Shown here: positions 1 to 64,000 of the stretch, piece after piece
Position numbering within the stretch: position 1 is the first letter of the stretch
How the letters are laid out: each line of letters starts with the position of its first letter
Source of the DNA: Selenomonadaceae bacterium
GTDB taxonomy: Bacteria; Bacillota; Negativicutes; Selenomonadales; Selenomonadaceae
Length of the DNA stretch: 64,000 nt
NCBI GenBank assembly: GCA_017470715.1
Contig: JAFUYE010000138.1
Location: 1-64,000 of the forward strand
Reading direction: 5' to 3'
The notes under the pieces: generated by a model
The model's database searches: none
Seen by the model: the letters and a program-made list of their open reading frames with translations, nothing else
Told to the model about the DNA's origin: nothing
Program-made: the position numbers and the translations under genes

Positions 1-136
1 GGGAAATTTGTTTTCGTTGACGTTTCGCGTCGTCAATCAGTCCGCGCAGATTTTTCACGATTTGATTAAGCAACGCAGAATTTTCGTCCGGAATACTTTC
101 AATCAGGGAAATTGCTTCGCGTTTCAGTTCGGTCAC
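1..136 (-). CDS. Small hypothetical protein, partial (runs off left edge)
   Basis: The GTG start overlaps the livM stop (GTGA), with an AAGGAGG ribosome site about seven bases upstream, so this is almost certainly a translated gene of the liv transcription unit. The visible 45 residues begin MTELKREAISLIESIPDE and form a charged, helical stretch ending in a basic segment. They do not look like LivG: there is no Walker A glycine loop and no beta strand at the start, although livG normally follows livM. The style resembles the N-termini of small helical or antitoxin-like proteins, but this is only an impression. The rest lies outside the window, so function is unknown. Confidence 0.6.
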   Translation of the reverse strand, partial: MTELKREAISLIESIPDENSALLNQIVKNLRGLIDDAKRQRKQIS

Positions 137-1098
137 GTTGCCGCCTCCTTCGCGCCGGAAATTTTGTCGAGGAATTTTTTAATCGGTTTGGCGTTAGTGA
201 GTTCAATGTAACCGAAAAGTCCCTGCGGGCGATAGAACATCATCAAAATCAGTGCCAGCGCGTAAATTATCATGCGCACTTCGGGGAAGGACGCCAACGC
301 CGCCGAAATGAACGTGACGACGAACGCGCCCGCGATTGAACCGGTGATTGAGCCGAGCCCGCCCATGACGACCATAATTAAATAATTGAACGACGCCATA
401 AACGTGAACGAAGTCGGGCTTATCAAATAAAATTGGTGAGCGAACAGCCCGCCCGCAACGCCCGCAAACGCAGCACCGAGTGTGAACGCCATGACTTTAT
501 ATTTCGTGGTGTTGACGCCCATGGCTTCCGCCGCAATTTCGTTTTCGCGAACGGCAATACAAGCGCGCCCGTGTGACGAGTTCACGAAATTTTTTATGAA
601 AAACAAAGTTACGAGCATCACGAAGAAAACCCATGTGAAATTCGTCAAATGCGGAATGCCTTTAAATCCTGCCGCGCCGCCGACGTAATCAATGTTCATG
701 ATGACGATACGAACAATTTCGCCCATGCCCAAAGTCGCAATCGCCAAATAGTCGCCGCGCAGTCGAAGTGTCGGCAATCCGATTAAAAAGCCCAAAAATC
801 CTGCGGCAAGTGCTCCGAGAATCAACGCGATAATCAGCGGCAGTTCAAATTTCACCGTGGCGACAACGCCGACATAAGCACCGACAGCCATAAAGCCCGC
901 GTGTCCGAGCGAAAATTGTCCCGTGTAGCCGTTGATTAAATTCAAGCTTGCAGACAGGATGATATTGACGCAAATCAAAATTATGTTCAGTTCCCAAAAC
1001 GAGCCGATAATTTTCGTGCTTATCATTGCTTGCAACGCGCCGTACAAAATCAGCCCGAAGACAAGCATTGCCAAATCTCTTTTTCGTGCAGAGTTCAT
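133..1098 (-). CDS. livM: Branched-chain amino-acid ABC transporter permease LivM
   Basis: Inner-membrane permease of a LivKHMGF-type high-affinity uptake system for leucine, isoleucine and valine, which pairs with LivH. The 321 residues are strongly hydrophobic with about eight to nine membrane segments. The family signature GYTGQFSLGHAGFMAVGAYV lies near residues 57-76, and a second conserved segment, MVVMGGLGSITGSIAGAF, lies near residues 242-259. The ATG has an AAAGGA ribosome site. The gene lies 96 bp after livH, separated by an AGCTTTA-type repeat, and its stop overlaps the next small gene. The ATP-binding partners livG and livF are not visible. The family assignment is firm; substrate preference is inferred. 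Confidence 0.93.
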   Translation of the reverse strand: MNSARKRDLAMLVFGLILYGALQAMISTKIIGSFWELNIILICVNIILSASLNLINGYTGQFSLGHAGFMAVGAYVGVVATVKFELPLIIALILGALAAGFLGFLIGLPTLRLRGDYLAIATLGMGEIVRIVIMNIDYVGGAAGFKGIPHLTNFTWVFFVMLVTLFFIKNFVNSSHGRACIAVRENEIAAEAMGVNTTKYKVMAFTLGAAFAGVAGGLFAHQFYLISPTSFTFMASFNYLIMVVMGGLGSITGSIAGAFVVTFISAALASFPEVRMIIYALALILMMFYRPQGLFGYIELTNAKPIKKFLDKISGAKEAAT

Positions 1099-1118
1099 AG
1101 AAAGTCCTTTCCGTTGTG

Positions 1119-1197
1119 AGCTTTAAGCTTCGAGCTTCAAGCTTTAAGGAAATCAATCGACACACCTTACAGCTCAAAGCTTACAGCTTACAGCTTA
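1119..1197. repeat. 7-bp tandem repeat array (AGCTTTA type), inverted arms
   Basis: Degenerate tandem copies of a 7-base unit (AGCTTTA, AGCTTCG, AGCTTCA, AGCTTTA) are followed by a spacer of about 17 bases and then an opposite-strand arm (CAGCTCAAAGCTTACAGCTT). The second arm covers the stop codon of livH. It belongs to the same family as the arrays near 25987, 53756, 56784 and 58024. Confidence 0.8.
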
Positions 1198-2082
1198 AAC
1201 TTTTTCGTTCGTATTCTTGCCAAAAAGTCCGCTTGGTTTAATCAGCAAAACCAAAATCAAAATCGCAAACGCCGCCGCGTCACGGAAGGTTGACGACAAA
1301 AAGCCCGATACCAGAGCTTCAACGACGCCCAAAACAATTCCGCCGACGACCGCGCCGGGCAAAATTCCGATACCGCCGAGAACCGCCGCAACGAACGCTT
1401 TGACGCCGGGCATGATACCCATAAGCGGATCAATCGTGTTGTAATAAACGCCGACGAGAACGCCCGCCGCCGCCGCAAGTGCCGAACCGATACAAAACGT
1501 CATGGAAATAACTTTGTCGGAGTCGACGCCCATTAATTGCGCGGTTTCCGTGTCGAAACTTGCCGCACGCATTGCTTTGCCGAGTTTCGTTTTCTGGACA
1601 ATGTAAGTCAGTAACGCCATCAAAATAATCGTAATGCTGAAAATCATCAGCTGTTGCCCGTTGACGATAAAGCCGCCGACATCAAATGAAATGTTCGGAA
1701 TGACTTCGGGGAACGTGCGCGGCGTCGGTGTGACGAAATACATACTCGTATATTCCAGAAAGAATGACACGCCGATAGCCGTAATTAAAAGCGAAATTCG
1801 CGGCGCGTGTCTGAGCGGCTTGTAAGCAATTTTTTCGACCAATATTCCCAAAACCGCAGTCAATGCCATTGAAATCAGCAACGCGGGAAAAATCGGCAAG
1901 TTACCGATTGTGACCGCCGCGAAGCCGATATACGCTCCAACCATGTAAACATCGCCGTGCGCGAAATTTATCAACTTTATGATGCCGTAAATCATTGTGT
2001 AGCCCAGAGCAATCAGCGCGTAAATACTGCCGAGACTCACGCCGTTTATCAGCTGCTGAACAAGTTGATGCGCAAAGTCCAT
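1195..2082 (-). CDS. livH: Branched-chain amino-acid ABC transporter permease LivH
   Basis: First permease subunit of the Liv uptake system, forming the membrane channel with LivM. The 295-residue protein has the usual family length, about eight membrane segments, the N-terminal signature YALIALGYTMIYGIIKLINF near residues 21-40 followed by AHGDVYMVGAY, and the late loop VLGGIGILPGAVVGG near residues 234-248. The ATG follows GAGGAGG by seven T-rich bases. It has its own promoter and a palindrome overlapping the ribosome site, so it can be expressed apart from livK. Unusually, a broken glycosyltransferase gene separates it from livK. Confidence 0.93.
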   Translation of the reverse strand: MDFAHQLVQQLINGVSLGSIYALIALGYTMIYGIIKLINFAHGDVYMVGAYIGFAAVTIGNLPIFPALLISMALTAVLGILVEKIAYKPLRHAPRISLLITAIGVSFFLEYTSMYFVTPTPRTFPEVIPNISFDVGGFIVNGQQLMIFSITIILMALLTYIVQKTKLGKAMRAASFDTETAQLMGVDSDKVISMTFCIGSALAAAAGVLVGVYYNTIDPLMGIMPGVKAFVAAVLGGIGILPGAVVGGIVLGVVEALVSGFLSSTFRDAAAFAILILVLLIKPSGLFGKNTNEKV

Positions 2083-2089
2083 AAAAAAA

Positions 2090-2142
2090 CCTCCTCGAAA
2101 ATTTTCAAGGAGGATTTTAACTTTTTACGGCGACATTGTCAC
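2090..2142 (-). promoter_or_regulatory. livH promoter plus near-perfect 24-bp palindrome over start site and Shine-Dalgarno
   Basis: On the minus strand, GTGACA (2137-2142), a 17-base spacer and TAAAAT (2114-2119) form a sigma-A-type promoter. Directly downstream, 2090-2113 is a 24-bp dyad with one mismatched pair, arms CCTCCTTGAAAA and TTTTCGAGGAGG. The right arm is the Shine-Dalgarno sequence, followed by seven T and the ATG. It could be an operator, a stem that hides the ribosome site in read-through mRNA, or a terminator. The same layout recurs before the glycosyltransferase pseudogene. Confidence 0.6.
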
Positions 2143-3185
2143 GCGTTATTTTTTAGCCGATTTATGTAATTGCAGGTGACTTCACAAACCAACTGAGGAT
2201 TGAACGTCATACAAGGTGGATTTTTTTCGCCGCGCAGGCAAGTTGTACCGTTGTCCCACGCCCAATAGCAAGGTCTGCAGAAATCCGAAACGAGGTTGAG
2301 ATTTTCTTTATAGCCGAAATATTTTTCGTCCGTCGGTCCGAAAAGCACAAGGCATTTTGTTCCCAGTTGCGTAGCCAAATGAACGAGTCCGCTTTCGCAA
2401 TCGACATGCAAAAGGCTGTTTTTTAAAACGTATTTCGTCACTTCCAAATCAGCATCGATTATGTGTCTGTCGGCATTGGGCAAAAGTTCGACACCACCGC
2501 CACCTATCTGTACAACTTCAATTTGCGGCAAAGTAATGTTCAGCAGAGAAATATATTCCGTAGCATAAGACAACGGCCATTATTTCAAGTTGAATCGTGC
2601 GTTAACATTGAGATTTGAGCCGATTGTTATGTAATTTTCGCTCAAGTGCAATTCTCGGAAAGCCGGTTCTTTTTCAGGCAACAGGGAAATTTCAACGCGA
2701 TTATCTGAAATCGGTAATGCACCGTCGCAAGAAAGACACGTGTAGCGATTAATGCCCGTAATGTGCGCTCGCGTAACATTACGAAGAAACACGGCCGTAG
2801 GATCCGTACCTTTTTCGTTGTATTTGGAAATGCCGTATAAACTTTGCAAAAAATTCGGAGCCGCAACTTCCAATCTGTCGACATTCGCCCAATCGACGTA
2901 AACCGTGTGCCAAACTCGCAGTGCCGCATCGTATTTCCGTATATTTTCGTCATAAAAATTATGTGCGTTTACCATGCGATTTAAATTCTTGTCGGTACCG
3001 TAAAAAGCTTTGAAGTTAGCTTTGGCGGATTCGGTCAGGTAGAGAATGTCTATCTTGCAATTCGGAACCAATTTTGTCACGGCTTCGAAAACGCTTTTGG
3101 CAATTATGATGTCGCCCAAAGCACCACTGTGGCTCATAAAAGCAACGGAAACTTCTCCGTACTCGAAGGCAAACTTTTCAGCCAT
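2139..3185 (-). pseudogene. Glycosyltransferase family 9 (heptosyltransferase-like), broken by one in-frame stop
   Basis: The reading frame runs about 349 codons but is interrupted by TAA at 2580-2582. The codons after the stop continue the same frame as WPLSYATEYISLL, which completes the typical GT9 segment K-x-WP, so the stop falls exactly on the variable x position. The N-terminal half has SHSGALGDIIIAKSVFEAV, typical of this family. The C-terminal half has LLHVDCESGLVHLATQLGTK and VLFGPTD, which form the nucleotide-sugar site, followed by a Cys-rich stretch (CRPC, C, C). The start chosen is ATG 3185, preceded by GGAGG; an upstream extension lacks a ribosome site. The downstream part has only a TTG and no ribosome site, so it is not an independent gene. 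A sequencing error or stop read-through are alternatives to a pseudogene. Confidence 0.8.
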
Positions 3186-3193
3186 AAAAAAAC

Positions 3194-3244
3194 CTCCGCG
3201 AAAAAATTCGTGGAGATTATAATATTTCGTCGTGAAATTGTCAC
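3194..3244 (-). promoter_or_regulatory. Promoter and Shine-Dalgarno palindrome of the GT9 pseudogene, duplicate of the livH leader
   Basis: GTGACA (3239-3244), a 17-base spacer and TATAAT (3216-3221) lie on the minus strand, then an imperfect dyad at 3194-3215 (CTCCACGAA with TTCGCGGAG) that contains the ribosome site, then seven T and the ATG. About 75 bp including CGCGTGACAAT upstream are recognisably similar to the livH leader, which suggests a duplicated regulatory segment. Confidence 0.6.
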
Positions 3245-3278
3245 GCGATATTTTTTCGTGCAAAAAGTTGTCGTGATT

Positions 3279-4487
3279 TTATTTATCGGCTTCGGGAGTG
3301 ACGGGAGCAATTTTCGTGCGGAGTGAACGAACGCCGTCTTTGGTTTCGATAACGACGATACCTTTAATCGGGTTGTGCGTTGCGGCGTCCATTGTAACTT
3401 TGCCCGTGCCGACCGGCAAATCGGTAATTCCTTCGATACCTGCGCGAATCTTTTCGGAGTCGTTGCCGCCTTTGCTGATTGCGTCAATCAACATTTTGCC
3501 TGCGTCGTAGCCGAGAGCCGCGAATACGTTCGGGTCGCTTTTGTATTCGGCTTTGTAAGCATTGATAAACGGCTGAACTTCGGCGTCGCCCTCGAAATAG
3601 TGCGTGCAGAAGAACGTATTATTGAGCGCGTCTTTACCGGCGATGTCGACAACTTTGCTGTCGTCCCAACCGTCCGTACCGAGAATCGTGGCGGTGATTC
3701 CGAGTTCGCGAGCCTGTTTGACGATTTTGCCGACTTCTTCATAGTAAGCGGGCACGAAGATAACGTCTGCGTTCGCGGTTTGAATTTTCGTCAACGCAGC
3801 TTTGAAGTCTTGGTCTTTGGCAAGGAAAGCCTCTTCCATGACAACGGTGCCGCCGTCAGCCTCGAATTTCTCTTTAAAAATTTTGCCGAGGCTCTTGGAG
3901 TAATCGGAGCTTGAATCAATGTAAAGCACGGCTTTGTTCGCGTTCAAATCTTTGCGAGCGAATTGCGCCATGACTTCACTTTGTTGCGGGTCAATGAAAC
4001 AAGCGCGGAAAATGTACGGTTTAACTTTGCCGTTTTCAACCGTGACATCAGGATTCGTTCCGGCGGGCGCGATAACGGGAACTTTATTGTCGGTTGCAAC
4101 TTGCGATTCGGCAATGACATTCGCAGTGACGGCCGGACCAATCAGCGCGACAACTTTGTCGTCGGAAATTAATTTCGTCGCCGCATTCACGGACTCTGCC
4201 GCTTCGGATTTGGCATCTGCCTCGACGATTTTAATTTTTTTGCCATTGATGCCGCCCGCGTCGTTGACTTCCTTAATCGCGAGTTTAAGTCCGTTGTTAG
4301 CATTTGAGCCGTATTGTGCGTGGTTGCCCGTCAGCTCGAAGTTCGCGCCGATAACAATTTCGTCGCCCGCAGGTTTGTCGCCGCCGCCTGCAGAATCACC
4401 GCCGCCGCAACCGGTGAACAGTGAGCACGCCAAAATTCCGCTTGCAATCATTGCGGCCAATCTGAATTTTTTCTTGCTGAAGAACAC
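3279..4487 (-). CDS. livK: Branched-chain amino-acid ABC transporter substrate-binding lipoprotein
   Basis: Extracytoplasmic binding protein that delivers leucine, isoleucine or valine to the LivHM permease. The 402 residues begin with a lipoprotein signal peptide ending in the lipobox LFTGC near residue 27, then a low-complexity GGGDSAGGGDKPAGD linker. The periplasmic-binding fold shows VIGANFELTGNHAQYG and LAIKEVNDAGGINGKKI, with LIGPAVTANV forming part of the ligand site. The GTG start has GGAGG upstream and a well-formed promoter (4537-4565). It is the first gene of the liv unit. As an amino-acid binding protein of this family it could also take related substrates such as amides, so the exact ligand is uncertain. 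Confidence 0.93.
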   Translation of the reverse strand: MFFSKKKFRLAAMIASGILACSLFTGCGGGDSAGGGDKPAGDEIVIGANFELTGNHAQYGSNANNGLKLAIKEVNDAGGINGKKIKIVEADAKSEAAESVNAATKLISDDKVVALIGPAVTANVIAESQVATDNKVPVIAPAGTNPDVTVENGKVKPYIFRACFIDPQQSEVMAQFARKDLNANKAVLYIDSSSDYSKSLGKIFKEKFEADGGTVVMEEAFLAKDQDFKAALTKIQTANADVIFVPAYYEEVGKIVKQARELGITATILGTDGWDDSKVVDIAGKDALNNTFFCTHYFEGDAEVQPFINAYKAEYKSDPNVFAALGYDAGKMLIDAISKGGNDSEKIRAGIEGITDLPVGTGKVTMDAATHNPIKGIVVIETKDGVRSLRTKIAPVTPEADK

Positions 4488-4536
4488 TTTAATTCAACCT
4501 CCAAAAATTTTTATGTGACGTTAAAACATTGCGGCA

Positions 4537-4565
4537 AGTATATTTAAAAGCTTGTGAAACGTCAA
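4537..4565 (-). promoter_or_regulatory. livK promoter
   Basis: On the minus strand TTGACG (4560-4565) and TATACT (4537-4542) are separated by 17 bases, about 50 bases before the GTG start. This is the strongest consensus-like promoter of the liv region. The 120 bases further upstream, to the end of the next gene, show no other clear signal. Confidence 0.7.
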
Positions 4566-4689
4566 GAAAATTTTCAGCTTCAACGTTTCGATTGATTCTT
4601 TCAAGGTTAATCCGAGGTGTAATTTGTTCGTCGGTGTGCGGAAAGTTTTTTGCCGAACGATTAAGCTGAAATTTTTTTAGCCGCCGGCG

Positions 4690-5904
4690 TTACGACTTTA
4701 TTTTACTGAGGCAAACGGACGCTGCCACTTGCGGGAAAAATTCTTCGCGCCCAAGTTTTTGTTGTGCAAGCAGCGATTCATATTCGCGACGATGATTCGG
4801 ATTTTCGACCGGCATACAAGAAATTTCCGCCGGCACGACGTTAATCGGATAACCGACTGCGGCAGACTTGTATTCGCCGAAAATAAAATTCTTCACGCGT
4901 TCATTGACGTGCTGAGATTGTGCGATATTCGCCAAAGAAATTTCATGCAGATAAAATTTGTCGGCAAACTTTCGGAAGACTTCAAGCCCGCGATTCGTGC
5001 GAATGATTACGTTGCTCGTGCCGGCTTTCGATTCAAACGGCGCAGGCAAATTCAAACGCGTGTAATTGTCGCCGCAAGAAATATCCGCGAATTGATTGAG
5101 CTTGTCGAGGCAATACAAACACCGCTCCACGCAGAAAAAATTTTTCATCTGCATACGAAATTGTCGCGGCAGGAAAACTTTTTGATTCGACGTTTCAAGC
5201 CCGACATGCCCCGGCCAACCGTCGCCGTCTTTGTCGCGGAAATAAAGTTTTTGCAAAGGATTTTTCGCGTCGAAAAAACTTTTGAAGTGCTCCCACACGT
5301 GATAATTCATGGTCTTATCACAGAACAGCCCGACCAACAAATAATTTTCGCGGCGCAACTTGAAATGCTCAATGACGTTTAAAATCCCTTGCACGAAACA
5401 CGAAGTCCCGACCAAAATCAATTTCGCGTCGCGGTTTTCCAACATGTAACGGACTGCGCGGCTGTGATTAACCGTGAGATAGCGACTTTTGGGCGTCGAA
5501 ATAAAATCCGAGCCCGCCGAATATTTTTGCGAAAAAATTTCTGCGTCGTAGTTGTAAGTGTCGACCAGAAACGCCGCGTCGTAAATTTTCTGCGCCAAAA
5601 GATTTCCGACCAAAGTCGTAACCACTCCGCCGCTGGAAGATTTTTTTAGAATCGGTTTCGATTTCGTTTGCGCGATGAGACAAATTTTCGCGTTGCCGAC
5701 AAAAATATTCGGCTCCGTGTAAGTGCTTGACTTGCCGGGACAAACCTTGTGGCAAAGTCCGCAGTTCACGCAAATTTTTTCGTCAATCGTCGGCAAATAA
5801 CTGCCGTGCCGATAAGTACTCGCGATACATTTTTTCGGACAGACGCCCGCGCAGATTCCGCAGGAAACGCACAAATTATTTTCGACGACGGAAGAAATTT
5901 TCAT
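4690..5904 (-). CDS. FrhB-like Fe-S oxidoreductase (coenzyme F420 hydrogenase/dehydrogenase beta-subunit family)
   Basis: A 404-residue cytoplasmic protein with two ferredoxin-type 4Fe-4S motifs at the N-terminus: C12, C15, C18, C22 and C45, C48, C51, C55, each C-x2-C-x2-C-x3-CP. The rest is the FrhB/FdhB-like flavin-binding region (SSSGGVVTTLVGNLL; LVGTSCFVQGILNVI). In bacteria without F420 metabolism such proteins usually lie in polysaccharide loci next to pyruvyl transferases, as here. The ATG overlaps the stop of the pyruvyl transferase gene (ATGA), so the two are translationally coupled. A redox role in surface glycan modification is inferred from this context; the true substrate is unknown. 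Confidence 0.75.
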   Translation of the reverse strand: MKISSVVENNLCVSCGICAGVCPKKCIASTYRHGSYLPTIDEKICVNCGLCHKVCPGKSSTYTEPNIFVGNAKICLIAQTKSKPILKKSSSGGVVTTLVGNLLAQKIYDAAFLVDTYNYDAEIFSQKYSAGSDFISTPKSRYLTVNHSRAVRYMLENRDAKLILVGTSCFVQGILNVIEHFKLRRENYLLVGLFCDKTMNYHVWEHFKSFFDAKNPLQKLYFRDKDGDGWPGHVGLETSNQKVFLPRQFRMQMKNFFCVERCLYCLDKLNQFADISCGDNYTRLNLPAPFESKAGTSNVIIRTNRGLEVFRKFADKFYLHEISLANIAQSQHVNERVKNFIFGEYKSAAVGYPINVVPAEISCMPVENPNHRREYESLLAQQKLGREEFFPQVAASVCLSKIKS

Positions 5905-7097
5905 TGCGACGACCTCCCCGCGTTTAAAATTTTTGCTGCCTCGTCAAAACAGGAACTGCGTTTTTGAACCTGTGCCAAACGTTCGCGCAAAATTTTTTTG
6001 TTCAAGTCCAAATTGTCCGCCATGTCACGAATTGCCGAAAAAATTTCCCGAATGTCGACGTTCGGCGCGGTGATGTCGAAAATATATTGCGACTGATACA
6101 TAAGTTGCGCCAGTTCGCGATATTTGACCGCCCATCCGAAAAGTATGCACGGAATATTATTTTTGTAAGCGTGAACAATTCCGTGAAACCGCCCGACAAT
6201 CAGGAAGTCGAATTGCCGACAAACTTCGTCATACTCGAAACACGAAAAATCATTTTGCCACAGAGTTACGCGCTTTTCGTTCGCAAAAAGTTTTTTCAAC
6301 CACGCGCACGGCAAAATATCTTCGGCAGAGTGTCGAAACAAATACACGTGCTTTTTTTGCCGCAACAGGAAATTTATCGTCTCGTAAAAAATTTGCAGAG
6401 CTTGCCACGGCTTGCCGCGATCGAAACTTCGCAGGTTCGGGACAATGCCGACACACGAATCCTGCGAAACTTTCGGTACGGAATTTTTCGGCGGGACTTT
6501 AAAAATTTCTGCGGGATTTACAATTTCACTCGACAGCACAAGGTCGGGATGCAACGCGACATTTTTCAAACCATATTTTTGTTGCAACGGAATTAAGCCG
6601 TCACGTTCGCGAGCAAAAATTTTCGCGGGATAAGTCATTGCGGAACGAATTTCGTCGTCCAAAAATTTTTGTGCGTCGCCGAATTCAAAGCCGCCGAAAG
6701 ACTGCGGGAACAAAATTATCGGGACGTTGAAACTTCGCGCCAACTTAATATGATTCAGGTAGTTGAACGAAGATTTTGCGCCCCACTTGCTGCCCAGAGC
6801 GAAACCGCTGATGTCAATCACCAAATCCGAATTTTTTATCGCGGCAACAGTTTCCTCAAATCGCGCACGGTTGTTGTAACGAAAATTAATGCGTCCGTTC
6901 GCTTTAACGTCAAGCAGCTTGCAATTATAAAAAACTTCCGTAAATGTAAAGTTGTCGTTGAGCACGGGAAAATTTTGTGAGTGCGCGAAAACAAATTCCG
7001 CTTCGGGACAACGGCGGCGAATTTCGGCAACGGTCGTGAACAACATTGACTGCGCGCCTTTATTGCCAAAGTTCGCTCCGACAATGAAAACTTTCAA
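5901..7097 (-). CDS. Polysaccharide pyruvyl transferase family protein (CsaB-like)
   Basis: Predicted to transfer pyruvate from phosphoenolpyruvate onto a sugar, giving ketal-pyruvylated surface polysaccharide. The 398-residue protein starts with KVFIVGANFGNKGAQSML, the family's N-terminal glycine-rich motif. It has VIDISGFALGSKWGAKSSF and PIILFPQSFGGFEF in the first half, and the late motif VGRFHGIVHAYKNNIPCILF. The TTG start at 7097 is chosen because AAGGAGG lies nine bases upstream; an ATG at 7145 would add 16 residues with no ribosome site. It is coupled to the Fe-S protein that follows. The family assignment is good; the acceptor sugar is unknown. Confidence 0.8.
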   Translation of the reverse strand: MKVFIVGANFGNKGAQSMLFTTVAEIRRRCPEAEFVFAHSQNFPVLNDNFTFTEVFYNCKLLDVKANGRINFRYNNRARFEETVAAIKNSDLVIDISGFALGSKWGAKSSFNYLNHIKLARSFNVPIILFPQSFGGFEFGDAQKFLDDEIRSAMTYPAKIFARERDGLIPLQQKYGLKNVALHPDLVLSSEIVNPAEIFKVPPKNSVPKVSQDSCVGIVPNLRSFDRGKPWQALQIFYETINFLLRQKKHVYLFRHSAEDILPCAWLKKLFANEKRVTLWQNDFSCFEYDEVCRQFDFLIVGRFHGIVHAYKNNIPCILFGWAVKYRELAQLMYQSQYIFDITAPNVDIREIFSAIRDMADNLDLNKKILRERLAQVQKRSSCFDEAAKILNAGRSSQ

Positions 7098-7171
7098 GCG
7101 ACAAACCTCCTTAAGATTTTCGCGAATGGTATCACAGAATTTCAAACCGTTTCAAGCAAAATTTGCGGCGT

Positions 7172-7200
7172 TTGACAAGACGCGGTGCCCGTTATAAAAT
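7172..7200 (+). promoter_or_regulatory. hisG promoter
   Basis: TTGACA (7172-7177), a 17-base spacer and TAAAAT (7195-7200) lie just upstream of GGAGG and the TTG start of hisG. This is a near-consensus sigma-A promoter, divergent from the pyruvyl transferase operon. Confidence 0.7.
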
Positions 7201-7223
7201 TCGGCGCGATTGGAGGGAACATT

Positions 7224-7871
7224 TTGCACGATACAGATTTTTTGACAATCGCCTTGCCCAAAGGAAAACTTTTCAGCTTGTCGACGGAACTTTTGGCGAA
7301 AGTCGGGCGTCAAACCGAAGGACTTCACGAAAAATCACGCAAGCTTATCATTACAAACGAAACTGCGCGGCTGAAATTTATCATCACGAAAACGGCGGAC
7401 GTGCCCACTTACGTCGAATACGGCGCGGCTGATTTGGGCGTCGTCGGCAAAGACGTTATCGACGAGGCGGGCAAAGACATTTACGAACTTTTGGATTTGG
7501 GCTTCGGCAAATGTCATTTGATGATGGCTGTCCCGAAAGACAAAAAACGTTCGCGACTGGAAGATTACGCACACACACGCGTTGCCACGAAATTTCCGCA
7601 CCTTGCCGAAAAATTTTTCGCATCGCAGGGAATGCAAATGGAATATATCAAACTCAACGGCTCAATCGAACTTGCCCCGATAATCGGAATGTCGGAAAGT
7701 ATCGTTGACATTGTCGAAACGGGCACGACGTTGCGCGAAAATAATCTGGTTGAATTCGTAAAAATTTCGGACGCGACGGCTCGGCTTATCTGCAACCGCG
7801 TAAGTTACAAGCTCAAATTCAAACAGATAAATTCGCTCGTTGAAGACTTGGCAAAAGTTTTGAACGCGTGA
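7224..7871 (+). CDS. hisG: ATP phosphoribosyltransferase, short form (HisG)
   Basis: First step of histidine biosynthesis, joining ATP and PRPP to give phosphoribosyl-ATP. The 215-residue protein matches the short HisG class, which lacks the C-terminal regulatory domain and needs HisZ. It starts TIALPKGKLF, has AADLGVVGKDVI in the middle and the PRPP-loop region IVDIVETGTTLRENNL near residues 155-170. The TTG start is chosen because GGAGG precedes it by seven bases and it places the conserved IALPKGKL near the N-terminus. No hisZ or other his gene lies in the window, so it is a solitary his gene here. The histidine feedback site would be on HisZ. Confidence 0.93.
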   Translation: MHDTDFLTIALPKGKLFSLSTELLAKVGRQTEGLHEKSRKLIITNETARLKFIITKTADVPTYVEYGAADLGVVGKDVIDEAGKDIYELLDLGFGKCHLMMAVPKDKKRSRLEDYAHTRVATKFPHLAEKFFASQGMQMEYIKLNGSIELAPIIGMSESIVDIVETGTTLRENNLVEFVKISDATARLICNRVSYKLKFKQINSLVEDLAKVLNA

Positions 7872-7943
7872 ATTTTTATCGACGCTCTTCCGTTGCGAGG
7901 GGCAATTTTTTTGTATAACGACGAATAACACACCGCGTCAATC

Positions 7944-8072
7944 AGAGGCCGTCAAAGGCAAATGCGCGCCGGCAAGCATTTGCGCCTCGCCCGCACCATT
8001 TGGGCAAGCAAAAGAAAAGTTGATTCAACAAACTCAATTTGTAATGGGCACGACATTTTACCGACAAGCCCC
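7944..8072 (-). repeat. Hairpin element copy 1 (shortened)
   Basis: Read on the minus strand this begins GGGGCTTGTCGGTAAAATGTC and ends GACGGCCTCT, like the element copy at 55873. The middle is missing, but CTTTTCTTTTGCTTGCCC and the stem GCAAATGC/GCATTTGC remain. It fills most of the 286-base gap between hisG and hom. It is a deletion derivative of the family at 40831, 45218, 49951, 55873 and 58163. Confidence 0.7.
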
Positions 8073-8157
8073 AAAAGCTCAAAACTCATCTTGCAGGAAA
8101 TTCACTGCGTTGGCAGAATCACCAATCGAAAACAATTCTAAGGAGGAAATTTTTTAT

Positions 8158-9435
8158 ATGGACAGCGTAAAAATCGGACTGCTCGGCGCGGGCACAATCG
8201 GCGGCTCCGTCATTGAAGTTTTGCAAAACAATCGCGACGTTATCGCTCAGCGGGCAAATACTTCGATTGAAATAAAAAATATTCTCGTCCTGCCGCGAGA
8301 AATTGACGGACTTCATCAGCGCGGATTGCCCGCCACAAGCAATTACGACGAAATTTTGAACGACCCCGAAATTAAAATCGTCGTCGAATTGATGGGCGGC
8401 GTCAAACCCGCGAAAGATTTCATCTTGCAGGCAATGGCGCACGGTAAACACGTCGTCACCGCGAACAAAGATGTCGTTGCGCAATTCGGGCACGATTTAT
8501 TTGACGCGGCGGAAACTCACCAAATCGATTTCCTTTTCGAGGCGGCTGTCGGCGGAGCAATTCCGATTATCATGCCGCTCAAACGTTCGTTGACGGCAAA
8601 CAAAATCACGGAAATCCTCGGCATTGTCAACGGCACGACAAATTACATGCTCACGAAAATGGCTGAAGACGGCGCGGATTATGATACCGTCTTGAAGGAA
8701 GCACAGGCGCACGGTTACGCCGAACGAAATCCCGAAGCTGACGTTGAAGGCAAAGACGCTGCCCGAAAAATTGCGATACTTGCGTCGATTGCATTCAACA
8801 GTCGCGTAAAATTCGAGGACGTTTCTATCGAAGGCATCACGAAAATCACGCCGGAAGATATTCAATACGCGGCGAATCTCGGTTACGTCGTGAAACTGCT
8901 TGCGGTCGGTCGCGATACCGATTTGGGCGTCGATGTGCGCGTCAATCCCGTGTTCCTTGAAAAAAATCATCCGCTTGCCTCGGTCAACGGAGTTTTGAAC
9001 GCAATTTTTGTGCGCGGTTACCCGATTGAAGAGGCGATGTTTTTCGGACCCGGTGCGGGCAAACCTACGGCGTCGGCTGTCGTCAGCGACATTATCGAAA
9101 TTGCTCGCGGGCTCAATCGCGGCGCGGCGGGTCGTTTCGGTTGCACGTGTTACCATCAACGCCAAATTTGCCCCGTCGAAGAAACTGTGTCGAGTTATTA
9201 CATTCGCTTGCTCGTCGACGACAAACCCGGTGTGCTCGGCAAAATCGCGACAACGTTCGGCAATGTCGATGTCAGCTTGAAATCCGTCGTGCAGACGAAA
9301 GCGGAACTTGATGATCATGTCGAAATTGTCGTTATCACGCACGCCGTCAAACACAAAAATATTTTGGAGGCAAAAGCGGCGTTGAAATGTCTTTCGGTCG
9401 TCGACGAAATTTTCAACGTGATTCGCGTCGAGTGA
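8158..9435 (+). CDS. hom: Homoserine dehydrogenase
   Basis: Reduces aspartate semialdehyde to homoserine in the threonine and methionine pathway. The 425 residues contain an N-terminal NAD(P)-binding loop GLLGAGTIGG near residues 7-16 and the catalytic homoserine dehydrogenase domain (GKHVVTANKDVVAQFG; AAVGGAIPIIMPL; VNGTTNYMLTKM). A C-terminal ACT domain (YYIRLLVDDKPGVLGKIA) presumably senses threonine. The ATG at 8158 is chosen because it follows AAGGAGG and starts the Rossmann fold directly; an in-frame upstream extension would run into the hairpin element. thrB follows after five bases, so the two form an operon. Confidence 0.96.
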   Translation: MDSVKIGLLGAGTIGGSVIEVLQNNRDVIAQRANTSIEIKNILVLPREIDGLHQRGLPATSNYDEILNDPEIKIVVELMGGVKPAKDFILQAMAHGKHVVTANKDVVAQFGHDLFDAAETHQIDFLFEAAVGGAIPIIMPLKRSLTANKITEILGIVNGTTNYMLTKMAEDGADYDTVLKEAQAHGYAERNPEADVEGKDAARKIAILASIAFNSRVKFEDVSIEGITKITPEDIQYAANLGYVVKLLAVGRDTDLGVDVRVNPVFLEKNHPLASVNGVLNAIFVRGYPIEEAMFFGPGAGKPTASAVVSDIIEIARGLNRGAAGRFGCTCYHQRQICPVEETVSSYYIRLLVDDKPGVLGKIATTFGNVDVSLKSVVQTKAELDDHVEIVVITHAVKHKNILEAKAALKCLSVVDEIFNVIRVE

Positions 9436-9440
9436 CAGCC

Positions 9441-10382
9441 ATGAGAAAAATTTTTTCCGATAAAAAAAATCGCGTGACTGTGCGCGTCCCCGGTACTTCG
9501 GCGAATTGCGGTCCCGGCTTTGACTGTTTGGGTTTGGCGACGACGATTTACAATTATTTGGATTTGACGCTGATTCGCTCGGATAAAGTTGTCGTCGAGG
9601 CGTCGGGCGAAGGTGCCGAAAAAATTCCTCGCGGCAGAAAAAATCTTGCGTGGCAGGCAGTCAAAAAACTTTTGGAAGTCACCGGTCACAACGAATTCAA
9701 AGGCGCGATTATCCGCATGAAAAATCACGTGCCGATTTCTCGCGGTCTCGGTTCAAGTTCGACGGCGATTGTCGCGGGTTTGACGGCGGCGAATGAAATT
9801 GTCGGCTCCCCGCTCAATCGTCAGGAACTTTTGAAACTCGCCACGGAACTTGAAGGTCACCCCGACAACGTCGCGCCCGCAATTTTCGGCAACTTTACCG
9901 TCAGCGTTATGAACGGCGGCGAAGTTCAAACTTTTTCGTTCCGCCCGCGAATCAAACTGAAACTTGTCGTCGCGGTGCCCGATTTCGAGTTGTCGACACG
10001 TTTGGCGCGAAAAGTTTTGCCGAAAAAAGTTTCACGCTCGGACGCAATTTTTAACATCAGCCGCGCATCAATGTTGGTCGCCGCGTTAGTCGAAGGTCGC
10101 GAAGAACTCTTGCCGTTGGCGTTCGACGACGCAATTCATCAGCCGTACCGAAAAAAATTGGTACCGGGTATGCAGGAAGTTTTCGACGCGGCAAAATCAG
10201 CCGGAGCACTCGGAGCGGCAATTTCCGGCGCGGGTTCGTGTTTAATCGCGTTCACTTCGGCAAAGCACGGGCACGAAGACGAAATTGCTGCGGCAATGGT
10301 CGAGGCGTTCAAAACTCACGGCGTCGAATCAAAAGCGTTGATTCTGAACGTCGACACACGCGGCGCGCAAAAAATCAATTAG
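9441..10382 (+). CDS. thrB: Homoserine kinase
   Basis: Phosphorylates homoserine in threonine biosynthesis. The 313-residue GHMP-kinase-fold protein shows VRVPGTSANCGPGFDCLG near the N-terminus, the ATP-binding motif PISRGLGSSSTAIVAG near residues 97-112, and the C-terminal motif LGAAISGAGSCLIAF. Start ATG 9441 lies five bases after the hom stop. Its TAG stop is embedded in a TAATTCC-type repeat array, so the last coding bases are part of the repeat. Threonine synthase is not in the window. Confidence 0.95.
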   Translation: MRKIFSDKKNRVTVRVPGTSANCGPGFDCLGLATTIYNYLDLTLIRSDKVVVEASGEGAEKIPRGRKNLAWQAVKKLLEVTGHNEFKGAIIRMKNHVPISRGLGSSSTAIVAGLTAANEIVGSPLNRQELLKLATELEGHPDNVAPAIFGNFTVSVMNGGEVQTFSFRPRIKLKLVVAVPDFELSTRLARKVLPKKVSRSDAIFNISRASMLVAALVEGREELLPLAFDDAIHQPYRKKLVPGMQEVFDAAKSAGALGAAISGAGSCLIAFTSAKHGHEDEIAAAMVEAFKTHGVESKALILNVDTRGAQKIN

Positions 10383-10413
10383 GAATGTGGAATTAGGAAT
10401 TAGGAATTTGGAA
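10377..10413. repeat. 7-bp tandem repeat array (TAATTCC/GGAATTA type) at the thrB stop
   Basis: About five degenerate 7-base units (GGAATTA, GGAATTT, GGAATGT), beginning in CAATTAGGAAT, include the thrB TAG stop codon. Same family as the arrays at 15813, 26157, 42245, 59701 and 61527. Confidence 0.8.
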
Positions 10414-10443
10414 CGCGAGCAATATTGACAAACAAAAACGGCT

Positions 10444-10785
10444 TCAAACCGAATCTTCGGCGCGAAGTCGTTTTTTATAACATAAACCGAATTCGTACAG
10501 CGCATTGAGTATCGGCTTGAATTCTTTGCCCAAATCCGTCAGCGAATATTCCACGTGCGGAGGCTTTTCGCTGAAAATTTTTCGCTGAACCAAACCGTCC
10601 GCCTCCAGCGAGCGTAAATTGTCCGTCAAAACTTTTTGGCTGATTCCTTCAATCGATTTTTTCAGCTCGTTGTATCGCCACGGTCGCATTTCCAATCTTT
10701 GCAGGATAAAAATTTTCCACTTGCTGTTTATCAAATTCAGTGCCGTCACCACGGGGCAATCGGGTAAATCTTTTTTGTGTATCAT
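10444..10785 (-). CDS. HxlR-family winged-helix transcriptional regulator
   Basis: A 113-residue DNA-binding protein of the HxlR/MarR-like class. It shows the family's opening CPVVTALNLINSKWKIFIL, the recognition region RYNELKKSIEGISQKVLTDN and the wing DGLVQRKIF with PHVEYSLTDLGKEF. The early Cys (C10) is at the position that senses thiol or electrophile stress in some HxlR proteins. It is divergent from an NAD(P)-binding protein gene; HxlR regulators commonly control such neighbours, so it probably regulates that gene and itself from the 126-base shared region. The inducer is unknown. Confidence 0.88.
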   Translation of the reverse strand: MIHKKDLPDCPVVTALNLINSKWKIFILQRLEMRPWRYNELKKSIEGISQKVLTDNLRSLEADGLVQRKIFSEKPPHVEYSLTDLGKEFKPILNALYEFGLCYKKRLRAEDSV

Positions 10786-10854
10786 CTGCTCGCCTCCGCC
10801 GAAATTTTAATTCACCGTGCGGCAAATATCAAACGGTTATAAAAATGTGCCCGA

Positions 10855-10883
10855 TTGTTTTTCGCGGCGAAAAATTTTATAAT
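10855..10883 (+). promoter_or_regulatory. Promoter of the NAD(P)-binding protein gene
   Basis: TTGTTT (10855-10860), a 17-base spacer and TATAAT (10878-10883) lie 28 bases before the ATG. It sits in the divergent region with the HxlR gene, where an HxlR operator would be expected; I could not identify one with confidence. Confidence 0.55.
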
Positions 10884-10911
10884 GACGGCAAAATCTCAAG
10901 GAGGCTTCCAC

Positions 10912-11547
10912 ATGAAAATTGCAGTTGTAGCGGCAACAGGCAAGGCAGGCAGAAAAATCGTTGCGGAGGCGGCAAGTCGCGGTTTCGAGGTCACGGCTTT
11001 TGTCAGACGCAAAGGTCAGGTTGTCGACGGCGCGAAAAATCTTATCGTCAAAGACATCATGGAGTTGACGGCGGACGACTTGAAAAATTTCGACGCGGTT
11101 GTTGACGCATTCGGCGCATGGAGTCCCGAAACTCTTCCGCTTCACACAACGACAAGCCAACATCTTTGCGACATTTTGAGCGGCTCGAACGTTCGACTTT
11201 TGATTATCGGCGGCGCGGGCAGTCTTTACGTCGACAAAGAACACACAACGCAACTTTTCAAAACGCCCGATTTTCCGGCAGATTATTTTCCGACGGCTCA
11301 AGCTCAAGCGAAAGAACTTGACGAACTTCGCAAACGCAACGACGTTAAATGGACGTTCGTCAGTCCCGCATGTGATTTTCAAGCGGACGGTGAACGCACG
11401 GGCAAATATCTTGTCGGCGGCGAAGAATTGATTCTGAACGCGTCGGGCGAAAGCGTCATCAGTTACGCGGATTATGCGGTTGCGATGGTCGACGAAATTG
11501 CAAGCGGCAAGCACATTCAGCAGCGAATCGGCGTCGTCAAAGCTTAA
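10912..11547 (+). CDS. NAD(P)H-binding atypical SDR family protein (YwnB/NmrA-like)
   Basis: A 211-residue single-domain Rossmann protein of the NAD(P)H-binding family. It begins KIAVVAATGKAGRKIVAEA with the glycine motif A-x-G-x-A-G, has DAVVDAFGAW, and carries LLIIGGAGSLYVD in the position usual for this group. It lacks the classical YxxxK catalytic pair, as is common in atypical SDRs. The ATG follows AAGGAGG. It is divergent from the HxlR regulator, which suggests a stress-induced oxidoreductase or quinone/redox sensor role; the substrate is unknown. Confidence 0.85.
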   Translation: MKIAVVAATGKAGRKIVAEAASRGFEVTAFVRRKGQVVDGAKNLIVKDIMELTADDLKNFDAVVDAFGAWSPETLPLHTTTSQHLCDILSGSNVRLLIIGGAGSLYVDKEHTTQLFKTPDFPADYFPTAQAQAKELDELRKRNDVKWTFVSPACDFQADGERTGKYLVGGEELILNASGESVISYADYAVAMVDEIASGKHIQQRIGVVKA

Positions 11548-11590
11548 AATTTTTCGGCGGCAAATTAAACAATCGGCAATAAAAAATTTT

Positions 11591-11622
11591 CCCGCAAGTC
11601 GAATTCGGCTCGCGGGATTTTT
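11591..11622. terminator. Bidirectional terminator between SDR gene and mfd
   Basis: A stem with arms CCCGCAAGTCGAA and TTCGGCTCGCGGG (two bulges) has a T run on the right and an A run on the left. It lies between two convergent genes and can end both transcripts. Confidence 0.75.
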
Positions 11623-11650
11623 GTTTGCAAACGGTCGGCAGTTCAAAAAT

Positions 11651-14600
11651 TCAATCACGTCGCGTTAAAACTTTCAGCACCTTGAAAATTCCGGTGAGGA
11701 GATTTTTTTTCGTCTTGAACGTCAAAAACAGTCGTTTCGCGCTCTCGACGAACTTTAAATCTTTGCGGAAAATTTTTCCCAGCTGAATCAATCCGGATGA
11801 CGAAACTTTTTTAATGTCGCCGAAAATAATTTCCACGCGCAGATTTTTTTCGGTGACGGACTTGACGGAAAGATTTTTCGCCGCAAGCCGAATTTGCGCC
11901 ACAAGCAAAAGATTTTCGACGGGCTCCGTGATTTTTCCGAATCGGTCAATCAATTCGTCGCGCAGATCTTTAATTTCAATGTCGTCACGAATCGTCGCCA
12001 ATCGCCGATAAATGTCGATTTTGTCGCTCGCGTTGGCAATGTAATTTCTGTCGATAAAAGCTTCGGTCGGCAGGGAAATAATCGGGTCGGGTTCGGAAAT
12101 TTTTTCAGTCGACTTGTGTTGCAATTTGTTGACGGCCTCTTCCAAAAGTCGGCAGTACATTTCAAAACCGACGCCCGCAATGTGTCCGTGCTGTTCGGCT
12201 CCCAACAAATTTCCGGCGCCGCGAATTTCAAGATCTTTCATTGCGATTTTAAAACCGGCACCGAGTTGAGCGAATTCACGCATTACCTGCAGACGTTTTT
12301 CGGCGGTCTCCGTCAAAACTTGTCCGACGCGGTGAACGAAATACGCAAACGCCATTCGACTGGAACGCCCGACACGCCCGCGCATTTGGTAAAGTTGAGC
12401 CAGCCCGAAATTGTCCGCGTCGTAAACAATAATCGTGTTCGCGTTGGCAACGTCAAGCCCGCTTTCAATAATTGTCGTCGACAACAGCACGTTAAATGCG
12501 CCCTCGTAAAAATCCATCATGATACTTTCCAGAAAATCCGCCGACATTTGCCCGTGAGCAGTTTGAATTTTCGCTTCGGGAACGATTTTCGCCAATCGGT
12601 CGCGCATAAGGTCAATCGTCTCGATTTTGTTGTAGACGAAATAAATTTGTCCGCCGCGCCGAATTTCACGCCGAATCGCTTCCGAAATAATTTCGTCGTC
12701 GTCCTCGATAATGTAAGTTTGCACGGGAAATCTTTCCGCCGGCGCAGTTTCAATCAAACTCATGTCGCGGGCACCGGCAAGGCTCATGTGCAACGTTCGC
12801 GGAATCGGTGTCGCGGAAAGTGTCAACACGTCGACGCCGACGCTCATCGAACGAATTTTTTCTTTTTGCTTGACGCCGAATCGCTGTTCTTCGTCGATAA
12901 TCAGCAAGCCCAAATCTTTGAATTGAATTCGCTTCGACAAAATTGCGTGCGTGCCGATTAACACGTCGACTTGACCTGCGCGGACTTTTTGCAACGTGAT
13001 TCGCTGTTCTTTGGGCGTGCGGAAACGACAGATAACGTCGACGGTCGGCAAAAATCCGGCAAAGCGTTCCGAAAAAGTTTGGTAATGTTGCTGAGCCAAA
13101 ACAGTCGTCGGAACCAAAACCGCGCATTGCTTGCCGTTCATTGCCGCCTTGTACGCTGCACGAATCGCAATTTCGGTTTTGCCGAAACCGACATCGCCGC
13201 AAACAAGCCTGTCCATCGGTCGCGGGCGTTCCATATCGCTTTTCACGTCGGCAACGGCTTTAAGTTGGTCGGGCGTCTCTTCGTAAGGAAAAGCGTCCTC
13301 GAATTCGGCTTGACTTGAATCGTCGGGCGCGAAGGCGAATCCGTCAGCTTGTTTGCGTTGAGCGTAAATGTCCAAAAGTTTTTCGGCAATGTCTTCGACG
13401 GCGGCGGCAGCTTTGGATTTTGCACGCGCCCAATCACCGGAACCGAGTCGCGAAAGTTTTGGTGTCGCTCCGTCGTCGGAAATATATTTTTGCAACAAAC
13501 CGACTTGCTCGACGGGAATAAACAATTTGTCTTCGCCGCTGTATTTAATGTGCAGAAAATCTTTTCGCACGCCGTCAAAATCCAAAGTTTCGACGCCCAA
13601 ATATTTTCCGATACCGTTTTCGACGTGGACAACGTAATCGCCGGGCTTTATGTCGCCGAACGCACGAATTTTTTCGCCGGAATCCGCGAATCGACTTGCA
13701 CGTCGCCGCCTGCTTGAAGTGCCGAAAAGATTTTTTTCCGTGAAGACGACAAATTTCGCGCCCTGCAGTGAAAATCCGTCGCTCAAGTTGCCGCGTTCAA
13801 GATTTATGTCGCGCAGATTATTTTCCGCCAAAAGTTTTTCCATGCCGAGAAGTTTTGCTTCACTTGCGAAGTACAGGAAAATTTTTTGTCCGCGTTCAAG
13901 CAAATGCGTCAGTTCGTCAAGGAAAAATTTCGTCTGCCCCTGAAAGCTCGTGACGTTTGCCGCCGTGATTCCGAAACTCTCCGACGGTTCCAGCGAACGA
14001 ATTTTTTTCAGCATCAATTCAAGATGAATCAAACTGCCTGCGCGGGAACTTTTAACCAGTTGCTCAAACGTGAAAATTTTTTTCTTCAACGACGGGTCTT
14101 CGACGGTCAAGCGGTGAATCGCCTCGAAAATTCTTGCGGGTTCGTCGAAAATTATTGTGCCGCCTTCGCCCGCGCACGTCAAAAACGGTTCACTCGTCGA
14201 CGAAAATTTTTTTATCGGCATGACGGTCAACGACGTAAATTTTTTTATCGAACGCCGCGTTTCCAAGCTGATTGAGCGAATCGAATCAATTTCGTCGCCG
14301 AAAAATTCCACGCGCAGCGGTGTCGACTCGTTGAGCGGAAAAATGTCGACCAATCCGCCGTTGACTGCGAATTGTCCGATTGCGTCAATTTCGTCCGCCC
14401 GTTCGTAACCGAAACCGACAAGCCGCGTCAAAAATTCTTCAAGCGAAATTTTCCGGCCGACTTCGACACGCAGTTGGAATTTCAAAAAATCTGCCCGCGA
14501 AAAATCTTTTTTGACTGCCGCCGCCGCAGTCGCAAGCACGATTATTTTTTCGCCGCGCAGAAGTCGTGCCAAAATTTCCATACGACGCGCCTGCCGCTCC

Positions 14601-14887
14601 ACGCCGACGGTTGACGCCTGCACGTCCGCCAAATCCAATTCGGGCAGTTCAAAGACTTTGACTTCGGGCAAGAATTCCGCCAAGTCGTCGCGCCAATCGG
14701 AAATTTTTTCGCGTTCGCTGACCAAAATTATTGTCGGTCGCGGATAAAGTTCAAAAGCCGTCGCCGTGACCAAAACTTTTTGCGTGCCCGCCACGCCGTA
14801 AATCAAAAACTCTCCGCGTCGCGAAAATTTTTTCGTTGCGTCCCGAATCAGTTCGTCGCGCAGAGCCTCCGTCAAAAGTTTGTGCAT
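11651..14887 (-). CDS. mfd: Transcription-repair coupling factor Mfd
   Basis: A DNA translocase that removes RNA polymerase stalled at lesions and recruits UvrA. The 1078 residues are slightly short for the family but contain all main parts. There is a UvrB-like N-terminal module, then the RNA-polymerase-binding region (GDYVVHVENGIGKYLGVETL). The SF2 translocase shows Walker A GDVGFGKTEIAIRAAYKA, the DEEQRFG box, TLSATPIPRTLHMSLAG and the TRG-like QMRGRVGRSSR. A C-terminal domain completes the protein. The ATG has an upstream GGAG-like site and an extended -10 promoter. It is convergent with the SDR gene and apparently monocistronic. Confidence 0.97.
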   Translation of the reverse strand: MHKLLTEALRDELIRDATKKFSRRGEFLIYGVAGTQKVLVTATAFELYPRPTIILVSEREKISDWRDDLAEFLPEVKVFELPELDLADVQASTVGVERQARRMEILARLLRGEKIIVLATAAAAVKKDFSRADFLKFQLRVEVGRKISLEEFLTRLVGFGYERADEIDAIGQFAVNGGLVDIFPLNESTPLRVEFFGDEIDSIRSISLETRRSIKKFTSLTVMPIKKFSSTSEPFLTCAGEGGTIIFDEPARIFEAIHRLTVEDPSLKKKIFTFEQLVKSSRAGSLIHLELMLKKIRSLEPSESFGITAANVTSFQGQTKFFLDELTHLLERGQKIFLYFASEAKLLGMEKLLAENNLRDINLERGNLSDGFSLQGAKFVVFTEKNLFGTSSRRRRASRFADSGEKIRAFGDIKPGDYVVHVENGIGKYLGVETLDFDGVRKDFLHIKYSGEDKLFIPVEQVGLLQKYISDDGATPKLSRLGSGDWARAKSKAAAAVEDIAEKLLDIYAQRKQADGFAFAPDDSSQAEFEDAFPYEETPDQLKAVADVKSDMERPRPMDRLVCGDVGFGKTEIAIRAAYKAAMNGKQCAVLVPTTVLAQQHYQTFSERFAGFLPTVDVICRFRTPKEQRITLQKVRAGQVDVLIGTHAILSKRIQFKDLGLLIIDEEQRFGVKQKEKIRSMSVGVDVLTLSATPIPRTLHMSLAGARDMSLIETAPAERFPVQTYIIEDDDEIISEAIRREIRRGGQIYFVYNKIETIDLMRDRLAKIVPEAKIQTAHGQMSADFLESIMMDFYEGAFNVLLSTTIIESGLDVANANTIIVYDADNFGLAQLYQMRGRVGRSSRMAFAYFVHRVGQVLTETAEKRLQVMREFAQLGAGFKIAMKDLEIRGAGNLLGAEQHGHIAGVGFEMYCRLLEEAVNKLQHKSTEKISEPDPIISLPTEAFIDRNYIANASDKIDIYRRLATIRDDIEIKDLRDELIDRFGKITEPVENLLLVAQIRLAAKNLSVKSVTEKNLRVEIIFGDIKKVSSSGLIQLGKIFRKDLKFVESAKRLFLTFKTKKNLLTGIFKVLKVLTRRD

Positions 14888-14914
14888 AAAAATTTCTCCG
14901 TAAAGTTTTTGCCG

Positions 14915-14923
14915 ATTATATCA
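14915..14923 (-). promoter_or_regulatory. Extended -10 promoter of mfd
   Basis: TGATATAAT on the minus strand about 28 bases before the mfd ATG, with no good -35. It directly follows the terminator of the upstream GntR gene. Confidence 0.5.
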
Positions 14924-14927
14924 CACG

Positions 14928-14956
14928 AAAAAAGCCCCCCGAACGTCGGGAGGCTT
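14928..14956 (-). terminator. Terminator of the GntR-family regulator gene
   Basis: On the minus strand AAGCCTCCCGA pairs with TCGGGGGGCTT, followed by a T run. It lies 13 bases after the regulator stop codon. Confidence 0.8.
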
Positions 14957-14968
14957 AACATGTCGAAA

Positions 14969-15700
14969 TTATTTGCGCAGGATATTGTACTTGTAAAAAT
15001 ATCCTTCGACCAAAAGTTTACGCGCCGATTCGTCGTTTTTGCGCTCGATAATGTTAAATAAATCTTCGTGCGCTTGTTTGAGTTCGCGGGCTTTACCGAT
15101 ATTCAACATGTTGCGGATTGTGTTCATGCGCATTTCGCTTGTCAACGTCCGCACAAGTTTGGCGATTTGTGCAAGCAGTGAATTATGCGCGGCGGTTGAA
15201 ATTGCTTCGTGAAAGTCGTCGTCGGCTCTGAAAACATTTTCCGCGTCGCCGCCGTCGATTGCCTCTAACAGTTCCTCAAGTTGTTCTTTCAGCTGAAAAA
15301 TGTCTTCGGGCTCGGCTTTTTCCATTGCCAATTCCAAAATGCCGAAGTCCACCCACTCGCGCAGTTCTTTGAGCGAATCGATTGAATCCGATTGGTCAAG
15401 AATTATTCCGTAAAGCAACGGATTAATCATTTTGTCCGAAAAGCCGCTTGCGACAAAAGTTCCTTCGGGTCTGCGAATGTCAAGCACGCCGAACGAAACC
15501 AGAATTTTTATCGCCTCACGAATTGAATTTCGTCCGACGCCGAAACTTGCCGCAAGTTCCATTTCGGTCGGCAACTTGTCGCCGGGGCGCAATTCTTTGT
15601 AAATCATTGCGTAAGTCAAACGGTCGATAACTTGTTGCACAATCGACGTATTGTCAATCGGACGCAAAAATTTTTTTTCAACAACCTCGCCGCTTTCCAT
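14969..15700 (-). CDS. GntR/FadR-family transcriptional regulator with FCD domain
   Basis: A 243-residue regulator. Residues about 18-85 form the GntR winged helix (LRPGDKLPTEMELAASFGVG, NSIREAIKILVSFGVLDIRR, EGTFVA). Residues about 95-235 form the all-helical FCD ligand domain with the metal-site residues D..H (DDDFHEAI) and later histidines (LKQAHEDLFNII). FCD proteins usually bind organic acids such as lactate, glycolate or sugar acids. No catabolic operon adjoins it, so its regulon is unknown. A dyad AACTT-TGC-AAGTT between its own -35 and -10 could be an autoregulatory operator. Confidence 0.9.
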   Translation of the reverse strand: MESGEVVEKKFLRPIDNTSIVQQVIDRLTYAMIYKELRPGDKLPTEMELAASFGVGRNSIREAIKILVSFGVLDIRRPEGTFVASGFSDKMINPLLYGIILDQSDSIDSLKELREWVDFGILELAMEKAEPEDIFQLKEQLEELLEAIDGGDAENVFRADDDFHEAISTAAHNSLLAQIAKLVRTLTSEMRMNTIRNMLNIGKARELKQAHEDLFNIIERKNDESARKLLVEGYFYKYNILRK

Positions 15701-15745
15701 AAGGTAACGTCCTTTCCGTTAAAACTTCATGTCAACTACAACTTG

Positions 15746-15773
15746 ATTATAACTTGCAAAGTTGCCTTGTCAA
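15746..15773 (-). promoter_or_regulatory. GntR gene promoter with possible operator
   Basis: TTGACA (15768-15773), a 16-base spacer and TATAAT (15746-15751) lie on the minus strand. The spacer contains the inverted repeat AACTT-TGC-AAGTT, placed where a repressor would block RNA polymerase. The promoter call is firm; the operator role is a guess. Confidence 0.65.
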
Positions 15774-15812
15774 GCTTGCCGGAAATGCAGTTAGGGACAA
15801 GGGAGAAGTTTT

Positions 15813-15846
15813 TAATTCCTAATTCCTAATTCATAATTCCTAATTG
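15813..15846. repeat. 7-bp tandem repeat array (TAATTCC type)
   Basis: About five units (TAATTCC twice, TAATTCA, TAATTCC, TAATTG) end six bases from the stop codon of the GGDEF gene. They lie in the gap between that gene and the GntR promoter. Confidence 0.85.
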
Positions 15847-15851
15847 ATTTT

Positions 15852-17843
15852 TCAATCTGTGCGTTGAGCTTTCATCGCCAATTTGTTTTTGTACATTTGA
15901 GTATCCGCACGCTTGAAAACTTCTTCACAATTTTTGTCGACGCCTTCACGATAAAAACCTGCACCGACTGCCGCCGAAACTTTTTCCCAAGGCTGAAGTT
16001 CGTCGTTCGCTTTGAACTTTTTGATTTCGTCGTTGATTTGCTTGATATATTTTTTGCAGTTGTCAACTTCGTCGCCCGTCAACACCACAACAAATTCGTC
16101 GCCGCCAATTCGGAAAATATTTTCTTCGCCGAAAATCGAACCGGCAAGCTTGCAGGCGTTAATCAAATATTCGTTGCCGCGCTCGTGCCCGTAAGTGTCG
16201 TTGACGCGCTTAAGATAATTCACGTCAATCATCACGATACAGAATTTTGCGGTGCCGGCAGAAATTTGACTGTCGATTTTTTCGGTCAGCTCAATGTACG
16301 CGGTTTTATTTTTTATGCTCGTCAGCGAATCCGTGTGCGCCAATTCGTCCATGACGGCAACGCGAACTTCGGCTTTGCGCAGGTCGAAAGAACTTCGCAT
16401 TTCCGTTTCCGCAGATGTAATCAGAGCCGTGTACAAATGTTCAATCTCGTCGCCGGTTTGAATTTCCAAACTGCGGAGCATACGAACGTTATCCATGCGC
16501 GCCCATTCGTCTTTGTAGGAAAATTTTTCGGTACACCAAGCCATTGTATTAATCGGCAAAATAATGTGGCCTTCGACGAACGAAACGACGCAGGCGAAAA
16601 TAAAAATGAAACAGCCCGCAAGCAACGCGATAATTTGTGCGGCGAAACTGCTGCCGTATTCGTGAATCACGCCCATTGAAAAATCAATCGCCGCGTAACA
16701 GACGCATTTCCCGTTGTGATTGTAAACGGGCTTGTAAATCGTCAACAGGTGACCGAATTTGTCATTGGTAACAATCGGCGGCACGGGTCTGCCTGCAAAC
16801 AAATCCGGCAGATATTTTTTAAAACCTTCGTCAAAGTTAACCATGTCACCGGGCGAATCTGCGGGCACGTCGGAAGTTTCCAAATCGAAAATGACGCGGC
16901 AACCTTCCGGCTCGATTCTGTAGACGTAAAGAAATTTTATGTCGGAGTTGCTGGCGCGAATTCGATAAAGATTTCTTTCAACGTCGTTGTAACTTTTGAC
17001 CGCCCGCCCGTGTTCGATATAATCTTCGACGAGATTGGGATTTATTTCGCTCACGACCATTGACATTATCCCATCGGCAATTCGCACGCGTTCTTTAACC
17101 GCTGAATCGCGGTAAATCATGTAACCGACAAGCGCGACAACCGAACCGATGGAAAATATCAGCAACGTCAACATGAGCATAATTTTTGTGCGCAGTGACG
17201 ACAGGTTGAAAATACTTGGGCGCAGTTCCAGGAAAGTTTCTTTCGGCAACAACGCCTGCTTTCTGCCGAACGAGCGGAAATTTTGGACGATATGCGACGG
17301 GATGAGTTTCAACACGAAAAATGCCGCGACAATCATCAAGCCTTTGTCGCACATTTCCAAAATGAGATTCGGCGCGAAATTCGTTTCCAGTTCGCTCAAG
17401 AATAAATTTTCGTTCGCAAGCCCCAAAAAAAATCCGATTGTCATGTTGGTGAGCGTCGTAATAAAAACCGTCGCGGGAATTGTCAAAATAACTTTTTGGA
17501 GTTTTGTGTAGTAACCGCGATCAGCCAGAAACGCCGTGACGCTTGCGACAATCGCGCTGACAATGCTGAAATAAACGTCCGTGAAGTCGATTACAAATAT
17601 TGTGTCCGGTCGGTCGCCGAAAAATCTCATCGTGTTGTTGATAATCGAAGAAAGCACATTCGTCAAAAATCCGACGGCTATTCCGGGCGTGTAACCGCCG
17701 AGTGCCGCAATAAAAATCGTGCCTCCCGTGTCCAGATACAACGGCGAGCCGAATTGCTTGACCGTGTTCGAGACAACGAGGTTAAAAATTATTGCGCCGA
17801 CGCAAATGGCTATAAGTTTCGTCGAGCTGTATTTATCGTTCAT
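15852..17843 (-). CDS. Membrane-bound diguanylate cyclase with extracytoplasmic sensor
   Basis: Predicted to make cyclic di-GMP in response to an external signal. Residues about 8-210 hold roughly five membrane segments, with TGGTIFIAALGGYTPGIAVG resembling small-molecule transporter-like sensor modules. After another membrane helix near 220-245 comes an extracytoplasmic region (about 250-400). A further helix (IIALLAGCFIFIFACVV) follows, then a HAMP-like linker and a C-terminal GGDEF domain. That domain has an intact active site (FRIGGDEFVVVL) and the lead-in DSLTSIKNKTAY. The product-inhibition RxxD motif is not seen at its usual place. The ATG at 17843 is chosen over a TTG six codons upstream because AAGGA is correctly spaced. 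663 residues. Confidence 0.9.
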   Translation of the reverse strand: MNDKYSSTKLIAICVGAIIFNLVVSNTVKQFGSPLYLDTGGTIFIAALGGYTPGIAVGFLTNVLSSIINNTMRFFGDRPDTIFVIDFTDVYFSIVSAIVASVTAFLADRGYYTKLQKVILTIPATVFITTLTNMTIGFFLGLANENLFLSELETNFAPNLILEMCDKGLMIVAAFFVLKLIPSHIVQNFRSFGRKQALLPKETFLELRPSIFNLSSLRTKIMLMLTLLIFSIGSVVALVGYMIYRDSAVKERVRIADGIMSMVVSEINPNLVEDYIEHGRAVKSYNDVERNLYRIRASNSDIKFLYVYRIEPEGCRVIFDLETSDVPADSPGDMVNFDEGFKKYLPDLFAGRPVPPIVTNDKFGHLLTIYKPVYNHNGKCVCYAAIDFSMGVIHEYGSSFAAQIIALLAGCFIFIFACVVSFVEGHIILPINTMAWCTEKFSYKDEWARMDNVRMLRSLEIQTGDEIEHLYTALITSAETEMRSSFDLRKAEVRVAVMDELAHTDSLTSIKNKTAYIELTEKIDSQISAGTAKFCIVMIDVNYLKRVNDTYGHERGNEYLINACKLAGSIFGEENIFRIGGDEFVVVLTGDEVDNCKKYIKQINDEIKKFKANDELQPWEKVSAAVGAGFYREGVDKNCEEVFKRADTQMYKNKLAMKAQRTD

Positions 17844-17873
17844 GTGACGTCTGTCCTTCAAGAATTTTTCGGC

Positions 17874-17882
17874 ATTATATCA
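17874..17882 (-). promoter_or_regulatory. Extended -10 promoter of the diguanylate cyclase gene
   Basis: TGATATAAT on the minus strand, about 30 bases before the ATG and just past the stop of the upstream decarboxylase gene. Confidence 0.5.
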
Positions 17883-17891
17883 CGGAATTTT

Positions 17892-19307
17892 TCAGCGAAC
17901 AATTTTTATCGTGTGCAATGTTGAATCTTCGACGCCGAAAACTTTTCCGCCGGAAATTTTTTCACGCTCAATCCGTTCGATAATTTCAGCGGAAATTTCT
18001 TCGCCGTGCATTAACAGCGGAATTCCGGGCGGATAAAACGTAACTTCTTCCGCGCAGATTTTCCCGACGGAATTTTTCAGCTCAACGGAAATTGTCGGTG
18101 CGTAAAAAGTTTCGCGTGGTGAAAGTTTCGCACGTGAAATTTCTTTCGACAAATTCGGCGGTGAAATTTTTATCGGCTCACGAACGGGCAAAAGTTTCAG
18201 CGCGTCAATTAATTTGGCGGCGGTTGATTCGTCGTCAGCGAAAGTCAGCAAAAATAAAACGTTCGCCGCGTCCGAAAGTTCGCATTGGATTTTCAATTCG
18301 TGTCGCAAAAATTCTTCGGCTTCGGCTCCCGTCAAGCCGCGTGTCGAAACGTTGACGGTGACTTTCGTCGGATCGAAGGAAAAATTTTTCGGCGTGAAAA
18401 TTTTAAATCCGTTGCGAACAAGTTGCCCGCGAAGTTTTTTCGACAGCTCAACCGCCGATTGAATCTGCGCGGGATTTTGTTCAAGTTGCAATCGCGCAAT
18501 GTCCAACGACGCCAACAAAATTTGATTCGGGCTGGTCGTCTGCAACAAACTTGCCGCCCGTTTGACGCGTTCAACGTCGACGGATTTTTTTATTTGCAAC
18601 ATTGAAGTTTGCGTGAGCGAGCCCAAAATTTTGTGCGTCGATTGTGCCGATAAATCCGCGCCCGCGTCCGGTGCCGAAATCGGAAGTTCGTCGCTGAATT
18701 GCAAATGTGCGCCGTGAGCTTCGTCGACAAGCAAACTCATTCCCGCCGCGTGAACGAGTTCGGAAATTTTTTGCACGTCCGCTGACACGCCGTAATAATT
18801 CGGAGATACGAGCAACAACGCTTTTGCCTGCGGAAATTTTTTTATCGCACGTTCGACGGTTGCGACGGTGACGTTCAGCGGCAAATTAAATTCCGTGTCG
18901 AATTCGACGGGCAAAAATATCGGAATTGCGCCCGACAAAATCAATCCCGAAATTACGGAGCGATGAGCGTTGCGCGGCACGAAAATTAAATCGTTCGGCT
19001 TGAGCGTCCCGAAAATCATTGCTTGAATTGCGGAGGTCGTCCCGTTGACGAAAAAAATTGTTTCGTCCGCGTGCCAAAGTTTTGCCGCCAAAATCTGCGC
19101 GTCCCGAATACAACTGTGCGGCGCGTGCAAGTCGTCAAGTTCGTCCATAAGCGAAACTTCCTGTCGAAAACCTTCGTCCGTCAAAAGTTCGCGTAAAAAT
19201 TCGTGTGCGCCGCGTCCGTGCTTGTGCCCCGGTGTGTGGAACGGTAAAACTTTATCCGCCGAATATTTTTTCATTGCGTCGACAATCGGGCAAAAATTAT
19301 TATGCAT
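17892..19307 (-). CDS. Orn/Lys/Arg decarboxylase, SpeA-like (PLP fold type I)
   Basis: A 471-residue PLP enzyme of the short Bacillus-type arginine/lysine/ornithine decarboxylase group, a source of polyamine precursors or acid resistance. It has the N-terminal substrate motif LPFHTPGHKHGRG near residues 21-33, FVNGTTSAIQAMI, the cofactor aspartate in LLVDEAHGAHLQF, and the Schiff-base lysine in AQSTHKILGSLTQTSML near residue 230. The C-terminal domain carries PGIPLLMHGEEI. The substrate among Arg, Lys and Orn cannot be told from sequence alone. It is divergent from PBP2, with the two starts only about 70 bases apart. Confidence 0.88.
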   Translation of the reverse strand: MHNNFCPIVDAMKKYSADKVLPFHTPGHKHGRGAHEFLRELLTDEGFRQEVSLMDELDDLHAPHSCIRDAQILAAKLWHADETIFFVNGTTSAIQAMIFGTLKPNDLIFVPRNAHRSVISGLILSGAIPIFLPVEFDTEFNLPLNVTVATVERAIKKFPQAKALLLVSPNYYGVSADVQKISELVHAAGMSLLVDEAHGAHLQFSDELPISAPDAGADLSAQSTHKILGSLTQTSMLQIKKSVDVERVKRAASLLQTTSPNQILLASLDIARLQLEQNPAQIQSAVELSKKLRGQLVRNGFKIFTPKNFSFDPTKVTVNVSTRGLTGAEAEEFLRHELKIQCELSDAANVLFLLTFADDESTAAKLIDALKLLPVREPIKISPPNLSKEISRAKLSPRETFYAPTISVELKNSVGKICAEEVTFYPPGIPLLMHGEEISAEIIERIEREKISGGKVFGVEDSTLHTIKIVR

Positions 19308-19325
19308 TACAAAATCTCCTTCGCG

Positions 19326-19334
19326 TGCTATAAT
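19326..19334 (+). promoter_or_regulatory. Extended -10 promoter of mrdA
   Basis: TGCTATAAT, 42 bases before the mrdA GTG start. A weak TTACAA lies 16 bases upstream, overlapping the start of the divergent decarboxylase gene. Confidence 0.45.
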
Positions 19335-19376
19335 CGCCGCAATTATAACCTAAAATTTTTGCGGAGGAAATTTAGC

Positions 19377-21185
19377 GTGATTGATAACAACAACGGCGAA
19401 GAATATATCGGGCGACTAAAACCGCTGGCGATTATGATGGTGCTCGTCATTGCGATTTTGATTGCCCGCGTCGGTTACCTGCAAATTTATGACGGCGAAC
19501 ATTATGCAAGTTTGGCGGACGGCAACCGAATCCGAATCATACCGTCAATGGCACCGCGCGGAACTTTTTACGACCGCAACGGTCAACTGCTCGTGACGAA
19601 TCGACCCGGCTTTACGGTAAGTTTGTTGCCTTTGACGGAACCGATTTCGCCCGAAGTCGTCGCACGAATATCAAAACTTTTGAACGTACCGATTGAAGAA
19701 ATTCAGCAGAAAATTTCCGTGCATTCGGGCTTCGACCCGATACGAATTCGCATTGACGTGACGCAGGACATTGTTTCGATTATCGAGGAGCAAAAAGATT
19801 TATATCCCGGTGTCGTCATCGAAGTTCAGCCGATACGAAATTATCAGCTCAAACAGGAAGGCGCGCACACTTTCGGCTACGTCAGCGAAATTTCCGACGC
19901 CGAACTTGAAAAGAAAAAAGACGAAGGCTACAAGTCCGGCGACATTATCGGCAAATTCGGTTTGGAACGCATTTACGACAAAGAAATTCGCGGCGAAAAC
20001 GGCGGTGAACAAGTTGAAGTCGACGTGGCGGGCAAACCCGTGCAAATTCTCGGCAAGAAGGAACCCAAGCCCGGTTACGACTTGATTTTGACGATTGACA
20101 AAGATTTACAAGAAACTGCCGAAAAAGCCGTGGACGACATGTTGAGTTCGCTCGGCTGTCACGCGGCGGCGGCTGTCGTTTTGAATCCGCAAACGGGCGA
20201 AGTGCTTGCGTTGGTATCTCGTCCCGCGTTCGACCCGAATTTGTTCGCGCACGGAATTTCAACCAAAGACTGGAACGCAATTAACAACAATCCGTATCAC
20301 CCGATGGACAACAAGGCGATAACCGGCGAATATCCGCCCGGCTCGACGTTCAAAATCGTCACGGGTACTGCGGCTTTAAATTCCGGTAAAGTTGCGCCCG
20401 ACGAATTGATTTTCGACAGCGGCACGCACTGGCTCGTTCCCAAAGGCAACGCGGGCGGTGAAGCTCTCGGTTGGCTGGATTTTTACACGGCATTAAGTCA
20501 CTCCGACAACGTTTATTTTTACGAAATGGGCAACCGTTTGGGCGTCGACCTGCTGGAAAGTTATGCGCGCATGTTCGGGCTCGGACAAGTCACGGGAATT
20601 GATTTGCCTTACGAATCGCCCGGTCTTGCCGATTGGAAAGAATACAAACGCGAAGTTTACGAAGACGATTTTTATCTGTCGGAAGTCATGGACGCGGCAA
20701 TCGGTCAAGGTTTCAATCTCGTGACGCCTTTGCAAGCGGCAATGGTCATGGGCGAAATTGCTGCCAACGGTAAACGTTTCAAGCCGCATCTTGTCAGGCA
20801 AATCGTCACGCAAGACAAAGAAGTCATCAAAGATTTTCAGCCGGAACTTTTAAGCGAGTTGCAAGTTGAGCCGTGGGTTATCGAACTTGTGCAATCCGGT
20901 TTGCATGACGTTACTGTCAACGGCACGGCGGCACGAAATTTCGCGGGCTTCCCTTACGACATTGCCGGCAAGACGGGCACGGCGGAAAATTCGCAAGGCA
21001 CGGATCACGGCTGGTTTGTCGGCTACGGTCCTTTTGACAACCCGACAATTTCCGTCGCGGTTATCGTCGAAAACGGCAGTTTCGGTGCTGTTTCGGCAGT
21101 TCCAATCGGACGTGTGATTATGGAAAAAGCTTTTGAACTTATGATTCAGCGCGGCGAAATGGCGGCTCCTCAACCTGCACAATAA
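19377..21185 (+). CDS. mrdA: Penicillin-binding protein 2 (peptidoglycan transpeptidase)
   Basis: Class B PBP for side-wall synthesis, which works with RodA. The 602 residues start with one membrane helix (PLAIMMVLVIAILIARVGYL), then the dimerisation domain (MAPRGTFYDRNGQLLVTN). The transpeptidase follows, with SxxK serine in EYPPGSTFKIVTG near residue 325, SxN motif in ALSHSDNVYFYE and KTG in DIAGKTGTAEN. The GTG at 19377 has GCGGAGGAAA upstream, and the reading frame upstream of it lies in the promoter region. A terminator follows. A rodA-like gene lies at 58563, far from this one. Confidence 0.94.
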   Translation: MIDNNNGEEYIGRLKPLAIMMVLVIAILIARVGYLQIYDGEHYASLADGNRIRIIPSMAPRGTFYDRNGQLLVTNRPGFTVSLLPLTEPISPEVVARISKLLNVPIEEIQQKISVHSGFDPIRIRIDVTQDIVSIIEEQKDLYPGVVIEVQPIRNYQLKQEGAHTFGYVSEISDAELEKKKDEGYKSGDIIGKFGLERIYDKEIRGENGGEQVEVDVAGKPVQILGKKEPKPGYDLILTIDKDLQETAEKAVDDMLSSLGCHAAAAVVLNPQTGEVLALVSRPAFDPNLFAHGISTKDWNAINNNPYHPMDNKAITGEYPPGSTFKIVTGTAALNSGKVAPDELIFDSGTHWLVPKGNAGGEALGWLDFYTALSHSDNVYFYEMGNRLGVDLLESYARMFGLGQVTGIDLPYESPGLADWKEYKREVYEDDFYLSEVMDAAIGQGFNLVTPLQAAMVMGEIAANGKRFKPHLVRQIVTQDKEVIKDFQPELLSELQVEPWVIELVQSGLHDVTVNGTAARNFAGFPYDIAGKTGTAENSQGTDHGWFVGYGPFDNPTISVAVIVENGSFGAVSAVPIGRVIMEKAFELMIQRGEMAAPQPAQ

Positions 21186-21229
21186 AATTTTTCGCAACGA
21201 AATTTGCCCGCGAAAATTTAATCGTCAAT

Positions 21230-21273
21230 AAAAAAATCCCCTGCGTAGAAAAATCTGCGCGGGGGAAATTTTT
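21230..21273. terminator. Bidirectional terminator between mrdA and the RM gene
   Basis: TCCCCTGCGTAGA pairs with TCTGCGCGGGGGA (one bulge, one G-T pair) around AAAA, with T runs in both directions. It serves the two convergent genes. Confidence 0.8.
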
Positions 21274-24200
21274 ATGCCAAGAATTTTATCGCAACGTCTT
21301 CGCCGCATTCAATCGCAAGCTCGACGGCTCGTTTCGCCCGCGACAAAAGTTTTTCCGATTCGTCACGCAAGCTGAAGGATTCGGCAACCTGTGCGGCGAT
21401 TTTTTTTTGCACTTCACGCGACACGACGGGTACGATAACTTTCTTTATGTCGTCAGGTTTCCAATGCTTGATTATCGCGCCGTTTGAGTCTCTCTCTGCC
21501 TGCAGTTGAACAATTTCTGAATTTAAAACCAGCGTCAAATAATCTGGCAAAACAAGCGATTTATTTTTTACTGTGAGATGAAGCAATGCGCCCGACGTTA
21601 TCGCCGTCATATCCTCGCGAACTTTGTAAGCAATGCCGATACTCCCGTCTTTTGAGAACAAAATCGTATCTTTGCGCGGAAAATATTCATCGCCGAACTG
21701 CGCGGAGATTTTTATTTCGGGTTCAGTAATGCCAAACTTATTCACATCGCTCACTCTGATAAACGGTGTGCCCTCTGTGTCGTAACAATCACTGCCGGGC
21801 TCAATCGATTTGAAAATCTTAACGAGGTCACCCAGTTTGTAAGTTGTCAATGTGTCAAGAAAAATTTTCAAGTCGTCGTATTTCAGTTGATAAAATTCTG
21901 CGTCGAGGCGTCCGCTCACTCCGAAAGACGCGCCGAAAGTTTTTATCGCGACATTTTGAGTTGACGGCTTGAAGTTGTCTAATCCCAAAGCCTGCGACAA
22001 GATTTTTTCTGCCGCGTGATATTTTTCGTCGGCTCGTTCGCGTAAATCTTTTGCAACAAGGAAAAGTTCTTTTATCGCCGCGTAAAATTTTTCGGAAAAC
22101 GTTGGCACAATAAAACGTTTCAAATCGTCCAAGTTCAAGCCTTTTTGAATTGCGCCGCGCTCATTTCGCAACAACAACGTCCGTCCATATAAAGAATTGA
22201 GATACGCAAGCAAATAATACGGATTTATTCGTTGCGGTCGAATAACCGTGCTCTTGCAACTGAAAATGGCAGGAATATCTTTTGCCTGAACTATACAAGC
22301 ATTGCCGAGCGTGCCGACCACGGAAATCAGAATGTCGCCTTTTTGCAACGCATATTTTTTCAGTCGGTTAAAATCTGTCATCGAAATATATCGCGGCGAG
22401 CTGTCGTTCACGAAAAACGGCTTTACATCTTGTCCGCGCACATATCTGTAATCCGAAAAATCAACGTAATTGCTCGTGTCGTAAGATGAACCGAATGGAC
22501 CAATTAAAAAATTTGTCAACTTACCCATAATGAAAGTGTTGTGGGAGCCCACGCGTTCTTCGTATTCCAAATAAAACTTTTGGAAAAATTCTGCGTCGGC
22601 GCGATTCTTGTCGTTGACTTCGCTCAAGAAAATTTCTGTGCACTCAAGCTCCTCCGACAGTCGGCGATATTTTGATTCGTCGAAGGAGCCGCGCTCAAAA
22701 AAACTTAAGCCCTCACGTTTGGCGAACTCGATAAATGCTTCGGCAATTCCGTCGCGTGTCAAGCCGTCGTGATTGAACAGGTCGTGCTTAACGATTGTGT
22801 GACCGTGTTCGTCGCGCAAAAGTTTTCCGTTGCTCATCTCAAGAATTTTTTCGCCGGAATTGTCTTTTGACGGTTCGCGCATCGTCGCAAAAAAAATCGG
22901 ATAATCTTCGCGTCGCGGACAAAGTTCGTCGTCCCATTTCTGCACGAACAAAACGCTGGTTTTCGTTCCGGTGTGCGGCTTGAAAACATTTCCGTGCAAA
23001 CCGACGACGGCAAGAATTCTGCAACGAGAGGCAATGAAGTCGCGGATATATTTGTCGCTTGAGTTGTTGAAACGCCCCTGCGGCAGGACAATCGCCATAC
23101 GCCCGCCCGGCTTGAGGAAATTTAAATTGCGTTCGATGAACAAAATATCGCGCCCGACTTTGGATTGAACTTTGCCTTTGGAATTTTTGCCGAGTTCGTA
23201 TTTGGCAATGATTCGGCTTTCCTTGATGTCACCCGCGAACGGCGGATTAGCCATAACAATATCGAAATTAAATCGGCTGTTGTCGTTTTTGACGGCACGG
23301 AGCTTGCGAAGACCTTTCCAGCCTTCAAAATAAATTTCGCGCCAATTGTCGTCGATAACTTCGTCCCAGCGTTCGTAATCGAGCGTGTTAAGGTGCAGAA
23401 CATTTGTCTTGCCGTCACCCGCGATTAAATTCAGCGTTCGGGCGACGCGAACGGTTTTTTCGTCGAAGTCAATGGCGAAAACATTTTTACCGACGTAATC
23501 TTCACATTCGGGCGACGAAACTCTGTCGCGAACATAAAAAGTCGTGTGCACGGGAAATCCGCAACTTCCCGCCGCCGTGTCAATCATCGTTTCGGAAACT
23601 TTCGGGTTGAGCATTTTGACGCACATGTCGATAACGTAACGCGGAGTGAAAAATTGTCCTTTCTCGCCTTTTTGGGACTTGCTCATCAGATATTCAAAAG
23701 CGTCGTCGATAACGTCGAGGTTCGAGTTGAAAAGTTTGACGCCCTGCAGTGACGAAACACAAATTGCCAAATGCGACGGAGTCAAACGAATCCTGTCGTC
23801 TTCGGCGAAAACGCCCGGCCATTTGTCTTTGGCGCGGTCGAAAAGATTTTGAATTGTATCTTTCAAGTCGGCGTCGGTCTCGCCGTAATTCCAAAACTCA
23901 AGCACACGTGACTTGTCGCGCCCGCTCATCATTTCATCAAAAAGTTTCGTGTAAATAAGTTTGAAAACTTCCTCGAACACGTCCACGCCGGCATTTGCCA
24001 AAACTTCATCTTCCATTTCGCGAATCAAGTCGGCAAGAGTTTTGTTTTCGCGCAGGAGTTTATCTTCGGCAATGAGATTTTCAATCGTGCGGCGTTCATG
24101 AAGAATATCCTTGAGCTTTTGCGTCGAATTCGGAATATCGGGGATGTCTTCAAAATAATTCGGATCTTTGCGGTGATAGAACGAAATTTTTTCGCCGTTC

Positions 24201-24619
24201 GTCCAAACGCCCATCGTCGCGCCCGTCGCGTTGCAGTAAGATTTAAGTTGCTCTTTGCCGTCTTTGAGTTTGGGCTTTTTGACTTCGACGATAATGTATT
24301 CGACGTTCGGGCGATTTTGTTCAAAAATGACAATGTCGGCGCGTTTGACTTCTCTGCCGAAATGAATCGGATGTTCGACGGACATTTGAGCGGGACGATA
24401 GCCGTATTCGTCGATAAGTTTGCGTATAAACATTTGGCGCACGGCTTCTTCGGGCGACAGACGAATTTCCTTGCCGCGAACGAGACATTTTATAAACGGC
24501 GTCAACTTTCCGCGAACAATTTTTGTGTAAGCGTTCGTTTCAAGGAATTCAATCTGCGCGGGTGAAAAAATTGTACTTTTGTGCGGCGAGTCATTGAATA
24601 AATTTTCCGGTGAAAACAC
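21272..24619 (-). CDS. Single-chain restriction-modification enzyme (type IIG-like: nuclease, N6-adenine methylase, two specificity domains)
   Basis: The 1115 residues carry a type I R-subunit N-terminal-like nuclease region (about 60-170) with a PD-(D/E)xK core: D95 in VKRADIVIFE and E112-x-K114 in IIVEVKKPK. A helical linker follows. An HsdM-like N6-adenine methylase has KGQFFTPRYVIDM (319-331), motif I DTAAGSCGF (347-355) and motif IV NPPF (458-461). Two HsdS-like target recognition regions follow, about 690-840 (YRYVRGQDVKPFF; KGDILISVVGTLG) and 905-1080 (GTPFIRVSDVNKF). There is no helicase motor. One polypeptide thus appears able to recognise, methylate and cut, as in type IIG/BcgI-like enzymes. 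GTG start with GAGGAGG. Confidence 0.85.
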   Translation of the reverse strand: MFSPENLFNDSPHKSTIFSPAQIEFLETNAYTKIVRGKLTPFIKCLVRGKEIRLSPEEAVRQMFIRKLIDEYGYRPAQMSVEHPIHFGREVKRADIVIFEQNRPNVEYIIVEVKKPKLKDGKEQLKSYCNATGATMGVWTNGEKISFYHRKDPNYFEDIPDIPNSTQKLKDILHERRTIENLIAEDKLLRENKTLADLIREMEDEVLANAGVDVFEEVFKLIYTKLFDEMMSGRDKSRVLEFWNYGETDADLKDTIQNLFDRAKDKWPGVFAEDDRIRLTPSHLAICVSSLQGVKLFNSNLDVIDDAFEYLMSKSQKGEKGQFFTPRYVIDMCVKMLNPKVSETMIDTAAGSCGFPVHTTFYVRDRVSSPECEDYVGKNVFAIDFDEKTVRVARTLNLIAGDGKTNVLHLNTLDYERWDEVIDDNWREIYFEGWKGLRKLRAVKNDNSRFNFDIVMANPPFAGDIKESRIIAKYELGKNSKGKVQSKVGRDILFIERNLNFLKPGGRMAIVLPQGRFNNSSDKYIRDFIASRCRILAVVGLHGNVFKPHTGTKTSVLFVQKWDDELCPRREDYPIFFATMREPSKDNSGEKILEMSNGKLLRDEHGHTIVKHDLFNHDGLTRDGIAEAFIEFAKREGLSFFERGSFDESKYRRLSEELECTEIFLSEVNDKNRADAEFFQKFYLEYEERVGSHNTFIMGKLTNFLIGPFGSSYDTSNYVDFSDYRYVRGQDVKPFFVNDSSPRYISMTDFNRLKKYALQKGDILISVVGTLGNACIVQAKDIPAIFSCKSTVIRPQRINPYYLLAYLNSLYGRTLLLRNERGAIQKGLNLDDLKRFIVPTFSEKFYAAIKELFLVAKDLRERADEKYHAAEKILSQALGLDNFKPSTQNVAIKTFGASFGVSGRLDAEFYQLKYDDLKIFLDTLTTYKLGDLVKIFKSIEPGSDCYDTEGTPFIRVSDVNKFGITEPEIKISAQFGDEYFPRKDTILFSKDGSIGIAYKVREDMTAITSGALLHLTVKNKSLVLPDYLTLVLNSEIVQLQAERDSNGAIIKHWKPDDIKKVIVPVVSREVQKKIAAQVAESFSLRDESEKLLSRAKRAVELAIECGEDVAIKFLA

Positions 24620-24632
24620 GGTAAATGCCTCC

Positions 24633-24668
24633 TCAAAAAAAATCCCCCGTCAAACTTTCGGCGAGGGA
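24633..24668 (-). terminator. Terminator downstream of the phosphofructokinase gene
   Basis: TCCCTCG pairs with CGGGGGA on the minus strand, followed by eight T that run straight into the GAGGAGG ribosome site of the RM gene. The RM gene may therefore depend partly on read-through from the phosphofructokinase gene. Confidence 0.7.
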
Positions 24669-24694
24669 AATTTTTTTCGTGACGTGATTTAAGT

Positions 24695-25966
24695 TCAGTT
24701 GTTATCAAGCGAAGGTTCTTCGTCAAACAGATAAAGATAACGTTGCTTGAATTCTTCGGGGCTCATGCGGAATGCGTTGGCAACACCGGCGTCGTCCAAA
24801 TCACCGCGTTCAAGGCGAGTCATGAAGCCGCGAGCAATTCTGTAGTGAACGGAATCAATGTTGACTCTGCGCACAAAAGTTTTGCCCGTTGCGGGATCGC
24901 GAATGTCTTCAAAACGGAGCGGAACTGCCTTGTTGTCCTGAATCGTGATGAGCGCACCGCTTTCGCCGCGCATGAGGAATTGCATTGCCTCGTAACCCAA
25001 ATTGCGGGCGTAGTCGATGTCGTAAGCGATTGGAGCCGTGCAACGAAGTTCATAGCCAATTTCTTTGTCGACGATTGAAATTTTAATGCCGATGCGTTTG
25101 AGTTCAGCCAAAACTTTTTGCTTGAGAATTTCGCCGAAGTCCAATTCCGCATAACGAATGTGACCGTGTTCGTCGAGTTGAACGTTGCCCAGTTCTTGGA
25201 AATCTTCGTCGGCAATTTTTTCGATGACGCCTTCAGCGACAACCGCGACGCCGTAATTTTTGCCGATAAGGTAGCGTTTGACGATTGAGCCGGTGATAAT
25301 GTCAACGACCTGTTGCAGACGGATTTTTTCCTGCGGGAATTCTTCGGGGATAATCGTGACGGCGGCACCTGCAGAGCGTCCCATACCCAAAGCAAGATGA
25401 CCTGCCGTGCGTCCCATTGCAATCGTGAAGTACCAGCGATTGTTCGAGGTGTGCGCATCTTCCATAAGGTTTTGAATTTCCGTCGTGCCGAATGCGCGAG
25501 CAGTTTCAAAGCCGAATGTCGGAATGCCTTCAGGCAACGGCAAATCGTTATCGATTGTTTTCGGAACGTGCACAACATTAATCGTTCTGCCGAGTTTGCG
25601 TGCGTATTCGGAAACAGCCGACGAACTGAACGCGGTATCGTCGCCGCCGATTGTCACGAGATAGCCGACGCCCAATTCCGTGAGCGTGTCGACAACCGTG
25701 CGCAAATCGGATTCTTTTTTCGTTGGATTAAAACGGGACATACGCAAGATACAACCGCCCGTCAAATGAATGCGATTGACGACCGACGAATCAAGGCGAA
25801 TGTAACTTTTTTCGCCGCGACCGAGATGCGAAAATCCGTCGTACATGCCGAGAACGTCCCAACCGTGACGAGCCGCCGTGTTTGTGACCGCATTGATGAC
25901 CGCGTTCATGCCGGGCGCGGGACCGCCGCCGCAAACAATCGCTACAACTTTTCTGACACCAACCAT
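24695..25966 (-). CDS. 6-phosphofructokinase, predicted PPi-dependent
   Basis: A glycolytic enzyme phosphorylating fructose 6-phosphate. The 423 residues have the PFK nucleotide loop CGGGPAPGMNAVI (12-24), GGDDT (107-111), the catalytic motif PKTIDND (135-141) and the substrate motif MGRTAGHLAL. The two residues that decide the phosphoryl donor are Asp110 after GGD and Lys136 before TIDND. ATP-dependent PFKs have Gly at both places, while Asp plus Lys is the known PPi-dependent signature. It is therefore expected to use pyrophosphate and work reversibly. The ATG follows GGAG. A 7-bp repeat array lies upstream. Confidence 0.9.
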   Translation of the reverse strand: MVGVRKVVAIVCGGGPAPGMNAVINAVTNTAARHGWDVLGMYDGFSHLGRGEKSYIRLDSSVVNRIHLTGGCILRMSRFNPTKKESDLRTVVDTLTELGVGYLVTIGGDDTAFSSSAVSEYARKLGRTINVVHVPKTIDNDLPLPEGIPTFGFETARAFGTTEIQNLMEDAHTSNNRWYFTIAMGRTAGHLALGMGRSAGAAVTIIPEEFPQEKIRLQQVVDIITGSIVKRYLIGKNYGVAVVAEGVIEKIADEDFQELGNVQLDEHGHIRYAELDFGEILKQKVLAELKRIGIKISIVDKEIGYELRCTAPIAYDIDYARNLGYEAMQFLMRGESGALITIQDNKAVPLRFEDIRDPATGKTFVRRVNIDSVHYRIARGFMTRLERGDLDDAGVANAFRMSPEEFKQRYLYLFDEEPSLDNN

Positions 25967-25986
25967 TGAAATTCTCCTTTCGTATA

Positions 25987-26056
25987 AGCTTTTAGCTTTC
26001 AGCTTTTAGCTTTTAGGAAGTCGTCCCGAAAGTTGACAGCTGACAACTCAAAGCTT
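25987..26056. repeat. 7-bp tandem repeat array (AGCTTTA type), inverted arms
   Basis: AGCTTTT, AGCTTTC and AGCTTTT units end in TTAGG, then a short spacer and an opposite arm with CAGCTGACAACTCAAAGCTT. It lies in the 263-base gap upstream of the phosphofructokinase gene. Apart from this and the array at 26157, I see no gene in the gap. Confidence 0.8.
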
Positions 26057-26156
26057 GCCTTTGCGAATTGAATTTGCCTTGAAGTTTTCGCGCCCGCCGA
26101 AAATTTTCCTGCAACGTAAAAATTTTTTCGTGAGCAACGCTAAATCGGCGCGAATT

Positions 26157-26226
26157 TAATTCCAAATTCCAAATTCCAAATTCCTAATTCCTAATTCCTA
26201 ATTCCTAATTCCTAATTCCTCATTGC
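26157..26226. repeat. 7-bp tandem repeat array (TAATTCC type), longest copy
   Basis: Ten units in perfect 7-base register (TAATTCC, three AAATTCC, five TAATTCC, TCATTGC) end three bases from the stop codon of the large glycosyltransferase gene. Confidence 0.9.
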
Positions 26227-26229
26227 AGT

Positions 26230-29200
26230 TCAGGTGTCGCCCACGCGGTCTGCTCCGCTGAAATAAAGTTCAAGCGCGTTGCCGTGAAACGTGTTGCAAT
26301 ATTCGTCGTCCAGCGTGAAAATTTTGCGAAGTTCCGGCGCGATAATTTGTTTGTCGGTCACGAAGGAACGCACCCAAGCATCAACAAATTTTTCGTCGAC
26401 GGGCACGCGCAACAAAATATCGCCAAAAATTTCCGTCACGTCGCGGCAAAAATCTTTGATGCCTTCATGCACTTCGCCAATCTCTTTGAAGTAAGTTTGC
26501 CCCGGTTCGGGCGTGCCGAAAACAGGCTTGCCGTCCTCGTCGAAATTTTGCAACTGAGCATCCGGCGCGGTCAAAATCGATTCAAACAGCAACTGATATT
26601 GATAAACCGCCGAATGCGTGTATTGATAGTCGTCGTTTTCGGTGAAACAGCCGCGCATGAATTTTTCCGCGTCGTGCCCGAAACGATTTGCCGAAGATGT
26701 CGCGAAGTAATAGCCCGTGAAATTTTTTTCGGTCAGCTGTTGCAAGTAATATTGAATCGTGCCGGAATAGCCCATGTCGACGACCCCGACGTTATCGAGA
26801 CTGCCGCCGAGTGTTTCAATGTATTTTTTGAAATTCTCACGTTCGTCCGCCGCGTGCAACAAAATTTTTTCGGCGTTTTCGTCAATGATTTTTTCAACCA
26901 ACTCTTCGGAATGATTTTCAAACAGGACGGAATCATCGGGCAGATAAATTTCCGTGTCGTCGCCCAAAGCAAGCCCGAATCGTTCAATAAAAAATTTTTT
27001 CGTCGTGCCGCGAAAACGTAACTGCATTAAAGCTTTCGCGTCCGAAATGTCGTGAATCGAAGCAACGGTTACCGCCCGCCGTGACGAATAAAAATATTCG
27101 CTCGGCAAAGTTTCCGCCTTCACGCGGCGTGTGACGAATTCATAAAGCGGTTGCAGAAAATATCCGTCGCGTGCAAGGAAGAAAATTCTTTTGATGCCGT
27201 CGACGCGGGATTTTTGAATCAGCCACAACATGAACGTCAACAGCGGCGTCCCGTAAAACCAATAGCCCAGCTCGCGGAAATTTCTGATGATTAATCGCCC
27301 ACTGCCGCCGGTTTTTTCGTTGAACAGTTCAAACGGGTCTTGGAATTTTTTCGCAAGCACCATGCCCAAAAACATTCCCGCGAACAGCGACATTTCGCGA
27401 CCGAGTTTTTCAAGCAGATTTTTGCCGAACGGGAATTGCGACAGCAAATTTATCGCGCTCATGATGTGATACACGCCGAAAGTTCTGTCGCCGGGTAACT
27501 GCACGTCGCTCATTTCGTTATCGCCGATGTGGAAAAGTTTGTCGGGCGAATTTAAATTTTCCTCGATAAGTTTGTTCCAAATCGCCGCCGTGTCTTTGCG
27601 CAAGCCGGTTTCGCAGGAAATAAAAAGTTTTTCGTAACCGGTAATGCCGCATTTTTTCAGCAGGCGTTCAAGGTCGGGCGTCTGCAAATACATATCGGAA
27701 ATCAGCCAAATTTTTCGGTTAATCTTCAAGCCTTCGTGGAACCAGTTGACGACTTCACTGCGCGGCAGGCAAAGCGAAACTTCGGTGGAAACTTCCAGTT
27801 CGCGAATTTCTCTGCAGGTTTGCGCGTCCAAATTCGCCAGCTCGCCGAACATTGCATAAATGTCGTCAAGTGTCACGTCGCCGCCTTTTTTGTGACGGGC
27901 AAGTTGTTCCGATTGAATTCTGAGCGTCGGAAAATCAATTTCGCGTCCCAACAAATCTTCAACGCGCAACTTGATAATTTCGTTGACGTGGTAAGGTTTG
28001 GCAACGTAACGCATAATCAGCGTGTCGAAAATATCGAACGACAAAATTTCTGCGCGGGGCACGACCAAAGTCAAAGCTTCCTGCTCGTTGCGTGCGAAAT
28101 ATTGCCAAAGATTTTTTCCGCCAAGGTTGACGGAATATTTTTCGACGGCGGGATCGAATTCGTAATAACTCATGCTTTCGGAACGCGCCGCCAACAAAAT
28201 CGAACGTTCAAACGCGTGGGCAATCGTGCCGTCGTTTTGTCCCTGTTCGGCGGGGAAATCTTCAAACTTCAAGCCCGCGTTTAAAATTTTGCTCAAAGCT
28301 CGCGTGCGTGCCCAAAACATTGTGCCGGCGGGAAAATCGAAGTAATCGGTTATGTTCGGCTCAATTTGTGCGCGTGACAAAAGTTGCCTGCCGACTTCGC
28401 GATTTGAAAGCCACGTGAACGCCGCGTAAGGCACGTTGTCTGCGGGTCGCGGATAAATCACGCCGACAAATGCGTTATCCATGAACGCTTTAAAAATTTT
28501 CCCGATTCGTGACGGCGACCCCAACAGCGCGTCGAACAAATAATTTCGCCAATTAAGTTGCTCTTCGCCCGTGTACAAAGATTTTTTGGAATGAATGTGC
28601 GCCACAAAATCATATTTCGGCAACAGGTCACCGAAGCCGACAAGAAACGGCGCAACGTCACGCCCGCGATTCGGCACCACGCGCACGAAAACATTTTCCG
28701 TGTTGGGAATTGCCTCGAACGCGGCGGCAACTTTTTCAGCGGCCTTTTCGTCGATTATCGAAATCAGCGCGTCGAATTTGTACGGCATGTTTGAACAGTA
28801 CGCCACCATTTCTTCAAGCAGGTCGAGATAAAAAATGTGCGCTTGAATTGCTATCGTGCCCGGTTGTTCCGTGAATTCCCCGCTGAATGGAGTTTCGTAA
28901 ATCGGCATGAAAATTGACTGTTGCGGCGCAGATTTTTTCGCCCAAAGTTTCGCGTCCTGCCAAACTTTGTAATGATGCGTGTTTCTCAACAGCGGCGCAA
29001 AGCGCGTATAGAATTTGTCTTTGAGTTCAACTTTTTTTTCGTCGTCAAGCGGCATAATTTTGTACAGCAGACGCGTCGCCGAAAGAAATTTTTCCCGATT
29101 GTCATAACGCAACCATTGACCCAAATCGCGAAACGGCTCCGTGACTTTCCACGAAGTCGAATTCAACAACGCGTCAGTCAACCCCCCCAGGCGTTGATTT

Positions 29201-30900
29201 TCTGCGGCAAGGTTCGCGTTCTGAAGACTCAGTGCGGAATTTTGATGGCGAAGATCTGTTAATTGCTCGTCAAGGTTTTTGTTTTGAACAGTAAGCTCGC
29301 GATTATTTTCGGCAAGCACGCGATTTCTTTCGGCAAGCACGCGATTTTTCGCGTCAAGCACACGATTTTTCGCCGAAAGTTTTTCGTTACGCGATTCGAG
29401 ATTTTGATTCTTAGCGGTGAGCACGTCGATTGAATCTTGCAGTTGCGCGGTTGTCTCTTTTAAAACTTTCAAACTGTCCGCCAAAACTTGAAGAAACTCC
29501 GGCTCAACTTCAGCGAAAATTTCAAACGTCACATGCCCCGAAATTTTTTCCGTGCGGAACCGAAGTTGCGGGTCGTTGTTAAAAAATCTGCGGAAGTTGC
29601 CGAAAGTTTCGTCCGCGTTGTCCGAAAAAACTTCGCAGGGGTTGCCGTTAATCAAAACTTTGTGCACCGCCAGCGAAATAAATTTGTTGTCGGGGTCGAA
29701 GCGGAAAGAATTCGCGGGACGTTCAAGGTCGAAATCCATTCGCCCGTAAAGTTTGTTCGCCGAAACGAAAATAATTCTTTCCGTCGCAAGCTCAAAACCT
29801 TTGCCGCTGTCGAAAAACATTTGCGAACGAATTGTGCCGATTTTCTGTTCAAGATTGAACACGTCAAATTTTCCGCCGTCAGCAAGAAAATTTTTGTCGT
29901 CGTAATCGTAAAAAGTTTTCAGCTCGGCAGCGGCGGCGGGACTGTTGAGCAATTCTTTGAGCAACTCCAAACCCGCAATTTGCCAAGCGGCAGTATCTTT
30001 TGCCAGACAAATTTTCGCGAAGGCAAAGCGGCGATTTATCTGCCCGTTGACGACAAATTTTTTCGCTTCGGGGAAGACTTCCAAGAAAAATTTATTGTCC
30101 GTGAAGTTGTAAACGAATTCCCGCGCTATGAAATAAAATTCCAAATCCGCACGAACAAGCTTGTCGAAAGTCGTCGCCGAAGTATTTTCCTGCCGCGTCC
30201 GTCGCAAACGAAATTGTGTCAGCCGGTCGGGCAAAATAAAAATTTCTTCGTGGAAACAAAGCCGAATCCACATCAAATAATCCGGCAACTGCCAAAAGCC
30301 GTGCACGTCAAGCAACTGATATTTTCGATAAACTTCGCGGCGCAACATTGCCGACGGGTGACACAGACAATTTCCGACGTGGAAAAAATAATGCAACCAC
30401 TCGGCGCGACTGCGATTCGGCTCCTCGAAAACGCTTTTGTAAAAATCATCTGCCGCCAATTCCTGCGTGTTGCCGTTTTCGTCGATAAAGTCAACCCGCG
30501 TGAAACAGGCGGAATATTCTTCGTGCGTGTCCAAAAATTCAACCTGCCGCGCAAGTTTGTCAAGCGTCCACAAGTCATCCGAATGATGCACCGCGATATA
30601 TTTGCCGTGCGAAGTTTTCAACGCGTCGTCAATCGCCGTGACGGGTCCGCGATTTTTTTCGTACAGGAAAAATTTTATTCGCGGGTCGTTGTACTGCTTG
30701 ATTATTTCGCGACTGTTGTCCGTTGAGCCGTCGTCGACAATCAGCAATTCAAAATCCGTGAATGTTTGATTCAAGACGCTTTCAATCGCCGCAGAAATAT
30801 ACGCCGCGTGATTGTAACTGGTCAAAATCACGCTGACTTTCGGGGCGCGTTCGATACGTTGTTCGCGTCGAATTTTTTTAGATTTCGCCAAAGTCGTCAC
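26230..30900 (-). CDS. Giant multidomain glycan synthesis protein: GT2, coiled coil, RgpF-like, HAD-like
   Basis: A 1556-residue cytoplasmic protein. Residues about 20-260 form a GT-A family 2 glycosyltransferase (KVSVILTSYNHAAYISAAIE; LLIVDDGSTDNS; HHSDDLWT). Residues about 480-570 are a coiled coil of Asn-rich heptad-like repeats (AKNRVLDAKNRVLAERNRVL). Residues about 680-920 match rhamnan-synthesis protein F (AHIFYLDLLEEM; VPNRGRDVAPFLVGF; AHIHSKKS; FPAGTMFWAR). From about 950 follows a HAD-like domain (SFDIFDTLIM; LISDMYLQ; HIGDNEMSDV). The last 400 residues resemble regions that follow HAD domains in other surface-glycan proteins. It is probably an assembly enzyme for a surface polysaccharide, co-transcribed with the KAS III-like gene six bases upstream. 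Confidence 0.82.
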   Translation of the reverse strand: MTTLAKSKKIRREQRIERAPKVSVILTSYNHAAYISAAIESVLNQTFTDFELLIVDDGSTDNSREIIKQYNDPRIKFFLYEKNRGPVTAIDDALKTSHGKYIAVHHSDDLWTLDKLARQVEFLDTHEEYSACFTRVDFIDENGNTQELAADDFYKSVFEEPNRSRAEWLHYFFHVGNCLCHPSAMLRREVYRKYQLLDVHGFWQLPDYLMWIRLCFHEEIFILPDRLTQFRLRRTRQENTSATTFDKLVRADLEFYFIAREFVYNFTDNKFFLEVFPEAKKFVVNGQINRRFAFAKICLAKDTAAWQIAGLELLKELLNSPAAAAELKTFYDYDDKNFLADGGKFDVFNLEQKIGTIRSQMFFDSGKGFELATERIIFVSANKLYGRMDFDLERPANSFRFDPDNKFISLAVHKVLINGNPCEVFSDNADETFGNFRRFFNNDPQLRFRTEKISGHVTFEIFAEVEPEFLQVLADSLKVLKETTAQLQDSIDVLTAKNQNLESRNEKLSAKNRVLDAKNRVLAERNRVLAENNRELTVQNKNLDEQLTDLRHQNSALSLQNANLAAENQRLGGLTDALLNSTSWKVTEPFRDLGQWLRYDNREKFLSATRLLYKIMPLDDEKKVELKDKFYTRFAPLLRNTHHYKVWQDAKLWAKKSAPQQSIFMPIYETPFSGEFTEQPGTIAIQAHIFYLDLLEEMVAYCSNMPYKFDALISIIDEKAAEKVAAAFEAIPNTENVFVRVVPNRGRDVAPFLVGFGDLLPKYDFVAHIHSKKSLYTGEEQLNWRNYLFDALLGSPSRIGKIFKAFMDNAFVGVIYPRPADNVPYAAFTWLSNREVGRQLLSRAQIEPNITDYFDFPAGTMFWARTRALSKILNAGLKFEDFPAEQGQNDGTIAHAFERSILLAARSESMSYYEFDPAVEKYSVNLGGKNLWQYFARNEQEALTLVVPRAEILSFDIFDTLIMRYVAKPYHVNEIIKLRVEDLLGREIDFPTLRIQSEQLARHKKGGDVTLDDIYAMFGELANLDAQTCREIRELEVSTEVSLCLPRSEVVNWFHEGLKINRKIWLISDMYLQTPDLERLLKKCGITGYEKLFISCETGLRKDTAAIWNKLIEENLNSPDKLFHIGDNEMSDVQLPGDRTFGVYHIMSAINLLSQFPFGKNLLEKLGREMSLFAGMFLGMVLAKKFQDPFELFNEKTGGSGRLIIRNFRELGYWFYGTPLLTFMLWLIQKSRVDGIKRIFFLARDGYFLQPLYEFVTRRVKAETLPSEYFYSSRRAVTVASIHDISDAKALMQLRFRGTTKKFFIERFGLALGDDTEIYLPDDSVLFENHSEELVEKIIDENAEKILLHAADERENFKKYIETLGGSLDNVGVVDMGYSGTIQYYLQQLTEKNFTGYYFATSSANRFGHDAEKFMRGCFTENDDYQYTHSAVYQYQLLFESILTAPDAQLQNFDEDGKPVFGTPEPGQTYFKEIGEVHEGIKDFCRDVTEIFGDILLRVPVDEKFVDAWVRSFVTDKQIIAPELRKIFTLDDEYCNTFHGNALELYFSGADRVGDT

Positions 30901-30906
30901 CTCGCT

Positions 30907-31908
30907 TTAAATAATGCCCGATAAATCCGCAATGCAACCTGCCCAACTTAAACCGACGCCGAATCCCGCAAGCATGACGCGTTTCAAATTTTTAACGTCA
31001 ACGGTTTTTGCGACCTGCTCAATCGCAAGCGGCACACTGCCCGAAACTATATTGCCCGTCGTCGTAATTTCGTTGTGAAACGGCACGTCGTTTAAGCCCG
31101 CCTTGTCGCGCAGGTAAGTCATCATGAATTTGTTCGCCTGATGAAAAATGCAATAGTCCAAGTCCGCACGCGTCAAATTCGCCGCAGTCAACACGTCGTC
31201 GACCAATTTGGGAATTTCGCGCAGGGTAAAATATGTTATCGCCATGCCGTCCATGAAAACTTCGTAGTTCGATCTGTAATTGTGCGCGTCGTCCTCGGCG
31301 AAAACTTCGGGCGTGTCTCTCGACGGATTTTTGCTGCCGCCCGCAGGAATTATCAATTTGTCGTAACGGCTGCCGTCACTGCCGAAAACAAATGCGTTCA
31401 AACTCGGATTGTCTTCGTCGACTGCCTCAATCAATGTCGCCGTCGCACCGTCGCCGAACAGCGGGCGCGTCGATTTATCTTTGACGTTGATATATTTCGT
31501 GTAGACGCTCGACGTGAGGAACAAAATTTTTTTCGCAAGACCCGATTCGATTAAACCTTTCGCAACCGCAAGCCCGTAGACGTAACCCGAACAGCCAAGC
31601 CCGATATCCAAACTGCCGACCGACTTCGACAAGCCCAATCGACTTTGAATCTGCGCGGCGGTGTGCGGCATTTGATAATCGGGGTGTTGCGTGCACAGCA
31701 AAATAAAATCCGTCGCGTGTCGGTCAAGTTTGTATTCGTCAAAAAGTTTTTCGGCGGCACTGACTGCCAAATCGCCCGCAGTCTCGTCCGTGACGACGTG
31801 TCGACTTTCAACGCCGATTTTTTTTATGAAACGTTTCTCGACAATATCCGAATTATTTTCAATCGTTGGCGGCAGGTAACTTGTCACCGCCCGTATCTTC
31901 GCAAACAT
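30907..31908 (-). CDS. 3-oxoacyl-ACP synthase III (KAS III/FabH-like)
   Basis: A thiolase-fold condensing enzyme, 333 residues. The catalytic triad is visible: Cys106 in GLGCSGYVYG, His256 in IFHQANKFM and Asn286 in TTGNIVSGSVP. The C-terminal GFGVGLSWAG loop is also typical. The ATG follows GGAG (AAGGAGCTGACCTG). It is the first gene of a two-gene unit with the giant glycosyltransferase, six bases apart. This suggests a role in making an acyl group for a surface glycan or lipid carrier rather than housekeeping fatty-acid initiation. A dedicated housekeeping FabH cannot be ruled out because no other fab genes are visible. Confidence 0.87.
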   Translation of the reverse strand: MFAKIRAVTSYLPPTIENNSDIVEKRFIKKIGVESRHVVTDETAGDLAVSAAEKLFDEYKLDRHATDFILLCTQHPDYQMPHTAAQIQSRLGLSKSVGSLDIGLGCSGYVYGLAVAKGLIESGLAKKILFLTSSVYTKYINVKDKSTRPLFGDGATATLIEAVDEDNPSLNAFVFGSDGSRYDKLIIPAGGSKNPSRDTPEVFAEDDAHNYRSNYEVFMDGMAITYFTLREIPKLVDDVLTAANLTRADLDYCIFHQANKFMMTYLRDKAGLNDVPFHNEITTTGNIVSGSVPLAIEQVAKTVDVKNLKRVMLAGFGVGLSWAGCIADLSGII

Positions 31909-31949
31909 CAGGTCAGCTCCTTCGCGTCAAAATAATTTTTTCGCCGCCG

Positions 31950-31958
31950 ATTATACCA
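31950..31958 (-). promoter_or_regulatory. Extended -10 promoter of the KAS III/glycosyltransferase operon
   Basis: TGGTATAAT on the minus strand 41 bases before the ATG, directly after a strong terminator. Confidence 0.5.
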
Positions 31959-31998
31959 CAAAAAAATTCCCGTTCGATTTAAACGGGAACATTTTTTG
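31958..31998 (-). terminator. Terminator for leftward transcripts from the toxin/RM region
   Basis: The perfect stem TTCCCGTT/AACGGGAA has a long T run on the minus strand and a weaker one on the plus strand. Nothing but the peptide modules and RM operon lies upstream on the minus strand, so it should end antisense or RM read-through RNA. Confidence 0.75.
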
Positions 31999-32016
31999 CC
32001 GATAAACCGGCTCAAC

Positions 32017-32045
32017 TTGCACGCCCGAAATTTTTTCGCTAAAAT
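32017..32045 (+). promoter_or_regulatory. Promoter of 31-residue peptide gene 1
   Basis: TTGCAC (32017-32022), a 17-base spacer and TAAAAT (32040-32045). The spacer sequence CCGAAATTTTTTCGC is nearly identical in the second copy at 32384. Confidence 0.7.
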
Positions 32046-32097
32046 AAATCCGCCGTTGCATATTAACCTTCTCGTCTTTTGAAAGGAGGTGAAAGCA

Positions 32098-32193
32098 ATG
32101 TTCACGGCGTTCTTGGTGACTGTCGCAGCGAACGTGACGGCGGGACTTATCCTGTACGGCGTTTGCAAGTGGCTCGACAAGCGTAATAAATAA
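32098..32193 (+). CDS. 31-residue hydrophobic peptide, type I toxin-like, copy 1
   Basis: The ATG has a perfect AAAGGAGGTGA ribosome site seven bases upstream. The peptide runs MFTAFLVTVAANV, TAGLILYGVCKWL, DKRNK: one membrane helix of about 20 residues followed by a short basic tail. That is the architecture of small membrane toxins of type I toxin-antitoxin modules in Firmicutes. A conserved promoter, a strong ribosome site and a terminator frame the gene, and an outward antisense promoter lies 140 bases past the stop. A second copy follows at 32467. Similarity continues about 40 bases beyond the stop, where an antisense RNA would pair. The toxin function is inferred; it could instead be a small membrane regulatory peptide. 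Confidence 0.72.
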   Translation: MFTAFLVTVAANVTAGLILYGVCKWLDKRNK

Positions 32194-32326
32194 ACAGAGC
32201 ACAGTGGTTATCGTTAATCTGTAAAACGAAAATTCGCCCATAAAGCGTTTGAACCCCGAGCTGGCACTCGGGGTTCTTTCTGTTGCATATCAGCAATGCT
32301 CACGGCATGTAAGCTGTCTTATTGAC
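32194..32326 (-). ncRNA. Putative antisense RNA (antitoxin) opposite the 3' region of peptide gene 1
   Basis: An antisense promoter lies at 32333-32361, so an RNA beginning near 32326 would overlap the peptide mRNA terminator and 3' untranslated region, and possibly the whole gene if it runs on to the terminator at 31958. This 3'-overlap layout matches TxpA/RatA-type systems. The 3' end given here is nominal. Confidence 0.4.
32252..32284 (+). terminator. Terminator of peptide gene 1
   Basis: AACCCCGAG pairs with CTCGGGGTT around CTGGCA, followed by TCTTTCTGTT. Confidence 0.8.
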
Positions 32327-32332
32327 GCTTGC

Positions 32333-32361
32333 AGTTTATCACGTCGCGAAAATTTTTGCAA
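32333..32361 (-). promoter_or_regulatory. Antisense promoter 1
   Basis: On the minus strand TTGCAA (32356-32361), 17 bases, then TAAACT (32333-32338) preceded by TG (extended -10). The same promoter recurs at 32699-32727 behind copy 2. Confidence 0.65.
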
Positions 32362-32383
32362 GTGTCAAAACTCCACTCGTCGC

Positions 32384-32412
32384 TTGTACGTCCGAAAATT
32401 TTTCGCTAAAAT
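32384..32412 (+). promoter_or_regulatory. Promoter of 31-residue peptide gene 2
   Basis: TTGTAC (32384-32389), a 17-base spacer and TAAAAT (32407-32412), matching copy 1. Confidence 0.7.
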
Positions 32413-32466
32413 GCGGGTGTATGTGCCGTGTTCCCTTCTTTGAACGTTGAAAGGAGGTGAATACTC

Positions 32467-32562
32467 GTGGTAACACTGTTTCTCGTGACCGTCGCAGCAG
32501 ACGTGACGGCAGGACTTATCCTGTACGGCGTTTGCAAGTGGCTCGACAGGCGAAATAAATAA
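32467..32562 (+). CDS. 31-residue hydrophobic peptide, type I toxin-like, copy 2
   Basis: The GTG start follows AAAGGAGGTGA. The peptide MVTLFLVTVAADV, TAGLILYGVCKWL, DRRNK is the same length as copy 1 and differs at only four positions, so the frame is clearly under selection. The transmembrane helix and basic tail are kept. It shares the promoter, the 3' untranslated sequence (GTTATCGTTA and CTGTAAAACGA), the terminator and the antisense promoter layout. The copies differ most between the promoter and ribosome site and between terminator and antisense promoter, as expected if each pair of RNAs has diverged to avoid cross-talk. Function inferred as for copy 1. Confidence 0.72.
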   Translation: MVTLFLVTVAADVTAGLILYGVCKWLDRRNK

Positions 32563-32692
32563 ACAGAGCCCAATGGTTATCGTTACCCTGTAAAACGAAC
32601 AGCGTTGAAAAACGTTTAAACCCCGAGTTGCAGCTCGGGGTTTTTTTGTATGTGCTTCCGTGATAACACTGTGTGTGGTTGTCTAACTGAAC
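32563..32692 (-). ncRNA. Putative antisense RNA opposite the 3' region of peptide gene 2
   Basis: Expected to start near 32692 from the promoter at 32699-32727. It would cover the terminator and 3' untranslated region of peptide gene 2. Its 3' end is not determined. Confidence 0.4.
32618..32648 (+). terminator. Terminator of peptide gene 2
   Basis: AAACCCCGAG pairs with CTCGGGGTTT around TTGCAG, followed by T residues. Confidence 0.85.
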
Positions 32693-32698
32693 GCTTGC

Positions 32699-32727
32699 AG
32701 TTTATCACGGCGCGAAAATTTTTGCAA
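32699..32727 (-). promoter_or_regulatory. Antisense promoter 2, four bases past the RM operon stop
   Basis: TTGCAA (32722-32727), 17 bases and TAAACT (32699-32704) with TG extension, on the minus strand. It begins immediately after the stop codon of the RM gene, and there is no terminator between them. Confidence 0.65.
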
Positions 32728-32730
32728 GAG

Positions 32731-35700
32731 TTATTCCATTGCTTTGACTTTCGATTCGATGAAGTCAATTTCGTCCTGCGACAAGCCGTACTTGCGATAA
32801 AGTTGTTTGTCAATCTGCGCGATTGGTTTCGTCCAGTCAATGTCGCTTGCCGAAGTGAAATCTTGCAACGGAACTTTTGCCCACGTCGACGGCGGATTGT
32901 GTTGCGTAACCTTCAGAATGCCCAGCATTGCCCGACAAAATTTAGTCTTGATGTATGCTAGGCACGCTTCGGCTTCGGCACGTGTATCGAACGCTCCGAC
33001 AGGTATAAAAGTTTGTGTGCAGCCGACAAGCGGCGAGCCGACAAGCGGCGAGCCGACAAGCGGCGTACTAACCACTTCTCCCAAAGCTCCCGAACCGTTC
33101 GAGGCTGGTAAAAAAACTTTCCACTTGTTCAATTCGACAATATCAATCATGTAATCGCGGCGGACATAGCGATAAACTCGTTCGGCTTCGACGCGTCCCA
33201 AAATTTGCAAATACTCTCGTCCGTCGTTTGGTTTACTCGTCAAAAAAATATCGGGCATGACTTCAAAAGCGTTCGTTCTTAACGCCGTGTCCGTTCGCTC
33301 CGAAACACGCGACGACAAATCGGGAATATCTTCGTAAGCTTTGGCGGACAACCTGTAAGTCATTTGCCCGCGAATAATGTCGCCGAACGGCTTAAAAGTT
33401 TTGTCGGTGACAACTTTCCGCATGATGGAATTCAATTCGGAAAACGGCGTGAACGTATCAATCGCTCCAAAATTTTGATTCGTGTCGCGATAAGTAATGA
33501 CAACGCCGCCTTTGATGTCGGAAGTCGGAAAAAGTTCTTTGCTGTCGAGTTCGTAACGGACAACTTTCAAGTGCGGGTCGTTAAGCATTCGTTGATTAAA
33601 TTCTTTCGGCGTGTAACCTGCGTTAAACAAAAATCTTGCGGGCGTGACGAGCGAAACTTTATCGGCAAGTTTAAATGCTGTGTCGATAAAATAATTGTAC
33701 ACGGGCGGCATTCGGGTACTGTCGCTGTCCGTGATATTTTGATAAGGCGGGTTGCCGACAACGGCGTCGAAAAACATTTTGCCAACTCCCTTGTTCCAGT
33801 AAATTTTATCGGTGACCATTCTGATAAAGCGCGACGGAGAATTTTTCAGCTCAGTGATAAGGTCGTTGTAAAATTTCGCGTTGACGGTGCCGCCGCGATA
33901 ACCGAGCAAAGTTCGGCGTGTGATAGTCTTCGCCATTGGCGTCTTGCAGATAACGAAAACATTTTCGGCAACGGTCTTGTCCCAAATTTTTTGCAGTTCG
34001 TCAAGCGATTTATCTTCTTCGCGAAAATTGCCGAGCCGAGCGCGATAAATGCTGTAAGCGACGAACAGCGGATAAAGTCCGGTCTTCGAGTTGATTTCGA
34101 GAATTTTTTTATCGGGCGTGAAAATTTCAGTCGGGACAAGTTGCGGCGGATTTTCGGCAAAGAAGTCGTACCCGCCGAAAACTTCGGTCATGTGCAGGTT
34201 GACGACGCGCCACGGAGTCAAAACAGTTTCCTTGTCGGGATTTTTGAACGTCGCGAACAGTTCGGCAATTTCTTTGACGCGAGCGGTCGGCGTGAGTTTG
34301 TCGGCAGCTTTGGCACGTTCACGAACACGATTTGCCGCGCCGATAAAATTTTCGGGGTCGTAATACTTCATGAAGCCTTTAAAAAATTCGCGAGTGACAC
34401 CGGCGGGCATGAATTCAGTCCAAGAATCATCGTCGACGATATTTCTGTCAAGGAACATGTCAATCGTAAAATTTTTGTCGAAGTCAACATCCGCGCCGTA
34501 AATCAAAAGCGGCATCCGAATCGAAACTTGTCGCAGAATCGAAATTGCGTCACGCTTGCGAGCGGCTTTGCGGTCATTTTCTTTTTGTTCGGCAGTTCGC
34601 GGCGGAGATTTTTTGTTTGACGATTTGTCGTCGTCGCCGTTCAAGCCCTGATTGTTAATGTCGATTTTGTTTGAAGATTTTTTCGCGCCGACTTTGCTTT
34701 TGAGTTCTTTGAATTGTTCCCAGTCGACATCGGTCAATTCGCGCAACGTGTCCATGTAAAGATTGTTGTCGTCAAAACCGTTTTGAACGATACGTTCAGC
34801 CTGCGCGGACTTGATTCGTTGCAAAAGTTTGTTGGCGTCGAGTCGGTGCATTTCGGAACCTTCGACGGCAATGACGGGACAAAATTTCAACAGCGCGTTT
34901 AAAGTTTCGCGGTCGTTTGAAGTCGCCTTGCCAGCGCGTGCGGAAACTTTGACGGATTCGGTAACCATCTTAAGTGCACGGTCGGGCGCGAAGTCGAAGA
35001 CGTAACAGTTGGCTTTAACTTTGTCGCCGAACTTGCAGGGAGTTTGCACGCGGAAAATCGTCTGCATGTAACTTGCGGCTGAAGTCAAATAATTTCCTGA
35101 CAACATCAACACGGCAGTCCATTCGGGCACGGTGACGCCGGTGGTGAGTTTGCCGCAAGAAATTGTAATCGAGTAATCGTTTTCGGCAATGGTTTGCTGA
35201 ACGAGTTCAAGCGCGTTATCGGATTCAACGTCGTCATCACCGTCGCCCGCCACGTTCGCAATTCCGAAGTTACAAAATACGCGGTGATTCTGCAACAGCT
35301 GACTGAGCGCATAACCTGCCTTGACGCCGGGGACGCGCCAGAGCGTGTGACGGAACATGTCGCAGAATTCGGGACGCGAAAACGGATAATTGTTGTCGTC
35401 CTGCTTGACGAGCAAATCGAGGAAACTTTTAACGTCGGCTTCGTGAACAAATTTGTCGTTGTCGTCGGTGCGGAAAAATTCGCCGAAACTGAAAATAACA
35501 TCGTCGTCGCCCGAAAATTTTTTGCCGAGCAATTTTCCGAGGTTGTAAGTGTAAATATTCATCGTCGGCAAGTCTTCATAAGGATTCGAGTCGCCGAAAT
35601 TATCAATGTCCCAAATTTTTTTGGCGCGTTGTTCTTGGACGTAATCCCACGTGTAAACGCTGTCGGCAGAAAATTTTTCGAGCAAATTAAACGGCGTGCC

Positions 35701-36618
35701 GCTGAGCGCAAGAAATTTGGTTTTCTTCTTGACGAGCTTTTTAATAACTTTGTCGCCCAAAGCGGTTTGCGTGCCTTCGTGCGCTTCGTCGACGATAACC
35801 AAATCCCAAACGAAATCTTTAGAGAAAATTTTTTCGTTCTTGTCGAATTTGCCGCCGACAACTTTTGAGCCGCGCAGGTCTTGCATCGAGGCGAAGTAAA
35901 CGAAATTTTTCTTGCTTGCGAGCAGGTCATTTATGTCGGTGTCCTTTTGCCCGTAGATAAAATTTTTGTCGCCGTCGAAAATTTTTTTGAAGTCGTCGAA
36001 CCAGCCCGCGTCGACAACGGGTCTGTGCGTGACGATAATCGTTTTGCCGAAATTCATTTGGCGGACAACTTCAAGCGCGCAGAGAGTTTTGCCGAAACGC
36101 ATTTTGGCATTCCACAAAAATTCTTTGCCGCGCTGAAAAAATTTGACGGTCTTGTCAATGGCTTCGTCCTGTTCGGGGCGGAAAATAATTTCTTCGCGAA
36201 AAGTTTTTGACTGCAAACCGGCAAGAAATTTTTTGCCGTGCTTGACGGCTTGAATCGCTTTAATGGCGGTCGGCAAGTCGAGTTTAAACCATTCTTTGCC
36301 GGTGGTGCCGCGTGGAGAAATTCTTTGGACGCTCGAACGTTTCAAAACTTTATGAACGTCTTTGTCGCGGAAAATTTTATTTTTGTCGGTTACGGCAAGT
36401 TCGGTGTGCAAAAGTTTGTAAGCGACGCCCGCCGTGTTCGTGTACTTTTTGATTCGTTCATGCGCGGCAAGTTCAAGTTCTTTGCAATTCGGCGAAAGAT
36501 TTTTTTTGTCGGTTGAAATGGTCGCCTCGCCGATTTTGAGCAAACCTTTATGCGCGGCGTCACCAATCCCGAAAACGTAAATCAACTTGTAGCGTGATAC
36601 TTCGTAAGAAAATTTCAT
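32731..36618 (-). CDS. Restriction-modification fusion: GIY-YIG-like nuclease, SF2 helicase, Eco57I-type N6 methylase
   Basis: 1295 residues. The N-terminus (about 10-120) looks like a GIY-YIG nuclease of the T5orf172 kind (KLIYVFGIGD; GLLKIGEAT). Residues about 145-600 are an SF2 helicase with Walker A AKMRFGKT (171-178), DEAH (277-280) and SGTPF (306-310). An Eco57I-like adenine methylase follows, with NPPY at 956-959 and TPARFLF. A recognition region ends QHNPPSTWAKVPLQDFTSAS. Three tandem PLVGS repeats lie near 1184-1198. The ATG at 36618 is chosen because it lies five bases after the accessory gene; a longer frame would overlap that gene. The layout resembles type ISP or type III single-chain enzymes with a different nuclease. 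No recognition site can be read. Confidence 0.8.
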   Translation of the reverse strand: MKFSYEVSRYKLIYVFGIGDAAHKGLLKIGEATISTDKKNLSPNCKELELAAHERIKKYTNTAGVAYKLLHTELAVTDKNKIFRDKDVHKVLKRSSVQRISPRGTTGKEWFKLDLPTAIKAIQAVKHGKKFLAGLQSKTFREEIIFRPEQDEAIDKTVKFFQRGKEFLWNAKMRFGKTLCALEVVRQMNFGKTIIVTHRPVVDAGWFDDFKKIFDGDKNFIYGQKDTDINDLLASKKNFVYFASMQDLRGSKVVGGKFDKNEKIFSKDFVWDLVIVDEAHEGTQTALGDKVIKKLVKKKTKFLALSGTPFNLLEKFSADSVYTWDYVQEQRAKKIWDIDNFGDSNPYEDLPTMNIYTYNLGKLLGKKFSGDDDVIFSFGEFFRTDDNDKFVHEADVKSFLDLLVKQDDNNYPFSRPEFCDMFRHTLWRVPGVKAGYALSQLLQNHRVFCNFGIANVAGDGDDDVESDNALELVQQTIAENDYSITISCGKLTTGVTVPEWTAVLMLSGNYLTSAASYMQTIFRVQTPCKFGDKVKANCYVFDFAPDRALKMVTESVKVSARAGKATSNDRETLNALLKFCPVIAVEGSEMHRLDANKLLQRIKSAQAERIVQNGFDDNNLYMDTLRELTDVDWEQFKELKSKVGAKKSSNKIDINNQGLNGDDDKSSNKKSPPRTAEQKENDRKAARKRDAISILRQVSIRMPLLIYGADVDFDKNFTIDMFLDRNIVDDDSWTEFMPAGVTREFFKGFMKYYDPENFIGAANRVRERAKAADKLTPTARVKEIAELFATFKNPDKETVLTPWRVVNLHMTEVFGGYDFFAENPPQLVPTEIFTPDKKILEINSKTGLYPLFVAYSIYRARLGNFREEDKSLDELQKIWDKTVAENVFVICKTPMAKTITRRTLLGYRGGTVNAKFYNDLITELKNSPSRFIRMVTDKIYWNKGVGKMFFDAVVGNPPYQNITDSDSTRMPPVYNYFIDTAFKLADKVSLVTPARFLFNAGYTPKEFNQRMLNDPHLKVVRYELDSKELFPTSDIKGGVVITYRDTNQNFGAIDTFTPFSELNSIMRKVVTDKTFKPFGDIIRGQMTYRLSAKAYEDIPDLSSRVSERTDTALRTNAFEVMPDIFLTSKPNDGREYLQILGRVEAERVYRYVRRDYMIDIVELNKWKVFLPASNGSGALGEVVSTPLVGSPLVGSPLVGCTQTFIPVGAFDTRAEAEACLAYIKTKFCRAMLGILKVTQHNPPSTWAKVPLQDFTSASDIDWTKPIAQIDKQLYRKYGLSQDEIDFIESKVKAME
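33022..33066. repeat. 15-bp tandem repeat, three copies, inside the RM gene
   Basis: Three copies of GCCGACAAGCGGCGA (last base differs in the third) encode PLVGS units in the presumed recognition domain. The unit length keeps the reading frame when copies are gained or lost. Confidence 0.95.
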
Positions 36619-36623
36619 CAGCG

Positions 36624-37325
36624 TCACATCCCAAAGAGTTCCATAAACATAAACGGTTCGTTCGTTCGCCAATCCATGATTCGGCAAAGTTTCTGCGCGT
36701 AAGGCACGGTGAATTTCAGCCCGTCCATCTGCCAAAGGTTCCACGAAATAATTGTGGCAACGGCGATTAAAAAATCTTCGGGCAACCTGCATGAAAAATT
36801 TTTTTGCGTGAAATAATCTTTGACGGTCTCGAAAACATTTCGTCGCGCCAAAAACAGGTTGTCGCCCTGAAAATCGTAACCGTAAATGCTTTGCACGGCA
36901 CGAATCGCAAATTCTTGCCAATCGGTCAAAGTTTTCGTTTCGGAATTGACGAGGCGTAATTTTCTGTCAAGCAAGCCGACGCGTTCGGGAATCGGAATTG
37001 ATTCGCCGGTGACGACGTTATATCTGCTGACCAAATACGGAGCCTCGCCGCAAGTTATTTCCAAAAATTTCGCGTCGATAAATTTTATCCAATCGCTTTC
37101 GTCGCAAATCAATTTGTTTTGAAGTTTGCAGACTTCGGGCGGCGTGAAAATTTCAGCGCGGGTTTTCGTGCGAAGTTTCTGCTGTTCACGATTTTTTTTC
37201 CAACGCGGCTCAATCGAATCAATCTGCGCGGGCTGAATTTCTTTGTTGCCAAATTCGACGTTCGCCCAAAGAATATTTTTGCCCGTCGTTTGGTCACGCA
37301 ACAAAATTTCGATAAAATTTTTCAT
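36624..37325 (-). CDS. RM accessory/methylase-related protein
   Basis: 233 residues, start ATG 37325 overlapping the DegT stop (ATGA). It contains RAEIFTPPEVCKLQNKL, comparable to the FTP motif at the start of N6-adenine methylases, then EITCGEAPYLVSRYN, IGLLDRKLR-like RVGLLDRKLRLV, YGYDFQGDNLFLARRN and IISWNLWQMDGLKF. From memory, these segments recur in proteins encoded next to Eco57I-type restriction enzymes. It lacks an NPPY/F motif, so it is probably not an active methylase alone, but an accessory or specificity partner of the fusion protein that follows after five bases. Confidence in the RM link is good; the precise role is unknown. Confidence 0.62.
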   Translation of the reverse strand: MKNFIEILLRDQTTGKNILWANVEFGNKEIQPAQIDSIEPRWKKNREQQKLRTKTRAEIFTPPEVCKLQNKLICDESDWIKFIDAKFLEITCGEAPYLVSRYNVVTGESIPIPERVGLLDRKLRLVNSETKTLTDWQEFAIRAVQSIYGYDFQGDNLFLARRNVFETVKDYFTQKNFSCRLPEDFLIAVATIISWNLWQMDGLKFTVPYAQKLCRIMDWRTNEPFMFMELFGM

Positions 37326-38458
37326 GCCGCAAAACTTTTGAGAATCGCGCAGATTTTTCGGATGTCGTCTTCGGACAATTCGCCGTACATGGGCAAACTT
37401 AAAACTTGCTTGCCGATTTCGTTGGCGACGGGCAAATTTTCGGGACGCGCCGAGTTCAGCTGACGATAGCAAGTAAATTCACTGCAGAGCGGATGAAAAT
37501 ATTTCCGCGCAAAGACATTGTACTTTTTGAATTCGTCGTAGACAAAATCACGCGAACGCCCGAAAATTTTTTCGTCAATGCGCACGACGTAATATTGATA
37601 ATTCAACTTCACGTCGTCGCCGCATTTGGGCATAACTTTGATACCCGCAACGTCCGCAAGTTCTTCGTCGTAAACTTTGTGCAGGCGAATTCGTTTTTGG
37701 CGTTCGTCCTCAACGTAATTCAACATGATTCGCCCGACAGCCGCGCTGATTTCGTTCAACTTGCCGTTGATACCGGGCATAACAACTTCTTCTTCGTTCT
37801 TGATACCGAAATTTTTCAGCAGGTCAATTCGCGCTTTAAGATTTTTGTCGTTGTGAGTCAACGCGCCGCCTTCGACGGTGTGATAAAGTTTCGTCGCGTG
37901 GAAACTGAACATTGAAATATCGCCGAAGTTCCCGATACCTTTACCGCCGATTTCGACGCCGAACGCGTGAGCCGCATCGTAAATGACTTTCAAGCCGTAA
38001 CGGTCGGCGACTTCCTGAATTTTTTCGACGTTGCAGGGCGTGCCGAAAACGTGTACCGCCAAAATCGCGGTCGTCTGCGGCGTTATCATTGATTCGATTT
38101 TGTCGGCGTCAATGTTCATTGTGTCGGCGTCAATGTCGCAAAAAATCGGGCGAATGTTATTCCAGCTCAAAACGTGCGGCGTTGCGGCGAAAGTGAAAGG
38201 CGTCGTGATAACTTCACCGCTGAGGCGCAAACTTTGGCACGCGACAATCAGCGCGATTGTCCCGTTGTTGAACAGCGACAGATACGGAACTTTCAAATGT
38301 TCGGTGAGTTCGTGCTCAAGCATTGTGTGTTGCGGACCGTTGTTGGTGAGCCACTTTGCCGCCCAAATGTCGCGTAATTTTTCGGTGACTTCGTCAATCG
38401 TCGGTAAAACGGGGCGTGTCACGTAAATTCTTTCGGGGAACGGTTCAATTTTCGTCAT
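37322..38458 (-). CDS. DegT/DnrJ/EryC1/StrS family aminotransferase
   Basis: A 378-residue PLP-dependent sugar aminotransferase, of the kind that makes 4-amino-4,6-dideoxy or 3-amino sugars for surface glycans. It shows WLTNNGPQHTMLEHEL near the N-terminus, FNNGTIALIVACQSL, the cofactor aspartate in VIYDAAHAFGVEIGG, and the Schiff-base lysine in SFHATKLYHTVEGGAL. The ATG at 38458 follows GGAGG; upstream codons overlap the preceding protease gene and have no ribosome site. It overlaps the protease by 14 bases and the RM accessory gene by four, so all four genes appear to be one operon. The link between a sugar enzyme and RM genes is odd. Confidence 0.9.
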   Translation of the reverse strand: MTKIEPFPERIYVTRPVLPTIDEVTEKLRDIWAAKWLTNNGPQHTMLEHELTEHLKVPYLSLFNNGTIALIVACQSLRLSGEVITTPFTFAATPHVLSWNNIRPIFCDIDADTMNIDADKIESMITPQTTAILAVHVFGTPCNVEKIQEVADRYGLKVIYDAAHAFGVEIGGKGIGNFGDISMFSFHATKLYHTVEGGALTHNDKNLKARIDLLKNFGIKNEEEVVMPGINGKLNEISAAVGRIMLNYVEDERQKRIRLHKVYDEELADVAGIKVMPKCGDDVKLNYQYYVVRIDEKIFGRSRDFVYDEFKKYNVFARKYFHPLCSEFTCYRQLNSARPENLPVANEIGKQVLSLPMYGELSEDDIRKICAILKSFAA

Positions 38459-40220
38459 TGGATTTTGCCTCCTTGTCGGCTTTGCGAATTTTTTCTGCAA
38501 CTTTCGGATTAATTTTGTCAAGATATTCAAGCGGAACTGAACGGGGATTTTTTTTCGTCAGCTCATAAACTTTGCGGTAACTTTCCAGCGCGTCATCTTT
38601 GCGACCGAGTTCGTCGAGAATTTCCGCCTGCAACTGATACGATATGAAATTTTTTTCGTCAAGTGAAATTGCGTGCGAAATATCTTCAAGCGCAAGATTT
38701 GTTTCGCCGCGCATGTGTCGAACGTCGGCACGGTTCAAAAAGTTGTAAAGATTTTTCGGGTCTTGTTCGCAGGCGGAATTAACGTCGGCAAGTGCCCCGT
38801 CATAGTCGCCGCAAATTGCTTTGGCACGTCCGCGAATCGCCAAACATTCGGGCATGTTGTCCTGATTTGTCGCACGCATTGCACGTTCAATTTCTTTAAG
38901 CGCAAGTTCGCCTTGACCGTGGTCGTTGTAAGCGTCGGCATTGACGCGCAGAGCTTTAGCAGCTTTGACTTTGGCGTTGTCGGCTTCGGAGCGAATTTTT
39001 TCCCACGCGGCTTTACGTTCGGCGTCCGCTTCATGAATTCGTTGACGTGTGCGGGGATTTTCGCGCCTGTAAGCGTCCGTGACCATTGCTTGAAGTTTTT
39101 CACCGAGATTGTACAGCGAAGACAGTTCGCGCAATTCTTTGTAAGCCGGCTCGTCGTTCAGAAAATCAATTTGGTTGCCGACCTTGCGAAAATTCCATTC
39201 GTCAACCGTGTCATAATCGTGAAAAGCTTTCGACAGTCCGCCCGCGAAATAATAAGCTTTGATTGCCGCGCTGTTATCGTCGTCCGCCGTGTTGAACGAA
39301 TAAAAAATTTCCCGCCCGTTGATTGAAACTCGATAAGCGCGTTCGTGCTTGCGAACGGTGACATATCCGCCGCCGTAATCAATCATCATCTGCACAAGTT
39401 TTTGTTCGCGCCGGTCGGTGTCGGGGTGATCGCTGAAAGTTTGCTCACTGGGCTTGTCCTGCGCGTCGAATTCCAAAAAATCCTGCGTTTCGTAACGAAC
39501 ATAATAGCCCAAACGGTTCATTGCCGCCGCACCGCCGCCGGGGTTGAATCCCGCGCTTGTCATCAAATAAAATCCGCCTTCGTCCGCCTCGTATTCGACG
39601 GGGACATTGATATTTTTCGCGATTGAGTAATCAACCATTGCGGCAAATTTTCCCCAGTCAATGTGCGAACTGCGGCTGTTGTTTTCAATGTTCATGCCGA
39701 TAAGCATTGCGCCGAGTTGTTGAGCGACTGCCTGCGCGTAACTTTTGGCGGAATGTTGAGCAAGCCCGTGCGTCATTTCGTGAGCAAGAACGGCGGCAAG
39801 TTGGTTTTCATCGAGATTGAGTCCGCGAACAAGCCCGCGATTTATGCTGATATAATTCATCGGGTAACAGCCCGCGTTAAATTTTTCGCTGTCGTTGACG
39901 CTCCACACGAACGGCAGAGAATTTACGCGCAGTTCATATTGTCCGTTGTTGACAAGCCGCGTCATAACCGAATCGACAACTTCAACGTCACGTTTATTTT
40001 TGTCGACGCCGTTTTTCGCCATATCCTGCTTGCGAACGTCCATTTGAGCATAGACGTTGTTGCCGAGCGCGAGAATTTCTTTGAGCGCGGATTGATACGC
40101 CGCCAAAACGCCGAGAGCTTCAGCCGCTATTGCCCATGCGTCCGCCGCGAAAACTTTTGCGGGCAACAGAATTGCCGCGACCGTGACGAATATTGTCAAC
40201 GCATTAAAGATTTTTTTCAT
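38445..40220 (-). CDS. Exported M48-family zinc metalloprotease with C-terminal TPR repeats
   Basis: 591 residues. An N-terminal signal peptide (residues 1-25, ending AKVFA-AD) directs it across the membrane. The M48 protease has the zinc motif HEMTH (147-151) and the third ligand in EADEGG (E211). Residues about 420-570 contain TPR-type repeats (GDYDGALADVNSACEQDPKN; GETNLALEDISHAISLDEKN). This layout resembles BepA/YfgC, which help outer-membrane protein quality control, in keeping with a diderm host. ATG 40220 follows AAGGTGG, and an extended -10 promoter is at 40320. It heads the operon with DegT and the RM genes. Confidence 0.9.
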   Translation of the reverse strand: MKKIFNALTIFVTVAAILLPAKVFAADAWAIAAEALGVLAAYQSALKEILALGNNVYAQMDVRKQDMAKNGVDKNKRDVEVVDSVMTRLVNNGQYELRVNSLPFVWSVNDSEKFNAGCYPMNYISINRGLVRGLNLDENQLAAVLAHEMTHGLAQHSAKSYAQAVAQQLGAMLIGMNIENNSRSSHIDWGKFAAMVDYSIAKNINVPVEYEADEGGFYLMTSAGFNPGGGAAAMNRLGYYVRYETQDFLEFDAQDKPSEQTFSDHPDTDRREQKLVQMMIDYGGGYVTVRKHERAYRVSINGREIFYSFNTADDDNSAAIKAYYFAGGLSKAFHDYDTVDEWNFRKVGNQIDFLNDEPAYKELRELSSLYNLGEKLQAMVTDAYRRENPRTRQRIHEADAERKAAWEKIRSEADNAKVKAAKALRVNADAYNDHGQGELALKEIERAMRATNQDNMPECLAIRGRAKAICGDYDGALADVNSACEQDPKNLYNFLNRADVRHMRGETNLALEDISHAISLDEKNFISYQLQAEILDELGRKDDALESYRKVYELTKKNPRSVPLEYLDKINPKVAEKIRKADKEAKSNDEN

Positions 40221-40319
40221 GTAAACCACCTTAGGAATTCGCTGCACTCAAATTCGCCGATAAGCCGATTTTGTCGAGCGATTAAACAAATTGGATGCAA
40301 CGTCACGTTGCCCGCGCAG

Positions 40320-40328
40320 ATTATAGCA
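40320..40328 (-). promoter_or_regulatory. Extended -10 promoter of the M48/DegT/RM operon
   Basis: TGCTATAAT on the minus strand, about 100 bases before the protease ATG. No second promoter was seen before the RM genes. Confidence 0.5.
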
Positions 40329-40329
40329 T

Positions 40330-40357
40330 AAAAAAATCCCGCCGATTGTGACGGGAA
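40330..40357 (-). terminator. Terminator of the flagellar gene cluster
   Basis: The short stem TCCCG/CGGGA is followed by seven T on the minus strand, about 25 bases after the flgJ stop and just before the protease promoter. Confidence 0.65.
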
Positions 40358-40382
40358 AAATTTTTCGTTCGATAAAGTTTGT

Positions 40383-40805
40383 TCAGTAAAGTTTGTGCGG
40401 ATCTGTTTCGGTCAGTTGCCGATAAATGAAGTCCGCCAATCCGATGCCGCCGCCTTCTGCCGCTTGTTTGGTCAATTCTTCGTTGTACATGTCGCGATAA
40501 ATTTCCATTGCGTTATCGTTGCCGTCGCTGAACAGTTCGTTTTTCGGGACGGTCTTCCACATTTCGTTGTACATCATCTTCAGCATAATCGCTTCGAGTT
40601 GCACGGACGCTTTTTTTATGTCGGCGTTACGTTGCGCAACTTCTTCGGGCGTCATGGTTTTGATTGTCGAATTGCCATTGAGTTTGTTGGTTGCCGCGTC
40701 GAGTTGCGCTTGGAACGAAGAATTTTCGTTTAACATCTGCGAAGTCTCCGGCGCGGTGTTCGTTGAATTTGTTTGCGGCATCAAGTGCACGCCGTCAATC
40801 TGCAT
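40383..40805 (-). CDS. flgJ: FlgJ-like flagellar rod-binding protein (no muramidase domain)
   Basis: A 140-residue protein matching only the N-terminal rod-scaffold domain of FlgJ: KKASVQLEAIMLKMMYNEMW, then MEIYRDMYNEELTKQAAEGG and IGLADFIYRQL at the end. Firmicutes and Negativicutes often carry this short form, which helps rod assembly without the peptidoglycan-cutting domain. The ATG follows AAGGAG. It lies downstream of flgI but is separated by a 314-base gap containing a hairpin element, so its expression may depend on read-through. Confidence 0.88.
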   Translation of the reverse strand: MQIDGVHLMPQTNSTNTAPETSQMLNENSSFQAQLDAATNKLNGNSTIKTMTPEEVAQRNADIKKASVQLEAIMLKMMYNEMWKTVPKNELFSDGNDNAMEIYRDMYNEELTKQAAEGGGIGLADFIYRQLTETDPHKLY

Positions 40806-40830
40806 TGCAATCGCTCCTTGGCTTTTAAGG

Positions 40831-41092
40831 ATTTTCGGTAAACTGTCGAATTTTGTTGCTTCGATTCGGCTGATTCATTGAACTTGATTTTTTTGTAATC
40901 AACTTTTCTTTGCATGCCCAAAGAAAAGTTGCAAAAGAAAGGGCACCTCGCAGGGGCGTTACTCCAAGTTGCTCCGGCGTGTGAGAAATCGTGCGTTATC
41001 GTGTCCGCAATATTTGCATCACGCAAATGTTGCGGACGAGGCCGTCATCCGTGACGGCCTCTGAGTTACGAATTTCTAATTTGCCAACAGCC
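40831..41092 (+). repeat. Hairpin element copy 2, between flgI and flgJ
   Basis: The right end AATTTGCCAACAGCC is one terminal inverted repeat; the left end is degenerate. Inside are CTTTTCTTTG/CAAAGAAAAG, then CCTC/GGGG, then a 15-pair stem GTCCGCAATATTTGC/GCAAATGTTGCGGAC (41003-41037) with loop ATCAC. Last is the perfect stem GAGGCCGTCA/TGACGGCCTC (41038-41061). It fills the gap and no gene is seen in it. Confidence 0.85.
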
Positions 41093-41119
41093 CAAAGGCA
41101 GATGATTTCCCCTGAAAGC

Positions 41120-42226
41120 TTAAATAATTTCCAACACGGCATGAATCGCGCCCGCCGCTTTCATTGCCTGCAAAATCGAAATGCAATCGCGTGGCGTGGC
41201 TCCGACCGCGTTCAATGCGCCGATAATGTCGCTGACACTCGTCGTGGCGGGCAGGACAACCGAACTTGACAATTCTTCGCGAGCATTTGCGGCAGCTTCT
41301 TTTTTAACCATCGTCGTGCCGTAAGAAAACGGCGACGGCTGTGAAATATCCGTGTCGCTGGTGATTCGGATTGACAAACCGCCCTGAGTTATCGCGCATT
41401 CGTCGACGGTAACATTGCCGCCCATGACGATTGTTCCCGTGCGTTCGTTGACGACGACTTTTGCAATATTGTCGGGAACAACGGGCAATTCTTCAATCGA
41501 CGCAACAAATTCGACGACGTTCGACCGATAAAAGCCCGGAATATTTATGTCGATACGTCCGGGGTTTGCCGCGTGCGCAACATTGCCATAAGCCGCATTA
41601 ATCGCGTTGGTAATTCGTGAAGCCGTCGTGAAATCGGAACTCGACAAGCTCAACGAAATTTGTCCGTTGCGTCCCAAATCGTCCTCAAGCGTGCGTTCGA
41701 CGATAGCCCCGTTGGGAATTGAACCTGCCGTCGGGAAATTTTTCGTGGCACGATTGTTGCCGCGTCCCGCCATGAAACCGCCCGTCGAAACGGATCCTTG
41801 CGCAACGGCATAAACATCACCGTTAGCCGCACGCAACGGGGTTTGCAACAGGACACCGCCTTGAATCGAATCAGCGTCGCCCATTGAACTGACGACAACA
41901 TCAATCGTGTCGCCTTCGCGAACAAACGGCGGCAATGTCGCGGTCACCATGACTGCGGCAACGTTGTCCGAATCCAAGTCAGACGCTTGCACGGTAATTC
42001 CGAAACTTCTGAGCAATGACACCGTCGACTGAATCATTTGGCGCGTATCGTCGCTGTCGCCCGTGCCGGGTAAGCCGACAACAAGTCCGTAGCCCATAAG
42101 TTGGTTGCTTCGGACGCCTTGAACTTTTGCAACGTCTTTTATTCGCGTGACGGCAGAATCTGCGAAAACGGTCGACGTTACCGCCAAACACAGAATCAGC
42201 GTCGCCAATGTAAAAATTTTTTTCAT
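41120..42226 (-). CDS. flgI: Flagellar P-ring protein FlgI
   Basis: Forms the peptidoglycan-level ring of the flagellar basal body and is exported by the Sec route. 368 residues with a signal peptide (residues 1-22, ending STVFA-DS). The family motif NQLMGYGLVVGLPGTGDSDD lies near residues 41-60, with further motifs AVMVTATLPPFVREGDTIDV and IVMGGNVTVDECAITQGGLS. P-ring proteins occur only in bacteria with an outer membrane, so this gene supports a diderm host. It is downstream of flgH with three small genes inserted between. Confidence 0.96.
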   Translation of the reverse strand: MKKIFTLATLILCLAVTSTVFADSAVTRIKDVAKVQGVRSNQLMGYGLVVGLPGTGDSDDTRQMIQSTVSLLRSFGITVQASDLDSDNVAAVMVTATLPPFVREGDTIDVVVSSMGDADSIQGGVLLQTPLRAANGDVYAVAQGSVSTGGFMAGRGNNRATKNFPTAGSIPNGAIVERTLEDDLGRNGQISLSLSSSDFTTASRITNAINAAYGNVAHAANPGRIDINIPGFYRSNVVEFVASIEELPVVPDNIAKVVVNERTGTIVMGGNVTVDECAITQGGLSIRITSDTDISQPSPFSYGTTMVKKEAAANAREELSSSVVLPATTSVSDIIGALNAVGATPRDCISILQAMKAAGAIHAVLEII

Positions 42227-42244
42227 TGCGTCACCCCTTTAAAA

Positions 42245-42278
42245 GCAATTAGGAATTTGGAATTAGGAATGTGGAATG
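42245..42278. repeat. 7-bp tandem repeat array (GGAATTA type)
   Basis: GCAATTA, then GGAATTT, GGAATTA, GGAATGT and GGAATG units in the short gap upstream of flgI. Confidence 0.8.
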
Positions 42279-42292
42279 ATAACGTTTGCTTC

Positions 42293-42514
42293 TCAAACTG
42301 CGCGGCTGAGTTCCGACTCGTCTTCGGCGACTTTCAGAAAATTTTCCGTCGGGTAAAGATAATCTTCGCCCGATTCGTCGACAATGCGATACCAGCCGTT
42401 TTCAATCGAAAGAACTTCATAAACTTTATCGGGCAACAAATCCATAAAAATTTTGTACGAATCAGGGATGTCAGCTTCGCGATTGCCGATATATTTAACT
42501 TTCAACTTTATCAC
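42293..42514 (-). CDS. Small hypothetical protein A in the flagellar operon
   Basis: 73 residues with a GTG start, no signal peptide and no membrane segment. It is rich in beta-strand-forming residues (VKYIGNREADIP; KVYEVLSIENGWYRIVDESG) and acidic, like a small SH3-type barrel. Its last residues VAEDESELSRAV nearly match the end of the next small protein (VAEDESEFNRAV), so the two are diverged paralogues. It lies 11 bases after that gene and upstream of flgI. No function is recognised. Confidence 0.6.
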   Translation of the reverse strand: MIKLKVKYIGNREADIPDSYKIFMDLLPDKVYEVLSIENGWYRIVDESGEDYLYPTENFLKVAEDESELSRAV

Positions 42515-42525
42515 CGACGAACGAA

Positions 42526-42729
42526 TTAAACTGCACGATTGAATTCCGACTCGTCTTCGGCAACAACTTCAAAATTTTTTTCAACGAAACGAACACCGTA
42601 ACGATACCAATCGTCGCCCTCGTCAAAGATAGCCCAGGCATATCCGCGTTCGTCATAAAACCTCTTTGCTTCGTAAACTTTGCCGAAGATAAAGGAAAAA
42701 CATTTTTCGCCCTTATATCTTATCAACAT
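42526..42729 (-). CDS. Small hypothetical protein B, paralogue of A
   Basis: 67 residues from ATG 42729, which has GGGGTG six bases upstream; an ATG two codons earlier is possible. Strand-rich sequence (MLIRYKGEKCFSF; GKVYEAKRFYDERGYAWAIF; DDWYRYGVRF) ends in VAEDESEFNRAV. Both this and protein A have the pattern K-VYE followed by W-Y-R, which suggests a shared small barrel fold. It overlaps the end of protein C. Function unknown. Confidence 0.6.
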   Translation of the reverse strand: MLIRYKGEKCFSFIFGKVYEAKRFYDERGYAWAIFDEGDDWYRYGVRFVEKNFEVVAEDESEFNRAV

Positions 42730-43093
42730 TGTCATCACCCCAAATTTTTTCTTTGAACTCGACCTTGCCGATGTTTTCGCACTGGTACCAATGAATTTCC
42801 GTCCGCTTCTCTTGCGTACCGTTCGTGATAATCGCCGTGCCGCGACATTTGTACCAATCTTGAGCTTGAGTTTTTGAGCCGTTGGGCAACGGATACATTT
42901 CAACGAGTCTTTGAACGTCGCGGATATTTTCGCCCTCCGCAATGACTTTCACGCCGGTTACGGTCGAGCCTTTTTTTATGAACCAATCGCCGTCGCGCAA
43001 CGGTTTTTCAGTTTGAACGAAGAAAGTTTTTGCCATCGCGTTCAAATCTTGCGGCAAAATAAATTCTTCAGCGAGTTTAATTTCGTCGACCAT
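42713..43093 (-). CDS. Small hypothetical protein C in the flagellar operon
   Basis: 126 residues; its ATG overlaps the flgH stop (TGATG), so it is translationally coupled to a flagellar gene. It contains QTEKPLRDGDWFIKKGSTVT and two segments ending W-Y-x-C (AQDWYKCRG; EIHWYQCENIG), resembling the W-Y motif of its two small neighbours. There is no signal peptide, so it is probably cytoplasmic. No family is recognised; it may be an accessory or cargo gene in the flagellar operon. Confidence 0.58.
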   Translation of the reverse strand: MVDEIKLAEEFILPQDLNAMAKTFFVQTEKPLRDGDWFIKKGSTVTGVKVIAEGENIRDVQRLVEMYPLPNGSKTQAQDWYKCRGTAIITNGTQEKRTEIHWYQCENIGKVEFKEKIWGDDNVDKI

Positions 43094-43668
43094 CAGAACA
43101 TGAAATTAAACAGTTGCGTCAAGATGCCCTGCCGTTGTTTTGCGTTCAAAGGACCTTTGCCGTCGAATTTTAACGTGGCGTCGGCAACTTTGTACGAAGG
43201 AACCGTATTATTCATTGTAACATCGTCACGGCGAACCACCCCGCGCAGAGTGATTTTGTGTTCGTCGCGGTTTTGCCAAATGGATTGCGTGCCCTCGACG
43301 ATCATGTTGTCGTTCGGCAGAACGTCGACGACGGTGACGGTGATTTGTCCGCTGAAACGATTGGTATCCGTCGCGGAACCGTCAGCCTCGAACGAATCGG
43401 AACCGTTGACGGAAAACGCCTTGATAAAGTCAAAAATTCCCGTGCCGTTACCGACAGACACCGAACCGGCTTTTGAATTTGTGCGGGACTTCGATGCAGT
43501 TTGCGTCGTCGTTTCGCTGATGACAATCGTCAAAATATCGCCGACGTTACGCGCTTTTTTGTCAGCAAACAAGCTCATGTTGCCGTTGTCAACCCAAAGA
43601 CTTTTCGCTTCACCGGTGCAACTTGTCAACACGAACGCCGCGATTAAAATTGCAAAAAATTTTTTCAC
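43093..43668 (-). CDS. flgH: Flagellar L-ring lipoprotein FlgH
   Basis: Forms the outer-membrane ring of the flagellum. 191 residues with a lipoprotein signal ending in the lipobox VLTSC (Cys17). It has SLFADKKARNVGDILTIVIS, the usual start of the mature family, then SGQITVTVVDVLPNDNMIVE and RGVVRRDDV near the end. It implies an outer membrane. The start overlaps the flgA stop by four bases, and the stop overlaps small gene C. Confidence 0.95.
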   Translation of the reverse strand: MKKFFAILIAAFVLTSCTGEAKSLWVDNGNMSLFADKKARNVGDILTIVISETTTQTASKSRTNSKAGSVSVGNGTGIFDFIKAFSVNGSDSFEADGSATDTNRFSGQITVTVVDVLPNDNMIVEGTQSIWQNRDEHKITLRGVVRRDDVTMNNTVPSYKVADATLKFDGKGPLNAKQRQGILTQLFNFMF

Positions 43669-44369
43669 ATGCTCACCTCCACGGTTTGAGAATCGATAAC
43701 TTTGCCCGTCAAAACTTTTTCGGAGATTTCATTTTTAACTTTGATAAGCGAACCGATACGCCCGCGAGTCAAAGCAATTCCGCGAGCCGAAGCTTTTATC
43801 CCGCGCCAGTTCAAAACAATCGTGACGCGCTGACCGGAATTAACCGCAACGGGCTGTTGAAAATAACCTTTGCTTATCGGTGAGCCGCCGCGAATAAATC
43901 TGTGCGGAACAAGCCCGATAATTTCGTTGACATCTTTGACAAATTCGTTGCGCCCGTCGATTGCAACTTCCGCCTCGTGAAAATCACCCGCCGCCACGGG
44001 AACTTCAATTCGCAAATCGTGACTTGCGACAAGCACCGTGTCATAAACTTTGACGCTTGCCGTAAAACTCACCGTCCGAAAAGCGCGACCGTTGACGTAA
44101 ACCGTTGCACGAACTGGCGTCAAACTTATGTAACTTATCTGCGCGGGCAAATTCGTTTTGACTTCGACTTCACCTTCGGGCAATTTCAAATCGGGCGGAG
44201 TTTGCGTAAAAAGTATTTCGTGACGACGAGTTTCGCCGCGCTGAGCCAAAGCATTTTCGATCGCGTCGATTGCGATTACCTGAAGTTCCGCGCCCGTCAC
44301 CGTGTACGCAAAAACTCGCGGCGTCAAACAAAACAAAATCAACGTCACGAGCAGGAAAAACTTTTTCAT
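43665..44369 (-). CDS. flgA: Flagellar P-ring assembly chaperone FlgA
   Basis: A periplasmic chaperone that helps FlgI assemble. 234 residues with a signal peptide (residues 1-21, ending PRVFA-YT) and a C-terminal SAF-like region. It shows GGSPISKGYFQQPVAVNSGQ, VTIVLNWRGIKASARGIALT and GSLIKVKNEISEKVLTGKVI, which match the conserved end of the FlgA family. It sits between flgG (six-base gap) and flgH (ATGA overlap). Confidence 0.93.
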   Translation of the reverse strand: MKKFFLLVTLILFCLTPRVFAYTVTGAELQVIAIDAIENALAQRGETRRHEILFTQTPPDLKLPEGEVEVKTNLPAQISYISLTPVRATVYVNGRAFRTVSFTASVKVYDTVLVASHDLRIEVPVAAGDFHEAEVAIDGRNEFVKDVNEIIGLVPHRFIRGGSPISKGYFQQPVAVNSGQRVTIVLNWRGIKASARGIALTRGRIGSLIKVKNEISEKVLTGKVIDSQTVEVSM

Positions 44370-44375
44370 GTCAAA

Positions 44376-45167
44376 TTACCGTTTCAACTGGTTGGCAATT
44401 TCAAGCATCGAATCGGAAGTTGTTACGGCTTTGGAATTTGATTCGTAAGCGCGCTGAGCGACAATCATGTTAACCATTTCCTCGACGATTTGAACGCCGG
44501 ACATTTCGATTGTGCCTTGAGCAAGAACGCCCGCACCGTCTTGACCGGGTTCGCTTTCAATCGGAGCACCCGACGCGGCAGTTTCCAAAAACAAATTTTT
44601 GCCGTAAGCGTAAAGACCTTCGGGGTTGATGAAACGCACAAGATTTATCTGCCCGATTTCGGTTTGAGTTCCGCCCGCAGGTGTGTCGGAAACGCGTCCG
44701 TCCGAGCTGATAACGACGCTGTCAATCGTCGCGTTTTCGTCAAGCGTGATATTCGGCAAAAGTAAATAGCCGTCGCTTGTAACGAGCCGTCTGTTTGAAT
44801 CGAGCTTAAAAGATCCGTCACGCGTGTAAGCCGTCGTGCCGTCCGGCATTTGAATTTGGAAAAATCCTTCGCCCTGAATACCCACGTCGTTGGGATTGTC
44901 GGTCGTCTGCAACGGGCCTTGCGTGAAAACTCTGTGCGTTGCGGAAACGCGAACACCCAAGCCGACTTGCAAGCCCTGCGGATATTGCGTGCCGTTACCG
45001 GAAGCACCACCGGCGTCACGCAAAGTTTGGTAGAGCAAATCTTGAAACTCTGCGCGAACTTTTTTGTTGCCGTAGGTGTTGACGTTTGCAATGTTGTGAG
45101 CAACAACATCCATATTCGTCTGCTGCGCCTTCATGCCCGACGCCGCCGACCAAAGCGATCTCATCAT
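44376..45167 (-). CDS. flgG: Flagellar distal rod protein FlgG
   Basis: Forms the distal rod of the flagellar axle. 263 residues with the axial-protein N-terminal motif MRSLWSAASGMKAQQTNMDV followed by AHNIANVNTYGNKK. The middle carries YPQGLQVGLGVRVSATHRVF and NPNDVGIQGEGFFQI, and the C-terminal motif is VNMIVAQRAYESNSKAVTTS. The ATG at 45167 follows GAGGAG; upstream codons lie in the leader. It is the first flagellar gene of this cluster, next to a reverse-oriented hairpin element. Confidence 0.95.
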   Translation of the reverse strand: MMRSLWSAASGMKAQQTNMDVVAHNIANVNTYGNKKVRAEFQDLLYQTLRDAGGASGNGTQYPQGLQVGLGVRVSATHRVFTQGPLQTTDNPNDVGIQGEGFFQIQMPDGTTAYTRDGSFKLDSNRRLVTSDGYLLLPNITLDENATIDSVVISSDGRVSDTPAGGTQTEIGQINLVRFINPEGLYAYGKNLFLETAASGAPIESEPGQDGAGVLAQGTIEMSGVQIVEEMVNMIVAQRAYESNSKAVTTSDSMLEIANQLKR

Positions 45168-45217
45168 GATAAATGCATCTCCTCGAAAAATTTTTATAAC
45201 AAAAAGCAAACACTGCG

Positions 45218-45430
45218 TAACTTGAGGCCGTCAAGGATGACGGCCGCCCGTGGTATTTCACGTGATGTGAAATGCACGGGCACAAGCGGTACGGGTTGCC
45301 GACAACATTTGAACTGTCGGTGAGCAACGCCCCCGCGAGGTGCCCTTTCTTTTGCAACTTTTCTTTGGGCAAGCAAAGAAAAGTTGATAACAAAAAACTC
45401 GAATTAACGAACGAATCCAATCGAAGTCGA
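45218..45430 (-). repeat. Hairpin element copy 3, upstream of flgG
   Basis: On the minus strand: CTTTTCTTTG/CAAAGAAAAG, CCTC/GGGG, and the main stem GCCCGTGCATTTCAC with GTGAAATACCACGGGC around loop ATCAC, then GGCCGTCA/TGACGGCC-type pairing. The terminal inverted repeats are degenerate. It lies in the gap between nupC and flgG, which otherwise holds only the flgG leader. Confidence 0.8.
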
Positions 45431-45437
45431 CGCGCCG

Positions 45438-46637
45438 TCACCGCGTAAACAGTCCCGCAATGCCCGCGCTCATAAGCGACACCAAAATTCCCGACAAAAT
45501 CATATACTTGACATTGCGCGAAATCAATTCGTTTTTGTCCTTGTCGACAATTCCGTTGAACGTGCCGAGCAAAATTCCGACCGTGCCGAGATTCGCGAAA
45601 CTGGTTACAAAAACCGTCAACACGCATTGCAAATGCCGACTAAAATTTTCCATCATCGGTTGAGCTTGCAACATCACGACGAATTCATTTGTAACCAACT
45701 TCGTGCCCATAAATTGCGCCAGTTGAAACGCTTCCGCCGTGTCGGGCGTCAACAGCCACGCAAACGGGAACATCACCAATCCCAAAGCCGCTTCCAAACT
45801 TATTGCGGGATTTATCAGCGCAAGTCCCGCGTTAATCAATTTCGCCAGCGACACGAACGCGATAACCATGCACGTCACGATAAAAACCAATTTGCCCGCG
45901 CCGATTATCGAGTTCCCAAGGAAGTTAAAGAACGGCAATTTTTCTTCGTCGGCTTTGACGATAAAAACTGCGTCGTCTTCTTCGGGCGTCACCGGCACCG
46001 GAAATAAAATATGTGCAAACATCAACGCGTTGATAACGTTGAGCGGGATTGCCGTTAAAATAAATTCTGCGGGCATCATCTGCGTATACGCGCCAATCAT
46101 CGCCGCAGAAACGCAACTCATCGACATTATCGCCAAAGTCACGCAACGTCGATTGGAAACTTTTTTCAGTTGTTCAGCCGAAACCGCTTCCACGTCCGGA
46201 TTGCCGAGCACGACCATTTCAACCGCATAGAACGATTCAAATTTCGGCGCGCCCGTCACGAAACTCAATCCGCGACCGATCCATTTTATGACGAACGGCA
46301 TTATTCCGACGTAATTCAAAATATCGAACAGCGGCACAATCATCAACAGCGGCAACAGCGCGGCGGTTACGAAATTCATCTGCGGGACGTTTACCCAATT
46401 CGGCAACGCAAACGCGACACCTTCATACGCGATAGCAATAATCGAAGTAAATATTTCTCCGACCGCAACAATAAATTCGCGACCGATTGAAAACGAAATT
46501 AAAAACCAGCCGACGAAAATATTCAGCGCGAAAAGTTTTGCGACGGTGATTTTATTAATCGCACGCCTGTCGTTCGACAAAAGTACGGCGATTGCCAAAA
46601 AGATTATCAAACCGATTACGTTGACGATAACGGACAT
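45438..46637 (-). CDS. nupC: Concentrative nucleoside transporter (NupC/CNT family)
   Basis: Imports nucleosides with H+ or Na+. 399 residues, about ten membrane segments. It has IVGAPKFES-type motif SFVTGAPKFESFYAVEMVVL near residues 125-145, MIGAYTQMMPAEFILTAIPL, and the C-terminal conserved part SFANLGTVGILLGTFNGI. Start ATG 46637 lies ten bases after the pyrimidine phosphorylase stop, so import and cleavage of nucleosides are co-expressed. The N-terminus is somewhat unlike E. coli NupC, so a related YjiH/nucleoside-recognition transporter is a minor alternative. Confidence 0.85.
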   Translation of the reverse strand: MSVIVNVIGLIIFLAIAVLLSNDRRAINKITVAKLFALNIFVGWFLISFSIGREFIVAVGEIFTSIIAIAYEGVAFALPNWVNVPQMNFVTAALLPLLMIVPLFDILNYVGIMPFVIKWIGRGLSFVTGAPKFESFYAVEMVVLGNPDVEAVSAEQLKKVSNRRCVTLAIMSMSCVSAAMIGAYTQMMPAEFILTAIPLNVINALMFAHILFPVPVTPEEDDAVFIVKADEEKLPFFNFLGNSIIGAGKLVFIVTCMVIAFVSLAKLINAGLALINPAISLEAALGLVMFPFAWLLTPDTAEAFQLAQFMGTKLVTNEFVVMLQAQPMMENFSRHLQCVLTVFVTSFANLGTVGILLGTFNGIVDKDKNELISRNVKYMILSGILVSLMSAGIAGLFTR

Positions 46638-46647
46638 TGCGGTTACC

Positions 46648-47967
46648 TCAGAATTTTTCCGTGTGATTCAATTCGACACGCGCAAAAATCAACGGGCGAG
46701 TTTCGGTTTTTTCGCCGACTTCGACAGCCGCACGGAAATTTTTTTCCGCCGCGTTAAAAAGTTTTTCGTCGGAACAATACAACGTTGCAAGACTTTCGCC
46801 CGCGTGAACTTCGTCGCCGAATTTTTTCCGCAGAATAATTCCCGCCGAATAATCAATCGGGCTGTCTTTCGTTTCGCGACCGGCACCGAGCATAACGGAA
46901 ATTTTTCCGAGCAATTCAGCGTTCATCTTCGCGACAAAACCGTTACCGTCCGCCAAAATTTCACGGCTGTAAGTTGCTTTCGGGAATTTGTCGTAATCGC
47001 GCAGAACAGAATCGTCGCCGCCTTGAGCTTTGACCATCTTGCAAAAAGTTTCAAAAGCTGAACCGTCAACGATAGATTTTTCGGCAAGTTTGCGACAATC
47101 TTCAAGCGTGCCTTTGTCGACGAGATAAAGCATGTTCGCCGCAAGTTCCAAAGAAATTTTCGTCAAGTCGTCCGCGCCGCGATTTTTTAGCACGTCCATT
47201 GACTCGACAACTTCAATCGAATTGCCGATACCGAAGCCCAGCGGCGTGTCCATGTCGGTTATCAGCGCGACCGTCCGTCGTCCCGCGTTTTCGCCGATTG
47301 AAACCATCGTTTCGGCAAGTTTAATCGCGTCGTCCAAATTTTTCATGAATGCGCCGCTGCCGGTTTTCACGTCAAGCAAAATGCAATCGCTGCCCGCCGC
47401 AAGTTTTTTGCTCATGATTGACGAGGCAATCAGCGGAAGACTGTCGACCGTTGCCGTCACGTCGCGCAGTGCATAAATTTTTTTGTCGGCGGGAGCAAGG
47501 TTGCCGCTTTGACCGATTAAACTTAATCCGCAAGTGTTGACCGTGTCGAAAAATTCTTGCCGCGTCAATTCCGTGCGATAGCCGGGGATTGATTCGAGTT
47601 TGTCGACGGTGCCGCCCGTGTGACCGAGACCGCGCCCGCTCATTTTGGCAACTTTGCCGCCGCACGCCGCAACAATCGGAGCAACAATTAAAGTTGTCTT
47701 GTCGCCGACGCCGCCCGTTGAATGTTTGTCGACTTTTTTGCCGCCAATCGCCGACAAGTCAATCATATCGCCCGAATGCGCCATTGCCGTCGTCAAAGCC
47801 GTAAGTTCGCGTTCGTCAAGCCCGTTGAACCAAATCGCCATAAGCAGAGCCGACATTTGATAATCGGGAATTTTTCCGTCGACGAAATTTTTCACGGCAA
47901 AATTAATTTCTTCGTCCGTCAAACTTCCTGCAAATTTTTTCTTGTCGATAATGTCATACATGCGCAC
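46648..47967 (-). CDS. pdp: Pyrimidine-nucleoside phosphorylase
   Basis: Splits uridine, deoxyuridine and thymidine into base and (deoxy)ribose 1-phosphate. 439 residues; GTG start gives MRMYDIIDKKKFAG, like the Bacillus enzyme. It shows VDKHSTGGVGDKTTLI and AKMSGRGLGHTGGTVDKLES, the family signature, with the phosphate-site Lys and Ser. Also present are IASSIMSKKLAAGSD and VKTGSGAFMKN. It is followed by nupC and is divergent from the 3D-domain wall protein gene. Confidence 0.95.
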   Translation of the reverse strand: MRMYDIIDKKKFAGSLTDEEINFAVKNFVDGKIPDYQMSALLMAIWFNGLDERELTALTTAMAHSGDMIDLSAIGGKKVDKHSTGGVGDKTTLIVAPIVAACGGKVAKMSGRGLGHTGGTVDKLESIPGYRTELTRQEFFDTVNTCGLSLIGQSGNLAPADKKIYALRDVTATVDSLPLIASSIMSKKLAAGSDCILLDVKTGSGAFMKNLDDAIKLAETMVSIGENAGRRTVALITDMDTPLGFGIGNSIEVVESMDVLKNRGADDLTKISLELAANMLYLVDKGTLEDCRKLAEKSIVDGSAFETFCKMVKAQGGDDSVLRDYDKFPKATYSREILADGNGFVAKMNAELLGKISVMLGAGRETKDSPIDYSAGIILRKKFGDEVHAGESLATLYCSDEKLFNAAEKNFRAAVEVGEKTETRPLIFARVELNHTEKF

Positions 47968-48034
47968 GGAAATTTCGCCTCGACTTTCTTCGGTAGCGTA
48001 AAAAATTAAAATCGCCAAAAGATTTATCGTTCAG

Positions 48035-48063
48035 ATTGTATTCGGCATTAAAAATTTTTGCAA
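48035..48063 (-). promoter_or_regulatory. Promoter of pdp-nupC
   Basis: On the minus strand TTGCAA (48058-48063), 17 bases and TACAAT (48035-48040), about 68 bases before the GTG start. Confidence 0.6.
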
Positions 48064-48106
48064 GCGCAAATTTTTTTCGGAACGCCATAAGATTTTCAGT
48101 TACGGC

Positions 48107-48115
48107 TGATATAAT
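48107..48115 (+). promoter_or_regulatory. Extended -10 promoter of the 3D-domain wall protein gene
   Basis: TGATATAAT, 34 bases before the ATG. Confidence 0.5.
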
Positions 48116-48149
48116 CGCCAAAATTAATTTTACGTTAGAGGTGACGGCA

Positions 48150-48842
48150 ATGAAGTTGGGGCGAATTTTTGCGACGCTGATTTTAATTTGCGCGGTAACT
48201 TTTTGTAACGTCTGCTCGGCGGCGGCTCTCAAGTACGGCGACAGGGGCGACGATGTCAAAGAAATTCAAACCTATTTAATCGCGCAGTGTCTTTTGCAAG
48301 ACGAAGCGGACGGAGTTTACGGCTCGTCGACGGTTCAGGCGATAAAAGATTTTCAAACTGCTCTCGGTTTGGACGCGGACGGCGTTTGCGGAGCGATAAC
48401 TTACAAAGTTTTGCGTGCGGCGGCTTACGACGAGATTGACATTTATAATTTTTCTTTGAGCGATTTTCTTGCGAGTAAAAAAGGCGACTCTGAAGTAAAA
48501 ACCGTCGTCGAATACACGCCCGAAAAAAATAATTCTAACGGCGACGAAGACGTTCCCCAATTCAGCAGAATCGTGCGCGTTGAGGCTACGGCTTACAGTC
48601 GTTTCGAAGACGGCATGAGCAATTACACGGCTCGCGGAAATTTCTGCCAACGTGGCATTATTGCGGTCGATCCGAATTTTATTCCGCTCGGCACGCGGGT
48701 TTACATTCCCGGTTACGGCTACGCGATTGCGGATGACGTTGGCGGCGCGATTGTCGGAAACATTATCGACGTTGCTTTTGACAGCGTCGAAGAGTGCTAC
48801 CAATGGGGACGCCAATACCTTGACATTTACATCATCGATTGA
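48150..48842 (+). CDS. Exported peptidoglycan-binding 3D-domain protein (YocH-like cell-wall hydrolase)
   Basis: 230 residues. A signal peptide (residues 1-24, ending CSAAA) is followed by a peptidoglycan-binding repeat (about 27-90: GDRGDDVKEIQTYLIAQ, EADGVYGSSTVQAIKDFQTA, DADGVCGAITYKVL). A linker leads to a C-terminal 3D domain (VEATAYSRFEDGMSNYTARG; DPNFIPLGTRVYIPGYG; ADDVGGAIVGNIIDVAF) with the Asp residues that name it. Such proteins are lytic-transglycosylase-like wall enzymes in Firmicutes. ATG 48150 follows AGAGGTGA. The queD ribosome site overlaps its end. Confidence 0.88.
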   Translation: MKLGRIFATLILICAVTFCNVCSAAALKYGDRGDDVKEIQTYLIAQCLLQDEADGVYGSSTVQAIKDFQTALGLDADGVCGAITYKVLRAAAYDEIDIYNFSLSDFLASKKGDSEVKTVVEYTPEKNNSNGDEDVPQFSRIVRVEATAYSRFEDGMSNYTARGNFCQRGIIAVDPNFIPLGTRVYIPGYGYAIADDVGGAIVGNIIDVAFDSVEECYQWGRQYLDIYIID

Positions 48843-48856
48843 CGGAGGAAAAAATT

Positions 48857-49228
48857 TTGTACGAAATATCGGTTCGGGCGGCCTTCGAGGCTGCCCATTT
48901 TATTAACGGCTATAACGGCAAATGTTCGCGCCTGCACGGGCACAACTGGACTGTCGAGGCTGTCGTTTGCGGCGAAAATTTAGACAAGCTCGGCATGTTG
49001 GTTGATTTTAAAATTCTCAAGGCGGAACTCAAAAAAATTCTTGACGAATTCGACCACAGATTTTTAAACGAACTTGAAACTTTCGCGGCGGAAAATCCCA
49101 CGGCGGAAAATCTTGCCCGAAATATTTTTCGCAAGCTGTCAACGTCAGAAATTTTTTCCGCGTCAACGAAACTTTTTGCCGTCAAAGTTCACGAATCACC
49201 GAATTCCTGTGTGACTTATTATGAGTAA
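48857..49228 (+). CDS. queD: 6-carboxy-5,6,7,8-tetrahydropterin synthase QueD
   Basis: Makes the carboxy-tetrahydropterin intermediate of queuosine (7-deazaguanine) biosynthesis. 123 residues: zinc ligands H14 (AAHF), H27 and H29 (LHGHNW), catalytic C23 in GKCSRLHGH, and FDHRFLN with HES near the end. The TTG start is chosen because GGAGG lies eight bases upstream; a longer frame would overlap the wall protein. It overlaps queE by eight bases. Confidence 0.93.
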   Translation: MYEISVRAAFEAAHFINGYNGKCSRLHGHNWTVEAVVCGENLDKLGMLVDFKILKAELKKILDEFDHRFLNELETFAAENPTAENLARNIFRKLSTSEIFSASTKLFAVKVHESPNSCVTYYE

Positions 49229-49949
49229 TGCCAACGTTATCGAAATTTTTTCATCCGCGCAGGGCGAAGGAAAATTTTTGGGCTGTCGACAAGTTTTCGT
49301 TCGTTTGGCGGGTTGCAACTTGAAATGCAATTTTTGTGACACGGATTTTAATCGCACGGAATTTTGTCGCGTTGAAACTTCGGCGGGCTCAATGACTTTC
49401 CGCAATGAAAAAAATCAGCTCGACGCCGCGCAGGTTGCCGAGATTATAAAAAATTTCTGCGGCGAAGTCCCGACGCATTCTGTAAGTTTCACCGGCGGAG
49501 AACCACTTTTGCATTGGAAATTTATCCGCGATGTTGCCGCATTGGTTGACGCGAAAATTTTTCTGGAGACAAACGGCACGCTTGTCGACGAGTTTGAAAA
49601 AATTTCCAACGCAGTTGATTTCGTCAGCATGGATATTAAATTGCCGCACGTTGTCGGGAAAAATCTTTTCGACGTGCACGAAAAATTTCTGCGCGCCGCC
49701 CACGACAAAGATTTGTGCGTTAAAATCGTAGTGACCGGCGAAACTTCCGATAAAGAATTTATTTCGGCGATTGAACTTGTGGCGAACATTGACGAAAAAA
49801 TTTTTACCGTCCTGCAACCTGTCACGCCCGTCAACGGGGTGAGCGCGGTTTCTGCAGGAAAAATTCTTTCGTGGCAAGCGATTGCCCTGCGTCGTCTGAA
49901 AAATGTTCGCGTCATTCCGCAAACACACAAATTTATAAACGTGCTTTAG
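49221..49949 (+). CDS. queE: 7-carboxy-7-deazaguanine synthase QueE (radical SAM)
   Basis: Radical SAM ring contraction of carboxy-tetrahydropterin to 7-carboxy-7-deazaguanine. 242 residues with SSAQGEGKFLGCRQVFVRLA near the start and the 4Fe-4S motif C32-x3-C36-x2-C39 (CNLKCNFCD). SAM-binding GGEPLL follows, and the end VIPQTHKFINVL is typical. It is coupled to queD. queC and queF, the next steps, are not in the window, and no preQ1 riboswitch was found upstream. Confidence 0.94.
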   Translation: MSNANVIEIFSSAQGEGKFLGCRQVFVRLAGCNLKCNFCDTDFNRTEFCRVETSAGSMTFRNEKNQLDAAQVAEIIKNFCGEVPTHSVSFTGGEPLLHWKFIRDVAALVDAKIFLETNGTLVDEFEKISNAVDFVSMDIKLPHVVGKNLFDVHEKFLRAAHDKDLCVKIVVTGETSDKEFISAIELVANIDEKIFTVLQPVTPVNGVSAVSAGKILSWQAIALRRLKNVRVIPQTHKFINVL

Positions 49950-49950
49950 G

Positions 49951-50214
49951 GGCTGTTGGTAAACTGTCGAAGTTTGTTGCTTCGATTCGGCATGTTCGTC
50001 AATTTGCGTCTAAGAATCTACTTTCTTTCACCGACGAAAGAAAGTAGCAAAGAAAGTCGCCACTACGCGTGGAGCGGATACTCGTTCGCTGTTCGAAGTA
50101 ATCGGCAACGCGTGCCGCTCGTGCCCGCAAATTTCGCATCACGCGAAATACGCGGGCGAGGCCGTCATCCGTGACGACCGGTAATGTTCGGTATTAATAA
50201 TTTATCAACGATCC
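49951..50214 (+). repeat. Hairpin element copy 4, after queE
   Basis: It begins GGCTGTTGGTAAACTGTCG one base after the queE stop. Stems: CTACTTTCTTTC/GAAAGAAAGTAG, CCAC/GTGG, CGGCA/TGCCG, and GCCCGCAAATTTCGC/GCGAAATACGCGGGC (50123-50157) around ATCAC. The final stem and right terminal repeat are degenerate. Confidence 0.85.
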
Positions 50215-50227
50215 TTTTGGAGGTATC

Positions 50228-51529
50228 ATGAAGACTTATTTTTTTTGTGCCCGCGACGTTCGCGATTATTTGCAAAATTTTCCGCAGGCAAAGACGTTGA
50301 AATTTGACGAATTCAATCCGCCGGCATTCATGCACATTGAACGAATTCAAAATTTTTTGCGCAAGGAAATTGTCGGCTGTCACCCGAATTGCGACGAAGG
50401 TTTGAACGCGCCGATTGCGGGCGACACGGGCATTGACGGTTTGCGAATTGATTTTAATTTCGGTTTGCGCCTTGACGTGCCGAAAGGAAATTTTCGCGTG
50501 AAAATCGGCGAAGTCGGCGGACAAACTTTTGTCGACGAAAAATTTTCCGACGTGCGAATTGTTTCCGTCGAAAAATATTTTATCCGTTGGCAAGTCGAAG
50601 TTTTCCGCGACGACGAAAAAATTTTTGCTCACGCGCTCGATTTTGAAGGGCAAGACGTGCTGATTAATTCGCAGACAAAAGCGTTGGGCGACAATCTGTC
50701 ATTCTTGCCCGCAGTCGACGAACTTCGCCGCCGTCACCGTTGCAACGTTTCACTTCGTTTGCCGAAATATCTTCGCGAATTCGCCGCACATGTTTATCCC
50801 GAAATTAATTTAGTTGACGCCGCCGATTATGAACATTACGCGACGTACAGCCCGAATTTTATTCGCAGCAACGTCCCGATAAATCCGATTGACGCACGCG
50901 ACGGGAGTATTCCGGAAGTTTTCGGCGCGATTTTCGGAATTGAACATTTCACGCCCGAAAAAATTTTCAAGCCGACTGCGCCGCCCGTCACCGATAAACC
51001 GTACGTCTGTATCGGCGTGCAGGCGTCAATTCCCGAAAAAAGTTGGCTTTATCCGAACGGCTGGGATATTGTCGTCGATTATCTGAAAAGTTTGGGCTAC
51101 AGAGTTTTTTGTATCGACAAGGAAAAAAATCTGCGCGACGAAAAATTTTCCGTGAGCAAGCCCGAAGGTGCCGAAGATTTCACGGGCGATTTTTCGATTA
51201 TGGAACGTGCAAACATGCTTTATCACGCGAAATTTTTTGTCGGCTTGTCGAGTGGACTTGCGTGGCTTGCGGACGCGGTGAATTGTCCCGTCGTGATGAT
51301 TTGCGGCTTTTCACAAGATTGGTCGGAATTTCATACGCCGTGGCGCGTCGTCAATCGGCTTGTTTGTAACGCTTGCATCAACAATCTTCGCAATTCGGAT
51401 TTTTGGAACAAGATTTGTATTTTGCATAACGGCACGCCGCGTGAATTTGAGTGTCAGAAAAAAATTTCGCCCCGACAAGTTGTCGACGCGATTGAACGTT
51501 TGATTATCGAAAAAAATTTGTTGCCGTAA
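50228..51529 (+). CDS. Glycosyltransferase resembling autotransporter O-heptosyltransferases (TibC/Aah family)
   Basis: 433 residues, GT9-like C-terminal half. The N-terminal part (DLEGQD-like LDFEGQDVLINSQTKALGD) and the C-terminal Cys pattern C380-x2-C383, C397, C409 (VCNACINNLRNSDFW ... REFECQ) match the family that adds heptose to strand-loop-strand autotransporters and binds iron through four cysteines. The nucleotide-sugar region has FVGLSSGLAWLADAVN and MICGFSQDWSEF. The ATG follows GGAGG. No autotransporter substrate is in the window. Family recognition is from memory of its motifs; donor and acceptor are unproven. Confidence 0.75.
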   Translation: MKTYFFCARDVRDYLQNFPQAKTLKFDEFNPPAFMHIERIQNFLRKEIVGCHPNCDEGLNAPIAGDTGIDGLRIDFNFGLRLDVPKGNFRVKIGEVGGQTFVDEKFSDVRIVSVEKYFIRWQVEVFRDDEKIFAHALDFEGQDVLINSQTKALGDNLSFLPAVDELRRRHRCNVSLRLPKYLREFAAHVYPEINLVDAADYEHYATYSPNFIRSNVPINPIDARDGSIPEVFGAIFGIEHFTPEKIFKPTAPPVTDKPYVCIGVQASIPEKSWLYPNGWDIVVDYLKSLGYRVFCIDKEKNLRDEKFSVSKPEGAEDFTGDFSIMERANMLYHAKFFVGLSSGLAWLADAVNCPVVMICGFSQDWSEFHTPWRVVNRLVCNACINNLRNSDFWNKICILHNGTPREFECQKKISPRQVVDAIERLIIEKNLLP

Positions 51530-51579
51530 CGGTGACGATTTTAATTACGCCTTGCGAATTGCTTTTAACTTGTTGCCGT

Positions 51580-51613
51580 AAAAAAATTTGACGACGACCG
51601 AAGTCGCCGTCAA
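51580..51613 (-). terminator. dnaB terminator overlapping its stop codon
   Basis: An 11-pair stem TTGACGGCGAC/GTCGTCGTCAA (one G-T pair) is capped by a TTCG tetraloop, with a T run on the minus strand. The dnaB TGA stop lies inside the stem. Confidence 0.9.
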
Positions 51614-52947
51614 CGTTCGCGTTCCAAATTTCGGAACAGCAAAATTTCTTTCTGAAACTGAAGTCTTACCGAAGTCGTCGGGCCGTTGCGGTTTTTCGCA
51701 ATGATAAGCTCGGCGATATTTTCATTTTCGGCGTCGTCGCGATTGTAATATTCGTCGCGGTACAAAAACAAAACAATGTCGGCGTCCTGCTCAAGTGAAC
51801 CGGATTCGCGAAGGTCGGACAGTTGCGGCTTTTTTTCGGCTCGCATTTCAACATTTCGCGACAGCTGACTCAGCGCAAGTATCGGCACGTTCAATTCGCG
51901 GGCAAGAGCTTTCAGCGAACGCGAAATTTCCGAAATCTCCTGTTGACGATTCATTTCGGTATTTTTGCTGCTGCGCCCCTGCATCAGTTGCAAATAATCC
52001 AGCACGATTAAATCAAGATCGCCGACTTCGTGTTTCAAGCGGCGCGCTTTCGCACGTAAATCCAAAATTGAAATGCCGGGCGTGTCATCAATGAACATAT
52101 TTAACTGCGAAAGTTCTTCAAGCGCGTCAACAAGTTTACTCAGGTCGCCGCCGGAAAAATTGCCCGTGTTCAGGTGCAACGAATTTACTTTACTTTCGGA
52201 ACTCAACAGACGATTGCCGATTTGTTCACAACTCATTTCCAGCGAAAACAGCGCGACAACTTTGTCCATTTTCGCGGCGTTGACGGCAATGTTCAAAGCC
52301 AAAGCGGTTTTACCCATCGAAGGACGCGCCGCCAATAAAATTAAATCGGATTTATGCAGACCGTTCAAAACTTTTTCAACGTCCGCCAAACCCGTCGGCA
52401 CGCCGCGCAAACTGCCGGGATTATTGTAAATGTGCTGAATGTTTTCGAGCGAACTTTTCAGGATGTCGGAAACTTTTTCAAGTTCGCGTTTGTCGTTGCG
52501 CATTGTCGCGGCAAGAATTTTTTTCTCCGCTTCACGCAAAAGTTCTTCGGCGGTAAGTTTGTTTTCGTAAGCCCCGTCAATAATTTCTTGTCCGAGATCT
52601 ATCAGCTGACGCAAAAAAGATTTTTCGCGAATTGTTCTGGCGTAAGTTTCGGCGTAAGCGGTCGTGCTTGTCAAGGCACTCAACGTGAAAAGATATTTTA
52701 CGCTGATTTTGTTGAGATGACCTTGGTGCCGAAGATTTTCAATCAACGTCAAAATATTCGGCGGGTCGCCGTTGCGATAGATTTCTATCAGCTCGTGGAA
52801 AATTATTTTGTGTTCGGGACGATAAAAATCCTCCTCGCGAATTATCTCTTGAATTTTCGGGATTGCAATGCCGTTTTTGAGCATCATCGAGCAGAGCAAT
52901 TCTTTTTCCATGTCGATGACGTTCGGCAATTCGTGCACAGTGTCCAA
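51610..52947 (-). CDS. dnaB: Replicative DNA helicase DnaB
   Basis: Hexameric replication-fork helicase. 445 residues: N-terminal DnaB domain (EKELLCSMMLKNGIAIPKIQ) and a RecA-like C-terminal motor with Walker A AARPSMGKTALALN, Walker B LIVLDYLQLM and LSQLSRNVEMRAEKKPQLSD. DADIVLFLYRDEYYN follows near the end. The TTG start has GGAGG eight bases upstream. It is downstream of the DUF116 gene with a 15-base gap. Confidence 0.96.
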   Translation of the reverse strand: MDTVHELPNVIDMEKELLCSMMLKNGIAIPKIQEIIREEDFYRPEHKIIFHELIEIYRNGDPPNILTLIENLRHQGHLNKISVKYLFTLSALTSTTAYAETYARTIREKSFLRQLIDLGQEIIDGAYENKLTAEELLREAEKKILAATMRNDKRELEKVSDILKSSLENIQHIYNNPGSLRGVPTGLADVEKVLNGLHKSDLILLAARPSMGKTALALNIAVNAAKMDKVVALFSLEMSCEQIGNRLLSSESKVNSLHLNTGNFSGGDLSKLVDALEELSQLNMFIDDTPGISILDLRAKARRLKHEVGDLDLIVLDYLQLMQGRSSKNTEMNRQQEISEISRSLKALARELNVPILALSQLSRNVEMRAEKKPQLSDLRESGSLEQDADIVLFLYRDEYYNRDDAENENIAELIIAKNRNGPTTSVRLQFQKEILLFRNLERER

Positions 52948-52962
52948 AACTCTACCTCCGAA

Positions 52963-53745
52963 TTATCGACTGTCGATAATCTGCTCTAAAACGCGACGAA
53001 CCTCGTCCATGTCGACGCGGGTGTTGTTGCACGGACCGTTCGGGCGAATGTTTAGCACCCCAACGGCGGGCAACGGATACACGTCCTGAATTCCGCTCAT
53101 CAAATCGCGTTCGCAGGCAATGGCCAGGACAGCTTGCGGACGAATTTTTTTCACGACTTGCCGCGCCAACGTTCCGCCCGTCGCGACAAAAAACGTAAAG
53201 CCGAGTTCTTCGGAAAGTTTCATCAAGTCGCCGACGTTGCAACCGCCGCAACGTTTGCAATTGTTCGGGTCGCGAGTGATTTTGTGCGGGCACGTCGACA
53301 GTTGCAAACAATGCGGACTCAAAACTAAAAGTTTTTTCGCGGGAACTTTTATGCCGCTCTTCATGAAAATTAAATTGCTTACCGCAATGAACGAACCTTC
53401 GATTTGTCGCCGCTTGATGCCGAAAATTTTTCCGATTCGCACGACTGCGGGGAATAAAAATTTTATCAACGCGAAACTGTATCGATGAAATAATTTCAGT
53501 GTCGGCAGACCTTTGACCGCCAAAACCATGTTGCAGACTGCGCCGAATGAAAATGTCGAAACGAAAATCAAAAACGCGCCGAAAATCGCCGGCAGGTACT
53601 CGAAAATATTTTCCAAACCGAGATAGCTGATTCGCCACGTCGCGTACAAAATCAGCGCAACAAAAAATTCCGCCGCCAACAAAAGTCCGAGGAATAATCT
53701 TTTTTTCGGGCGAAGTGCCTGCAATGAAGTCAACAAAACTGTCAC
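52963..53745 (-). CDS. DUF116 membrane protein
   Basis: 260 residues. Two N-terminal membrane helices (about 15-38 and 48-72), then a cytoplasmic DUF116 region with Cys-rich motif CPHKITRDPNNCKRCGGCN and ATGGTLARQVVK. A late part AIACERDLMSGIQD and RPNGPCNN follows. The Cys cluster suggests metal or Fe-S binding. The GTG start is possible, but a TTG three codons later fits the AGGTGA ribosome site better. DUF116 proteins often lie near formyltransferase, rsmB or replication genes in Firmicutes. The function is unknown. Confidence 0.82.
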   Translation of the reverse strand: MTVLLTSLQALRPKKRLFLGLLLAAEFFVALILYATWRISYLGLENIFEYLPAIFGAFLIFVSTFSFGAVCNMVLAVKGLPTLKLFHRYSFALIKFLFPAVVRIGKIFGIKRRQIEGSFIAVSNLIFMKSGIKVPAKKLLVLSPHCLQLSTCPHKITRDPNNCKRCGGCNVGDLMKLSEELGFTFFVATGGTLARQVVKKIRPQAVLAIACERDLMSGIQDVYPLPAVGVLNIRPNGPCNNTRVDMDEVRRVLEQIIDSR

Positions 53746-53755
53746 CTGCCTTGTG

Positions 53756-53834
53756 AGCTTTAAGCTTTTAGCTTTAAGCTTTTAGGTTGATGACGACTCC
53801 TGAAAGCTGAAAGCTGACACCTGAAAGCTGTTAG
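53756..53834. repeat. 7-bp tandem repeat array (AGCTTTA type), inverted arms
   Basis: AGCTTTA, AGCTTTT, AGCTTTA, AGCTTTT units, then a spacer of about 15 bases, then GAAAGCT-type units in the opposite sense. It lies between ruvA and the DUF116 gene. Confidence 0.8.
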
Positions 53835-53840
53835 TTTTGG

Positions 53841-54428
53841 TTAAGCAAATTGATTTAAATTTTTCAACGCGAATTTGATTAACTGTTCGGTCGTGGAATT
53901 CGGCGGAGCTTTGGCGAACGCTTCGGAAATTTCCGCCTGCGTGTAGCCGAGTGCGTCCAAAGCCGTTGCCGCTTCGTCGAATTCGTTTGATTGAATTGCC
54001 GAGTTTTGAGCCGGAAAATTTTCGGCGAGCGGTTTGATTTTATCTTTGAGTTCAAGCAAAATTCTTTCGGCAGATTTTTTTCCGAGACCGGGCAAGCGCG
54101 TCAAAGTTTTGGTATCTTGCATTGTGACGGCGCGAGCGAATTCCGACGCAGAAATTTTCGACACGACGACTTGAGCGGTTTTGGCACCGACACCCGAAAC
54201 GGTTAAAAGCAACTCGAAAAATTCCAAAGTCGCCGCGTCTTTGAAGCCGAACAAAGTTATTGCGTCTTCGCGAACCGCCGTATGAATGAAAAATTCCGCT
54301 GTATCGCCGACATTCAAATTTTGTTTCGCGTTTGCGTCAAGAAAAATTTTGTAACCGACGCCGTTTACGTCAAGAATGCACCCGTCGCCGAAAAGAAATT
54401 TCACTTCACCGCTCAAGTAACCAATCAT
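53841..54428 (-). CDS. ruvA: Holliday junction branch migration protein RuvA
   Basis: Binds Holliday junctions and loads RuvB. 195 residues: N-terminal OB fold (MIGYLSGEVKFLFGDGCILD), helix-hairpin-helix motifs LLTVSGVGAKTAQVVVS and LTRLPGLGKKSAERILLELK, and a C-terminal RuvB-binding domain. The ATG overlaps the stop of a 62-residue frame whose start copies the RuvA N-terminus. ruvB is not next to it, which is less usual. Confidence 0.95.
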   Translation of the reverse strand: MIGYLSGEVKFLFGDGCILDVNGVGYKIFLDANAKQNLNVGDTAEFFIHTAVREDAITLFGFKDAATLEFFELLLTVSGVGAKTAQVVVSKISASEFARAVTMQDTKTLTRLPGLGKKSAERILLELKDKIKPLAENFPAQNSAIQSNEFDEAATALDALGYTQAEISEAFAKAPPNSTTEQLIKFALKNLNQFA

Positions 54429-54613
54429 TTAAAAGACTCCCGAAAATTTTTTGTAACGTCAAGGCGCGGCAATAAACTTGAAAAAATTTTAACGTCGCGG
54501 CTCGTCAGCTGTTCCGTCGCTTTTAAAGCGACCGCGTCAAATGTTTGGTTACTTTCTAAAAGTAACCCGTCGTCGAAAAGAAATTTGACTTCATCGCTCA
54601 AATAACCAATCAT
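54425..54613 (-). CDS. 62-residue frame starting with a partial duplicate of RuvA
   Basis: It begins MIGYLSDEVKFLFDDG, matching RuvA MIGYLSGEVKFLFGDG over about 20 residues, then diverges into an unrelated 40-residue tail ending in KNFRESFK. Its start overlaps the ruvC stop and its stop overlaps the ruvA start, both as ATGA with the same surrounding sequence. This looks like a tandem duplication of the junction region that kept coupling intact. It may be a non-functional spacer that preserves translational coupling, or a small junction-binding decoy. No family is recognised for the tail. Confidence 0.5.
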   Translation of the reverse strand: MIGYLSDEVKFLFDDGLLLESNQTFDAVALKATEQLTSRDVKIFSSLLPRLDVTKNFRESFK

Positions 54614-55116
54614 TTTGTCGCCTCGAATAAATTTCGTCGTGATAAAGAATTCGCTTCGTAGCCCGCCGCGATTGAAATTGCCAACGCGTCCGCCGCGTCG
54701 TCGGGCTTGGGCGGCTCCGGCAAATTTAAAATTTTCGTCACCATGAAGATGACTTGCTCTTTTGTCGCGCCACCGTAGCCCGTTATCGACTGTTTGACTT
54801 CGTTCGGTGTGATTTCCAGCACGTCAAGATTATTTTGCGCCGCACACAACAAAACCACACCGCGAGCTTGTCCGACGGGAATTGCGGTCGTCGCGTTTTT
54901 GCCGAAGAAAAGTTTTTCGACGCCCATAATTTCCGGCTGAAAATTTTTTATCAACGCGTCAAGTTCCGTGTGGATTTTCAGCAACCGATCTTGCATTCGG
55001 GCTTTCGGATTTGTGGTTATGACGCCGAAACTTTTCGCGACAATTTTCCCGTCGAACTGTTCGACAAAACCGTAACCGCAAATCGCCGAGCCGGGGTCAA
55101 TTCCCAACGCCAACAT
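54610..55116 (-). CDS. ruvC: Holliday junction resolvase RuvC
   Basis: Cuts Holliday junctions. 168 residues with catalytic acidic residues D7 (GIDPGS), Glu in GVEKLFFGKN and the Asp pair in PDDAADALAI; NEVKQSITGYGGATKEQV is also typical. It starts directly after the yebC stop. Order yebC-ruvC-ruvA is the common Firmicutes arrangement. Confidence 0.96.
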   Translation of the reverse strand: MLALGIDPGSAICGYGFVEQFDGKIVAKSFGVITTNPKARMQDRLLKIHTELDALIKNFQPEIMGVEKLFFGKNATTAIPVGQARGVVLLCAAQNNLDVLEITPNEVKQSITGYGGATKEQVIFMVTKILNLPEPPKPDDAADALAISIAAGYEANSLSRRNLFEATK

Positions 55117-55845
55117 TTAATCTGCGAATTCGTAATTGCCGTAGACATTTTGAACGTCGTCATCTTCGTCGAGCGCGTCAAGAAGTTTCTGCATTTTTTC
55201 GGCGTCATTGTCGGCAAGTTTAACGGTCGTGTCGGGCACCTGCGTAATTTCGGCGGAAGCAGTTTCGATTCCCTTGTCGGCAAGCGCAGATTCAATCGCG
55301 TTAAAATCTTCGGGCGCGGCGGTTATCTCAAAAGATTCGTCGACGGACTCAAAATCTTCGGCACCGGCGTCCATGACAATTTCCATCAGCGTATCTTCGT
55401 CGTCAAAAGTTTCTTTGTCGACAACGAACACGGCTTTTTTCTTGAACATCCAGCCGACACAACCGTTTTCGCCCAAATTTCCGCCGTGCTTGCTGAAAAT
55501 GTGACGAATGTTCGCCGCCGTGCGATTGCGATTGTCCGTCAAAATATCGAGCATCAAAGCCGCACCGCCGGGACCGTAACCTTCGTAAGTAATTTCTTCG
55601 TAGTTGGTCGTGTCGGACGCGCCGAGACCTTTTTGAATTGCACGATTGATATTGTCTTTGGTGACGTTGTTGGCTTTTGCTTTCGACAAGGCAAGTTTCA
55701 AGCGCATGTTGCCCGTCGGGTCGGCACCGCCCATTTTGACGGCGATTGTAATTTCGCGGCTGATTTTGGTCGTCATTGCTCCGCGAATTGCGTCGTTGGC
55801 ACCTTTCTTGCGTTTAATAGTTGCCCATTTGGAATGTCCTGACAT
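55117..55845 (-). CDS. yebC: YebC/PmpR-family protein
   Basis: 242 residues with MSGHSKWATIKRKKGAND at the start and GYGPGGAALMLDILTDNRNR in the middle; the usual length. The family includes transcription regulators and, in recent work, ribosome factors that help with proline-rich stretches. ATG 55845 follows GGAGCG. It heads the yebC-ruvC-ruvA unit, next to a hairpin element. Confidence 0.94.
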   Translation of the reverse strand: MSGHSKWATIKRKKGANDAIRGAMTTKISREITIAVKMGGADPTGNMRLKLALSKAKANNVTKDNINRAIQKGLGASDTTNYEEITYEGYGPGGAALMLDILTDNRNRTAANIRHIFSKHGGNLGENGCVGWMFKKKAVFVVDKETFDDEDTLMEIVMDAGAEDFESVDESFEITAAPEDFNAIESALADKGIETASAEITQVPDTTVKLADNDAEKMQKLLDALDEDDDVQNVYGNYEFAD

Positions 55846-55872
55846 AAAAATTTCGCTCCTTTGTAAAAGCAA

Positions 55873-56135
55873 TTATGGATTGTCGGTAAACTCGAAGTTT
55901 GTTGCTTCGATTCGGCTGATTCGTGACTTTGAGTTTGTGAATTAACTTTTCTTTTGCTTGCCCAAAAGAAAAGTAGCAAAAGAAAAGGGCACTCCTGCGG
56001 AGAGCTTGGTCGTTCGCTGTTCGGAGTAATCGACAACGCGTGTCGCTTGTGCCCGCAAGTGAAACATCCTGTTTCAATTGCGGGCGAGGCGCAAATGCTT
56101 GCCAGCGCGCATTTGCCCATGACGGCCTCTTTATT
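55873..56135 (+). repeat. Hairpin element copy 5, upstream of yebC
   Basis: Stems CTTTTCTTTTG/CAAAAGAAAAG, CTCC/GGAG, CGACA/TGTCG and GCCCGCAAGTGAAAC/GTTTCAATTGCGGGC (56051-56085, loop ATCCT). An extra stem GCAAATGC/GCATTTGC is inserted before the GACGGCCTC end. It fills the 300-base gap between yebC and the NlpC/P60 gene; no gene is seen in it. Confidence 0.85.
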
Positions 56136-56146
56136 TTCGTCAGCGA

Positions 56147-56767
56147 TTAAAGATTCTTTGTCGAACCTTGGTCACCGACATAGCGATAAACCTCGATCCA
56201 GTTGCGATCGTATGCATTGTAAAAATCAATTTCGCCGCCTTGGTCGCCGGTCGCCCAATCGCCTCTGCCGGTGGGATTGTTCACGCCGCGAGCCTCAACG
56301 GTTTTGCCGTCGCCGATATAAATTGCAACGTGCGATTGCGGCATACAAAGAATGTCGCCGCGCTGAAGACTGTCTTTAACATCTGCCCAGACGTATTTTC
56401 GCCAACCTTTGTCGCCTTTGCTCAAATCTTCCCAAATAGTATCCGCGTCGCCGGATTTTTGTTTGCTCTGGTAACGGATTTGATATTTGGGATTGCTGCG
56501 CCACTTGTCGATAATGTGAAAGCCGCCTTTTTGGAACGCGTGATAAACCAGCGACGAACAATCGTAGTCGGGACCTTCACGCGAGCCGGTGTACGGGCGT
56601 GACGGCGTGGCGTTGACTTCGCCCTGTGAATAGCCGTGCGTTTGGTCGTTGGCAATGTCAATCGCCCACTGCACGGATTTTTCGACACGCGGGTCAATAT
56701 CTGCGAATGCGGAATTTGTGAACAGACAGACCGCCGGAATCAGTGCGGCGAAAAATTTTTTTGTCAT
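56147..56767 (-). CDS. Exported NlpC/P60-type cell-wall peptidase
   Basis: 206 residues: signal peptide (residues 1-22, ending NSAFA-DI), then an NlpC/P60 fold with catalytic Cys70 in YDCSSLVYHAF and His146 in SHVAIYIGDG; LQRGDILCMP lies just before the His. It probably cleaves peptidoglycan peptides in the periplasm or wall. No separate wall-binding domain is present. It lies downstream of tyrS, with only a short repeat-containing gap. Confidence 0.88.
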   Translation of the reverse strand: MTKKFFAALIPAVCLFTNSAFADIDPRVEKSVQWAIDIANDQTHGYSQGEVNATPSRPYTGSREGPDYDCSSLVYHAFQKGGFHIIDKWRSNPKYQIRYQSKQKSGDADTIWEDLSKGDKGWRKYVWADVKDSLQRGDILCMPQSHVAIYIGDGKTVEARGVNNPTGRGDWATGDQGGEIDFYNAYDRNWIEVYRYVGDQGSTKNL

Positions 56768-56783
56768 GCGATAACCACCTTGT

Positions 56784-56806
56784 AAACTTTAAGCTTTGAG
56801 CTTGAA
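56784..56806. repeat. Short AGCTTTA-type repeat covering the tyrS stop
   Basis: Three degenerate 7-base units (ACTTTA, AGCTTTG, AGCTTGA) overlap the tyrS stop codon and encode its last residues FKLKA. Confidence 0.7.
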
Positions 56807-58006
56807 GAATTTTTTCTTGCCTTTGCGAACGATAATTGCACCGTCAACAAAATCCGACGAGCCCAAAACATAATCGACATCGGTAACTTTTTCGTCGTTG
56901 AGCGTCAAACCGTTCTGCGCAATAAGTCGGCGACCTTCCGCTTTGGATTCGATAATTTTCGCGGCTGCAAGCACGTCCAAAAGTTTTTTGCCGACGGCGT
57001 CCGAAACTTCAATGGCGGGAATATTGTCGGCGTCTTGTTGTGAAAACATTTTGAGAGCGGCAATTTGCGCTTGATTGGCGGCATCTTCGCCGTGAACGAG
57101 TTTGGTGACTTCGTAAGCCAAAACCTGTTTCGCTTCGTTAATCGCCGCGCCTTCGAGAAGTGACAGGCGGTTGACTTCATCCATCGGCACGAACGTCAGC
57201 AAGCTCAGGCAAGTTTTGACATCCGCGTCGTCGACGTTGCGCCAATACTGATAAAAGTCATACGGCGAAACTTTTTTCTCGTCGAGCCACAACGCACCGC
57301 CGGCAGTCTTACCCATTTTGGAACCGTCGCTCTTGAGCAAAAGTTTGTTCGTCAAGCCGTAAGCCGCACGTCCGGTTTTGCGTCGCGTGAGTTCAACGCC
57401 CGCGATAATGTTTGACCATTGGTCATCGCCGCCCATTTGCAAAACGCAATCATAATCGCCGTTGAGTTTGTAAAAGTCATAAGCTTGCATGACCATGTAA
57501 TTGAATTCCAAAAACGTCAAGCCTTTTTCCCAACGCTGCTTGTAACATTCGGCGGCAAGCATTCTGTTGACCGTGAAATTCGCTCCGACTTCGCGAAGCA
57601 AATCAATGTAGCCGAGTTTGCGGAGCCAATCGCCGTTGTTTACCATCAAAGCTTTGCCGTCGCTGAAATCGATAAAGCGCGCCATTTGCTTTTTGAAACA
57701 TTCGCAGTTGTGTTCGATAACTTCGTCCGTCATAACCTTGCGCAAATCCGAACGACCGGAAGGGTCGCCGATTGTGCCCGTGCCGCCGCCGACAAGACAA
57801 ATCGGGCGGTGACCTGCGCGTTGCATGTGAGCCATTGCCATGAGCGCGATAAAATGACCCGCGTGCAAACTGTCAGCCGTCGGGTCGAAACCGATATAAA
57901 ACGTAACTTTTTTTTCACCGAGCATTTTTTTGACTTCGTCGGCGTCCGTGCACTGTGCGATAAATCCGCGTTCAGTGAGAGTATCGAAAACATTTTCCGT
58001 CAACAA
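56789..58006 (-). CDS. tyrS: Tyrosyl-tRNA synthetase
   Basis: Charges tRNA-Tyr. 405 residues: class I signature in [14 protein letters not shown] (HIGH-like), [15 protein letters not shown], the KMSKS-like GSKMGKT, and a C-terminal S4 RNA-binding domain ([20 protein letters not shown]). The TTG start follows AGGAGG. Upstream is a short leader with a 7-bp repeat array; no T-box leader motif was seen. Its stop is part of a repeat. Confidence 0.96.
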
Positions 58007-58023
58007 ACTCGCCTCCTGTTTTG

Positions 58024-58088
58024 AGCTTTAAGCTTTGAGCTGTAAGCTTTAAGGAGTGACGAAAAATTTCCTTAAGGCTCAAAGCTTA
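58024..58088. repeat. 7-bp tandem repeat array (AGCTTTA type), inverted arms, in the tyrS leader
   Basis: AGCTTTA, AGCTTTG, AGCTGTA, AGCTTTA then AGG, a spacer, and CCTTAAGGCTCAAAGCTTA in the opposite sense. It would form a stem in the tyrS leader. Confidence 0.85.
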
Positions 58089-58104
58089 ATTCATTGGCGT
58101 ACTG

Positions 58105-58113
58105 ATTATAACA
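58105..58113 (-). promoter_or_regulatory. Extended -10 promoter of tyrS
   Basis: TGTTATAAT on the minus strand with TTGTGT 16 bases upstream, about 100 bases before the TTG start. The remainder of the gap from 58007 to 58562 holds the 7-bp array and hairpin element copy 6. Confidence 0.55.
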
Positions 58114-58162
58114 GACAAGTTACAAAACACAAAGTTTTTTTGTAAGCCATTGGCGTCCTGGG

Positions 58163-58446
58163 GGCTGTTGGCAAATTGTCAAAGTTTGTTGCTTCGATTA
58201 GGCTGATTCGTAAAATTTGAATTTGTAAATCTACTTTCTTCCAGCGAAGGAAGTACGTAGCAAAGAAGTTGCGAACGCTTGCCAGCGCGCCTTCGCCTAC
58301 GCGTGGTGCGTTAGTCGTTCGTAAAACAAACGTTGCGACAACGCGTGCCGCTTGAGCCCGCAAATTTCGCATCACGCGAAATACGCGGGCGGAGCCGTCA
58401 TCCTTGACGGCTCTAAATTCCGACGATGATTAATTTACCAACAGCC
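58163..58446 (+). repeat. Hairpin element copy 6, best terminal inverted repeats
   Basis: It starts GGCTGTTGGCAAATT and ends AATTTACCAACAGCC, a 15-bp terminal inverted repeat with one mismatch. Inside: CTAC...GTAG stem, GCGAACGC-type stem, GCCCGCAAATTTCGC/GCGAAATACGCGGGC with loop ATCAC, and AGCCGTCA/TGACGGCT. No target duplication is evident, and no open frame of note lies inside. Confidence 0.88.
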
Positions 58447-58562
58447 TTTAAAAACTTCCGTGGTGTGTGACGATTCCGACAAAAAATAATCGCTCGTCCG
58501 TTGCAGGAAAATTTTCACGGCGGCAGAATCACAATTCGCAGATTTTTAAAGGAGTGACACAC

Positions 58563-59684
58563 TTGGCAATTTTTTCAGCCGACACAAAAAGATTTCTCCG
58601 TCGAATAGACTTCGCACTTTTGGGCGCGGCGACGGCGATTGTCATATACGGAATTGTAATAATTTCCAGCGCGACGCACATCAACACGCCCGGCGAAGAA
58701 CGTTTTTGGTTCGTGCAACGGCAGGGAATTTTCGCGCTCGTCAACGCGGCGATTGCGGTACTGTTTATGAATTTTGATTATCGCGGACTGCAACAGCACG
58801 GCAAAAAACTTTACATCTTCAACTTGATAATTTTGGTGGCGGTCATGCTTTTCGGGCACGCGGCACTTGGCGCACAACGTTGGATTCAAATCGGACCGAT
58901 AAGTCTTCAGCCGTCGGAATTCTCAAAGCTAATCATGATAATTTGCATGGCGGCGGTTTTGGAAGAACGCATGGGCAAACTCAACACGATTCAAGATTTA
59001 TTGCCGATTGCGATTTACGTCGGCGTACCGTTCATTTTGGTTTTGAAACAGCCGGACTTGGGCACGTCGCTTGTCTTTATGGCAATTTTTTTCGGAATGG
59101 TTATCGCGTGCGGTATGCCGTGGAAATTTTTCTTCGGGATAGCCGCTTTGGGCGTGGCGTCGTTCCCCGTGCTGTGGCAGTTCCTGAAAGATTATCAAAA
59201 GATGCGAATCATGGTTTTCATCGACCCGAACGTTGACCCGCTCGGCAGCGGCTATCACATAATCCAATCGAAAATCGCAATCGGTTCAGGGATGCTTTTC
59301 GGCAAGGGACTTTTCGAGGGCACGCAAAGTCAACTGAATTTTTTGCCCGAAAACCACACGGATTTTATTTTCGCGGTCGTCGGTGAGGAACTCGGCTTTG
59401 TCGGCGCGGTCGTGTTGCTGTTGCTGTATCTGATTGTGCTTTGGCGCGGAATTCAAATTGCAAAAGACGCGGGCGACGTTTTCGGGCGACTGCTTGCCGT
59501 CGGAATAACGTCAATGCTTGCGTTTCACGTGCTTGTTAATGTCGGTATGACGACGGGAATTATGCCCGTGACGGGAATTCCGTTGCCGCTGATGAGTTAC
59601 GGAATCAGCTCGCTCACGACGAACATTTTGGCGATAGCAATTCTGCTGAACATTCACATGCACAGACAAAAATTTTTATGGTGA
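58563..59684 (+). CDS. rodA: RodA/FtsW-family peptidoglycan glycosyltransferase
   Basis: SEDS-family glycan polymerase for side-wall growth. 373 residues with about ten membrane segments. It has ALGAQRWIQIGPISLQPSEF, FKQPDLGTS-like LKQPDLGTSLVFMAIFFGMV, GSGYHIIQSKIAIGSGMLFG and LPENHTDFIFAVVGEELGFV, all conserved in RodA. The TTG start is chosen for AAAGGAGTGA upstream. Its stop overlaps the radical SAM start (TGATG). RodA is favoured over FtsW because of length and the NFLPENHTDFIF form, but adjacent mrd genes are lacking. Confidence 0.93.
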   Translation: MAIFSADTKRFLRRIDFALLGAATAIVIYGIVIISSATHINTPGEERFWFVQRQGIFALVNAAIAVLFMNFDYRGLQQHGKKLYIFNLIILVAVMLFGHAALGAQRWIQIGPISLQPSEFSKLIMIICMAAVLEERMGKLNTIQDLLPIAIYVGVPFILVLKQPDLGTSLVFMAIFFGMVIACGMPWKFFFGIAALGVASFPVLWQFLKDYQKMRIMVFIDPNVDPLGSGYHIIQSKIAIGSGMLFGKGLFEGTQSQLNFLPENHTDFIFAVVGEELGFVGAVVLLLLYLIVLWRGIQIAKDAGDVFGRLLAVGITSMLAFHVLVNVGMTTGIMPVTGIPLPLMSYGISSLTTNILAIAILLNIHMHRQKFLW

Positions 59685-62287
59685 TGACGATGACAAAAAA
59701 TTCCTCATTCCTAATTCCTAATTCCTCATTGCAAAAACCGGCGCGATACACGGGCGGCGAATTCAATTCCGTCACGAAAAATTTTGACGCCGTCGACTGC
59801 CGAATTGTTTTGGCGTTGCCGGACGTTTACGAAGTCGGCATGTCGAATTTGGGTTTGGCAATTTTGTATTCGATTTTGAACCGCCGCGCAGATACTTTGT
59901 GCGAACGAGTTTACGCGCCGTGGATTGACGCCGAAAAAACTTTGCGTGACGAAAATATTCCGCTGTTTGCATTGGAATCGAAACGCAACGTCAAAGATTT
60001 TGACTTCCTCGGATTTTCGTTGCAGTACGAAATGATTTTTACCAACGTGCTGAACATGCTTGACCTTGCGAAAATTTCTTTACACGCTGTCGACCGCGCA
60101 GATGATGAACCGTTCGTTGTCGGCGGCGGACCTTGCGTTTACAACGTCGAACCTGTAGCGGATTTTTTTGACTTTTTCATTGTCGGCGAAGCGGAAGAAG
60201 TTTTCGGCGAAGTCGTCGACGTTTTCACTGCGTGGAAAAATTCCGGACGTGTCGGCGGGCGAAAAAATTTCCTGCGTCAACTGCTGAACGTCAAAGGAAT
60301 TTACGTGCCGAGTTTTTACGAGCCGATTTACGACGGTGAAAAATTTGCGGGCATGAAACTTCTTGAGCCGAATGCTCCGCAGAAAATTTTTAAACGTGTC
60401 GTAAAAGATTTTGACGCAACGCCGACGGTTGAAAATCCCGTCGTGCCGTTTCTGGAAATTGTTCACGATAGAGCCATGCTTGAACTTTTTCGCGGGTGTT
60501 CGAGAGGTTGCAGATTCTGTCAAGCCGGCATGAGTTATCGTCCCGTTCGCGAACGTTCAAAAGAAACTTTGCGGAAAACTGCGCGTCGACTGATTGATTC
60601 GAGCGGCTGGGACGAAATTTCTTTGACTTCGCTGTCGAGTGCCGATTATTCATGTTTGGGACGATTGATTGACGACCTGCAAAAAGATTTCCGCGACGAA
60701 AAAGTCAGCTTTTCATTGCCGAGTTTACGCGTCGACAGTTTTTCGATTGAGCTTGCCGAAAAAGTTCAAGCCGTCCGGAAAAGCGGTTTGACTTTTGCGC
60801 CCGAAGCCGGAACGCAACGACTGCGCGACGTTATCAACAAAAATGTCACCGAAAAAAATTTGCTTGACGCGTGCGGTGCCGCCTTCGCCAAAGGTTGGAA
60901 GACCGTCAAACTTTATTTCATGATGGGCTTGCCGACCGAAACCGATGACGACCTGCGCGGGATTGCCGATTTGGCGCAGAAAGTTGCCGCCCTGTATCGC
61001 GAAATAAAAAATCGCCGCGACGTGAAAGTTACCGTCAGCGTGTCATGTTTCGTGCCGAAGCCGTGGACGCCGTTTCAGTGGACAGCGCAAATTTCTGCGG
61101 AAGAATTTGAGCGTCGACAAAAATTTTTGCGTGAAGTGATTCGCGACAAGGCGATAACTTTCAACTGGCACAACGCGAAACTTTCCGTGCTTGAAGGTGC
61201 GTTGGCTCGCGGCGACCGTCGGCTGTCGAAAGTCATTGAAACTGCGTGGCGAAACGGCGCGAAGTTTGACGGCTGGTCGGATTTATTCAAGCCTGAAATT
61301 TGGAATCAGGCTTTTGAAACTTGCGGCATTGACCCGAAAAATTTTTCCGAACGTGAACGCGAACTTTGGGAACCGTTGCCGTGGGATCACACGTCGCCCG
61401 CCGTCAACAAAAGTTTTCTGCAAGCCGAGTGGGAAAAATCTCAAGTCGGCGAAACAACGCGGGATTGTCGGCGAACGAGTTGCACCGGTTGCGGCGTCTG
61501 CATGAATTTGGGCGTCAACGTCGTAACAATTAGGAATGAGGAATTAGGAGTTAGGAATGAAAACGTTGCCGAAACAATTCCTAATTCCTCACTCCTAATT
61601 CCTAATTGCAAATATCGCGCACAGATTCGCAAGGGCAAAGAAATTTCCGTGCTCAGCCATTTGGATTACATGAACGTTTTCATGCGGGCGTTGCTTCGGT
61701 CAAAACTTCCCGCCGCGTGGAGCGAAGGTTTCAACCCGCATTTAAAAGTTTCGTTCGCGACGGCGTTGGCTGTCGGCGTAACGAGCGATTGTGAATACGT
61801 CGACTTTGAATTGACGGCACCGGTTGACGCGGCTGAAGTTTCCAAACGTTTGAACGAACAACTTCCCAAAGGCGCGGAAATTTTGCGGCTGAAAAAACTT
61901 CGCGGCAAAGTTCAGCCCGTGATGTCGCTGGTTGACTTGTCGCGTTATGAAGTTCGCTTGCCGTTCGACGAAAAATTTTTTGACGCCGCGCAGATTTCCG
62001 TTAAAAATTTCAACGACGCGCCCGAAATAAAATTTACCCGTGTCACGCCGAAAAAAACCCGCGAACTTGACGCAAAAAAATATCTCGCCGAACCCGTAAA
62101 AATATTTTTACGGAATGACGAGTTGTTGATAAAATTTTCTGTACGAATCACGCCCGAAGGCAGTTTCAAGCCGAGCGAAGTTTTAAAAATCCTGCGCGAA
62201 CAATTTGATTTTCCCGTCGACGTTTCGGACGCGAAAATCAATCGCACGAAACTTTTGCACGGCGGGAAAAATCTTTTAGACGTTTGA
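59684..62287 (+). CDS. Radical SAM (TIGR03960-like) and DUF2344 fusion protein
   Basis: 867 residues; ATG 59684 overlaps the rodA stop. B12-binding-like N-terminal region and radical SAM core with C272-x3-C276-x2-C279 (CSRGCRFCQAG). A Cys-rich segment CTGCGVCMNLGV lies near residue 605, and a C-terminal DUF2344 domain (ISVLSHLDYMNVFMRALLRS; SEGFNPHLKVSFATALAVG). Separate genes in many Firmicutes, fused here. Two 7-bp repeat arrays lie inside the frame: one right after the start and one (61527-61609) in the linker between the two domains. They encode the peptides NSSFLIPNSS and NSSLLIPN. The enzymatic substrate is unknown; these genes often neighbour ribonuclease G and ribosomal protein genes. 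Confidence 0.88.
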   Translation: MTMTKNSSFLIPNSSLQKPARYTGGEFNSVTKNFDAVDCRIVLALPDVYEVGMSNLGLAILYSILNRRADTLCERVYAPWIDAEKTLRDENIPLFALESKRNVKDFDFLGFSLQYEMIFTNVLNMLDLAKISLHAVDRADDEPFVVGGGPCVYNVEPVADFFDFFIVGEAEEVFGEVVDVFTAWKNSGRVGGRKNFLRQLLNVKGIYVPSFYEPIYDGEKFAGMKLLEPNAPQKIFKRVVKDFDATPTVENPVVPFLEIVHDRAMLELFRGCSRGCRFCQAGMSYRPVRERSKETLRKTARRLIDSSGWDEISLTSLSSADYSCLGRLIDDLQKDFRDEKVSFSLPSLRVDSFSIELAEKVQAVRKSGLTFAPEAGTQRLRDVINKNVTEKNLLDACGAAFAKGWKTVKLYFMMGLPTETDDDLRGIADLAQKVAALYREIKNRRDVKVTVSVSCFVPKPWTPFQWTAQISAEEFERRQKFLREVIRDKAITFNWHNAKLSVLEGALARGDRRLSKVIETAWRNGAKFDGWSDLFKPEIWNQAFETCGIDPKNFSERERELWEPLPWDHTSPAVNKSFLQAEWEKSQVGETTRDCRRTSCTGCGVCMNLGVNVVTIRNEELGVRNENVAETIPNSSLLIPNCKYRAQIRKGKEISVLSHLDYMNVFMRALLRSKLPAAWSEGFNPHLKVSFATALAVGVTSDCEYVDFELTAPVDAAEVSKRLNEQLPKGAEILRLKKLRGKVQPVMSLVDLSRYEVRLPFDEKFFDAAQISVKNFNDAPEIKFTRVTPKKTRELDAKKYLAEPVKIFLRNDELLIKFSVRITPEGSFKPSEVLKILREQFDFPVDVSDAKINRTKLLHGGKNLLDV
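59701..59732. repeat. 7-bp repeat array inside the radical SAM gene start
   Basis: TCATTCC, TAATTCC, TAATTCC, TCATTGC units just after the start codon. Either the array is translated (NSSFLIPNSSLQ), or the true start is the TTG at its end and the array is leader. Confidence 0.85.
61527..61609. repeat. 7-bp repeat inverted pair inserted in the radical SAM coding frame
   Basis: The left arm has ATTAGGA, ATGAGGA, ATTAGGA, GTTAGGA and the right arm TAATTCC, TCACTCC, TAATTCC, TAATTGC, with a spacer of about 17 bases. The arms can pair as a long stem. The insert is translated through the domain linker without breaking the frame. Confidence 0.9.
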
Positions 62288-63361
62288 CTTGCGGAACTTG
62301 TCCATGAAGTCAGCCAAAATTTCTGCGCCTTCAATCGGCATTGCGTTGTAAATCGAGGCGCGCATACCACCAACCGAGCGGTGACCTTTGACGCCGCTCA
62401 AATTTTTTTGCAAAGCTTCGGCGACAAATTTTTTCTCAAGTTCTTCGTTCGGCAGGCGGAAAGTCACGTTCATGAATGAGCGCGAATCTTTGTCGGCGTG
62501 CCCGCGATAAAAGCCGTCCGAATTGTCAATCGCGTCATAAAGCAATTTCGCTTTGATTTGATTGCGACGAGCCATTTCCGCCAAGCCGCCTGAATTTTTA
62601 ATCCACTCGACAACTTTGCCGACCATGTAAATCGAAAACGCGGGCGGTGTGTTGTACAGCGAATTTTTTTTGTAAAACGTGTCGTAGCGGAGCATCGTCG
62701 GGAGAATGTCCGAACTTTTTTCGACGAAAGATTTTTTCACGACGACGACAACGACGCCTGCGGGTCCGAGATTTTTTTGGACGCCCGCATAAATCAGCGA
62801 AAATTTTTTGAAGTCGACGGGACGGCTCAGCATGTCGCTTGACATATCGGCGAACAGCGGCACATTGCCCGTTTCGGGGACGTAATGAAATTCCGTGCCG
62901 TAAATCGTGTTGTTGTTGCAAATGTGCAGGTACGCGGCGTTCGGATTAATTTTCAATTCGTCTTGACGCGGGACACGCTTAAAGTTTTCGTCTTTGGTCG
63001 ACGCGGCAATTTCACCGACGCCCAAAATGTCAGCTTCCTTGAACGCGTTCGACGAAAAAGTTCCGCTCAAAACGTAACTGCCTGGATTTTCTTTCGTCGC
63101 GAAGTTCAGCGGAATCATCGCGAATTGCAGTGACGCGCCGCCTTGAATAAACAAAACTTCGTAATCGTCGCCCAAACCCATCAGCTCAAGAATCGTCGCT
63201 TTCGCCGCGTTGTGAACTTTTTCGTAAGGTTTTGAACGGTGACTTATTTCGATAATCGACATGCCGCTTGAGTCGAAATTCAAAAATTCCGCTTGAGCTT
63301 CGCGCAAAACTTCTTCGGGCAAAGTCGCGGGACCGGGATTGAAATTGTAAACTCGTTTCAT
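62276..63361 (-). CDS. serC: Phosphoserine aminotransferase SerC
   Basis: PLP enzyme of serine biosynthesis converting 3-phosphohydroxypyruvate to phosphoserine. 361 residues: MKRVYNFNPGPATLPEEVLR at the start, GGASLQFAMIPLNF, Schiff-base Lys in YAGVQKNLGPAGVVVV, and GHRSVGGMRASIYNAM near the end, all family features. It is convergent with the radical SAM gene, and their ends overlap by 12 bases. The ATG has GGAGATG upstream. Confidence 0.97.
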   Translation of the reverse strand: MKRVYNFNPGPATLPEEVLREAQAEFLNFDSSGMSIIEISHRSKPYEKVHNAAKATILELMGLGDDYEVLFIQGGASLQFAMIPLNFATKENPGSYVLSGTFSSNAFKEADILGVGEIAASTKDENFKRVPRQDELKINPNAAYLHICNNNTIYGTEFHYVPETGNVPLFADMSSDMLSRPVDFKKFSLIYAGVQKNLGPAGVVVVVVKKSFVEKSSDILPTMLRYDTFYKKNSLYNTPPAFSIYMVGKVVEWIKNSGGLAEMARRNQIKAKLLYDAIDNSDGFYRGHADKDSRSFMNVTFRLPNEELEKKFVAEALQKNLSGVKGHRSVGGMRASIYNAMPIEGAEILADFMDKFRKSNV

Positions 63362-63414
63362 AAAATCATCTCCAAAAATTTTTGCAACGTCTTGATTCTA
63401 TAACAGGCAACAAT

Positions 63415-64000
63415 TTATTGCAATTCAAGCAACCACAGCGATTGATAACGTCCCATTTGTTCCAGCGCGTAATTCATAACCGAAAAAGTCACTTCGACAT
63501 TTCTGCTAAGAATTTCGGTAAACGTGTCGTGCGGTATCGTCAAAAGTTCGGCGGAATCCGACAAGACCGTTGCGGAAATTTTAAACGGTCGTTCGTCCAA
63601 AAGATACGTCGGATTTACGAAACTGTTTTTCTCGATGATGTCAAGCGTGTTGTACCAGCCGTCGCCCGTGTCCGCGTTTCGTGAAAGTATTCCGTCCGCA
63701 ACGAAGATAAAATTTTCGTCAAACATTTCGGCGGGAATTGTGTCGCCTTCGTAGAGCGTGACGAGTTCCGCACAGCTGTCAAACAAATCGATTGTGCCTT
63801 CAAGGCGTCCCTGCAAAATCGACAGTTGTCCGAGGAAGTTACGAATTTTTTTGCGCTTGAGTTCGTCGGAAATTTCTTCGGGTTGCCGATTAATTTCAAT
63901 GCGATTTTCAAGCCGCGCCATGAATTCGGAATAATTTTCGTCCCAATCGGTCAGCGTCTGTTGCAAAATGAATTTGTACAGTTCGCAAAGTTGCTCGATA
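63415..64000 (-). CDS. Cyclic-nucleotide-binding-like protein, N-terminus outside window
   Basis: The frame stays open to the right edge (upstream codons read IEQLCELYKFI then LQQT), so this is the C-terminal part, about 194 residues, of a longer protein. The last 120 residues form a Crp-type beta roll (LVTLYEGDTIPAEMF; FIFVADGILSRN; FVNPTYLLDERPFKISATVL; LLTIPHDTFTEILSRN) ending in a helix with no helix-turn-helix after it. It therefore is probably not a classical Crp activator but a sensor domain of another protein. The N-terminal portion is helical. A TTG at 63966 exists but has no ribosome site. Confidence 0.7.
   Translation of the reverse strand, partial: IEQLCELYKFILQQTLTDWDENYSEFMARLENRIEINRQPEEISDELKRKKIRNFLGQLSILQGRLEGTIDLFDSCAELVTLYEGDTIPAEMFDENFIFVADGILSRNADTGDGWYNTLDIIEKNSFVNPTYLLDERPFKISATVLSDSAELLTIPHDTFTEILSRNVEVTFSVMNYALEQMGRYQSLWLLELQ

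Follow-up and report, generated by a model that had tools for sequence, protein, structure and literature searches.

Putative mobile intergenic elements built round a triplex-capable folded core in rumen Selenomonadaceae

The intergenic region beginning at position 49951 of the window (the whole 64,000-nucleotide stretch of DNA analysed here) carries a series of hairpins that recurs at other places in the same DNA, and raises the question of what kind of element keeps its fold while its stems change. It touches on a wider one, whether selection maintains triplex-capable repeats in bacteria or base composition produces them by accident. The window belongs to a draft MAG, in 155 contigs, of an uncultured rumen Selenomonadaceae. 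From the comparisons given below we lean towards the view that these intergenic elements are mobile but non-autonomous, and that a triplex-capable hairpin 1 and hairpins 4 and 5 form their conserved structural core.

The family and its covarying hairpins

The original prediction had listed six related elements, at 7944, 40831, 45218, 49951, 55873 and 58163; all six were read at these places and are genuine relatives (Table 1). Its ordered series of hairpins also stands in so far as the listed stems are present and change on both sides, but copy 7944 is incomplete, being without the 3' arm of stem 1, stems 2 and 3 and most of the main stem. In copy 58163 two mismatches break the first stem. The variants of hairpin 2 (CGCC/GGCG, CCAC/GTGG and CTCC/GGAG) all surround a TRCGC loop. 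The third stem, CGGCA/TGCCG, is real, yet retained by only some of the copies, and the ATCAC loop that had been called nearly invariant gives way to ATCCT in the copy with the GAAAC/GTTTC stem (55873). An extra hairpin (GCAAATGCTTGCCAGCGCGCATTTGC or GCGAACGCTTGCCAGCGCGCCTTCGC) is inserted at 7958-7983, 56091-56116 and 58271-58296, where it takes the place of hairpin 2, 4 or 5 arms and resembles a nested mobile palindrome. At two further loci (L060 and L068, on contigs C48 and C62 of genome G000) a large inverted repeat of AATTAGGAATTAGGAATTAG units stands in place of hairpins 3 and 4.

Table 1 Features of copy 49951 and positions of the other copies in the window
Feature	Positions	Strand	Evidence or remark
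TA, left insertion point of copy 49951	49947..49948		TAGGGGCTGTTGGTAAA at 49947-49963; the element-free relative G015 reads GCTTTAGGAGG
Copy 49951, full extent	49949..50215	+	Left inverted end to degenerate right end; 207-270 bp shorter in four relatives
Left terminal inverted repeat GGGGCTGTTGGTAAA, 15 bp	49949..49963	+	Same end on the IS5-family IS of locus L152
Right terminal inverted repeat, degenerate (TTTATCAACGATCCT)	50201..50215	+	Sequence
Hairpin 1: pyrimidine arm, loop ACCGAC, purine arm	50018..50047	+	
Third strand AAAGAAAG, mirror of the purine arm	50049..50056	+	
Clamp stem S2, 5' side, CGAC within the hairpin 1 loop	50032..50035	+	
Clamp stem S2, 3' side, GTCG directly past the third strand	50056..50059	+	
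Hairpin 2, CCAC-TACGC-GTGG; covaries to CGCC/GGCG, CTCC/GGAG	50060..50072	+	
Hairpin 3, CGGCA..TGCCG, weakly kept	50103..50117	+	
Hairpin 4, two-tier stem, loop CATCACG	50123..50157	+	
Hairpin 5, GGCCGTCA-TCCG-TGACGACC	50160..50179	+	
Copy 40831	40831..41094	+	Stem 1 at 40900-40931; right inverted end at 41080-41094
Copy 45218	45218..45432	-	Stem 1 at 45355-45386; hairpins 4-5 at 45224-45283
Copy 55873	55876..56125	+	Stem 1 at 55944-55974; extra hairpin at 56091-56116
Copy 58163	58161..58448	+	Both inverted ends, 58161-58175 and 58434-58448
Copy 7944, truncated	7940..8071	-	5' arm at 8002-8022; extra hairpin at 7958-7983; left-end remnant at 8057-8071

A covariance model, built from an alignment of the last two hairpins (4 and 5), gave at least 122 matches in the 2.9 Mb genome of the window, a count in which palindromic stretches are able to match on both strands; BLAST with one copy of the element as query gave 48. 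The family is far larger than the six copies first listed. When related genomes were searched, as had been proposed, the model found matches in 11 of 25, all of the same genus, and a BLAST comparison of whole genomes located the family in 17 of 41, again confined to one genus. Carriers of hairpin 5 in the genome collection were uncultured rumen and gut Selenomonadaceae/Selenomonadales MAGs. No Rfam family matched at the gathering threshold over the 64 kb window, and at E<=5 there was only a 14-bit chance match (E 4.6), in agreement with the original prediction, which had recognised no named family. By blastn, the plasmid and phage collections contained zero matches to the element.

For the genome of the window, 87 copies were fetched, giving 69 distinct rows. 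In these, 98.1% of the pair cells were paired, a percentage flattered by the fitting of the hairpin 4-5 alignment to the structure, versus 84.6% after shuffling and 33-42% when partners were slid; 17 of the 21 pairs changed on both sides, which none of 500 shuffles matched. A second set of 30 copies from six relatives (24 distinct rows) gave similarly flattered values of 97.4% paired, versus 76.9% shuffled and 32-47% slid, with both-side changes in 14 of the 21 pairs. Between species entire stems differ and the loops stay near-constant (CATCACG, CATCCTG and CATCCNTG).

The stem variants resemble swapped blocks, pair 16-25 being GC in 43 rows and AU in 26 with zero intermediates, as could happen in REP/BIME-like palindromes whose arms are equalised by DNA processes (template switching, block exchange between copies) without a selected function. 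REP/BIME systems with their RAYT likewise consist of numerous palindromes between genes, whose complementary stems come in alternative versions, and sub-families of REPs that differ in their complementary stem residues have been described (PMC3733652). We nevertheless consider such an origin unlikely, as the stems change and the loops stay near-constant. REP units are also 20-40 bp long and tagged GTAG or CGTC, and the GTAG type goes with Y1 transposases (PMC3733652), absent from the genome of the window. The Y1 transposase (PF01797) was not found in G000, G005, G006, G010 or G015, and a REP/RAYT system was rejected because these core-rich genomes are without it. The best reading of the covariation is a folded single strand.

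Ends, insertion site and the IS5 link

Several copies lie between TA-GGGGCTGTTGGYAAA on one side and TTTRCCAACAGCCCC-TA on the other, and the same ends were found in four relatives (G015, G014, G010 and G002). The TA is present on both flanks of copies L009, L013/L043, L018/L049, L019, L021 and L024/L050, and copies 49951 and 58163 of the window have mutations in the flanking TA. At locus L152 of G010 an 850-bp insertion sequence lies between the same ends (GAGGCTGTTGGTAAA..TTTACCAACAGTCCC). Its 252-aa protein matched the IS5-family model NF033580 (NCBIfam) with 240 bits, the cut-off being 110, and also PF13340 and PF01609. Copy 49951 has a radical-SAM gene on one side and a glycosyltransferase gene on the other, and at the junction at 49949 the genomes G005, G010, G012 and G015 are shorter by 207-270 bp. 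Read base by base, the G015 junction is GCTTTAGGAGG and the window has there GCTTTA, the element and TTGGAGG, indicating that copy 49951 was inserted at a TA directly upstream of a ribosome-binding site. On this sequence comparison the copy is an insertion.

The ends are, however, not a property of all members. A left end was recognisable in 23 of 74 parseable copies (the reversed pattern, used as control, matched 3 of 74), a right end in 8 and both in 4, leaving 47 with neither. An intact IS5_3-type transposase was not found in the genome of the window, a draft MAG with zero PF13340 matches. A 31-aa remnant of an IS5-family transposase is located at C64:38505-38597 of G000, about 2 kb from the element copy at C64:40771. 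The relative G006 contains dozens of compact copies that consist of hairpins 1, 4 and 5 alone, with no IS5-type ends.

The original prediction had named an IS-derived repeat that explains the palindromes as something that would speak against it. This applies by half: IS5-type inverted ends next to a TA occur on part of the copies, and there is one precise empty site, but the inner palindromes, which also occur end-less in a relative, are left unexplained. Plain IS5-derived MITEs with decayed ends, in which the inner palindromes are passenger sequence, would account for the inverted ends, the TA, the orthologous junction that is empty in relatives and the related IS that some of these carry. 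We regard this as improbable, given that pairing in the inner folds remains almost perfect despite the loss of ends, and that the G006 core exists without any. As the core copies of G006 lack them, the IS5 ends can be no more than one vehicle, and we conclude that the conserved unit is probably the folded core. The family would then be a case of a mobile element losing its ends while the fold persists. Correia elements of Neisseria (PMC3898611) are likewise small and non-autonomous, with a TA duplication and a proposed IS5-family link (IS1106), but they are 100-155 bp long with 26-bp inverted repeats, and the accessible part of that source describes neither a triplex nor an ordered series of hairpins. 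No prior description was found in the literature searched on MITEs in Selenomonas.

Other short elements share the IS5-type ends. Locus L130, from a relative, has an unrelated interior, and L010 and L019 (G000, C17 and C137) have rearranged or shortened interiors, so one set of ends seems common to several MITE subtypes. At L012, L056, L073 and L075 (G000 contigs C53, C112, C121 and C107) a transposase-like sequence, starting MSYKHLSIEEREKLLFHL.. and ending ..GYKSPWEVWFSTPLHFV, adjoins the loop of hairpin 1. It is IS30-like by eye, and its placement looks like repeated IS insertion into the hairpin 1 palindrome; the IS30 model gave only fragment matches, elsewhere in G000.

Hairpin 1, its third strand and the clamp

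Two features of hairpin 1 escaped the original prediction: a third strand that mirrors one arm, and a clamp of pseudoknot type. One arm of the hairpin is a pyrimidine tract and the other a purine tract, and a second purine tract downstream mirrors the purine arm base by base (arm and third strand being, for example, CAAAGAAAAAG then CAAAAAGAAAC, GGAAGAAAG then AAAGAAG, or CAAAAGAAAG then CAAAGAAAAC). Over 69 distinct cases, from the own genome and relatives, the mean mirror run was 7.87 of 9.0 versus 4.85 when permuted; the maximum in 5000 permutations was 5.68, and none reached the observed value. The mirror holds over the entire arm in 59 of the 69, and the length of the first A-run is equal in arm and third strand in 117 of 119. 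A direct repeat was ruled out, its mean being 4.70. Triplex formation is a pairing known to make mirror repeats.

The clamp is formed by the hairpin 1 loop, which pairs with the bases just past the third strand (GCGAA/TTCGC, GGCAGC/GCTGCC or GCACC/GGTGC, among others). Its mean length in 105 distinct cases was 3.96 bp versus 3.14 permuted, a value that 0 of 5000 permutations reached. Since the permutation ignores relatedness, the architecture was sought outside the element family. A search pattern that specified only the stem also brought up the third strand to match it in two further Selenomonadaceae genera, and the same architecture of stem, third strand and clamp was found in unrelated surroundings in IMG/VR viral contigs, most of them by the stem-only pattern. 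The mean clamp of the viral contigs was 4.06 versus 3.02 permuted (0 of 5000) and the longest reached 8 bp (L340, CGTGGCGA/TCGCCACG). For 16 contigs the first run of the third strand had been specified in the search; the clamp was left unspecified, yet is significant.

The mirror third strand together with the loop clamp is, as far as comparison of sequences can tell, the signature of a putative intramolecular triplex that an H-type pseudoknot would lock. That changes in the hairpin are accompanied by changes in the third strand and the locking stem, in numerous copies and in unrelated sequences, is evidence that composition alone cannot give. It also bears on the REP/BIME-like palindromes considered above, for correction from arm to arm yields inverted repeats, not a mirror third strand or a clamp, and both of these covary.

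Hairpin 1 has the pyrimidine (Y) arm, the purine (R) arm, the mirror third strand and the short loops of an intrastrand triplex motif. Classes II and IV of the ITxF motifs (Holder et al. 2015, PMC4666352) likewise have a Y arm, an R arm and a mirror third strand on one strand, and are repeated in many bacteria, as here. The motif studied in that work, TMECO, is G/C-rich and the tract here is mostly A/T. Neither a clamp between loop and flank, nor covariation of the third strand, nor a tie to multi-hairpin mobile elements, all present here, appears in the accessible part of PMC4666352, whose evidence is abundance and in vitro folding and which reports that its G/C-rich motif gave no stable triplex in vivo. 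According to the same source, purine-motif triplexes are impossible in RNA and pyrimidine-motif ones possible, the R motif being stabilised by G-G-C and the Y motif by T-A-T. On the + strand the hairpin 1 unit falls into class II (purine), and consequently on its complement into class IV (pyrimidine); as the tract is mostly A/T and T-A-T drives the stability of the pyrimidine motif, the complementary strand would be the better candidate. Its predicted form is a T.A-T / C+.G-C pyrimidine-motif triplex, possible as DNA or RNA.

In the telomerase and ENE topology, a pyrimidine strand runs along an A-T/A-U-rich stem in an H-type pseudoknot. The complementary strand here would resemble the telomerase-RNA pseudoknot and the ENE/MALAT1 triple helices (for MALAT1, PMC11411715) in that a pyrimidine third strand occupies the groove of a stem rich in A-U and a second stem locks it, but those are eukaryotic or viral RNAs and transcription of the element here is hypothetical. 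In the literature searched on purine-motif triplexes with a pseudoknot and on bacterial RNA triple helices, no prior description was found. We suggest, with reserve and as a proposal that may well fail, that the clamped triplex with its three-way covariation is a widespread selected bacterial fold on mobile intergenic elements, possibly a counterpart of the telomerase/ENE RNAs. If true, this three-way covariation would be comparative evidence for a functional triplex in bacteria. The joint changes of hairpin, third strand and clamp already make direct tests of the triplex possible.

Strand, working form and possible role

The original prediction took the paired changes to imply selection on a folded RNA or single-stranded DNA. 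The covariation is real, and an RNA identity would be one possible reading of it. In the genome of the window the copies have mixed orientation to their neighbour genes, both among the window genes and in the flanks of the fetched copies. Wobble pairs are rare (19 G.T and 7 A.C among 1,442 cells, of which 1,396 are Watson-Crick), and without one mis-registered column pair the ratio of G.T to A.C is about 12 to 7. The two strands fold about equally, with energies far below those of shuffled sequences (z about -7 and -6) and the + strand slightly better. These patterns do not resemble strong selection on a single transcript. The mixed orientation and the near absence of wobble argue for single-stranded DNA, during replication or transposition, as a likelier working form than a transcript. 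A cis-regulatory RNA for neighbour genes was dropped, the orientation in the window genome being mixed. So was the idea that the - strand hairpins present a CsrA-type GGA in their loops: CAGGATG occurs in some, but ATCAC, the most frequent loop, reads GTGAT on that strand and contains no GGA.

For the mobile elements proposed at the outset, the core would be the hairpin with pyrimidine and purine arms and its third strand, followed by hairpins 4 and 5, with hairpins 2 and 3 between them in the window genome. An IS5-family transposase acting in trans may have moved the copies with IS5-type ends. Left ends in just 23 of 74 copies, the missing intact transposase in the window genome and the end-less copies of G006 argue against mobility by IS5 only. 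When single-stranded DNA is exposed, the three-stranded unit could fold on one single strand into an intramolecular triplex with the stem lock of an H-type pseudoknot, and this fold might pause a polymerase, or a protein might bind the constant CATC loops. Selection would act on the persistence of the element itself, and its most likely role, judging from the patterns above, would be its own maintenance and not the regulation of neighbour genes. The elements may represent a new combination of known kinds, mobile palindromic repeats and intrastrand triplex motifs, with the clamped triplex as a possible widespread functional fold.

An RNA element is rather unlikely. The transcript of the complementary strand would fold as an H-type pseudoknot whose major groove holds a U.A-U / C+.G-C triplex, serving as a stability element, or alternatively the + strand would form a 3'-UTR or terminator structure. 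The - strand topology and the register of the third strand fit the telomerase/ENE type, and the + strand folds slightly better. The mixed gene orientation in the window genome speaks against both, as do the rarity of wobble pairs, which show no clear one-sidedness, and the zero matches in Rfam. In G006 a same-sense gene lies upstream of 8 of 10 copies and a T-tract comes right after hairpin 5 in copies L319 and L322, which hints at RNA in this genome, but the strand favoured is +, on which an RNA could not form the purine triplex. Hairpin 5 with the T-tract would make an intrinsic terminator in L319 and L322.
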